Positions 1 through 30,492 of a stretch of 30,492 nt of DNA are shown piece after piece (positions within the stretch are counted from its first letter, which is position 1; every line of letters begins with the position of its first letter). Under the pieces are notes generated by a model. That model made no database searches and was not told where the DNA came from. It worked only from the letters and a program-made list of their open reading frames with translations. The DNA is taken from IMG/VR virus record IMGVR_UViG_3300043437_000189, positions 1-30,492 of that record, one strand, 5' to 3'. Position numbers and translations under genes: made by a program. Source of the stretch: a virus.

Positions 1-2
1 GG

Positions 3-2996
3 AATAGTTTGCCAGCAAAAGATAAAGCAAAGTTAGAACGCTTTGTTGAAAATGTTTATAATGATAGGACAGGCGAAGTCCGATTAGAAGAGAAACAAGT
101 TTATGCTTTCGTTGCACGCTTAAATGCTGGCGAAAATAGAAACAAATTCCAAGTAATGCTTGATGCAATCAAGAAATGGTTGAACAATAAATTTGGAACC
201 AAATTTAAGATGACTGATCGTGATGCGGCAGCAATACTTGCTGGTGCAGTTGAAAGGTTTAAGTCTGGCGAGTTTATTGAGCGTCCAGAAGATTTTGGAG
301 TTCTTAAAGCAGCAGCAGAACAAGAGAACGCCCCAATAAAACCAGAAGCGAAAACTGTTACAGAAGGATTGGTTCAAGGAATTGATATTGGCAAAGAAAA
401 CAATATGCCAATCAACAATAAGATTGAGAGTCATATTAAGAACTTTGCTTTTGTCCGTGGCATCTTTGAATCTGCGAGCGATAGGTTGCGTAGGGCAAAG
501 TTCACTAAGCTGGCTACAGCTATTGATGACTACTACGATCAAGCTCAACGCAGACTTGGTTTCGCCAACAAGATTCTCCTTCCAGCATTTGAGGAGTATT
601 CCAAGCAATCAAAAGCAACCAAGGCAAAGATTGATGAAGAGGTTAAAATGTTCTTTGCGGCACAAGAAAACAAGCGGGATACTGATGAGTTCTTTGATGA
701 GTTGAATCCAATCACGCAGAAGATTGTTACTGCTTGGCAGAAGTTTGGTGAAGAATCTGGAAAAGAAAACCAAAGAATCGGGATTAAAGTATATGATAAA
801 GGGCTACAAAGGTGGCGACCAATTGGAAGGGTAGAAAAGTTTTGGCCTCGCGTTCTCAAGCCAGAGTATAAGCGAGCATTGATGGAGCCAGACAAGTATC
901 AGAAAGAATACAATGAGATTGTAGAAGCCTTAATGAAGTCTGGAAGAATCGAAACTCCAGAAGAAGCTGAAGTATTTATCTCTGAATACGAAGGAAAGGG
1001 AGGGCAGAATGATTACTTCTCTGGAATTGAAGTTGCCCGTGGTCAAGCGTTCCCCGAAGAACTTTACGATTATTCAACCCAAGTGATGACGGATTATGTT
1101 GCTCGTTGGGCGCAGCATAGCAGCCGAATCGAACAATTTGGTCAGAAACTTGGTGAGAACTCAAAGACTCTTTGGGATAGATCGCGGGAATCAACGAGAG
1201 ATCGTAGAACGATTGACTATATTACAGCAGCACAAGAGCGAGTTGAAGGTTACTTTCCAAATGATCCATTTGTAAATGGTATGTCAGCGATGGGTATCTG
1301 GACATCTGGATTTCAGCTTGGAAATTTTGCATCATCTATGTTGAACTTCTTTGGTGGCACAACTCTTAATGCAATGGTTGGACAACCGGGAGCATTCTCA
1401 AGTTATCTTTCATCTTTTATAGAACTCCGCAAACTTGGTAAGGAACTCAAAGATGCAAGGGAAAAAGGCATCGTATCCCGTGACTTGATGAACATCATTG
1501 GCGACCATCAAGCTGTCCTTGAATATAACCGCTTTGCTCAAGCAGGACAAAAAACTACTGACTTCTTGCTGAAGTATTCTGGATTCACACCAGTAGAACA
1601 AATGGTGAGAACTCAGAGCATGATTATCGGAAAATCGTTTCTGAGAAAAACACTTTCCAGTCTATCTAAGAATCCCAATAGTTCATTTTCTAAACGGGCA
1701 TTAACATGGTTGAATCGAAACAACATTGACGCTGATAAGTTGATCGTTGAGCAAGGCACAGGGCCAGAAACGGACAAGTTACTCCGTTACTTTGCTAACA
1801 TCTCACAAGGAAGCTACACGATTGCTCAAACCCCAATCTTCATAGATACACCTATCGGAAGATTCCTTTTCAAATATCAGAAGTTTTCCACGCAAGTTAT
1901 GCGCCAAAGCTGGAAGAATACATTTGAGCCAGCATGGAAAGCAGTAACCAACAAGAACGAAACGCTTCAACTTCCAGACCCAACACGACAATTGCTTTAT
2001 CGCTTGAGGTTGGCAGAAGCCAAAGAGCTTGGTGACAATCGCAAGATCACATTGGATGAGATACCCAAAAAAGTAACGAAAGCGGAAGGCAAAGCACTCA
2101 CCATTATTCCAGTGATGATGTGGCTTGGTTCTGCGTATGTTGGCGGTGAAGTCATCCTTCGTTTGCGCGATATGCTCTTCGGAGTTCTGATGAAGGGGCC
2201 AAGTTACGAGGACATCATTAAGGCGTTTGAAGATGACGAGGATGACGATGAACTCTACCTGTCTCTTGAACGCGCATGGTACAATCTGATTGGCATGGGT
2301 GCGCTTGGACTCATCGGAAACTACGCTCAGTTCTTCATGGACTGGCAGGATCGTGAGCGAGTAAAAAACCCTCTTGATCCACCCGCTCTTGGCATCTTCA
2401 AGGAAACCGCAACATTCATTCAGAATGCAGTGGATCAAGGCAAGATTACGCTTGGCGATATTAACAACTATCTTAACCGAACACTTTCTGCATACCGAGT
2501 ATCACAACGACTCTATCAAACCGCTGCGAGTGGATTGGGGTATTCAGACGCTCCAACAGTGGCAGAAGAGATGTTCAGAAGGGAGACTGCTTCACTCAAC
2601 AAGTATGCTCGCAGATGGGCGGCAAGCGCGGGATTGGAATATCGGACAAGACGGCCAATGGATATTGCGCCAAGCAAAATGACATCAATCAATCGGACGA
2701 TTTCAAGCTACCTTCAGCGTGGAGAACCCGGAGCAGCGGTTGCGTATGCAAAAGAGTATTTGAACTCGCTTCCGAAGAGTGAACGAGCAAATGCAATTCA
2801 AAGCATGGAGTCAGGCGCAAGGTTTCGTCAACCGCTTCGATTGGGTAATGGCCCAATGGATCAAGCGGAGAAAATTGCATTCAAAAAATGGCTCAAAGAA
2901 AAAGTCAGCAAGGAAGATTTTGATAAATTCCAGAAGCTGGATAGTGGCTACCAAAAAACATACAATTTGTTTTTGAATGGGCTACCAAACAAATAA
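3..2996 (+). CDS. Large internal virion / polyvalent-type structural protein (5' partial)
   Basis: About 997 codons are open and the frame continues to the left edge, so the true start is probably outside the window; a TTG at 9 is not convincing as a start. The protein is mostly hydrophilic and helical. It has hydrophobic stretches near residues 695-720 (ALTIIPVMMWLGSAYVGG) and 755-775, and a region around KYQKFSTQVMRQSWKNTF. That region resembles C-terminal parts of phage 'large polyvalent protein-associated' (LPD38-like) and podoviral internal virion proteins. Inference: a virion protein carried with or ejected with the genome. No lytic transglycosylase or protease motif was recognised. It ends just before a promoter and terminator, consistent with the last gene of a late operon. 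The size and structural role are fairly secure; the exact family is tentative. Confidence 0.6.
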   Translation, partial: NSLPAKDKAKLERFVENVYNDRTGEVRLEEKQVYAFVARLNAGENRNKFQVMLDAIKKWLNNKFGTKFKMTDRDAAAILAGAVERFKSGEFIERPEDFGVLKAAAEQENAPIKPEAKTVTEGLVQGIDIGKENNMPINNKIESHIKNFAFVRGIFESASDRLRRAKFTKLATAIDDYYDQAQRRLGFANKILLPAFEEYSKQSKATKAKIDEEVKMFFAAQENKRDTDEFFDELNPITQKIVTAWQKFGEESGKENQRIGIKVYDKGLQRWRPIGRVEKFWPRVLKPEYKRALMEPDKYQKEYNEIVEALMKSGRIETPEEAEVFISEYEGKGGQNDYFSGIEVARGQAFPEELYDYSTQVMTDYVARWAQHSSRIEQFGQKLGENSKTLWDRSRESTRDRRTIDYITAAQERVEGYFPNDPFVNGMSAMGIWTSGFQLGNFASSMLNFFGGTTLNAMVGQPGAFSSYLSSFIELRKLGKELKDAREKGIVSRDLMNIIGDHQAVLEYNRFAQAGQKTTDFLLKYSGFTPVEQMVRTQSMIIGKSFLRKTLSSLSKNPNSSFSKRALTWLNRNNIDADKLIVEQGTGPETDKLLRYFANISQGSYTIAQTPIFIDTPIGRFLFKYQKFSTQVMRQSWKNTFEPAWKAVTNKNETLQLPDPTRQLLYRLRLAEAKELGDNRKITLDEIPKKVTKAEGKALTIIPVMMWLGSAYVGGEVILRLRDMLFGVLMKGPSYEDIIKAFEDDEDDDELYLSLERAWYNLIGMGALGLIGNYAQFFMDWQDRERVKNPLDPPALGIFKETATFIQNAVDQGKITLGDINNYLNRTLSAYRVSQRLYQTAASGLGYSDAPTVAEEMFRRETASLNKYARRWAASAGLEYRTRRPMDIAPSKMTSINRTISSYLQRGEPGAAVAYAKEYLNSLPKSERANAIQSMESGARFRQPLRLGNGPMDQAEKIAFKKWLKEKVSKEDFDKFQKLDSGYQKTYNLFLNGLPNK

Positions 2997-2998
2997 TC

Positions 2999-3026
2999 TT
3001 GACACCCGCAGAGGCTGATGTAGATT
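2999..3026 (+). promoter_or_regulatory. Promoter, TTGACA-N16-TAGATT
   Basis: A perfect -35 TTGACA (2999-3004) and TAGATT (3021-3026) are separated by 16 bp. The predicted start is near 3033. It begins 3 nt after the stop of the large structural gene. A strong terminator follows within about 70 nt, so its product would be a short RNA. The promoter at 3153 has the same spacing and the same -10. Confidence 0.55.
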
Positions 3027-3032
3027 GGTTCT

Positions 3033-3105
3033 GCAAACTGCATTGGGTTTGTTTCATGTTATTCATTAGGGGACGCACCTCGGAGAAATTCGGGGTGCGT
3101 TTTCT
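3033..3105 (+). ncRNA. Candidate small RNA with its own promoter and terminator
   Basis: The segment lies between a consensus promoter and an intrinsic terminator and has no reading frame of useful length. The RNA would begin with a stem CAAAC (3034-3038)/GTTTG (3047-3051) and end in the 10-bp terminator stem. The size, about 73 nt, and the layout (5' hairpin, single-stranded middle, terminator) are typical of phage and bacterial sRNAs. No target or family is recognised. Confidence 0.4.
3073..3105 (+). terminator. Rho-independent terminator
   Basis: ACGCACCTCG (3073-3082) pairs with CGGGGTGCGT (3091-3100), with one G-T pair, around the loop GAGAAATT. A TTTTCTGTT tail follows. It would end both the upstream late transcript and the short RNA started near 3033. 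Confidence 0.8.
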
Positions 3106-3106
3106 G

Positions 3107-3122
3107 TTATCGTAACCGATAA
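3107..3122. promoter_or_regulatory. Dispersed palindromic site 1 (perfect)
   Basis: TTATCGTAACCGATAA. It is the first of eleven copies of TTATCGTWWMCGATAA and lies between the terminator at 3073 and the promoter at 3153. CGATAA recurs as a half site in the spacer of that promoter (3159-3164), so a bound protein could affect early transcription. Confidence 0.75.
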
Positions 3123-3152
3123 AAATATTTTCTAAAAAGTATTAAAAAAATG

Positions 3153-3180
3153 TTGACACGATAATCGGAGGGTGTAGATT
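3153..3180 (+). promoter_or_regulatory. Early promoter, TTGACA-N16-TAGATT
   Basis: TTGACA (3153-3158), a 16-bp spacer and TAGATT (3175-3180) give a predicted start near 3187. It would drive the 3220-7304 block. The spacer contains a CGATAA half site of the dispersed palindrome. Confidence 0.6.
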
Positions 3181-3219
3181 TGCCTTGTGAACGGCACAAC
3201 ACCCGTCCATAAAAACCTA

Positions 3220-3432
3220 ATGAAAGATAAACCTAACATCAAAACAGAATCAGAAGAAAAACCCGCAGTGAACTCCGAACTCCAAAAAGAAATCTTCCTC
3301 CGCTTGGTATCGGCAGCAGCATCAGATGGCAAATTTGAATTGGGTAAATTGCCCAACGCTCAAGCCGTAGTTAAGCAAGGCGACCACCTCAAAGGCGTGG
3401 CTGAACTCCTCGCTAATTGTTTCGAGAAATGA
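3220..3432 (+). CDS. Small hypothetical protein, first gene of the early plus-strand block
   Basis: Seventy residues starting MKDKPNIKTESEE; charged, no membrane segment, no recognised family. ATG 3220 is preferred because it follows an A/C-rich, SD-less leader like other leading genes here. GTG 3187 is in frame 11 codons upstream and coincides with the predicted transcript start, so a leaderless 81-residue version is possible. The stop overlaps the next ATG (ATGA). Confidence 0.55.
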   Translation: MKDKPNIKTESEEKPAVNSELQKEIFLRLVSAAASDGKFELGKLPNAQAVVKQGDHLKGVAELLANCFEK

Positions 3433-3572
3433 GAGACGAAGACGATTACGATCTTTCTTCCGAAATAGAGGAAGGCAGGCGCGAATCATACTTCCATCGT
3501 TGTGCGATGCGCGACATGGATCAAGGCATCCGACCTACCTACTGGGACGAACCCAATGACGATAACGAATAA
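3429..3572 (+). CDS. Small acidic hypothetical protein (47 aa)
   Basis: The reading frame MRDEDDYDLSSEIEEG... runs to ...NDDNE and overlaps the previous gene by 4 nt (ATGA), the junction style used throughout this genome. It is rich in D and E, with a central RRESYFHRCAMRDMDQG stretch. No family was recognised. The end of the gene (ATAACGAATAA, 3562-3572) is repeated at 3610-3620, just before the GIY-YIG gene. Confidence 0.6.
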   Translation: MRDEDDYDLSSEIEEGRRESYFHRCAMRDMDQGIRPTYWDEPNDDNE

Positions 3573-3629
3573 CTACGAAGCAATGAAGATTTAGATTGCC
3601 AAAATGAAAATAACGAATAATAGTGAGGA

Positions 3630-4322
3630 ATGGAAAGTGTTAAAAAATTCTACACATACATTCATCTGCGAAATGACACCTCTGAAGTTTTCTATGTTGG
3701 GAAAGGAAGGGGTAAACGAGCATACTCTAAATATTGCAGAAATAATTTGTGGCATAAAATCGCAAATAAGCATGGTTACAAAGTCATGATAATTTTTTTA
3801 TGGGATTCAGAGGAGAAAGCCTTTGAACACGAAAAAGAATTAATTAAGACATACAGAGAAAACGGTAATCTTTTAGCAAATTTCACAGATGGAGGAGATG
3901 GCGTTTCAGGTTATAGACATAACGAAGAAAGTAGAAAAAAGTTTTCAAAAACATCCAAAGATTTTTGGTCAAATGATCAATCAAGATTAAAAATGTGCGC
4001 TATAAGAAAACTTCAAATAACTCCAGATTTAAAAAAGAAATTATCAGAAGTTCATACAAAAAGATGGAGTGAATTGAATGAAGAAAAAAGAAAACAACAT
4101 TCAGAAAGTATAAAATCCGCTTATTCTTCTGAAGAAAAAAGAAAAATGCAGGCAGATAGAAATAGAGCTTTCAGAGAAAGCGAAGAAGGAAGAAAAGCAT
4201 TTTCAGATAGAGTAAAAAAATATTGGCAATCAGAAAAAGCACAAACAGAAGAAGCAAAAATAAAAAGATCACAAGCTATCAAAAGAGCTTGGGAAACAAG
4301 GAGAGCAAACAAATGCAAATAA
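3630..4322 (+). CDS. GIY-YIG homing endonuclease with NUMOD3-like repeats
   Basis: The N-terminal GIY-YIG nuclease domain is seen in FYTYIHLRNDTSEVFYVGKG (about residues 7-26), followed by a conserved glycine/arginine segment and E/N positions near 66-83. It resembles T4 Seg-type free-standing enzymes. The C-terminal half (residues 95-230) consists of repeated SEE.RK/W-type helical units like NUMOD3 DNA-binding repeats, very rich in lysine and serine. It is markedly AT-rich compared with its neighbours, a usual sign of a mobile endonuclease gene. It is inserted between two early genes and overlaps the next ATG by 10 nt. Function: cuts cognate alleles to spread itself; the target is probably the flanking locus in related phages. 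Confidence 0.85.
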   Translation: MESVKKFYTYIHLRNDTSEVFYVGKGRGKRAYSKYCRNNLWHKIANKHGYKVMIIFLWDSEEKAFEHEKELIKTYRENGNLLANFTDGGDGVSGYRHNEESRKKFSKTSKDFWSNDQSRLKMCAIRKLQITPDLKKKLSEVHTKRWSELNEEKRKQHSESIKSAYSSEEKRKMQADRNRAFRESEEGRKAFSDRVKKYWQSEKAQTEEAKIKRSQAIKRAWETRRANKCK

Positions 4323-5182
4323 CAAATCGATACTCGCTCCCAGCTCCGATGTATCGGGCGTTGGCACACGATGGTTATATGGCTGGTCAAAGGAAAGCTG
4401 ACATATCAGTGACTACTTTAATCGGGCCACCGAAGATCAACCAACTCAAGAAACGCTACTCTGACCAGATCGTAGAAGACGCATCTGACAGGGTGTGGGC
4501 ATTGCTTGGTCAGTCAGTGCATAAAGTTCTTGAGCTGGCAGGAGGCGAGGATGAGATGACTGAGAAACGTCTATACAAAGAAATCAATGGATGGACACTA
4601 ACTGGTCAGACTGATTTGTATGAGACAGGCAACAAAGTAATAAGTGACTTTAAAGTAACATCGGTCTTCTCCTTCCTCCTCGGCGGCAAGGCAGAATGGG
4701 AAGCTCAGATCAACCTCAACGCTATGCTCTGGAGAGAGTATGGCTACGAAGTCAAGAAAGGTCAGATCGTCGCCATCCTTCGTGACTGGCAGGCAAGCAA
4801 GGCTGAGTTTGACAAAGAGTATCCTCAGTGTGCAGTGCATATCGTGGACATACCTCTTTGGGATAACGAAGAGTGCATAGCCTACGCTACGGAGAGGGTT
4901 AAACTGCACCAAGCAGCGGCAGCAATGCCAGACGATACCATCCCTGCCTGTGATCCAAAGGAACGCTGGGCTAAGTCAGATACCTTTGCCATTAAAAAAG
5001 ATGGCAACAAACGGGCAGCAAAAGTGTGCGATACATTGGAGGAAGCACAAAACTTACTTCCTACCTATGGAGCGAAACACTCAATCGAAACAAGAGCAGG
5101 AGGAAACATCCGCTGCGAGCGTTATTGCTCAGTAGCACCCTTCTGCCACTACTACAAAACAACCTATAAATCAAATGAGTAA
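4313..5182 (+). CDS. PD-(D/E)XK nuclease, RecB/Cas4-like exonuclease
   Basis: The 289 residues starting MQITNRYSLP follow an SD-like AAGGAGAG about 8 nt upstream, so this ATG is chosen over in-frame codons inside the GIY-YIG gene. Nuclease signatures: H70 (GQSVHKVLE), G98-x-x-D101 (TGQTDLYE), D112-x-K114 (ISDFKVTS) and Q132 followed by an aromatic/leucine helix. A C-terminal cluster, CERYCSVAPFC, recalls the Fe-S cysteines of Cas4/AddB proteins; a fourth cysteine would have to come from elsewhere. It precedes the SSB-like gene with an 8-nt overlap, so it probably resects DNA ends for phage recombination. Fold confidence is high, substrate uncertain. Confidence 0.75.
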   Translation: MQITNRYSLPAPMYRALAHDGYMAGQRKADISVTTLIGPPKINQLKKRYSDQIVEDASDRVWALLGQSVHKVLELAGGEDEMTEKRLYKEINGWTLTGQTDLYETGNKVISDFKVTSVFSFLLGGKAEWEAQINLNAMLWREYGYEVKKGQIVAILRDWQASKAEFDKEYPQCAVHIVDIPLWDNEECIAYATERVKLHQAAAAMPDDTIPACDPKERWAKSDTFAIKKDGNKRAAKVCDTLEEAQNLLPTYGAKHSIETRAGGNIRCERYCSVAPFCHYYKTTYKSNE

Positions 5183-5990
5183 CCAATTAGAAGGAATCGA
5201 ACAGAAAGATATTATTAAACGAGTGACTGGCAAAGTCACTAAATTGTGGGAGCCTAAGACATTCAATGGCCCTAAGGGTGAGTTTGTCATCCAAGGTGGA
5301 GACATCGAGATCGACGGGCAAACCTACGGCCTCAAGTTCTTCAACAATACGCAAGAGCAATCCATCAAGGGTAATGTAGTCACACTCTCGTCAGTCCGTG
5401 GCAAGCATGGTCTGACTGGAGTATCCTTGGAGCATGAGTCTTACGATGGTAAGAATGGTAAGGTAGATCGTGACATCATCAAGGTTACTGCTACTGGTAA
5501 GATTGAGTTTGACCGACCAAGCGAAGAGCCTGTTCGCGTCTCATCAGCCAAGGTTATCGTAACCGATAATCCAGAGCAGGCACTCGATCAAATCGTAGAG
5601 ACTCACCAATACATTGATAGCCTTGTCCGCATGGCATACCTCGGCAAGATTACAGACGAAGAAACTCTTCGGGCGTATGTCTCGTCGGTCTTCATCGAAG
5701 CCAACCGCAAAGGTATCCACTATTCATCGAAGGTTGAAGCACCTAAGAAGGAAGAACCAAAAGCCGAGCAACTTGATCCCAAACTTTGGGCTGAAGTAAC
5801 TGTTCCCTCTGGTAGTTATGCAGGGAAGAAACTTGGCGAGATTGGCAAGCCTGCTCTCACCAAACTCTATCAGTATTACTTGGCAAAGGGCTTCACAACC
5901 CCATTCGCCAAGTGTGTAGAGCAAGCAGCAGAAGACTTTAACCTCGACGCTCCAATAGTCGAAGACGACACAGACGACATTCCATATTGA
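5175..5990 (+). CDS. ssb: Single-stranded DNA-binding (OB-fold) protein
   Basis: The 271 residues begin with an OB-fold-like beta region (GKVTKLWEPKT, GPKGEFVIQGGDIEIDGQ, GNVVTLSSVRGK; residues 15-110). They end in an acidic tail, VEDDTDDIPY, very like the DDIPF tail with which bacterial SSBs recruit partners. A middle helical region (135-180) and a second small domain (200-260) make it longer than bacterial SSB. It sits beside a RecB-like exonuclease and a ParB-like gene, so a role in phage replication and recombination is likely. A dispersed palindrome lies inside the gene and encodes VIVTDN. Confidence 0.6.
   Translation: MSNQLEGIEQKDIIKRVTGKVTKLWEPKTFNGPKGEFVIQGGDIEIDGQTYGLKFFNNTQEQSIKGNVVTLSSVRGKHGLTGVSLEHESYDGKNGKVDRDIIKVTATGKIEFDRPSEEPVRVSSAKVIVTDNPEQALDQIVETHQYIDSLVRMAYLGKITDEETLRAYVSSVFIEANRKGIHYSSKVEAPKKEEPKAEQLDPKLWAEVTVPSGSYAGKKLGEIGKPALTKLYQYYLAKGFTTPFAKCVEQAAEDFNLDAPIVEDDTDDIPY
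5554..5569. promoter_or_regulatory. Dispersed palindromic site 2 (perfect, intragenic)
   Basis: TTATCGTAACCGATAA, identical to site 1, here within the SSB-like gene. It is read as Val-Ile-Val-Thr-Asp-Asn. Confidence 0.7.
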
Positions 5991-6032
5991 TTCTGTTCTC
6001 CCCAGAACACCTAACCTAAACACAAATACAAC

Positions 6033-7013
6033 ATGAAAAAGAAACCAGAATTAGAATTGTTCAGTCCAACACAAGAGGGAGTCATTGTCCCTCTGTCAAC
6101 CTACCTCCGTCACATGGGGGAGTTCGTTAAAACCGAATGGCCGGGTATCAACATCACTGAAGCTCACATTAAGAAAGCATGGGGCAAACTTCAGAAGAAC
6201 GAATACCTCGGCGACGATGCGCCAGATGAAATGCTGGAGATGTTTGAGAAGATGTCCGCTGACTTGGATATGGCCGAAGAAATGGCAGAAGAACGCTTGG
6301 CTAACCCAGTAGTAGAAGCAGAAGAAGTTGAAGTAGAACTGACCGAAGATGAGCCAGTCAACGCATCCCTCGCCCTTGTGGAGAGCGTTAAAGATGGGTT
6401 GGAACTCAGTTCATTCACTCAGAAGTTCGATATTGGATCAGGAATGACTCAGTGCGTTCCTAAAGGTAAAGTCGAAATGAAAGACTGGGTAGCAGCATTT
6501 GCCTTCGGACTTACTTTGGAGTCGGGCGCACAATGGATCATCGGTGATTCAGTGGTAGCCTTGGAGAATGCGGGGCATGAAGATGTAGTCAACCAACTCT
6601 GCTCCAACTTCAAGAAGTCTTATCCAACTGTCTCCGGTTACGCCCGTGCTTGCCGCGCCTTCCCTGCTGACAAGCGTGATGCTACGCTTCCGTTCACAGT
6701 CTATCGTGAAATCGGAAACGCAAATTTCGGAGATGAAAGCACAAAGAAACAGAATGAACTTCTTGAAGCAGCGAAGAACGAGAAGCTATCCTCTACCGAA
6801 GTAAGGAACCGAGTGCGTAGCGAGCAGGGTAAAGACGATAAACCATCCGGTCATCGCTTCCTTCTCCTCAATGTCGGTAACTTCAGCAACTCAGAAGTTC
6901 TCCGCACGATGCCCGAAGAAGTGCAAGAACACCAACTCTTGATCGACCTTGGCGACAAGTCATGGTTTGATCCAGCCGAAGGTGAATGGTTGAAATTCTT
7001 GAAAGAACAATAA
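6033..7013 (+). CDS. ParB-like DNA-binding protein (putative)
   Basis: The protein has 326 residues. The N-terminal ~85 residues are helical, followed by an acidic linker (91-110). The central part (about 165-265) follows the plan of phage/plasmid HTH proteins: WIIGDSVVAL, a helix with SYPTVSGYARACRAFPADKRD, VYREIGNA, and LLEAAKNEKLSSTEVRNRVR. Proteins with this layout are usually ParB-like or replication-linked DNA binders. The leader (CTAAACACAAATACAAC before ATG) lacks an SD. It lies between SSB and the Acb2-like gene. It is a candidate ligand for the eleven dispersed palindromes. The HTH inference is moderate, the target speculative. Confidence 0.45.
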   Translation: MKKKPELELFSPTQEGVIVPLSTYLRHMGEFVKTEWPGINITEAHIKKAWGKLQKNEYLGDDAPDEMLEMFEKMSADLDMAEEMAEERLANPVVEAEEVEVELTEDEPVNASLALVESVKDGLELSSFTQKFDIGSGMTQCVPKGKVEMKDWVAAFAFGLTLESGAQWIIGDSVVALENAGHEDVVNQLCSNFKKSYPTVSGYARACRAFPADKRDATLPFTVYREIGNANFGDESTKKQNELLEAAKNEKLSSTEVRNRVRSEQGKDDKPSGHRFLLLNVGNFSNSEVLRTMPEEVQEHQLLIDLGDKSWFDPAEGEWLKFLKEQ

Positions 7014-7016
7014 TTT

Positions 7017-7304
7017 ATGTCAGAACAAACACAACAAAACGAAACCTCGAAAGCAGTTCTTGAAGCGTTTACCTTCATTAAGAGCGGCGACGAGACACTA
7101 AACGAACGAGTCCATGCAATGGCAAGCCTGTTGCATACAGCAGCGATGATGGTAATCAAATCAGAATCCCGCAAGGGTGAAGGATTTGAGTGCATCAAGT
7201 ATCTGGAATTGGCATTCATGTATTATCAGAATGCTCAGTTCCGCAAGCGGTTTGATGAACCAGAGAAAGAAAAAGACGATCAGCCGCTTCTCTTCACTCC
7301 GTAA
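7017..7304 (+). CDS. Small two-helix protein resembling Acb2/Tad1-type cyclic-nucleotide sponges
   Basis: Ninety-five residues. After a polar N-terminus come two helices: NERVHAMASLLHTAAMMV (29-46) and ECIKYLELAFMYYQNAQFRK (58-77), joined by SESRKGEG. In Acb2-family anti-CBASS proteins a similar helical hairpin carries SRE-x-KLEEA-x-MWANAAI-like residues. The shared pattern SR-x(n)-LE-A-x-M-x-x-x-NA is what suggests the link. Acb2 proteins are usually 90-100 residues, which fits. The match is by eye over a short region and could be a generic helical hairpin. It is the last gene of the plus-strand block, before a bidirectional terminator. Confidence 0.35.
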   Translation: MSEQTQQNETSKAVLEAFTFIKSGDETLNERVHAMASLLHTAAMMVIKSESRKGEGFECIKYLELAFMYYQNAQFRKRFDEPEKEKDDQPLLFTP

Positions 7305-7323
7305 AAACCGATAACAACAAAAA

Positions 7324-7353
7324 AGCCCACCTTGGATTTCTCCTTGGTGGGCT
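7324..7353. terminator. Bidirectional intrinsic terminator
   Basis: AGCCCACC (7324-7331) pairs with GGTGGGCT (7346-7353). An A-run lies to the left and ATTTGCTTTTT to the right, so it can end both the plus-strand block ending at 7304 and the minus-strand helicase operon ending at 7369. Confidence 0.8.
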
Positions 7354-7368
7354 ATTTGCTTTTTAGGA

Positions 7369-8985
7369 TTACTTAGCTACTGGTGGAGCGAGGGAGATTG
7401 TTGCATCAATTTCACCATCTGCGAGCAAGTCCATCTGTTTGAGTTTGCCGTCTAACTTGGAGCAGATATTCTCTTCGATACCTACACCTGCTGCATAGAC
7501 AATGAACTGAATTGACTTAGATTTTCCTCCAGCGCGATGCACTCGGCCTAACACCTGTTTAAGATCAAATGGGCTTGGAGTAGGCATGACTAATGCAACC
7601 CTACCATAGTTTCCGTTGAGATCGTGGAGGTTCAGACCCTCTCTGCACGCTTGTATAATTCCGATAATGACTCTACTCTTATCATTCTGGAACGAATCAA
7701 TCTTGCCTCTTCGGTCAATGTCGTTCTGTCCTCCGTATATGGCACAATCTGTCTTCAATTCTTCCATGAGCCATTCGCGGGTTTCTGTGTAGTTGACTGC
7801 AATGAAGATAGAGTTGCCTTCTTCGATCAAGTCTCTTGCCATTGCTGCCACTGCTGGAGCCTTCAACATCTCGATCCTCTGCCTTGCACGGGTCTGCTCT
7901 GCCAGAACATTAGCGGAGAAGTTCTCCTGCATCCGCAATTCCTCGATACGATTGCAAAGATCGTCATACTCACCAGCGATCTTCTTAGCGTTGTCCATGT
8001 CGAAGGCTTTAGCTTTGATTAGCGTTTCAGGGAACGCATCGCCAAGGTCAGAATGCCTTAAACGATTGCCTTTCTCTGGATAAATACGAGAGTGCAATCT
8101 CTTTAAGACTGAATGCCCACCAGTGAACTGCATTCCGAAGCGGGTTTTGCGGCATCCGTTCTGACCGAGGAAACGGAAGTAGTCTTTGCCGCCTTGGTGG
8201 AGTCCGAGGAACTGACCAATCGCCCATAGCTTAGTTGGATCGTCTGCAATGGTAGCAGACAGAGCAATGGCAGGGATGTTCTGAACTACACTATCCCTAA
8301 CAAGGAAAGCGTTCTGAGTTGCCTCACCTTTGCCTCTGTGAACCTCATCGAATACGAGAAGAACATCTTCGGGCAGCATGAATCGGAATGTCTTTTTGTT
8401 CTCGTCTGTCCATCGGCCTAACTGACTCTTGCCAGTCTTGATCCATTCCCAACCCCCTATGTCATATACATTTACGCCCATCATCTTCGCGGCACGATGC
8501 CAGTCTGTTGTGATAGGTTTCGGACAGACTACCGCAATGCGTTTGCCAAGCTCGCGGGCGATACCAAGGGCGCAGAAGGTTTTTCCTACGCCCGTGGAGT
8601 GTCCGAGAAGGACGCGATTGTATTTGTTCATCGAAGCAACGCCCATCTGAACGGATGTTTGCTGGTATTCAAACAAGCCTTCGGGGTGCAGGAGCGGAAT
8701 CAGATTGAGTTCTGGTTCCACTTCTGTTTGAGTATCGGTTACGATAATTGACTTGAACTTGAGATCATCACCTGACCAATGGGTGAGTTGCCACTCATCG
8801 CGGAACTTGCCAAGCTGAATGCCAGCGTCACCCATTTGCTTTTTGAATAGCTCTTTATCCTCTCCGTAAACTTTCCAGAATTGTGGAGTAATGGGAGCCT
8901 TCTTAAGCAAGCGCGGCCCTCGCTTTGTATTGAGTTGAATAGGGTGAGACCATTCAACCGTTGCCATGAGATCGTTTATGTTCAT
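7369..8985 (-). CDS. SF2 DNA helicase (SNF2/DEAD-like)
   Basis: 538 residues with clear motifs: Walker A GHSTGVGKT (128-136), Walker B VFDEVH (211-216), motif III SAT (243-245) and motif VI QVLGRVHRAG (477-486), where the arginines are expected. A Q-motif-like FEYQQTSV lies at about 105-112. The N-terminal 100 residues are phage-specific. The start has a strong SD (GAGGAGGAAC) and overlaps the upstream gene by ATGA. Function: ATP-dependent translocation or unwinding of duplex DNA in phage replication or recombination. A dispersed palindrome with one mismatch lies in the gene (8732-8747, reading IVTDT). Confidence 0.85.
   Translation of the reverse strand: MNINDLMATVEWSHPIQLNTKRGPRLLKKAPITPQFWKVYGEDKELFKKQMGDAGIQLGKFRDEWQLTHWSGDDLKFKSIIVTDTQTEVEPELNLIPLLHPEGLFEYQQTSVQMGVASMNKYNRVLLGHSTGVGKTFCALGIARELGKRIAVVCPKPITTDWHRAAKMMGVNVYDIGGWEWIKTGKSQLGRWTDENKKTFRFMLPEDVLLVFDEVHRGKGEATQNAFLVRDSVVQNIPAIALSATIADDPTKLWAIGQFLGLHQGGKDYFRFLGQNGCRKTRFGMQFTGGHSVLKRLHSRIYPEKGNRLRHSDLGDAFPETLIKAKAFDMDNAKKIAGEYDDLCNRIEELRMQENFSANVLAEQTRARQRIEMLKAPAVAAMARDLIEEGNSIFIAVNYTETREWLMEELKTDCAIYGGQNDIDRRGKIDSFQNDKSRVIIGIIQACREGLNLHDLNGNYGRVALVMPTPSPFDLKQVLGRVHRAGGKSKSIQFIVYAAGVGIEENICSKLDGKLKQMDLLADGEIDATISLAPPVAK
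8732..8747. promoter_or_regulatory. Dispersed palindromic site 3 (one mismatch, intragenic)
   Basis: GTATCGGTTACGATAA; only the first base departs from the consensus. It lies in the helicase gene. Confidence 0.6.
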
Positions 8986-9170
8986 TTGTTCCTCCTCGCG
9001 TTATCTAAAGCGCGGCGGCACTGCATCATTAGCAGAGTGTCACCATCTCCATAAGCATCGAGAACAGCTTCTAATGCGTCCATCATTTCCCGCTTGGTAG
9101 ACTCACCAGAGAGCGGAGAGTCTTTGTAACGGAACAGCGGCTTTTGTTTGTGCATGGTAAAGGTTCTCAT
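8982..9170 (-). CDS. Small hypothetical protein
   Basis: 62 residues (MRTFTMHKQKPLFRYKD...ALDNARRNK), with a basic N-terminus and a helical second half (KREMMDALEAVLDAYGDGDTL). Its ATG overlaps the upstream stop (ATGA at 9167-9170) and its stop overlaps the helicase start in the same way, which supports both ends. No family was recognised. Its position directly before the helicase suggests co-translation. Confidence 0.6.
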   Translation of the reverse strand: MRTFTMHKQKPLFRYKDSPLSGESTKREMMDALEAVLDAYGDGDTLLMMQCRRALDNARRNK

Positions 9171-9304
9171 TTTTTAGTAGGGTAGACTGTGGATTTGAAC
9201 TTAGGAACTTCGCTTACCTTTGCAGCGGCATTCCATAGGTGAATGTAAGCCTCCGGTGGAAGGCAGGTGGATTGTGTAACTGTTTTGTGTTGTGTTATTT
9301 TCAT
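9167..9304 (-). CDS. Small hypothetical protein (45 aa), first gene of the helicase operon
   Basis: It starts MKITQHKTVTQS at 9304. The upstream in-frame extension is not chosen because 9305-9331 has the A/C-rich, SD-less leader (CCCTCCACAACAAACC...) also found before the gene starting at 10460. It is linked to the next gene by ATGA. No domain was recognised. It diverges from the gene at 9373. Confidence 0.5.
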   Translation of the reverse strand: MKITQHKTVTQSTCLPPEAYIHLWNAAAKVSEVPKFKSTVYPTKK

Positions 9305-9338
9305 TTGGTTTGTTTGGTTTGTTGTGGAGGGAAAACTA

Positions 9339-9367
9339 TTGACAAGCAAAAGGGTATGGAATAGAAG
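9339..9367 (+). promoter_or_regulatory. Promoter overlapping the start region of the 9373 gene
   Basis: TTGACA (9339-9344), a 17-bp spacer and TAGAAG (9362-9367) lie within the shared context ACTATTGACAAG. The predicted transcript start is about 9374, on the ATG at 9373, so the mRNA may be leaderless. However, a strong SD-like AGGAGG directly precedes that ATG at a spacing too short for normal use. The -10 is weak. Confidence 0.35.
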
Positions 9368-9372
9368 GAGGT

Positions 9373-9951
9373 ATGAAGCAAGAATATAATGCGGATACAC
9401 TCGGAACCCGTGGAGTGAAGCGCGGGAATCGCAAATGGGATACAGCTAAAATCGAAGCGTTATACATGGCTGGCGCGGAGCTTGGCGACATTCTCAAGAC
9501 TCCAGAGTTTGAGAAGATGAGTAAAAACTACCTCAAAAATTTGATGGTAGCCGGGAAATGGATAGCGAAAAGAGCGAAACTGAGGGAGGAAGTGGCAAAC
9601 ACTTTGGCTCCGCGCATGGAGGACGTGATGCAGAAGGAGACAGAGAATCACTATAATTTCATGCTTCAGCAAATTGCGGAGGAAAGGAAACAAATTGAGA
9701 TACGGACTAAAAGCGGGAACATTAAAGACCAAGCGGGAAGGCTGGATGTCCTCGCTCAATATGAGAAAATGGCAACGAGAGCATTGGGACTGGACGAGAA
9801 TAACCTTCACGACAGAAAGGGTTTAAATATTAATGCCATGATTTCGCTCCATGTGGAGGGGCCGAAAAAGGCAGTCGATATTGATATTGTTCCCGTGGAA
9901 TGTTCCAACCCTGTGGAGGGACAGTTTGAAGCCGTGGAGAGGCAACAATAG
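9373..9951 (+). CDS. Putative terminase small subunit-like DNA-binding protein
   Basis: 192 residues. The N-terminal WDTAKIEALYMAGAELGDI...MSKNYLKNLMVAGKWIAKRAKLREEVA (22-73) follows the small-terminase helix-turn-helix plan, in which a conserved W and KR/R residues close the second helix. A long helical region (75-130) is suited to oligomerisation, and the C-terminus is less ordered and acidic. It stands alone between two minus-strand operons, 13 kb from terL, which is unusual. A different HTH role cannot be excluded. GTG-GAG codons in the last 40 residues belong to the local GTGGAGGG repeat cluster. Confidence 0.45.
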   Translation: MKQEYNADTLGTRGVKRGNRKWDTAKIEALYMAGAELGDILKTPEFEKMSKNYLKNLMVAGKWIAKRAKLREEVANTLAPRMEDVMQKETENHYNFMLQQIAEERKQIEIRTKSGNIKDQAGRLDVLAQYEKMATRALGLDENNLHDRKGLNINAMISLHVEGPKKAVDIDIVPVECSNPVEGQFEAVERQQ

Positions 9952-9989
9952 GTAGAGCAAAATCGTGTCATAAAAAACTATGGACAAAA

Positions 9990-10017
9990 GGCAGAATAGG
10001 AATTGACCTATCCTGCC
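9990..10017. terminator. Terminator between convergent genes
   Basis: GGCAG (9990-9994)/CTGCC (10013-10017) and ATAGG (9996-10000)/CCTAT (10007-10011) form one stem with a single A-C mismatch and loop AATTGA. On the minus strand it is followed by TTTTG. It separates the gene ending at 9951 from the minus operon ending at 10030. Confidence 0.6.
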
Positions 10018-10029
10018 CCTTGTGGAGTG

Positions 10030-10200
10030 TTAATATTTAGCCGCCCGATCCATGAGCATAGTGTCAAGAATGACTAGCTCCCGTGGTGTCAAAAGCCCCG
10101 CTGAGTAAATGCGATGACAGGAAATTTCAAGCCTACGGAGGGTTCGCATATCTTTGGCGGCTTTGATGCGCTTGGAAAGCTCTTTATATTCGAGGCTCAT
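10030..10200 (-). CDS. Small conserved-looking phage protein (56 aa)
   Basis: The frame MSLEYKELSKRIKAAK...LLTPRELVILDTMLMDRAAKY ends at TAA 10030. The ATG overlaps the upstream stop as ATGA. The composition and the ending (LTPRE...LD.-LMDR.A) look like short helical proteins common in phages, whose function is not known. It is the last gene of its operon, directly before the terminator. Confidence 0.65.
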   Translation of the reverse strand: MSLEYKELSKRIKAAKDMRTLRRLEISCHRIYSAGLLTPRELVILDTMLMDRAAKY

Positions 10201-10460
10201 GCTTCCCCCTTTGCTTTGCGGAGTGTGGAAAGCGCATCAGGGAGCCAAGCGGAAAGGATTGGGTTTCCCTCCTCATTGGCAATCTGAACCCTTGCAACGG
10301 CAGCCTCAAGTAAATCAAGCAAATCAGGAGCGGCTGAAATGAGGTGAGCGTTGGCAATGTTTCCGCTGTGGAGAGCGCAAATCTCGCTTTTGCCGTGTTT
10401 AATCAATCCCCATGTGGAATCATGTTTCCAAGGGGCGGGTGTGTGGAGTGTATTATTCAT
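10197..10460 (-). CDS. Conserved phage hypothetical protein ('AAPDLL' type)
   Basis: 87 residues beginning MNNTLHTPAPWKHDSTWGL and containing NAHLISAAPDLLDLLEAAV. The pair TPxPW near the N-terminus and NAxLIxAAPxLLxxLE in the middle is a hallmark of a very widespread phage protein of unknown function. The leader is SD-less and A/C-rich (ACAACACAAAA before ATG). A dispersed palindrome lies 50 bp upstream (10510-10525). Confidence 0.75.
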   Translation of the reverse strand: MNNTLHTPAPWKHDSTWGLIKHGKSEICALHSGNIANAHLISAAPDLLDLLEAAVARVQIANEEGNPILSAWLPDALSTLRKAKGEA

Positions 10461-10509
10461 TTTTGTGTTGTGGTTTGTTGTGTTGTGGAGGGGAAATCAG
10501 TGGAGGGAA

Positions 10510-10525
10510 TTATCGGAAACGATCA
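10510..10525. promoter_or_regulatory. Dispersed palindromic site 4 (one mismatch, intergenic)
   Basis: TTATCGGAAACGATCA; one base differs from the consensus in the right arm. It lies about 50 bp upstream of the start at 10460. Confidence 0.6.
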
Positions 10526-10611
10526 CGCCCCGTGGAATGCGCGAAAGAAAAGAGGAATGGCATAGTAGCGGAGAGAGAATAAAAGAAAGAATGCGGGGCA
10601 GTTAGAGCAAA

Positions 10612-10637
10612 GCGGGCATGGATTGAACATGGCCCGC
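10612..10637 (-). terminator. Hairpin after the 53-aa gene, possible terminator
   Basis: GCGGGCATG (10612-10620) pairs with CATGGCCCGC (10628-10637) with one bulged base, loop GATTGAA. On the minus strand it is followed by TTTGCTCT, a weak T-run. Confidence 0.4.
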
Positions 10638-10652
10638 ATAGTGTGGAGGGGA

Positions 10653-10814
10653 TTATCTGGCGTAATTCGCTTTTACTTGTGAGGAATGCAAACCGGAGTG
10701 TATGGAAAGAAAACGGGCTTTCGCTTCCTTGCAAGTTTTCGCCATATTTGTTGAAGCGTAATAATCAAACCACTTATTTGAGCCATATTTTATATAAATA
10801 TCAATTTTTTTCAT
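10653..10814 (-). CDS. Small phage protein (53 aa)
   Basis: MKKIDIYIKYGSNKWFDYYASTNMAKTCKEAKARFLSIH... is a short beta-then-helix design common in phage small proteins (a strand pair, then a KTCKEAKARF helix). The start forms an ATGA overlap with the upstream membrane-protein gene, which confirms both. Function unknown. Confidence 0.65.
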   Translation of the reverse strand: MKKIDIYIKYGSNKWFDYYASTNMAKTCKEAKARFLSIHSGLHSSQVKANYAR

Positions 10815-10921
10815 AATAGAATGAAGATAAGGATTGCGCCAATTGTGGAGAGTGTGAGCAAAAGACCGAAAAACCGATTCTTTGCGCGATTGTATTGGAG
10901 AGTAGAGTTAAGCTTAGACAT
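10811..10921 (-). CDS. Tiny single-span membrane protein (36 aa)
   Basis: MSKLNSTLQYNRAKNR is followed by FFGLLLTLSTIGAILIFILL, one hydrophobic helix reaching the C-terminus. The polar, basic N-terminus suggests it stays in the cytoplasm. Its stop overlaps the next ATG. It is too small to assign; holin-like, antiholin-like or superinfection-related roles are all possible. Confidence 0.6.
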   Translation of the reverse strand: MSKLNSTLQYNRAKNRFFGLLLTLSTIGAILIFILL

Positions 10922-10966
10922 AAGAAGAGAAGAGCGGCGAAGGGTCGAACTTGCCGCATAATTGGA

Positions 10967-11326
10967 TTAGAATGAGGAAACAATCACGCCGCCGTCGAAC
11001 TCGATAAGTTGCCCGTGGTCTTGAATGTATTCGCGTATTTTCTCATCTAGCGTATCATCATCATCATCGGAATCGGCCCCGATATCATCGGCCCAGCTAT
11101 TGCGCGAAGTAGTGCCGAAATACTCATTAGCGAATTCTCGAAGACTGGAATATTCTCCGAAATCACAGCGTATAGAGCAAACATCTAGTTCAAGCTCTTC
11201 GCCCGTGCTCTCCTCATATTCTTCAAGATATTCAGCCAGTGCAAGCGATCCGTTATAAGACCAGCGGGCGCAAGTGTCGTTTTTTAGTGCATCGGCGATT
11301 TGGTAGGTATTCAATGTCATTTTCAT
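10967..11326 (-). CDS. Acidic conserved hypothetical protein
   Basis: 119 residues, strongly acidic, with EYLEEYEESTGEELELDV (33-50), a CSIRCDFGEYSSLREFANEYF segment and a DSDDDDDTLDE run near 86-96. The EYLEEYEESTGEE...LD motif is shared by a common family of uncharacterised phage and bacterial proteins. The charge would suit DNA mimicry, but there is no direct evidence. The leader is A/C-rich (CTAAACCTAAAAAATACCTATAAC) and has no SD. Confidence 0.65.
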   Translation of the reverse strand: MKMTLNTYQIADALKNDTCARWSYNGSLALAEYLEEYEESTGEELELDVCSIRCDFGEYSSLREFANEYFGTTSRNSWADDIGADSDDDDDTLDEKIREYIQDHGQLIEFDGGVIVSSF

Positions 11327-11370
11327 GTTATAGGTATTTTTTAGGTTTAGGTTTTATGTTATGGGGGAAA

Positions 11371-11652
11371 TTACATTCTTTCGTTGCAAACTATGCGGGA
11401 AACATAGCTTGCGCCGTCTCGATAGTATGTTTCAAGGTCAGCGTGTAATTCTTGCAAGGTTTCATCGATGCTTTCGCAATCGTCGCGCAAGATGTAGCCG
11501 GACTCTAAAAAGCCCACATTGCAAGCCGAGCCGAAAACAAGCTTTGTATCGGTTGCCAATACTTCGAAGTATTCACCGCTTTCAAGTTCAAGGATTCCGA
11601 GATAATCGGCGTTTGTTGTATTTGATACGCTCCACTGTGTTTGGGTTGTCAT
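11371..11652 (-). CDS. Hypothetical protein
   Basis: 93 residues (MTTQTQWSVSNTTNADYLGILELESGEYFEVLATDTKLVFG...), mainly beta at the N-terminus and a helix (SIDETLQELHADLETYYRDG) at residues 61-80. The N-terminal half reads like a small barrel that presents a value or ligand, but no family is recognised. The leader ATATATAAC before ATG lacks an SD, as at 11326. Confidence 0.6.
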   Translation of the reverse strand: MTTQTQWSVSNTTNADYLGILELESGEYFEVLATDTKLVFGSACNVGFLESGYILRDDCESIDETLQELHADLETYYRDGASYVSRIVCNERM

Positions 11653-11673
11653 GTTATATATAGGGTTGAGTTT

Positions 11674-11820
11674 TTAGTTCTGGGTTGAGATTAACTTTGC
11701 AAGAGCATCAAAAGCCGATTGCAATTTTTCTGTTGGTTGGTTGGTTCTTTTCGCATCAATGAGTTTAATGTTCAGAGACGCGAGTTTCATTTTCAGTGCA
11801 TGAGTTTGATTTTTGTTCAT
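11674..11820 (-). CDS. Small hypothetical protein (48 aa), first gene of its operon
   Basis: MNKNQTHALKMKLASLNIKLIDAKRTNQPTEKLQSAFDALAKLISTQN is almost entirely helical and basic, and could form a two-helix hairpin. It is the first gene after the minus-strand promoter at 11946-11974. The leader contains a CACTG...CAGTG hairpin. No family was recognised. Confidence 0.5.
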   Translation of the reverse strand: MNKNQTHALKMKLASLNIKLIDAKRTNQPTEKLQSAFDALAKLISTQN

Positions 11821-11945
11821 GTTCAATATGGGTTGATTTCACACTGACATTTTACCAGTGCGAAAAGTTTTTTTATCTCAAAGATCAAATTGTGAAATTA
11901 TCCTCAGAGGCTCATTCTAAGCGCATCCGCGAACATCACTCGCAC

Positions 11946-11974
11946 ACTATCGCAAAACATAGTCACGCTGTCAA
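11946..11974 (-). promoter_or_regulatory. Minus-strand promoter for the 10030-11820 operon
   Basis: TTGACA (11974-11969), a 17-bp spacer and GATAGT (11951-11946). The predicted start near 11939 leaves a leader of about 120 nt with a hairpin near 11841-11861. Confidence 0.5.
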
Positions 11975-12029
11975 TGGTTTTTTATTTATTTTTTTTAGAT
12001 ATGGTGCAAGCAAGTCTCGTTCCACTCTT

Positions 12030-12067
12030 ATATCGTTATATAGCGATATTTACCATACTAAGTATGG
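12030..12067. repeat. Compound inverted repeat, copy 1
   Basis: Two palindromes side by side: ATATCG-N8-CGATAT (12030-12049) and CCATACTAAGTATGG (12053-12067). The same 38-bp arrangement recurs 72 bp later with seven differences. It lies upstream of the promoter at 11974 and downstream of the tiny gene at 12171. Confidence 0.6.
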
Positions 12068-12101
12068 CAAGAACATCATTAGCAGGTCTTGTGCCATCGA
12101 T

Positions 12102-12139
12102 ATATCGCTAAACAGCGATATTTGCCATATTGCGTATGG
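12102..12139. repeat. Compound inverted repeat, copy 2
   Basis: ATATCGC-N6-GCGATAT (12102-12121) is followed by GCCATA-N5-TATGGC (12124-12140). Bases are conserved in the pairing arms and differ mainly in the loops, as expected for protein-binding palindromes or structured RNA. The TATCG/CGATA half sites resemble those of the dispersed 16-bp palindrome but are spaced wider. Confidence 0.6.
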
Positions 12140-12170
12140 CATAGTTTCTCGGCATGATGAAATCGGTATT

Positions 12171-12320
12171 TCACCCAATGCCGATACACCAGCCGATTGA
12201 AACAAACACGATAGCGGCCAACGTAGCGCAAAGATAATTGCAACTCGCTTGCAATATACGCTGATCCTTCTTGAGATTGATAACCTCTGATAATGACATA
12301 GCGTCGATAATGGACATCAT
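12171..12320 (-). CDS. Tiny membrane protein (49 aa)
   Basis: MMSIIDAMSLSEVINLKKDQRILQ is followed by a hydrophobic helix NYLCATLAAIVFVSIGWCIGIG. The frame is open from two adjacent ATGs (12320 and 12317) and fills an otherwise empty minus-strand interval. There is no strong SD. A single-span membrane protein of unknown role, alone between two repeat regions. Confidence 0.5.
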   Translation of the reverse strand: MMSIIDAMSLSEVINLKKDQRILQASCNYLCATLAAIVFVSIGWCIGIG

Positions 12321-12396
12321 GCCTGTCTCAACAAGCCCAGTGATTAAGAACCTCGTTAGATGTTAGCACGTGAATTGGTTTTTATCCAAGCCCGCC

Positions 12397-12456
12397 ACGC
12401 TGTGACGCCGGCAACGTGTGAGACTATACTAAGCAGAGACGCTGCGACACCGGCAA
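12397..12456. repeat. Direct repeat pair, 18 bp, 42 bp apart
   Basis: ACGCTGTGACGCCGGCAA (12397-12414) and ACGCTGCGACACCGGCAA (12439-12456) match at 16 of 18 bases. The 42-bp offset keeps any reading frame. Confidence 0.5.
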
Positions 12457-12586
12457 GGCAGGGCATGGGCCTAAGGAATCTATTTTTATATGGCAGGCAG
12501 ACCCCACTACCCCTCTCCCCCACCATGCCCAGCGCGCCAGCTCCCAATGCGGAAACCCCTCTCCCCATAAAAACTGCCTTTTTGTA

Positions 12587-12607
12587 TGTCAATATAGTCT
12601 ATTGACA
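12587..12607. promoter_or_regulatory. Back-to-back TTGACA boxes (divergent promoter candidates)
   Basis: TGTCAA (12587-12592, minus-strand -35) and TTGACA (12602-12607, plus-strand -35) form an inverted repeat with a 9-bp gap. The plus-strand box is in the 13-mer CTATTGACAAGTC, also found at 21671-21683 on the other strand. The minus -10 candidate is TATGGG at 17 bp. No plus-strand gene follows. Confidence 0.35.
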
Positions 12608-12608
12608 A

Positions 12609-12649
12609 GTCTTATGTCTTATGTCCTATGTCTTATGCTAATGTCGTAT
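12609..12649 (+). repeat. Tandem heptamer array, GTCTTAT
   Basis: GTCTTAT at 12609, 12616 and 12630, GTCCTAT at 12623, a degenerate 6-bp unit GCTAAT at 12637 and GTCGTAT at 12643 run head to tail directly after a TTGACA box. Confidence 0.55.
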
Positions 12650-12713
12650 GGTTGTCTTTAATTGTATTTTTGGTGCTGAAATACAAATCTGAATGCTTAA
12701 ATTGCATTTTCTA

Positions 12714-12729
12714 CTACTCACATGAGTAG
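12714..12729 (-). terminator. Inverted repeat at the end of the long minus operon
   Basis: CTACTCA (12714-12720) and TGAGTAG (12723-12729) form a short hairpin that overlaps the TAG stop of the last gene. There is no clear T-run, so termination is possible but not certain. Confidence 0.35.
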
Positions 12730-13259
12730 ATAGTCTCTTGGAGTTTGAGTTTGGGTAGGGTAGTGGGGAGGGTATAGCTTTTGTCTATGAAGGCTACTCT
12801 ATTGGTGGGTTGGATGGTTAGCCTTCCGTTGGTGAGTTCTATGAAGATGAATTCTTTGTCTTGGTCTGGGCTATCTGACCAGCCATCGTTTAGGTGGGCG
12901 GTGGAGAACAGGTAGGTTCCCAGTAGGATGTTTTGCTTTACCTTTACTGATACTGGCATTCCTCTTAGTATTGGGTTCTGGAGTATGGTGAAGTTGTATG
13001 AGTAGCAGTCCCAGAGTTGGCTTTCTTCTATACGCCAGTTTTCGATTGAGTTCTCTTTGAACCTTACTGCGTTTGGTGGGATGTTTCTGTAGAGTGCGCC
13101 GCCTTCGCGTAGGATGACGTTTATTCCCCATGCTCTGCTTGGTATGCTGGTTAGTCCTACCCACATGGCTTCTACTGGGCCGATTGGTTTTTCGTGTGTG
13201 TATTCGCTATCTATCCAGATGTAGCGATGAGTTGGCAGTGCGCCGATTTTTGTATTCAT
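12714..13259 (-). CDS. Conserved phage hypothetical protein, last gene of the early operon
   Basis: 181 residues (MNTKIGALPTHRYIWIDSEYTHEKPIGPVEAMWVGLTSIPSRAWGINVILREGGALYRNIPPNAVRF...). The stretch GPVEAMWVGLTSIPSRAWG...GALYRNIPP and the later LWDCYSYNF look like a phage protein family of unknown function. Mainly beta-strand, no membrane segment. Its ATG is 1 nt from a perfect dispersed palindrome that fills the gap to the gene upstream, so its expression could be controlled separately. Confidence 0.65.
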   Translation of the reverse strand: MNTKIGALPTHRYIWIDSEYTHEKPIGPVEAMWVGLTSIPSRAWGINVILREGGALYRNIPPNAVRFKENSIENWRIEESQLWDCYSYNFTILQNPILRGMPVSVKVKQNILLGTYLFSTAHLNDGWSDSPDQDKEFIFIELTNGRLTIQPTNRVAFIDKSYTLPTTLPKLKLQETIYSCE

Positions 13260-13260
13260 G

Positions 13261-13276
13261 TTATCGTTACCGATAA
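13261..13276. promoter_or_regulatory. Dispersed palindromic site 5 (perfect, intergenic)
   Basis: TTATCGTTACCGATAA fills almost the whole 17-nt gap between the stop of the gene ending at 13277 and the ATG at 13259. Confidence 0.75.
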
Positions 13277-13459
13277 TTAGAGTTCTCTATTTTTTAGTTT
13301 CATATTGGTTGATGTGAAGGTTAGCCATACCCTTTGGCGGTTTCCTCTGGTATCGGTTATTTCTCCGAGGTTGAACATCCTGTCTTTGTGTTCATCTTCA
13401 GATTTGAATTTATCTACTGTGTCTTTTATTAGTTGGAGTATTTCTTGTTCTTGTTTCAT
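13277..13459 (-). CDS. Small hypothetical protein
   Basis: 60 residues: MKQEQEILQLIKDTVDKFKSEDEHKDRMF is a charged helix, followed by short strands (LGEITDTRGNRQRVWLTFTST). It starts in an ATGA overlap with the 52-aa gene. No family recognised. Confidence 0.6.
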   Translation of the reverse strand: MKQEQEILQLIKDTVDKFKSEDEHKDRMFNLGEITDTRGNRQRVWLTFTSTNMKLKNREL

Positions 13460-13614
13460 ATTGAATGTGCTTTTGAATTATTATTAGATGCCGCCCATCC
13501 GTGTCGGAAGGATGTGCAGATTACATCTTGTGAAAACAGCCATATATTAAAGTCTTCGTATTTGTCTGTTAACCACGGATAGTAATTTAAGAAGGCTTGG
13601 TGACAGTCTTTCAT
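13456..13614 (-). CDS. Small hypothetical protein (52 aa)
   Basis: MKDCHQAFLNYYPWLTDKYEDFNIWLFSQDVICTSFRHGWAASNNNSKAHSI. The aromatic, helical layout with a final FRHGWAAS motif resembles short phage proteins whose C-terminus reads 'AWxAA'. Both ends form ATGA overlaps, which strongly support the frame. Function unknown. Confidence 0.65.
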   Translation of the reverse strand: MKDCHQAFLNYYPWLTDKYEDFNIWLFSQDVICTSFRHGWAASNNNSKAHSI

Positions 13615-13820
13615 ATTACTTTGATTGTTTCGTCTTCACACTTTAGCCAGTAGAACTCTTCTTGCCAATACATCTCGTTTGGATCAACTCTGCCTATTCC
13701 TTTATAGTCTGGGTAGTTATCTTTTACCCATTTGCGAAGTTGTTTTTTTGTGCGGAATGCCGCGATTGGAAGGCCGTTGCTGTTGTTTCTGTATCCTTGG
13801 AATAAGATGTATACTTTCAT
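13611..13820 (-). CDS. Small hypothetical protein
   Basis: 69 residues: MKVYILFQGYRNNSNGLPIAAFRTKKQLRKWVKDNYPDYKG... is a beta-strand (VYILFQGYR), a short insert, then a helix (TKKQLRKWVKDNYP), ending in strands WQEEFYWLKCEDETIKVI. This compact alpha/beta plan is common in phage early proteins, but no function is known. ATGA at both ends. Confidence 0.65.
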   Translation of the reverse strand: MKVYILFQGYRNNSNGLPIAAFRTKKQLRKWVKDNYPDYKGIGRVDPNEMYWQEEFYWLKCEDETIKVI

Positions 13821-13900
13821 TTTCTAGTTGTTGTTTCTATTATGAAGCAGGCTACTACTATGCTCCATGCTAAGATCATTGCCATTACTTGGTCATTCAT
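13817..13900 (-). CDS. Tiny membrane protein (27 aa)
   Basis: MNDQVMAMILAWSIVVACFIIETTTRK has a single hydrophobic helix of about 17 residues with a short polar N-terminus and a basic end. It is joined to both neighbours by ATGA overlaps (13897-13900 and 13817-13820), good evidence that so short a frame is real. Role unknown. Confidence 0.6.
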   Translation of the reverse strand: MNDQVMAMILAWSIVVACFIIETTTRK

Positions 13901-14085
13901 GGGTATAGTGCTTTCTTTAGGTTCTTATACTCTTCTTCTAAAAGGGAGAATGATCCTATTGGCAATTTTTTGTTTATCGTGGATAACAGCGCGTGAGCAG
14001 CGGTGGCAAGTTTATCGTATTCCTCTGCGTTTACATACCAGTCGTCAGTTTCATTCGCTTGTTCTTTTGTGAATTTCTCTATCAT
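13897..14085 (-). CDS. Small hypothetical protein
   Basis: 62 residues: MIEKFTKEQANETDDWYVNAEEYDKLATAAHALLSTINKKLPIGSFSLLEEEYKNLKKALYP. Acidic and helical. Overlaps the dCMP deaminase stop by ATGA. No family recognised. Confidence 0.6.
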   Translation of the reverse strand: MIEKFTKEQANETDDWYVNAEEYDKLATAAHALLSTINKKLPIGSFSLLEEEYKNLKKALYP

Positions 14086-14609
14086 ATATCGAGTAGTTTT
14101 GCTCCATTTTGGTAGCCTCCGCAGTGGATGATTGTATCTCCCCGCTTTACTACGAATACAGATGGTTTTCCGCTATGATCCCAGTAGGAAGTCAGTTTCT
14201 CCTGCTTAAATTGGACTACTGTGACTCTCATTTTTTCTGCTATCTCTAAGGCTATTGGGTCGGATTTATAAACTTCTTTGTAGAGGACTCTCTTTATCTT
14301 ATAGGCGGCTATGGTCTTTAGGCAGTCTCTACATGGTAGTAGGGTGGATACCAGTGTCTTTCCTTCGCCCGGACTGGTATATCTCAAGGCATTCTGCTCT
14401 GCGTGGATTACGAACTTTGATCTCTCTTCTCTGTCTGACCAGTCTTCTTCTACACCTTGAGGAAATCCATTATACCCTACTGAGGCTATGGAGTGGTCTT
14501 CTCTGAGGATCACCGCGCCGACCTTATGCCAAGGGTCTTTTGACTTCTTAGCCACTACCTCGGCTATGCTCATCGCGTATTCGTCCCAGTTCATAGGTTG
14601 TTGATCCAC
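14082..14609 (-). CDS. Deoxycytidylate (dCMP) deaminase
   Basis: 175 residues. The zinc-binding cytidine-deaminase signature is complete: H69-A-E71 (VIHAEQNAL) and P92-C-R-D-C96 (LLPCRDCLK), with GYNGFP at 45-50 as in dCMP deaminases. The family converts dCMP to dUMP, feeding thymidylate synthesis, and some phage members serve base modification. The C-terminal 55 residues are less conserved. It overlaps the methyltransferase by 19 nt and lies next to a glycosyltransferase, so the three are probably translated together. Confidence 0.85.
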   Translation of the reverse strand: MDQQPMNWDEYAMSIAEVVAKKSKDPWHKVGAVILREDHSIASVGYNGFPQGVEEDWSDREERSKFVIHAEQNALRYTSPGEGKTLVSTLLPCRDCLKTIAAYKIKRVLYKEVYKSDPIALEIAEKMRVTVVQFKQEKLTSYWDHSGKPSVFVVKRGDTIIHCGGYQNGAKLLDI

Positions 14610-15100
14610 TCTGCAACTCTAATTGCTTGGGGAGTTTCTTCTTGGATAATCTGTTCATAGCAGACATCTCCATAGGATTTGAATATCTGGACATTGTTTA
14701 TTAACCACCCCATGTGGTATCCTTGCCTCATAAAGTTGATGAAGTTCTGTGTTAGTTCTCTGTCTACTACGAAGTTCATCTTCCCGAATTTATTCTCCCA
14801 GTATTCTTTTGGTTGGCAGTTGATGTGTCCGTGTCCACCTTGCCCCGGCAACGCTGCTGAAAAGATAATTGTTGGAGCTAATTCAGTGAGTTTCTTTACT
14901 ACATCATCGGCTAATGACTCATCAATATGTTCAGCGACTTCTAAGCAGAGTGCTAAGTCGTATTTTCCGTATTCTTTGAATACTGACCTTACAATTTCTG
15001 GGCATTTTGGGTCTGGATCAATCCCGACTACTTCATGTCCTGCGTCCCTTAGAGCTTTTACATAAATCCCCGGACCACATCCTACATCAATAATTTTCAT
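14591..15100 (-). CDS. SAM-dependent methyltransferase (class I)
   Basis: 169 residues beginning directly with motif I, MKIIDVGCGPGIYVKALRD; the acidic loop GIDPDP at 26-31 and the motif IV-like LCLEVAEHI at about 51-59 follow. This is the methyltransferase-11/25 fold seen in small-molecule, sugar or lipid methylation; no DNA-methylase NPPY/DPPY motif is present. It overlaps the glycosyltransferase end by ATGA. Substrate unknown; a sugar or a modified nucleotide is plausible from the context. Confidence 0.75.
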   Translation of the reverse strand: MKIIDVGCGPGIYVKALRDAGHEVVGIDPDPKCPEIVRSVFKEYGKYDLALCLEVAEHIDESLADDVVKKLTELAPTIIFSAALPGQGGHGHINCQPKEYWENKFGKMNFVVDRELTQNFINFMRQGYHMGWLINNVQIFKSYGDVCYEQIIQEETPQAIRVAEWINNL

Positions 15101-16224
15101 GGATAATATCTATTTAGTGCTTCGATGTCATTTCCTTTGGCATACCACCCGTCTCCAGTGTAGACATCCATGACATCTGAGAAGTATTTCTCATACATGG
15201 GTGCTACCCGCTCCAAGGTGAAGTTCTTGCCGAATAGATGGCAGTCGTATGGGCAGATTCGGTCGATGTTCTTAATCGCATCTACATAATCTCCCATCGT
15301 GCGGCAGCGGAATCCTGTAATTCCATGTAGGTTATTTTCGGTGAACGATCCCCAGTCGGTAGTTATCGTTGGAGTGCCAGAGAGTAGGTTTTCAATTTGG
15401 ACTCCCCCGAATGGTTCTACATACTGACTTGGAAGGAAGGATGCTTTCGCCCTCGACATGAGCCTCTTTCTGGTAGGAACATCGGCGTATCCTACATAGG
15501 TAACATGGTCTGGTAGCTTGTAGCCTTCCTCTTTTTGGCCTGCGATAACCAGTTTTACCCCTGCGCGTTTAGTAGCTTCAATGGCAATATCTACACCTTT
15601 TCCGCTATATACTCTACCAAGATAGAGAAAGTAATCTTCTTTCTGGTCACAGAAGTCGAAGTCTTCTTTATCAAAGTAGTTTGGGATTACCACGGCATAG
15701 TTATCTTGCTGGCAATTTCCTACTGCCTGCATTCCACAGAACGCATGGTAGATTGCGTAGGATTCAAATACCTTCCACCTTGCCCAGTGTCCACCCGCAT
15801 ATCCTATTCCCGGCTCAACTGTGATTAGGTCGGGATGCGCGTCACAAATAGGACGAACGCCACTTCCCCAGAATGGGAGAATGAAGTCATTCTTCTTCTT
15901 GCGCTGCCCGATTGCCTTAATCGCGTTTCGGTAGAATGTTTGGTAGGCATGGTCATTTGTGTAAAACTTGAAGAATGTTTTCCTCCAGTCATGTGATCCA
16001 TAACTTTTGTTGAAGTCATCGTTGGTTAGGACAGGGACGTGTTCTGTGCAGATTAAGTCTGAATCTTCGTGTCCGTAGTGGATTACTTCATGGCCGCGCT
16101 GGGTCATCATTTTCCCGAACTTAACTACTTTTTGAGTGTAAGCGCAGGCGTTGAATTCTTTACTTGTAACAGTATGCGGTAACGAAAGAACGTGAAATCT
16201 AAATTTATCGTTTACGATACTCAT
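15097..16224 (-). CDS. Glycosyltransferase, GT4-like (GT-B fold)
   Basis: 375 residues. The C-terminal donor domain is typical: FLYLGRVYSGKGVDIAIEA (about 202-220), KLVIAG, HVTYVGYAD, and the EPFGGVQIENLLSGTP glutamate motif near 272-287. The N-terminal half has the usual RGHEVIHYGHE pattern. There is no signal peptide or membrane helix, so it acts in the cytoplasm. The substrate is unknown; phage enzymes of this kind modify DNA bases, virion proteins or cell-surface precursors. A dispersed palindrome begins at the fifth base of the gene (encoding SIVND). Confidence 0.8.
   Translation of the reverse strand: MSIVNDKFRFHVLSLPHTVTSKEFNACAYTQKVVKFGKMMTQRGHEVIHYGHEDSDLICTEHVPVLTNDDFNKSYGSHDWRKTFFKFYTNDHAYQTFYRNAIKAIGQRKKKNDFILPFWGSGVRPICDAHPDLITVEPGIGYAGGHWARWKVFESYAIYHAFCGMQAVGNCQQDNYAVVIPNYFDKEDFDFCDQKEDYFLYLGRVYSGKGVDIAIEATKRAGVKLVIAGQKEEGYKLPDHVTYVGYADVPTRKRLMSRAKASFLPSQYVEPFGGVQIENLLSGTPTITTDWGSFTENNLHGITGFRCRTMGDYVDAIKNIDRICPYDCHLFGKNFTLERVAPMYEKYFSDVMDVYTGDGWYAKGNDIEALNRYYP
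16205..16220. promoter_or_regulatory. Dispersed palindromic site 6 (one mismatch, at a start codon)
   Basis: TTATCGTTTACGATAC; only the last base departs from the consensus. It lies immediately inside the glycosyltransferase start (ATG 16224-16222). Confidence 0.6.
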
Positions 16225-16427
16225 GGTTTTTTGAACTGAATTTCATCTAACATATCTGATGGGTCTTGATCGCCATTTGCCATAGCTTCAATCCATGTCG
16301 CGGGATTAATGGTTGCGGTGTGCGCCCAGCCTTCACTTGTTAATTTTTCTCCGTGCGCTTCATCTACTGTTAAGCACAATATCTTACCTTCTTTTGCGTA
16401 GATAAAAAGAAATTGCGGGATATTCAT
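16221..16427 (-). CDS. Small hypothetical protein
   Basis: 68 residues: MNIPQFLFIYAKEGKILCLTVDEAHGEKLTSEGWAHTATINPATWIEAMANG... The order strand - helix (DEAHGEKLTSEGW) - strand - helix is that of a small phage protein; the DEAH here is not a helicase motif. ATGA overlap with the glycosyltransferase. Function unknown. Confidence 0.6.
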   Translation of the reverse strand: MNIPQFLFIYAKEGKILCLTVDEAHGEKLTSEGWAHTATINPATWIEAMANGDQDPSDMLDEIQFKKP

Positions 16428-16430
16428 AAG

Positions 16431-16628
16431 TTACTTCATTCCAAAAATTCCCATTAGGTCATCTACTACTTTATCCCTTTCCGGTTCTCTGTAGGTTGAG
16501 CGGATTGCTTGATCCCATGTCGTTTCAAAGAGTTTTCGTAATCCCTTAGTTGACAAAGTAACATTTCCATCTTTTTCAAATGAGGGATTTTTTGTGCAGT
16601 ATATTTCCCAAAGCTCATGTTTAGTCAT
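16431..16628 (-). CDS. Small conserved-looking phage protein
   Basis: 65 residues starting MTKHELWEIYCTKNPSFEKDG and continuing with TKGLRKLFETTWDQA and ERDKVVDDLMGIFGM. The ELWEIYxxKNPSF opening is typical of a small protein seen in many phages of unrelated hosts. Its role is not known. It overlaps the 57-aa gene by ATGA at 16625-16628. Confidence 0.65.
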   Translation of the reverse strand: MTKHELWEIYCTKNPSFEKDGNVTLSTKGLRKLFETTWDQAIRSTYREPERDKVVDDLMGIFGMK

Positions 16629-16798
16629 ACCAATTCTTCATCATCTTCGTCGTCGTTCGCGTTGGCTAAGAGTTCGTATATCTTACACATTAAAATGCCT
16701 ATCATTGCTGCAATTGATAGATCAAATTCTTCCGTGTAAGTATCTACCAACCTGTCTAATTTATTTTGAAACTGTTCTATTTGTTCTCCGTTATCCAT
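16625..16798 (-). CDS. Small acidic hypothetical protein (57 aa)
   Basis: MDNGEQIEQFQNKLDRLVDTYTEEFDLSIAAMIGILMCKIYELLANANDDEDDEELV: two amphipathic helices, the second hydrophobic (LSIAAMIGILMCKIYELL), then an acidic tail. Its stop forms ATGA with the following gene. It could be a peripheral membrane or oligomerising protein. Confidence 0.6.
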   Translation of the reverse strand: MDNGEQIEQFQNKLDRLVDTYTEEFDLSIAAMIGILMCKIYELLANANDDEDDEELV

Positions 16799-16799
16799 A

Positions 16800-17057
16800 T
16801 TATAAATTCATTAACATTTTCTTTGCCCACTCTGGCGTGTTCTTATCTACTGATAGTGTCCAGTTACCATTTGCTGATTGGCTCATAGACAATGGTTGAA
16901 TAAACTTTCTTTCGTAAACTCCTTTTCTAAGTTCAACGATTACTTCGTTTGTAGTGAATCTTTCTCCACACTCACAAACCCTTCTCCTCCTAACTCCTGC
17001 TTCTTTCTTCCTGCTGTCTATTACTGATGTTGCTTTACTGCACTTAGGACAATTCAT
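16800..17057 (-). CDS. NrdR-like zinc-ribbon protein without ATP-cone
   Basis: 85 residues. The N-terminus, MNCPKCSKATSVIDSRKKEAG followed by RRRRVCECGERFTTNE, is the zinc-ribbon of the ribonucleotide-reductase repressor NrdR (CPxC...VIDSR...RRRR.C..CG.RFTT.E). The second pair is CEC rather than CxxC. Known NrdR is about 150 residues with an ATP-cone, which is absent here. Inference: a DNA-binding zinc protein derived from or mimicking the NrdR head, perhaps affecting host nrd regulation. It lies within the phage early operon near dCMP deaminase. Confidence 0.65.
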   Translation of the reverse strand: MNCPKCSKATSVIDSRKKEAGVRRRRVCECGERFTTNEVIVELRKGVYERKFIQPLSMSQSANGNWTLSVDKNTPEWAKKMLMNL

Positions 17058-17218
17058 TTCTTGAGCTTACCAGTAATCGTGTATCGCTTCATTCCGCGCT
17101 TTTTGAAGAAGTCTTCACAGGCTTTAGCAATCTGCTTGGAGTTGAGTGGATACTTCCACCCTACTCTGGCATCATCTTGGTCAACATTTCCCTCTGTATC
17201 TTTGCCGTTGATCTTCAT
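17054..17218 (-). CDS. Small hypothetical protein (54 aa)
   Basis: MKINGKDTEGNVDQDDARVGWKYPLNSKQIAKACEDFFKKRGMKRYTITGKLKK. The start at 17218 is chosen because it makes the ATGA overlap with the gene upstream; a longer in-frame start at 17248 would overlap more. The basic C-terminus contains a helix (SKQIAKACEDFFKKRG) and a strand. No family recognised. Confidence 0.6.
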   Translation of the reverse strand: MKINGKDTEGNVDQDDARVGWKYPLNSKQIAKACEDFFKKRGMKRYTITGKLKK

Positions 17219-17457
17219 TTCATTGACTTGCTTCCTCGGCACTTCCACTTCTTGCGCGATAGATTGTTTGGGGAGTTAGGATCAGATTTCCAATCGCCTT
17301 TAATTTTAGCTGAACGAGCGCAATACGCATCAGCTTTTTTTGTGAGTGGCTGAATACGATCACCACCATCTTTAGCCTTGCCAGCTTGACCATACTTAAC
17401 AGTCTTAGTCCTGCCAGTCTTGGCGTTTTTTACTACTTTAGTGAATCGCTTTTCCAT
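17215..17457 (-). CDS. Basic phage protein, DUF6321-like
   Basis: 80 residues with 24 K/R. The C-terminal AYCARSAKIKGDWKSDPNSP...LSRKKWKCRG is characteristic of a phage family recorded as an uncharacterised domain (I recall DUF6321). It lies in a row of three basic small genes. The conserved cysteines (46 and 73) and the DNA-like charge suggest nucleic-acid binding, but no experimental function is known to me. Confidence 0.65.
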   Translation of the reverse strand: MEKRFTKVVKNAKTGRTKTVKYGQAGKAKDGGDRIQPLTKKADAYCARSAKIKGDWKSDPNSPNNLSRKKWKCRGSKSMK

Positions 17458-17603
17458 TACTTCTTCTTTGCAGTTTTAGCTGATTGCTTAAACGCTTTCG
17501 CAGTCGGTGCGCCCTTGCTTCCAACCTTCCTCATCTTCTCACCACTACCAGCGGCGATGCGTTTTTTCTTTGCGTTGATGTTAGCGTAGAGTCCAGTTTT
17601 CAT
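17457..17603 (-). CDS. Lysine-rich small phage protein (48 aa)
   Basis: MKTGLYANINAKKKRIAAGSGEKMRKVGSKGAPTAKAFKQSAKTAKKK: 15 basic and 1 acidic residue. The YANINAKKKRIAAGSGEKMRK core is frequent in environmental tailed phages. Its stop and the next ATG share a base (TAATG). Possibly a DNA-condensing or virion-associated protein. Confidence 0.7.
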   Translation of the reverse strand: MKTGLYANINAKKKRIAAGSGEKMRKVGSKGAPTAKAFKQSAKTAKKK

Positions 17604-17605
17604 AA

Positions 17606-17791
17606 TTACTTTTTCTTTTTCATTCCTGCTTGGCTCATTGCAATTGCCACTGCTTGTTTACGGCTCTTAGCCATAGGTGCTTTCTTCGGGCCTTTAGGGT
17701 TAACTCCAGCCTTGAGAGTTCCACGCTTGTATTCACCCATTGTTTTTGCCACTTTCGCGGCCTTACCTGCTTTTGTTGTTGGTTTTTTCAT
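17606..17791 (-). CDS. Lysine-rich small protein, DUF6496-like
   Basis: 61 residues with 19 K/R and one acidic residue. The core MGEYKRGTLKAG...KSRKQAVAIAMSQAGMKKK matches the small phage/bacterial family I recall as DUF6496 (MGEFK.G.L.SG...VKSRKQAIAIALSEAG). Function unknown. It overlaps the resolvase gene by ATGA. Confidence 0.7.
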   Translation of the reverse strand: MKKPTTKAGKAAKVAKTMGEYKRGTLKAGVNPKGPKKAPMAKSRKQAVAIAMSQAGMKKKK

Positions 17792-18117
17792 AATGATTCC
17801 ATCCCATCTCTTAGGAGTTTAAAAAATGTATCTGATGACATGGTTACTTTCCAAGGTTTATTATTCTTCTTTGAAGCCACGGCCCACGCAATGCCTTTAG
17901 CATCCCGCTCGGCCTGCTCACAAGCCTTATCTAAATTTAAATTCTGCACACACTTTACTTCAAAGTGGAGTTTACCTTTCAGTTCTTCACATACCACATC
18001 TGGCGAGTCTTGACCTCCTGCGAATTGCTGTCCTCGCTTTGCAGTGTAGCCTTCAGCGCGAAGTTGATCTCGCCAAAGTCTCTCACCTCTTGCGCCTTTA
18101 GCTCTGGAGTTAATCAT
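17788..18117 (-). CDS. Hjc-like Holliday junction resolvase / PD-(D/E)XK nuclease
   Basis: 109 residues. The catalytic pattern of archaeal-type Hjc resolvases is visible: E12 in KGARGERLWRDQLR, D40 in DSPDVVCEE and E53-x-K55 in HFEVKCVQ, followed by helix ACEQAERDA and strand AWAVASKKN. The length is close to the family norm. It sits in the replication operon upstream of the basic proteins. Function: cleavage of four-way junctions or branched DNA arising in replication and packaging. Confidence 0.75.
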   Translation of the reverse strand: MINSRAKGARGERLWRDQLRAEGYTAKRGQQFAGGQDSPDVVCEELKGKLHFEVKCVQNLNLDKACEQAERDAKGIAWAVASKKNNKPWKVTMSSDTFFKLLRDGMESL

Positions 18118-18383
18118 TTTGCGCCCTTTTGCATGATTTGTGTTAATTCATACCTAAGTTCAGATACGATTCCAAACTTGTCGTTTTCAAAGTCTATTTC
18201 AGCTAAAGAAATAGCTCGCGATGCAATATAGATCAACTCTTTTACTTGCTGCCTCGCCTCGTCGCGCTCGCGCTCCAGCCTGCGGGCAAATTCCAAATCA
18301 ACGCACGGCACTTGGTAGCCGTTATCGTTCATCGCGTAGATGATTGGCTGGTCATTTGTCTCTGGTGTGTCACTTATATTCAC
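18114..18383 (-). CDS. Conserved phage small protein (SDTPETN / FARRLERERDEAR)
   Basis: 89 residues starting with GTG 18383, behind a strong AAGGAG at 4 nt. MNISDTPETNDQ and FARRLERERDEARQQVKELIY are hallmarks of short phage coiled-coil proteins of unknown function. The rest is a helix ending in ELRYELTQIMQKGAK. It overlaps the resolvase by ATGA. Confidence 0.65.
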   Translation of the reverse strand: MNISDTPETNDQPIIYAMNDNGYQVPCVDLEFARRLERERDEARQQVKELIYIASRAISLAEIDFENDKFGIVSELRYELTQIMQKGAK

Positions 18384-18600
18384 GGCACTCCTTTATCATT
18401 TTGTCGATTACTGCTTGTAGTGTAGGCCACTCGTAGGGATCAATGAGGATTTTCCCATCGTTGTTATCGTTGCATTGGGATACTTCAAGAAACTCACCAG
18501 ATGCCTCGTCTATGATTTCTATGTTCGTTACTCCATTGTGGAATAGTGGTTCTCCTTTCGGAGCAACTGATACTTTGACTGTTCGTGTTTCGTAAGTCAT
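18370..18600 (-). CDS. Small hypothetical protein
   Basis: 76 residues: MTYETRTVKVSVAPKGEPLFHNGVTNIEIIDEASGEFLEVSQCNDNNDGKILIDPYEWPTLQAVIDKMIKEC... It is mostly strands followed by a C-terminal helix. The VTNIEIIDEASGEFLEVSQ part reads like a ligand- or protein-binding fold. No family recognised. ATGA-linked upstream; the last 14 nt overlap the next gene. Confidence 0.6.
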   Translation of the reverse strand: MTYETRTVKVSVAPKGEPLFHNGVTNIEIIDEASGEFLEVSQCNDNNDGKILIDPYEWPTLQAVIDKMIKECREYK

Positions 18601-18791
18601 GGGAGCATTGAATCAATATCTTGTATCTGTGTCAATATTTTTGTTTCAGAAAAGTATTGGTTCATTATCTTGAGTCCTTCGTTGTGGTAGTTCTCTGCGA
18701 TACAATACCTTTCCTTGTCTTGAGCCTCCCAGATTACGTTTGCTGCCTCCAGATACTTCAACGCTTTTCCGTATGCTTGGTCAGTTGTCAT
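18597..18791 (-). CDS. Small helical hypothetical protein
   Basis: 64 residues: MTTDQAYGKALKYLEAANVIWEAQDKERYCIAENYHNEGLKIMNQYF... Entirely helical and slightly acidic. It overlaps the DnaB-like stop by one base (TAATG at 18791) and the following gene by ATGA. Confidence 0.6.
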   Translation of the reverse strand: MTTDQAYGKALKYLEAANVIWEAQDKERYCIAENYHNEGLKIMNQYFSETKILTQIQDIDSMLP

Positions 18792-20023
18792 TAGTAAACC
18801 TCCTCAAGTTTTGAGATGTCACCACGCATGATGATTTCAGTCATGTAGTTCCTTTGGCCTCGGCGGTTCTTCTTGATCGTCAGCCTACTCTTCTCCTTAA
18901 TGTGTTCTATATACACTACTTGGTCAGAGTGCATTCCAATTGCCCGTGATTCGCGTAGTCTTCCTTCGTCATTTAACTGAGAAGCAGTCAGCATGATCGA
19001 GTTATTCTTCAATGCTGCCAGTTTTAAACGCCTTGCGATCTCCGAAATCTGGCTTTCTCTGCCTTCTTCACCATCAGATGAAATAATCTGCAAATAATCC
19101 ACAACAATTACATCTGCTCGTTTTTCTCCAACGTATCGGTTGATTTGGGCCTCAATCTCGTCAATTTCGGCTACTCCATCCACGATTTCTATGGGTAACT
19201 TGTGTAATTTCAACAATGCGGCGTTGATTTTTAGGAGTTCGTGTTGGTTTGCGTTCTTATAATCCTCTGGTTCACGCACTGGATACCCTGCCAAGTTGCA
19301 GGCCATGCGAGTTAGGATGTCTTTTGCCTTCATTTCAAGGCTGAAGAAAAGAACTGACTTGCCTTCTTCAAGATTTGCCAGTGCTGCTTGGACGAGATAG
19401 ATAGATTTTCCTCCACCAGTCTCAGAAGCTACTGTCATCATCTCTCCTTTGTGCATTCCACCCTTGAGCGCACGATCTACTTTCAGTAATCCAGTAGGAA
19501 AGAATTCCTTTACTGCTTTCCCTTCCATCTCATCGATGATTTCGATGATTAGGTCTTTGACTGGCTTTACTTTCGTCGTCCGATCTTCGGCCAAGTTCAT
19601 TATCGTTTCCGATAATCCCTTCAAATCGGCCTTACCTGCGCGTAGGTTTACTTCTTCCTTCTCCATGAGAGTAAGAACATCGCGGTATGCCTTCGTGCGG
19701 TGCAGGTGCTTCCGGTAGTCATCCGCCATGTCTTGGCAAACCTTACCCGAAGTTACTTTCATTGTGGTTAGGATTTCGTGAATCGCATCCTCTCCACCCG
19801 CTGCTTCAAGTTGTCCTGTTGCTTCTAACTCTGCGATGGCAGAAAACGGGCAGCAAACCCCTGTCCGCTGGTGAACCCCTTGGAGCGCATTAAAAACGAT
19901 TCTGTGAGCTGGTATGGCGAAATAATCACTATCCCATGTTTGTTGGGAAAGGATGTTTCTGTCGATTGCGATGAGCGACAACACTGCCGCTTCACTCTTT
20001 CGTGCTATTGGGACTTTTTTCAT
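18791..20023 (-). CDS. Replicative DNA helicase, DnaB-like
   Basis: 410 residues. The N-terminal DnaB domain (residues 5-90, EAAVLSLIAIDRNIL...) and linker precede the RecA-like C-domain with Walker A SETGGGKS (200-207), Walker B VIVVDYLQII (305-314) and the TASQLNDEGRLRESRAIG motif carrying the expected arginines near 350-360. Length is near the phage/bacterial norm (400-470). It unwinds DNA 5' to 3' ahead of the fork. The adjacent initiator gene overlaps by one base (TAATG), so loading by that initiator is likely. A perfect dispersed palindrome is inside the gene. Confidence 0.9.
   Translation of the reverse strand: MKKVPIARKSEAAVLSLIAIDRNILSQQTWDSDYFAIPAHRIVFNALQGVHQRTGVCCPFSAIAELEATGQLEAAGGEDAIHEILTTMKVTSGKVCQDMADDYRKHLHRTKAYRDVLTLMEKEEVNLRAGKADLKGLSETIMNLAEDRTTKVKPVKDLIIEIIDEMEGKAVKEFFPTGLLKVDRALKGGMHKGEMMTVASETGGGKSIYLVQAALANLEEGKSVLFFSLEMKAKDILTRMACNLAGYPVREPEDYKNANQHELLKINAALLKLHKLPIEIVDGVAEIDEIEAQINRYVGEKRADVIVVDYLQIISSDGEEGRESQISEIARRLKLAALKNNSIMLTASQLNDEGRLRESRAIGMHSDQVVYIEHIKEKSRLTIKKNRRGQRNYMTEIIMRGDISKLEEVY
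19600..19615. promoter_or_regulatory. Dispersed palindromic site 7 (perfect, intragenic)
   Basis: TTATCGTTTCCGATAA within the DnaB-like gene, where the coding strand reads LSETIM. Confidence 0.7.
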
Positions 20024-20751
20024 TAGAATGAATTGTTGTTAAAGAAACCCATTTGACTCTCGCTTTCTTTGTGGGCACGAGCTTTGTCTATCTCGCCCGC
20101 CCAGTTGTTAAGGAGGGTTTCCATTGAGCGGCGAGTGTAAACGTCTTTTTCGTTTCGTTTGGAATAGAAGTTTTCGAGTAACTTCCAATCTTCTTCACAG
20201 GTATCAAGATTTGGTTTAGCCGCCCTTATTTCTTTTGGTGTCCAGTTTGTAGTATCGCGTCTTCCGAGAAGTCGGTTTGCTCGTTGCTGAAAAGTTAAGA
20301 GATTAAGAGATAATTCTCCTTTAGTATCTCTACTATTTTCTCCCTTAGTATCTATGTTCACCTGTGGGTTGAGTCTGAGTTCACCAGCAGGTTGACTCTG
20401 ATTGCACCTGTGGGTTGAATCAGACTTCACCTGTGGGTGAACTCTGACTTCACTTGTAGATGAAGTCCCGCTTGGCAAAACAGCAAGAATTTTCCTACTT
20501 CTGCCATCGTAAGAAATTTGTTTAATCATCTTCAATGACCTCAATTTTGAAATCATGTTTGAGATGCTTGACTCTGTGCTGTGAAACATTTTTGCAAGAT
20601 AGCCATTGCTTGCAAAACATGGTTTCTCTTCAGTTCCAAGCGAACTGATTTCTGCCCACAAGCATTTTTCCATCCACGATAGCGATTGAGATTCCCATAT
20701 CTCTACTGGAACCCAAACACCGCGAAAAACCCGTTCGTTCTTTTCGCTCAT
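20023..20751 (-). CDS. Replication initiator with winged-helix domain and internal iterons
   Basis: 242 residues. Residues 1-93 form a winged-helix domain (WMEKCLWAEISSLG...CFASNGYLAKMFHSTESSISNMISKLRSLKMIKQ). Residues 94-132 are a low-complexity linker encoded by five 23-bp DNA repeats. The C-terminal part (about 150-242) contains NWTPKEIRAAK and YTRRSMETLLNNWAGEI, like the helicase-interaction region of phage initiators. This is the plan of lambda O: DNA-binding head, origin inside the gene, DnaB-contacting tail. The gene is followed directly by the DnaB-like helicase and preceded by another winged-helix gene. ATGA overlap at the start. Confidence 0.75.
   Translation of the reverse strand: MSEKNERVFRGVWVPVEIWESQSLSWMEKCLWAEISSLGTEEKPCFASNGYLAKMFHSTESSISNMISKLRSLKMIKQISYDGRSRKILAVLPSGTSSTSEVRVHPQVKSDSTHRCNQSQPAGELRLNPQVNIDTKGENSRDTKGELSLNLLTFQQRANRLLGRRDTTNWTPKEIRAAKPNLDTCEEDWKLLENFYSKRNEKDVYTRRSMETLLNNWAGEIDKARAHKESESQMGFFNNNSF
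20282..20353. repeat. AT-rich unwinding region with two 15-bp direct repeats
   Basis: The 60 bp 20291-20350 hold about 28% G+C. TTCTCCTTTAGTATC (20314-20328) and TTCTCCCTTAGTATC (20338-20352) are 24 bp apart. They adjoin the iterons on the downstream coding side, the position of the AT-rich unwinding element in lambda-type origins. Confidence 0.6.
20357..20471. repeat. Replication origin iterons, five tandem 23-bp units
   Basis: Units begin at 20357, 20380, 20403, 20426 and 20449, exactly 23 bp apart, with consensus TTCACCTGTGGGTTGA-N-TCTGA. Unit 4 has the perfect dyad TTCACC-TGTG-GGTGAA. The period is not a multiple of three, so the repeat is in the DNA rather than the protein, and the array lies inside the initiator gene. 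This is the arrangement of lambda-type origins. Confidence 0.8.
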
Positions 20752-21062
20752 AATTCAATCCCCTCCCCATAAACATCATTGATGTAATTTACATTACAGA
20801 ATATTTTTACTTCATCGCAATTCTTTTCACAGTAAATAAGTCCAAGCGATGCTAAAAAATCCAATGCACACTCTATACGATATTTTGATACATCAAAAAC
20901 AAAAGCCAAATATTCTTTGTCATTCACACACCCTCTATCCCAATTTTCGATGTATGCTAATAATGTTCGTTGCAAAGGATTCAATCCTTTAATGCGAATT
21001 ATTTTGCGTTTAATCATTATCCCATTTTTTGTCCGTATTGGACAATCGTCATATTTTTTCAT
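20748..21062 (-). CDS. Small winged-helix-like protein
   Basis: 104 residues starting MKKYDDCPIRTKNG at 21062. A frame open further upstream would cover a hairpin-rich leader and is not chosen. The middle (NPLQRTLLAYIENWDRGCVNDKEYLAFVFDVSKYRIECALDFLASLGLI, 30-77) looks like an HTH of the replication/transcription type, in which residues after 'VSKYRIECALDFL' resemble the recognition helix. The next gene is the initiator, with an ATGA overlap, so a loader or accessory role is plausible. Function not certain. Confidence 0.6.
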   Translation of the reverse strand: MKKYDDCPIRTKNGIMIKRKIIRIKGLNPLQRTLLAYIENWDRGCVNDKEYLAFVFDVSKYRIECALDFLASLGLIYCEKNCDEVKIFCNVNYINDVYGEGIEL

Positions 21063-21078
21063 TTTAGAAAAAGGCGAC

Positions 21079-21137
21079 CCCTTGTGACACTGGAAAAGTG
21101 CGGCAACAGACGCGAAGGAGTTGCAATGCCACAAGGG
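21079..21137 (-). ncRNA. Structured leader element (three-stem junction)
   Basis: An outer stem CCCTTGTG (21079-21086)/CACAAGGG (21130-21137) encloses CACT-GGAAA-AGTG and GCAAC...GTTGC, making a three-way junction within the roughly 150-nt leader of the long early operon. No known riboswitch is recognised. Pairing is seen in one sequence only. Confidence 0.35.
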
Positions 21138-21176
21138 ATCATATATTGTTTTGTTAATTTACTGACTTTTCATTCA

Positions 21177-21212
21177 CTTCGGCTCCTACCCCGAAGGTGC
21201 GATTTCTCGCAC
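21177..21212 (-). promoter_or_regulatory. Two tandem hairpins at the transcript start
   Basis: CTTCGG (21177-21182)/CCGAAG (21191-21196) and GTGCGA (21197-21202)/TCGCAC (21207-21212) stand end to end, directly downstream of the promoter at 21219-21247. They would cap the 5' end of the early operon mRNA. Confidence 0.4.
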
Positions 21213-21218
21213 GACTGA

Positions 21219-21247
21219 AAACTACTATAGGTTGTGTTCGATGTCAA
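21219..21247 (-). promoter_or_regulatory. Promoter of the long early minus operon
   Basis: TTGACA (21247-21242), a 17-bp spacer and TAGTTT (21224-21219), close to the TAGATT -10 of the promoters at 2999 and 3153. A perfect dispersed palindrome ends 10 bp upstream of the -35. Confidence 0.55.
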
Positions 21248-21257
21248 GCATCTTTTT

Positions 21258-21273
21258 TTATCGGTTACGATAA
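21258..21273. promoter_or_regulatory. Dispersed palindromic site 8 (perfect, stop codon/promoter)
   Basis: TTATCGGTTACGATAA. It supplies the end of the upstream minus gene (read TTA-TCG-TAA, Leu-Ser-stop) and lies just upstream of the early promoter. Confidence 0.75.
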
Positions 21274-21642
21274 CCAGTCCATTTCAACCTGCTCAACTTC
21301 ACCTTTCGACCACTCATACATTTTGTCGTTGAGTAAGTCCCAAATTTGACTGGCATCTTCTTCTGTCTCACATTGGAAGATCGAGCGGCGTTCTCCAATA
21401 CCTTCTTTAGCGATTACAATATCTGACTTGATTACAGTATTACTATCGTTGGCAGTTGCCGCCATGATCGCGGTGTTGTTAGCTCTGAGTGCCATAACCA
21501 GAATGCCTTCATCACTTTCGTAGGTAGTCATGAACGGAGTCTCCAGCGCGGCGGCTAAAGATAGGTTTGTTACCATGACAGTTTGCCTTACTCCCATCAG
21601 CAATTTTTCTGCGTTGTTGTTCATTTCGTTAGTGTTATCCAT
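21265..21642 (-). CDS. Hypothetical protein, one arm of the divergent switch
   Basis: 125 residues, preferred start MDNTNEMNNNAEKLLMGV at 21642, where the predicted transcript start lies. A long alpha/beta chain (KLLMGVRQTVMVTNLSLAAALETPFMTTYESDEGILVMAL...KSDIVIAKEGIGERRSIFQCETEEDASQIWDLL) ends in an acidic helix, with Leu-Ser-stop from the palindrome. It diverges from the XRE regulator with overlapping promoters. No family recognised. It may be an antagonist or co-regulator, by position only. Confidence 0.55.
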   Translation of the reverse strand: MDNTNEMNNNAEKLLMGVRQTVMVTNLSLAAALETPFMTTYESDEGILVMALRANNTAIMAATANDSNTVIKSDIVIAKEGIGERRSIFQCETEEDASQIWDLLNDKMYEWSKGEVEQVEMDWLS

Positions 21643-21650
21643 AAGCAACC

Positions 21651-21697
21651 AAAGTATCAAAAAAGTATTGACTTGTCAATAGTCTTGGTTTATTTTT
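21651..21697. promoter_or_regulatory. Overlapping divergent promoters on an ATTGACTTGTCAAT palindrome
   Basis: ATTGACTTGTCAAT (21668-21681) carries TTGACT for the plus strand (21669-21674, -10 TATTTT 21692-21697) and TTGACA for the minus strand (21680-21675, weak -10 TACTTT). The two polymerases would occupy the same DNA. Predicted starts fall at or beside the start codons of the flanking genes. Confidence 0.45.
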
Positions 21698-21698
21698 C

Positions 21699-22037
21699 AT
21701 GGAAATGAAACATCCATTAGAAACTGCTTATGAATCTTGCATGAGTGCCTACGAGCAATCACGCACGATCCGTTCTCTTGGACGAAAGACTTTCGCCAGC
21801 CAGCTTCGTGAAACAAGGAGATTGCTAAAATTGACTGTCCGTGAACTTGGAGATAAGATCGGCGTGACAGGATCACTGGTCAACCAGATTGAAGTAAACT
21901 CCAAGAGTATCCTAAAAAAAGAACAAGTCGAAAAAGTAATCGCCCTATGCTACAAAGAAAAACGCCCATACAGGCAAAAACAGGATTCAAAAAGCGAGGC
22001 GGAAAGCTCAGAGCAGTCTCCAGCTCCCGAAGAATAA
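21699..22037 (+). CDS. XRE-family helix-turn-helix regulator
   Basis: 112 residues. The HTH spans about 33-85: FASQLRETRRLLKLTVRELGDKIGVTGSLVNQIEVNSKS, with the xRE recognition helix GSLVNQIE. The C-terminus is charged. ATGs at 21699 and 21705 are both possible; the transcript predicted from the promoter begins near 21704, favouring a leaderless start at 21705. A phage switch or operon regulator is inferred. It is one of two candidates for binding the dispersed palindromes. It overlaps the following HNH gene by 91 nt. Confidence 0.75.
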   Translation: MEMKHPLETAYESCMSAYEQSRTIRSLGRKTFASQLRETRRLLKLTVRELGDKIGVTGSLVNQIEVNSKSILKKEQVEKVIALCYKEKRPYRQKQDSKSEAESSEQSPAPEE

Positions 22038-22264
22038 AAAATGCCGACTACGAAAAAGCCAAAGCAGAATACTTTGAAGAGAAAAACTACCAGTGTGAAA
22101 TATGCAACCAAGCCGCAAGCGACCTGCATCACAAAAAAGGGAGGGGTAAGTTCCTGTGTGATAAGTCCTCTTTCATGGCTCTTTGCCGCCCGTGCCACAC
22201 TTATCTGCACAACAATGTAGCATGGGCAAGAGAGAATGGATATATAATTTATGACTACAAATAA
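21947..22264 (+). CDS. HNH endonuclease
   Basis: 105 residues. MLQRKTPIQAKTGFKKRGGK is the basic lead commonly seen before phage HNH domains. The HNH core has CEIC (50-53), DLHHKKGRGKF with His 61-62, CRPCH (80-84) and His 88, i.e. two CxxC zinc pairs around the HH. It overlaps the XRE gene by 91 nt in another frame and the next gene by 14 nt. Such small HNH proteins act as homing nucleases or packaging-associated nickases; which applies is not known. Confidence 0.8.
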   Translation: MLQRKTPIQAKTGFKKRGGKLRAVSSSRRIKNADYEKAKAEYFEEKNYQCEICNQAASDLHHKKGRGKFLCDKSSFMALCRPCHTYLHNNVAWARENGYIIYDYK

Positions 22265-22478
22265 TACGTTTGAATCCCGCATCATCTGCGAGGGAACTGA
22301 AGTAAGCAATACACCAGAGAAGATTCTTTTTCGTCAAAAGTTCAATCAATGTTGGGTGAAGAAGAGTGACATCCGACTAAATGAAACTCTTGGACATCTT
22401 GACGGAGAGAAAATAATTCGTATTGTAGTTCCAGAAGAAGTAGCGAATACTTTGGAACTTGAAGGAATCTTAGATTGA
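22251..22478 (+). CDS. Small hypothetical protein
   Basis: 75 residues: MTTNNTFESRIICEGTEVSNTPEKILFRQKFNQCWVKKSDIRLNETLGHLDGEKIIRIVVPEEVANTLELEGILD. Beta-rich, with two cysteines and a final helix. No family recognised. The start overlaps the HNH end by 14 nt. Confidence 0.55.
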   Translation: MTTNNTFESRIICEGTEVSNTPEKILFRQKFNQCWVKKSDIRLNETLGHLDGEKIIRIVVPEEVANTLELEGILD

Positions 22479-22493
22479 TCTTTACTGGGAAGC

Positions 22494-22622
22494 ATGGAGT
22501 CATGCGGTGAGCGTAACTTCCTCAATAAATTACGCGCCTTATATGGCAAAAAGAGCCAAACGGCAATACATGGGGCCGTCACTGAAACCATGACCAAGAG
22601 TAACGCCTTGGCCCAGTATTAA
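22494..22622 (+). CDS. Small hypothetical protein (42 aa)
   Basis: MESCGERNFLNKLRALYGKKSQTAIHGAVTETMTKSNALAQY is a single helical, basic frame preceded by a GGGAA sequence about 4 nt from the ATG. It is the last plus-strand frame before the hairpins that separate this cluster from terL. No relatives recognised. Confidence 0.4.
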   Translation: MESCGERNFLNKLRALYGKKSQTAIHGAVTETMTKSNALAQY

Positions 22623-22627
22623 ATTTT

Positions 22628-22778
22628 ATATGGTCGGCGGCTGAGAGGATAACTATGCTGGAAATATTCGGGGTAGTTTCAATAATGCCGAGTTAACTCG
22701 GCCTCCCTTTGTTCTCTGCCAGAGGCAGGAAACCTACAGAGGCTTGACCACTGAGCCAGCAATGCGAATCAGTGGTAT
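22628..22778. other. Hairpin-rich interval between convergent genes
   Basis: No real gene. A 13-codon frame (ATG 22655) ends inside the palindrome GCCGAGTTAACTCGGC (22687-22702), with GAGAGG before it. There is also CTGCC-AGA-GGCAG (22716-22728). It could be a leader/attenuator-like element or simply a double terminator zone. Confidence 0.35.
22747..22776 (-). terminator. Hairpin after terL
   Basis: ACCACTGA (22747-22754) pairs with TCAGTGGT (22769-22776) just downstream of the terL stop. No T-run follows, so it is a weak terminator candidate. Confidence 0.4.
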
Positions 22779-24653
22779 TTACCAATCTCCGTTATCGTCT
22801 GACCCGTAATCATCGTCTTGAGTGGTATTAATTGATACCTCGTCACGCGCCCAGAATCGGTTAGTTGGAACTGGTTTATCGTTTCCGATAAAAACAAGTC
22901 CATTACGCCGCGCCATTTCGAGAGCGTAGATTAAACTATCGCTTAAGTCGGGCGAGTAACCTGTTCTGCCTTTAAGCTCATCTTTAGTCTCGATAGCAAT
23001 CTTCTTGGACTTGATCGTGTATCGGCGCAAGCAAAGTTCCCGCGCCAAATCTGAAGCAGGGTCAATCCCAAAGATAACACGACTCTTGAAAGCATGATAA
23101 GCTGAGTAGTAGTATTCAGATACCAACCTATCGTAAACATCCTTACACGGGCGTTTATCAACCTCTGCCGCGATTCGGTCAGTAGGTTTACCCATAGATG
23201 AGATAAGAGCGATAGCAGCTCCAGAAGCGTCAAAGCGTAGCCACTCACGAATGATAGCTTGTCCAACTCGACCACCATCACCAGACACGTCCATACCAAA
23301 CTTAGAAGGCTGAACGCCAGCCGCACGGCACAACTGAACAACTTCAGTAGCAAGTTGGATTTCAAACTCAGCAGCGGCATTAGCGGATAGTTGAATTACC
23401 TTCTGACTTTCCAGCCACATAACACGATTGCGAGTGCCGCGAACGAATCCAAGTTTGGCTATGGTAAGAACACACCTATCTCCACCGATTGTAAATGCGG
23501 TATCAAATCCAGCTACCTTGGTAAATCCCTCGGAATCCCATAGCGGTTCTTCGTTGGTATCAGCATTACGGATCAAGTCAGCGGTAAGAATAGTCTGAGC
23601 AAATCCAGTCTTCGGCCACCAACCAATAGCGTTACGAACATAGTCAATGGCATTCTCATCTCCATAACAAAGTTTGAGCATCATCTCCTGCTTCTTACGA
23701 TCCATGAGAAATGGAAACGGAGAAGGTTCATTAGCAGGTGCGGCGAAGTTTGGGCTACGCATACCATTGTAAAACAAGCAAACTCCGGTCTCAGTCTCCC
23801 ACTTATCCATGTCTGGGTTTACTGAATCAAAGTTAGAACAACCTTTTGGCATAGCCCAACGAGTGTGAGGATTATCACCAGCAGATGGGTTTCCGATACC
23901 GATAAAGGTAACATCATCGTTTGCACCCAAGTTAACTTTTGAGGTGATCGCGCCCATTTCCATTTCTGGCAACTCATCAAGTGCAAGACGGATTCGATCA
24001 TTCTTACGACCACGGGTGGTATCAACTGCTTTTTGACCTTCATTACCAGATGGGAAGGCGAGGGCTTTGATAGCATTATCGTATTCCTTTTCCTCATCGT
24101 TTGTTGCTCCACCCCAAACAATCATATGACGATAGTCGATTAGTTTACCTATTTGAACGCGAGCGCATTTATAAAGTTTGGAGATGATACCCCAGATACG
24201 ATCTTCGGATGCACCCAAAGTGGTAGTGGCTACCCAAGATGAAGTGCAATGCGGGGCAGCGCACCAATCAAGGTAAATCCAAAGACCCACTGGAAAACTT
24301 TTTCCCATTGAAGCGGCTCCAGCTAAACAAATATCAACATTACTGCAAAGTTCATCTAATGTTCTAATTAACTGAGTGTTGGCATATCCTCGGTTGTAAA
24401 TAGAAACCTCAGTCGGCCATTGAAGTTTAACTGCATTAAGAAAATGTTCAGACGGAGAAAGTAGTTTAAAATCTGAAATATTTATATTTTGTCTAATACA
24501 ATAAGTTCTACCATATTGTCCTCGACTTATAGCGTAGCAGTATAACTCAATGCCAAGATCATCCATGTTTTCTGGAAATTGAATTCCGTAACGACGAATA
24601 CCTTTGTTTGAAGAAAAAACTCTTGACATATCAATAGGAAAATATATTTTCAT
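22779..24653 (-). CDS. terL: Terminase large subunit (TerL)
   Basis: 624 residues. ATPase: Walker A AGAASMGKS (111-119), Walker B RLALDELPE (222-230, D226-E227). Nuclease: D384 (AGFDTAFTIGG), D455 (FGMDVSGDGG) and D569/D572 (SPDLSDSLIYA). Both domains look intact. The N-terminal ~100 residues are coded by AT-richer DNA and include NISDFKLLSPSEHFLNAVKLQWP. The gene points away from portal and capsid genes, which is rare, and its ATG is 12 bp from the divergent gene at 24666. The plus-strand structural promoter lies inside its first codons. A perfect dispersed palindrome is inside the 3' part. Confidence 0.9.
   Translation of the reverse strand: MKIYFPIDMSRVFSSNKGIRRYGIQFPENMDDLGIELYCYAISRGQYGRTYCIRQNINISDFKLLSPSEHFLNAVKLQWPTEVSIYNRGYANTQLIRTLDELCSNVDICLAGAASMGKSFPVGLWIYLDWCAAPHCTSSWVATTTLGASEDRIWGIISKLYKCARVQIGKLIDYRHMIVWGGATNDEEKEYDNAIKALAFPSGNEGQKAVDTTRGRKNDRIRLALDELPEMEMGAITSKVNLGANDDVTFIGIGNPSAGDNPHTRWAMPKGCSNFDSVNPDMDKWETETGVCLFYNGMRSPNFAAPANEPSPFPFLMDRKKQEMMLKLCYGDENAIDYVRNAIGWWPKTGFAQTILTADLIRNADTNEEPLWDSEGFTKVAGFDTAFTIGGDRCVLTIAKLGFVRGTRNRVMWLESQKVIQLSANAAAEFEIQLATEVVQLCRAAGVQPSKFGMDVSGDGGRVGQAIIREWLRFDASGAAIALISSMGKPTDRIAAEVDKRPCKDVYDRLVSEYYYSAYHAFKSRVIFGIDPASDLARELCLRRYTIKSKKIAIETKDELKGRTGYSPDLSDSLIYALEMARRNGLVFIGNDKPVPTNRFWARDEVSINTTQDDDYGSDDNGDW
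22876..22891. promoter_or_regulatory. Dispersed palindromic site 9 (perfect, intragenic)
   Basis: TTATCGTTTCCGATAA inside terL; the coding strand reads FIGNDK. Confidence 0.7.
24623..24650 (+). promoter_or_regulatory. Structural-gene promoter inside terL
   Basis: TTGACA (24623-24628), 16 bp and TATTTT (24645-24650) give a start near 24657. The preceding AAAAAACTCTTGACATA and a following AATAGG are shared with the promoter at 29829, upstream of the capsid gene. Confidence 0.55.
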
Positions 24654-24665
24654 TTCAAAAGCAAG

Positions 24666-25043
24666 ATGAAACTAAAAAACAAAAACCTCGCTCCAATCGG
24701 CGGCTGGTATTTCAAGTTTGAAATCAAGCGCGATAAACTCACGTTTCCTGCAATCGTTCATGGTAGCACATGGAATTCTTTGATCAAGAATATCGAGAAA
24801 GACTATCGCTCAAACAACATCGAACTTCCTGCTAACATCGAAGCGATGGTAGAAGATCAAATCTGCCAGCGGCAACCAAGTGATCGTTGCTGGTATGTTG
24901 ATGGACTTGGAGACAAGATCGCTCAAGCCATCCATACAGTTGCAGCGGTAACTGACAAAGTTTTGAAAACTAAACTTGAGCAGAAAGCTAAAATATGTCC
25001 TTCATGCAATAAGCGTAGGACTATTTTGAACAAATTATCGTAA
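24666..25043 (+). CDS. Conserved phage hypothetical protein with zinc-binding-like tail
   Basis: 125 residues: MKLKNKNLAPIGGWYFKFEI, HGSTWNSLIKNIEKDY...NNIELP, ICQRQPSDRCWYVDGLGDK and a C-terminal CPSCNKRR. The PIGGWYFKF, DYR.NN.ELP and RCWYVDGLGD blocks are typical of a phage family found beside terminase. CxxC could bind zinc with the upstream C residues. Function unknown. Its stop codon is in the dispersed palindrome (Leu-Ser-stop). Confidence 0.7.
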   Translation: MKLKNKNLAPIGGWYFKFEIKRDKLTFPAIVHGSTWNSLIKNIEKDYRSNNIELPANIEAMVEDQICQRQPSDRCWYVDGLGDKIAQAIHTVAAVTDKVLKTKLEQKAKICPSCNKRRTILNKLS

Positions 25044-25050
25044 ACGATAA
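25035..25050. promoter_or_regulatory. Dispersed palindromic site 10 (perfect, stop-to-start)
   Basis: TTATCGTAAACGATAA. The upstream gene ends on its TAA, and the HNH gene's ATG begins one base after its end. As an RNA it could also fold into a short hairpin over the translation start. Confidence 0.75.
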
Positions 25051-25051
25051 A

Positions 25052-25723
25052 ATGGAAACCATCACAAAACACAAACGAGGTGATGTCCGCGAGGACGGCA
25101 TGGTGTTTTGGGCTTATCATTCAAACTACGTTGGCGGAATGAAGTGGTATAGTAAAAAGGTTTTTGATGAAAAACAAAAATACTCGATAGAGAAATCTAA
25201 AGAATGGCGAAGTGGAAATAAAGAAAAGTCTAGGCTGCAAGCCGCCAAGTGGAGAACAAACAATCCAGAAAAATATAAAGAAATAAAAGCAAAGTGTTAC
25301 TCAAAGCACAGGGAATCTCATATAGAAAGAACAAAAGCGTGGAGAACAAGCAATCCAGACAAGCAAAGTCTTTCATCAAAAAATTGGCGCAAGAATAATC
25401 ACGAAAAATTTATTTCTATTCTAAAAGAATGGAGAAAAAATAATCCAAGCAAGCAAAGAACTTATGATGCCGCAAGAAGGGCGGAAAAGAAAAAAGGAAA
25501 CAAAGAACTGAACCAAAATCAGAAACTAATAATTCTTTGCTTTTATGAGCAATCTCAAAGATTAGAGAAAAAACTTGGAATAAAGTTTCACGTTGACCAT
25601 ATAATTCCACTTGCTCGTGGAGGAAAACATGAACCTACAAACTTACAAGTTATGCCAGCAACGCTTAATGTTCAAAAACATGCTCGCTCAATTTACAGGT
25701 GGGCAGAACTTCAACTTATTTAA
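25052..25723 (+). CDS. HNH homing endonuclease with tandem WRxNNPxK repeats
   Basis: 223 residues. An N-terminal module (HKRGDVREDGMVFWAYHSNY...GGMKWYSKK, 7-36) of the type seen in phage DNA-binding proteins is followed by five or so repeats around K.WR.NNP.K (45-135), lysine-rich and AT-rich in the DNA. The HNH nuclease is at 179-210: FHVDHIIPLARGGKHEPTNLQVM and N-x-KH. There is no SD; the palindrome abuts the ATG. Probably a free-standing homing endonuclease inserted in front of the portal gene, joined to it by three bases. Confidence 0.85.
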   Translation: METITKHKRGDVREDGMVFWAYHSNYVGGMKWYSKKVFDEKQKYSIEKSKEWRSGNKEKSRLQAAKWRTNNPEKYKEIKAKCYSKHRESHIERTKAWRTSNPDKQSLSSKNWRKNNHEKFISILKEWRKNNPSKQRTYDAARRAEKKKGNKELNQNQKLIILCFYEQSQRLEKKLGIKFHVDHIIPLARGGKHEPTNLQVMPATLNVQKHARSIYRWAELQLI

Positions 25724-25726
25724 TAT

Positions 25727-28216
25727 ATGTCTTTAAGCATCGGGAATGATAATTTCAGTTTGGCTGCACTTGACCAAGATGGTAATCCGCCAGCCACAAG
25801 GATCAGCAACGCTTCGCATTGCTGGAATATAGCTAATAATTTAAGGCTGGCAAATATCGGAAGGGAGTCGAAACGTATCCGTATCTATAAGGCATACAAG
25901 ATGTTTCCTCCCACCGGATACAGCAAGCTTGCCGAAAAACGCTTACCTTGGCAATCTGACGTTAACTACGGACAACTTGGATTTATCGTTGATAACCAGA
26001 AGTCCAGTTACTACGATGTAATTACGGAACGGCAGGCTTGCTGCACGATCAAAAGTAAATTTGGCAATGAAAAAGAACGACTCGTTAACTCAGAGAACAT
26101 TTCCATTGCATTTGACCAAGCAATCCGCGAATGGCCCGGATACCTCTACAACACAGAGCAAGACCTTGAGGAAATGTTGCTGTATGGAAAAGGAATCGGA
26201 ATGTGGGATAGCCCACTCGGATGGATGCCAGAACATGTTTACCTCTCCGACCTTCTCTTTCCAGATGACATTAGGATCGACTTTTGCAACCTTGAAGAGT
26301 TTGTCCGCCGTGTCCGTTTGACACCATACGAACTCTACAAGAAGATCGAGAATCGTGCAGCGGCAGAAGCAATGGGATGGAATGTTGACGCAGCAATTGA
26401 TGCTATCCGTTTTCATCGCGCATTTAGCAACAATCGCAAGACCCGCGAAGATTTCTTCCGCACGATCAGCGAGGCAGGATTCAACTGGTCACTCTCCGTA
26501 AACCAAAAGATCGACCTCTACGAAGTTTACTGGAGGGAGTTCGACGGAAAGATCAGCAAGGCGATTATCCTTCAAGACTATCAACCAATCTCGGATTACA
26601 TCAACTCCAACATTAAGGGAGCAGGCAAGATCAGCGAAGATGATGTCAGAAGCCAACATGGGTTTATGATGCTGAAGATTGGACTCTTCAACTCATGGGA
26701 TGAGATCATGTATATGCTGACTGACTCGGTTGGAAGCGGACTCTTCCAAGACATTAAGAGCCAAGCGGAATCAGCATTCGTCGCTTGTCGTCAGTATGAC
26801 TTCACCATGAACTCATTGGTTGATGCCGTGCGCTTAAACTCCATGTTGATGATCGAAGGTCAAGGGCCAGACGCAACCAAAATGTTGAAGCAAATGGAAT
26901 GGTTGCCAATTAGCGTAATGCCAGATGGCGCAAAGTTCATCCAGAACCGCTTCCAACTTCCAGTAGCAGAAAGCATGAGCTTCATGCAGTTCTTCATGGG
27001 AGATATGTATCGCGGCATGGGGCAGTATCGCATCAACGCACCTACCGCTGGAGGCAAGCAACGCACCAAAGGCGAAGCAGAATTGGATGCCGCTGAGTCT
27101 GCAAAACTATCTGGAACTCAGATTCGCCGATTCAACGAGTGCCAAACTCTCTACTTCAAACAACTCTACAAACGCTTCGTAAACGCTAAATCCAGCGATG
27201 ATGGATACGAATATGTTAAGAAGTTCTATGAAGTTTTGGAAGAACTCGGAACTCCAAAAGAAGCCGCCGCTTGGAAAAACATCACAAGCATCCGCTCTAA
27301 CCTAATCAACGGGGCTGGTAGCCCGTCATTCAAACTCATCACGGCAGAGAAGCTATTGCAGATTACAGCAATTACTCCAGCCAACGAAGGACAAGAGAAC
27401 GCAGTTAAAGATGCAATCGCGGCACTCTCTGGCAGAGACAACGTAGCTCGCTACCGGAACACCAAACCAACTAAGATTACTGATACTGCTCGCGTAATCG
27501 GATTTGAGAATGCTGGCATGACGGATGCGTTCGTTAACCCGCAAAACTTCCCTGTGCTGCCAACTGATCCACATATCGAACACGCAGTTGGTCACTTGCA
27601 GGATATGATGATGCAATTGCAGATGAACCTGCAATCTGTGCAGCAAGGTCAACCAGAGCTTGCAGAGCTTTCCAAGGCAGTTCGCTCAGTCAAATTCAAA
27701 GGTGGTCACATCATGGCGCACGTTGAATATATCAGTAAAGACCAATCCAAGCAGGACTTCTTGAAGCAATTCATGCAGGGAATGAATGAAGCACAAGCAA
27801 TGGCCGACGAACTTCAACAAGTTTACGTCCAAATGGCTGAAGCTGAAGCTCAGAAATCTGGTCAACCAAACTCCGAGGAAGACATCAAACTTCAATACCT
27901 CGCTGCCAAGTCTGGTATCGAAATCGACACCAAGAAGAAACTCGCTGACATCTCAATTGGTAAAGCTTCTATCAGTCATGCTCAACGCACCGAGCAGCGT
28001 AAGGAGCAAGGCATCACTCAACTCGCGCTTCAGAAGGCTAAAGCTCGCGCCGAGATTCAGAAGGAGAAATCCAAGCAAGCAGCAATGCAGGGCGAAGCTC
28101 CAGAGATGGAAGAAGAGGAGCCAGAGGAAATGGAGATGGAAACCGAAGAGGTTGAGACTCCAGAAGGAACTGAAGAAGTTGAGATGGAAGAAATGCAAAC
28201 ACCAACACAAACATGA
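25727..28216 (+). CDS. Portal protein
   Basis: 829 residues, in the large range of podovirus-like portals. The N-terminal and middle region (RLPWQSDVNYGQLGFIVDNQKSSYYDVITE, 72-101; later YGKGIGMWDSP) follows portal clip/wing patterns. After residue 600 come long helices and a very acidic tail (EMEEEEPEEMEMETEEVETPEG) that may contact the scaffold or DNA. It forms the ring through which DNA passes. It lies after the HNH gene with three bases between them, and the following gene overlaps by ATGA. Start MSLSIGNDNF follows an AT-rich stretch without SD. Confidence 0.75.
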   Translation: MSLSIGNDNFSLAALDQDGNPPATRISNASHCWNIANNLRLANIGRESKRIRIYKAYKMFPPTGYSKLAEKRLPWQSDVNYGQLGFIVDNQKSSYYDVITERQACCTIKSKFGNEKERLVNSENISIAFDQAIREWPGYLYNTEQDLEEMLLYGKGIGMWDSPLGWMPEHVYLSDLLFPDDIRIDFCNLEEFVRRVRLTPYELYKKIENRAAAEAMGWNVDAAIDAIRFHRAFSNNRKTREDFFRTISEAGFNWSLSVNQKIDLYEVYWREFDGKISKAIILQDYQPISDYINSNIKGAGKISEDDVRSQHGFMMLKIGLFNSWDEIMYMLTDSVGSGLFQDIKSQAESAFVACRQYDFTMNSLVDAVRLNSMLMIEGQGPDATKMLKQMEWLPISVMPDGAKFIQNRFQLPVAESMSFMQFFMGDMYRGMGQYRINAPTAGGKQRTKGEAELDAAESAKLSGTQIRRFNECQTLYFKQLYKRFVNAKSSDDGYEYVKKFYEVLEELGTPKEAAAWKNITSIRSNLINGAGSPSFKLITAEKLLQITAITPANEGQENAVKDAIAALSGRDNVARYRNTKPTKITDTARVIGFENAGMTDAFVNPQNFPVLPTDPHIEHAVGHLQDMMMQLQMNLQSVQQGQPELAELSKAVRSVKFKGGHIMAHVEYISKDQSKQDFLKQFMQGMNEAQAMADELQQVYVQMAEAEAQKSGQPNSEEDIKLQYLAAKSGIEIDTKKKLADISIGKASISHAQRTEQRKEQGITQLALQKAKARAEIQKEKSKQAAMQGEAPEMEEEEPEEMEMETEEVETPEGTEEVEMEEMQTPTQT

Positions 28217-28458
28217 CAACAGACAAAGTAAAATCCCTATGTGCAGCAATAACCTCACACGAAGACTGGAACAAACTACAGGCGTATTTACTACTTAATG
28301 TAAACCCACCAGAAGGAGTAACCACGCTTATCCATGCAATCAAAACTATTGAAGCTATTGGAACAGAAGAGCAAGGAGCATTTAAAAAAACAAAAGCTGC
28401 TGGAAAGTATAAAGAACCAGCGGACATCACGATTGATCCCGACCTTGACGAAATCTAA
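28213..28458 (+). CDS. Small structural-module hypothetical protein
   Basis: 81 residues: MTTDKVKSLCAAITSHEDWNKLQAYLLLNVNPPEGVTTLIHAIKTIEAIGTEEQGAFKKTKAAGKYKEPADITIDPDLDEI. ATGA overlap with the portal stop. Helical with an acidic end; its position between portal and scaffold suggests a head-assembly accessory. No family recognised. Confidence 0.6.
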   Translation: MTTDKVKSLCAAITSHEDWNKLQAYLLLNVNPPEGVTTLIHAIKTIEAIGTEEQGAFKKTKAAGKYKEPADITIDPDLDEI

Positions 28459-28461
28459 TTT

Positions 28462-29745
28462 ATGGCAGACCCAAACGACACAGCAGAAGTAATCAAGGAA
28501 CTGAAGGCTAAACCTCAAGTCCCGATTAAAGGTAATACATCTGACTTCCTAAAGAAGTTCAGCAAACAACAATCCGACGAAGGCAAGCCAAGTGCTACCA
28601 ATGTTGGTGATCCTAACCTTGGAATAGCAAAATACAATGAAGAAGAACAATCAGAAGAATCAATGGGAGTTAGTGAGTCAGAAATCACATCTGACCGAAC
28701 AGGAAAAAAGAAAGGCTTTGTTGAGCGACAAATCGAAGAAAACCGCAAGCTCAAAGAAGAGTTGGAAAAATACAAGAAAGACGAAATTCCCAAGTTTGAA
28801 ACCAAAATCCAAGAACTTGAGCGAATGGTCTCCGAGTCAAAATCGACGGCAGAAACCAATCATTACCAAGATCAACTCAACAAAGCCAACCAAGAAAAGC
28901 TGGAAGTTGAGCAACAACTATCAGAACAAATCAAAGAGTTGCGTAGTAAGCTCGATTTCCACGACATCACAAGCAATCCAGATTTCAAAAAGAATTACCT
29001 CGATCCTATCAAAAGCACATACGATACTGCGAGGCAGTTGCTATCGAATGATCCAACGCTTCTTTCAACTTTCTCCCGTGCTGTTAATGCAAACGCCTCC
29101 ATCTTCAATTCGGCCTCCGAAGAAGACCGTAGAGCGGCAGAAGCTGACCGCGATCAAGCGTTCGAAGAAATCACGAACTCGCTCTCGCAGTTCAAGCAAT
29201 ATCAGTTCGCAGAGCAAGTCAACAGCTTCATCAAAGCAACTCAAAGCCACCATTCAGCTCTTGTCAACTTTGAAGAAACCAAGCAGAATATCCTTCAAAC
29301 CGCTAAACAAAAAGAGCAAGAAGGCAGGAACAAGTATCTGAACCAGTGGCGTGAAGGCTACAAGAATACTCAGCAAGAGATTGATCGGGCGACTGAAATC
29401 CCAGACACGATTGCTGACTACATGAAGGAGAAGGGAATCAAGTATGACATCTCCCGCGACGAGGCTATTGCTCTGGCAGCTACACAGCAGACCAATGAGC
29501 AGGCATCAGTTGAAGATATGAACCGACTGATCCACCAAGGCCGCGCCTATCAGAAGATTCAAGCACAACTCAAGGCATACCAAGAGATGGTAAAAGAGAA
29601 AGACGATTACATCGCACAACTGAAAGGTTCGTCGCGCATCTCGTCATCATCAAGTGCATCGGATTCCCAGAAACCAAGAATGAGCATCACGGAAGGACTG
29701 GCTGCTAAACTTGCGAAGTTCTCACCGCAAGGTCGAACAGCATAA
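28462..29745 (+). CDS. Scaffold-like protein
   Basis: 427 residues: an unstructured, acidic N-terminus (1-85), a long coiled coil (EENRKLKEELEKYKKDEIPKFETKIQELERM... to about 170), a helical middle with DFHDITSNPDFKKNYLDPIK, and a serine-rich then basic C-terminus (SSRISSSSSASDSQKPRMSITEGLAAKLAKF). This length, coiled-coil content and position between portal and capsid are typical of phage capsid scaffolds. No catalytic motif. A terminator follows directly, so it is the end of the 24666-29745 transcript. Confidence 0.65.
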   Translation: MADPNDTAEVIKELKAKPQVPIKGNTSDFLKKFSKQQSDEGKPSATNVGDPNLGIAKYNEEEQSEESMGVSESEITSDRTGKKKGFVERQIEENRKLKEELEKYKKDEIPKFETKIQELERMVSESKSTAETNHYQDQLNKANQEKLEVEQQLSEQIKELRSKLDFHDITSNPDFKKNYLDPIKSTYDTARQLLSNDPTLLSTFSRAVNANASIFNSASEEDRRAAEADRDQAFEEITNSLSQFKQYQFAEQVNSFIKATQSHHSALVNFEETKQNILQTAKQKEQEGRNKYLNQWREGYKNTQQEIDRATEIPDTIADYMKEKGIKYDISRDEAIALAATQQTNEQASVEDMNRLIHQGRAYQKIQAQLKAYQEMVKEKDDYIAQLKGSSRISSSSSASDSQKPRMSITEGLAAKLAKFSPQGRTA

Positions 29746-29773
29746 GCCTTACATTCTAAAGTCTGGCATAGAT

Positions 29774-29807
29774 GGGGGAGGTAGTTTGTCGCTGTTCTAC
29801 CTCCCCC
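29774..29807 (+). terminator. Strong Rho-independent terminator
   Basis: GGGGGAGGTAG (29774-29784) pairs perfectly with CTACCTCCCCC (29797-29807), followed by AATTTTTTTTT. It cuts the head operon before the capsid gene. Confidence 0.9.
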
Positions 29808-29828
29808 AATTTTTTTTAAAAAAAACTC

Positions 29829-29857
29829 TTGACATAGTAAATAGGTGATTGCAATGT
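29829..29857 (+). promoter_or_regulatory. Capsid-gene promoter (late type)
   Basis: TTGACA (29829-29834) in the context AAAAAACTCTTGACATA, shared with the promoter at 24623. The -10 candidate CAATGT at 17 bp is poor, so an activator may be needed. Confidence 0.45.
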
Positions 29858-29879
29858 CCAGCGCAAGAGATATACGAAA

Positions 29880-29895
29880 TTATCGTTTACGATAA
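29880..29895. promoter_or_regulatory. Dispersed palindromic site 11 (perfect, intergenic)
   Basis: TTATCGTTTACGATAA, near the predicted start region of the capsid transcript, 45 bp after the -35. A bound protein could block elongation or initiation. Confidence 0.75.
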
Positions 29896-29905
29896 AATTA
29901 GTGAT

Positions 29906-30001
29906 TCAGTCGCACTCTGACTGGCGAGTATCAGCACTCGCATCAAAAGCTGTTTCCGGACTGGTCTCGCGAGAGACACCGAGGGTTGAACTCCGGCTCG
30001 A
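29906..30001 (+). ncRNA. Structured capsid-gene leader
   Basis: Hairpins CAGTC/GACTG (29907-29923), GCGAGT/ACTCGC (29924-29941) and GTCTC/GAGAC (29964-29977), the last enclosed by CCGGA/TCCGG. After them the leader (30040-30097) is A/C-rich and unpaired up to the ATG. No known RNA family is recognised. Confidence 0.4.
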
Positions 30002-30097
30002 AAACAACAAGCATTCGCTTGGGGCTTTCGGGCCTTTTGCGTTTGTAAACCAAACTAAAACCAAAACCAAAAATCAAACTCAAACAAAATAAATATT

Positions 30098-30492
30098 ATG
30101 GCATCAGATCAGCTATATTTCAACAGTTGTGCCGAGATTGACAGTTTCTTCCGCGAGGGCCGCGAATATTTCAACGACCTCTACGTTAAGAAGCTCGTCA
30201 CCAACTCTGCATATTTCACCCGTTTCGAGGAGCAAGCATGGCCTCTTAACCACACAACCGAGCAGAAAGCATTCCGCTTTGGCCGTGGATTCCACGATCC
30301 TTGCGCTCCTTTCCGCACGATCACCGACACCTACTGCGAGACTGATTCTTGCGATAGCAAACCCGAAGTCATTCAGCGTCCCGGCACTGAGAGCTACACT
30401 TTCGAGCTTCTCCGTAAAGAGATGACCACTGACTGGATTTGCGTTGAGAGCCTTCTCTATCGCCTCTTCCCCGCTGAAGAGATTCTCCAGTT
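30098..30492 (+). CDS. Major capsid protein (3' truncated by the window edge)
   Basis: 131 codons visible, open to the edge, higher GC than the early genes. It starts MASDQLYFNSCAEIDSFFREG..., continues with NSAYFTRFEEQAWPLNH and FRFGRGFHDPCAPFRTITDTYCE..., and then has LLRKEMTTDWICVESLLYRLFP, the sort of start common in capsid proteins of environmental phages. Assignment rests on the position after scaffold, the own strong leader and the general look of the sequence; no solved-fold motif is seen. ATG follows a long A/C-rich leader without SD. Confidence 0.65.
   Translation, partial: MASDQLYFNSCAEIDSFFREGREYFNDLYVKKLVTNSAYFTRFEEQAWPLNHTTEQKAFRFGRGFHDPCAPFRTITDTYCETDSCDSKPEVIQRPGTESYTFELLRKEMTTDWICVESLLYRLFPAEEILQ

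Follow-up and report, generated by a model that had tools for sequence, protein, structure and literature searches.

The window, by which we mean the whole 30,492-bp virus record analyzed here, carries phage replication, terminase and other genes and contains a 61-nt direct repeat, with two copies that are 77% identical and lie 72 bp apart (copy a, 12009-12069; copy b, 12081-12141, upstream of copy a on the minus strand). Each copy is tripartite and consists, from left to right, of an element M1 (AGCANNNNYYRTKCCA), a palindrome M2 (TATCG-N8-CGATA), and a second palindrome M3 (CCATA-N5-TATGG). To the left of the repeat lies a minus-strand operon of small genes, opening with a 50-aa open reading frame (ORF) (11674-11826) that has homologues in the related genomes G003 (100%) and G024 (88%) and a weak partial one in G005, and continuing with genes for 93 aa (11371-11652) and 119 aa (10967-11326; phrog_9974). 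Homologues of the 93-aa gene are also found downstream of the unit in the distant contig L076 and in L148.

An earlier note on this DNA had described two compound palindromes, at 12030-12067 and 12102-12139, as 38-bp copies that differ mostly in their loops. Both are present and far above chance, and all seven mismatches between the 38-bp copies fall outside the palindrome arms. The duplication is thus real, with an extent that had been drawn too short, since the palindromes form the upstream two thirds of the 61-bp unit; the remaining third is M1, a sigma-54-like element that opens each unit and that the earlier note did not contain. M2 occurs twice in the window as an exact match (M2a, 12031-12048; M2b, 12103-12120), against 0.02 occurrences expected from shuffled sequence. 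With up to one mismatch allowed, M3 likewise occurs twice, both times exactly (M3a, 12053-12067; M3b, 12125-12139), against 0.47 expected, with 6 of 100 shuffles holding at least two sites. No further copy of either palindrome was found in the window.

Read leftward, M1 is TGGMAYRN4HTGCT, which corresponds to the -24/-12 consensus of sigma-54 promoters. It fits both the general sigma-54 consensus (mrNrYTGGCACG-N4-TTGCWNNw) and that of Geobacter (TTGGCACGGTTTTTGCT), as these are given in an excerpt of the published account (PMC2725144). Both window elements keep the fixed distance between GG at -24 and GC at -12 within TGGCACG-N4-TTGCW. The proximal element, P2 (TGGAACGAGACTTGCT; 12009-12024, minus strand), whose position is kept in relatives, departs from the consensus at -23 (A for C), and the distal element, P1 (TGGCACAAGACCTGCT; 12081-12096, minus strand), departs from it at -20 and -15 only. 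Both lie upstream of the leftward small-gene operon and are aimed at it, with a predicted start at about 11998 for P2, given the usual 12-nt distance, and at about 12070 for P1. Where our search pattern leaves the base free, T at -27, G at -19, T at -18, and T at -16 are the commonest bases and agree with the Geobacter consensus, though weakly in each case (11 to 16 of 32 sites; PMC2725144).

Across 91 sequence pieces (1.27 Mb), a loose M1 pattern gives 85 matches against 6 to 19 per dinucleotide shuffle (mean, 12.5; n = 10), and a strict pattern gives 49 against 1 to 8 (mean, 4.1), corresponding to enrichments of about 7-fold and 12-fold. Many of the pieces derive from related phages, so that the matches are not independent; removal of near-identical contexts leaves 68 (loose) and 39 (strict) sites. 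For this count, L001, L067, L070, L072 to L074, and L077 to L081 had been excluded as duplicates or chance matches, and nine loci had been swapped for fuller pieces from the same contigs. Reversed and complemented control patterns yield 3 unique sites each, none of them outside ORFs of at least 70 aa, compared to 68 unique sites for M1, of which 33 lie outside such ORFs. The other 35 fall within ORFs of this size, some of which are spurious (e.g., 11796-12200), and the shuffles predict that some M1 sites are background. M1 is also asymmetric (of 109 sites, 42 have TG ahead of the core and 13 have its mirror image after it), and for this reason a reading of M1 as a palindromic operator is disfavored. 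From these sequence comparisons, we regard it as likely that P1 and P2 are sigma-54-type promoters.

Relatives of the window were gathered through the right-hand gene 12714-13259 (63 viral loci), many of which share parts of the intergenic region by blastn, mostly at 65 to 95% identity. Counting the window, 18 of 25 loci have M1 upstream of the leftward operon, 13 of them in at least two copies (L027 entered this count with one copy and has two by another scan), with copy-to-copy spacings of 34 to 37, 48 to 49, 71 to 72, or 130 bp. Two of the seven loci without M1 (L006 and L018) are cut contigs, and five are uncut. Distances from L016 were not used in this positional comparison, as its zero point fell on an unrelated match. 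M1 is retained where M2 and M3 are missing (L016, L020, L022, L026, and L027) and is the most constant part of the unit.

Genomes of a sister clade carry M1 at multiple positions, and most of these sites precede a gene of matching strand. One of these genomes, G017, has seven sites in a stretch of about 8 kb, of which six are outside ORFs. Over a set of four genomes (G002 having no site), 10 of 11 sites are followed by an ORF on their own strand, the exception being in G007, and 4 of the 11 fall within ORFs of at least 45 aa; the corresponding strand agreement is 5 of 5 in L030 and 4 of 5 in L032. By eye, GGCA-N5-TGCC inverted repeats, perhaps sites of another regulator, are seen near sigma-54-like sites in the sister-clade contig L084 (6700-6960) and in L076 (1450-1600). 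A tRNA scan of 29 pieces gave matches in two sister-clade genomes, with two tRNAs apiece.

M2 and M3 lie about two helical turns apart, upstream of each -24/-12 element, their centers being at -41.5 and -62 from P2 in copy a and at the same distances from P1 in copy b. The gap between M1 and M2 is 6 bp in all eight pattern matches (seven stretches, two of which are one virus), with 2 to 20 bp permitted, and 7 bp in the sequence of L009; M2 lies about 57 to 65 bp above M1 in L069 and L076 and is also farther off in L015. Over 13 aligned copies, none of the 15 base pairs of the two palindromes has changes in both partners, and the natural partners do not pair better than shuffled ones. The half-sites are kept and compensatory changes are lacking, which favors protein half-sites over RNA hairpins, and M2 and M3 are probably DNA-binding sites for proteins. 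Part of this invariance was selected, since the pattern that retrieved four of the aligned loci (L068, L069, L071, and L076) itself contained the M3 core and CGATR; the left TATCG arm, which it did not contain, is exact in 12 of 13 copies. L071 and L075 have identical sequence and were treated as one virus.

A pattern comprising the end of M2 together with M3 is found in 12 stretches among viral contigs, ten of them in relatives, including several loci already gathered; the L070 and L079 matches were judged from their context to be due to chance. The pattern CTTGGCAYRNNNNATGCTAYGNAAA is found in three viral stretches, two in the known genomes G017 and G018 and a third (L150) inside a long ORF, which we judged to be a chance match. 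Together with the chance character of the matches to a similar pattern in GTDB genomes (below), this distribution suggests that the unit is a feature of this phage group.

The palindromes had been proposed to be kin to a dispersed 14-mer, TATCG-N4-CGATA, which occurs 10 times in the window against 0.04 expected (at 3108, 5555, 8733, 13262, 16206, 19601, 21259, 22877, 25036, and 29881, several of these inside genes). The dispersed sites are spaced more evenly than random (gap coefficient of variation, 0.37; P = 0.003), as is the case with P < 0.05 in five of seven genomes. This kinship is not supported, since the spacing in M2 is 8 rather than 4 and each site type occurs without the other. Of 25 records, 19 contain the TATCGKWWMCGATA form of the dispersed site, at 10 to 29 copies each, and six contain none; M3 is present without any dispersed site in G023 (69 kb) and in the 9.5-kb fragment L076, and 7 of the 19 dispersed-site records lack M2 and M3 by the patterns used (the scan covered all but the last 125 bases of G008, 1,169 of G021, and 879 of G019). 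What stands of the earlier functional proposal is that a DNA site, duplicated and probably regulatory, lies upstream of the leftward operon's promoter.

The distribution of the unit supports neither of the two phage proteins previously suggested as binders. For the XRE protein (21699-22037), tblastn (E value of 1e-4) finds no homologue in G023 or in L076, and the ParB-like protein (6033-7013) has a homologue of only 34% identity in G023 and is 86 to 93% identical in the seven phages that lack the palindromes. As phages carry the unit without having these regulators in common, M2 and M3 are more likely to be bound by a host protein. We found neither the enhancer-binding protein domain PF00158 nor the RpoN DNA-binding domain PF04552 in 25 (possibly incomplete) phage records, and any sigma-54 machinery would therefore be that of the host. 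The integrase domain PF00589, which would be expected of a temperate phage with a prophage immunity operator, was likewise found in none of the 25 records, which may be fragments. Searches of a phage collection for cultured relatives gave no match for the terminase and portal or for 11700-12750 as DNA; gene 12714-13259 matched 106 records, all below 60% identity, with the matches listed annotated as PurM, ferredoxin, or hypothetical. The portal had no match in 294 and 296 genomes of the two phyla available for searching, a result that shows little about the host.

Just downstream of P2 lies a sigma-70-like promoter, P3 (TTGACA-N17-GATAGT; 11946-11974, minus strand), with its -35 element at +29 of P2 and with an A-tract between the two (11978-11996, minus strand), possibly an UP element, that has a similar counterpart in relatives. 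The earlier note had placed a minus-strand promoter at 11974; the site agrees with the consensus at 10 of 12 positions, a match that says little by itself, as six sigma-70-like sites are found in 11300-13500 against 5.4 in shuffles. Its conservation in relatives says more: of the 18 M1-bearing loci, the window among them, 10 have the -35 element at +28, +29, or +38, L012 has it at +98, and 7 have no exact TGTCAA nearby.

The explanation that we prefer, and consider somewhat probable, is a doubled module that combines sigma-54-type promoters with M2/M3 regulatory protein sites for the leftward operon. Two tandem promoter modules would drive this operon of small phage genes, each made up, on the minus strand, of a -24/-12 promoter with the regulatory sites M2 and M3 upstream. 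P1 and P2 would be occupied by host RNA polymerase with sigma-54. M2 and M3 would be bound by one regulator of the host or by two, possibly of the enhancer-binding class, leading to activation, a component of the explanation that we advance only tentatively. The copy b palindromes, centered at -113.5 and -134 from P2, lie at a distance from it that is usual for upstream activator sites. P3 would allow expression independently of the sigma-54 route. The sequence elements, their conservation, their orientation, and the statistics are what the analysis shows; from these we infer the use of sigma-54, a binding protein, and an effect on transcription. Against the module stand the 6-bp gap between M2 and the promoter, which does not resemble an enhancer that tolerates varied distances (although M2 is farther off in L015, L069, and L076), the absence of M1 from five uncut relatives, the A at -23 of P2, the many M1 sites within ORFs, the lack of enhancer-binding protein and RpoN domains in the phage records, and the possibility that P3 suffices for the operon.

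Like bacterial sigma-54 (RpoN) promoters, the elements described here have GG at -24 and GC at -12 within TGGCAYR-N4-HTGCT, T at -11, a matching orientation toward genes, and upstream inverted repeats. They differ in being located in phages, 25 records of which yielded neither RpoN nor an enhancer-binding protein, in forming two complete promoter-plus-site modules in tandem, and in having M2 abut the promoter. Phages mostly begin transcription with the housekeeping sigma factor, and sigma-54-type promoters ahead of small, probably early phage genes would couple infection to the metabolic state of the host. More speculatively, this group of uncultured and perhaps virulent phages may entrust part of its early gene program to the host sigma-54 regulon, with a doubled promoter-plus-enhancer module in the clade of the window and several single-gene promoters in the sister clade. 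If so, infection would be gated by a nutrient or stress signal that is read by a host enhancer-binding protein. The promoter motif could also help to narrow the host to rpoN-bearing bacteria. Our search of titles and beginnings of abstracts in the open-licence literature, with a few phrasings, returned no paper on sigma-54 promoters in phage genomes. Pectobacterium phage Q19 is likewise tied to sigma-54 transcription and, according to an excerpt of its description, encodes a putative sigma-54-like factor (gp2, by HHpred only), whereas only promoter-like elements are found here (PMC7693777).

An unlikely alternative is that the repeat is an operator array, in which a phage or host repressor or activator on M2 and M3 (and perhaps on the GCA-N7-TGC core of M1) controls P3 and the likeness to sigma-54 promoters is incidental. 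The half-sites of M2 and M3 are indeed conserved in the manner of dimer sites, the spacing of the sigma-70-like promoter is kept in 10 of 18 loci, and phage regulators such as the XRE protein exist. Tandem palindromic sites also adjoin an early phage promoter in the OR/OL operators of lambda-type phages, from which the present arrangement differs in having two unlike palindromes per unit, no recognized repressor gene alongside, and relatives that retain the promoter region without the palindromes. It speaks against an operator array that M1 is asymmetric and mostly oriented toward genes, that M1 persists where M2 and M3 are lost, and that the unit is carried by G023 and the fragment L076, in which XRE homologues were not found.

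We consider it very unlikely that the palindromes function as RNA hairpins, whether in a P1 leader or in a noncoding RNA. The region 12009-12141 folds better than shuffled sequence on both strands (z = -3.2 and -4.4), as palindromic DNA would do anyway, and copy b is upstream of P1 and hence would lie outside the P1 and P2 transcripts. The RNA element was rejected on the pair counts given above together with Rfam, in which no family reached the gathering score and one regional match lay below threshold (E value of 0.52).

A replication origin or parS-like partition site with iterons is more improbable still. Such a role would suit repeated palindromes in an 850-bp gene-poor stretch of a phage encoding a protein earlier called ParB-like; this protein has no ParB family match in Pfam or PHROGs at an E value of 0.1, and neither palindrome is found in relatives such as G003 and G001. 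A better candidate for the origin lies inside gene 20023-20751, beside the dnaB gene, where we observe 23-bp tandem repeats (20359-20473); the lambda O gene holds comparable origin repeats. The least credible explanation is the insertion of a mobile or host-derived dispersed repeat (REP/MITE-like), which would agree with the variable copy number and position among relatives and is disfavored by the single pair of loci in the window and by a search of GTDB genomes for M2 plus the start of M3, which gave two matches, both judged from context to be due to chance.

The palindromes had been placed in a gene-poor stretch between a gene at 12171 and the promoter at 11974. This 42-aa ORF (12171-12299, minus strand) appears unconserved as a gene, since of nine relatives with a tblastn match five have an in-frame stop and the other four match only from a point inside the ORF onward, and coding readings of it and of 11796-12200 (plus strand) were rejected on account of stops in several relatives. 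As DNA, 12171-12299 is conserved, and in the window it reads as a membrane-like ORF. Farther right, before the stop of the 12714 gene is reached, we observe a conserved C-rich block (AAACCCCTCTCCCC-AKAAAAACTG; 12440-12607) with a TTGACA-bearing palindrome (12587-12607) common to some relatives. Short repeats around TAATGTCKTATG (12600-12660) vary in number among relatives, as judged by eye. A simple pattern finds Shine-Dalgarno-like sequences at 6 of the 29 window genes, a hint of a host that uses few of them.
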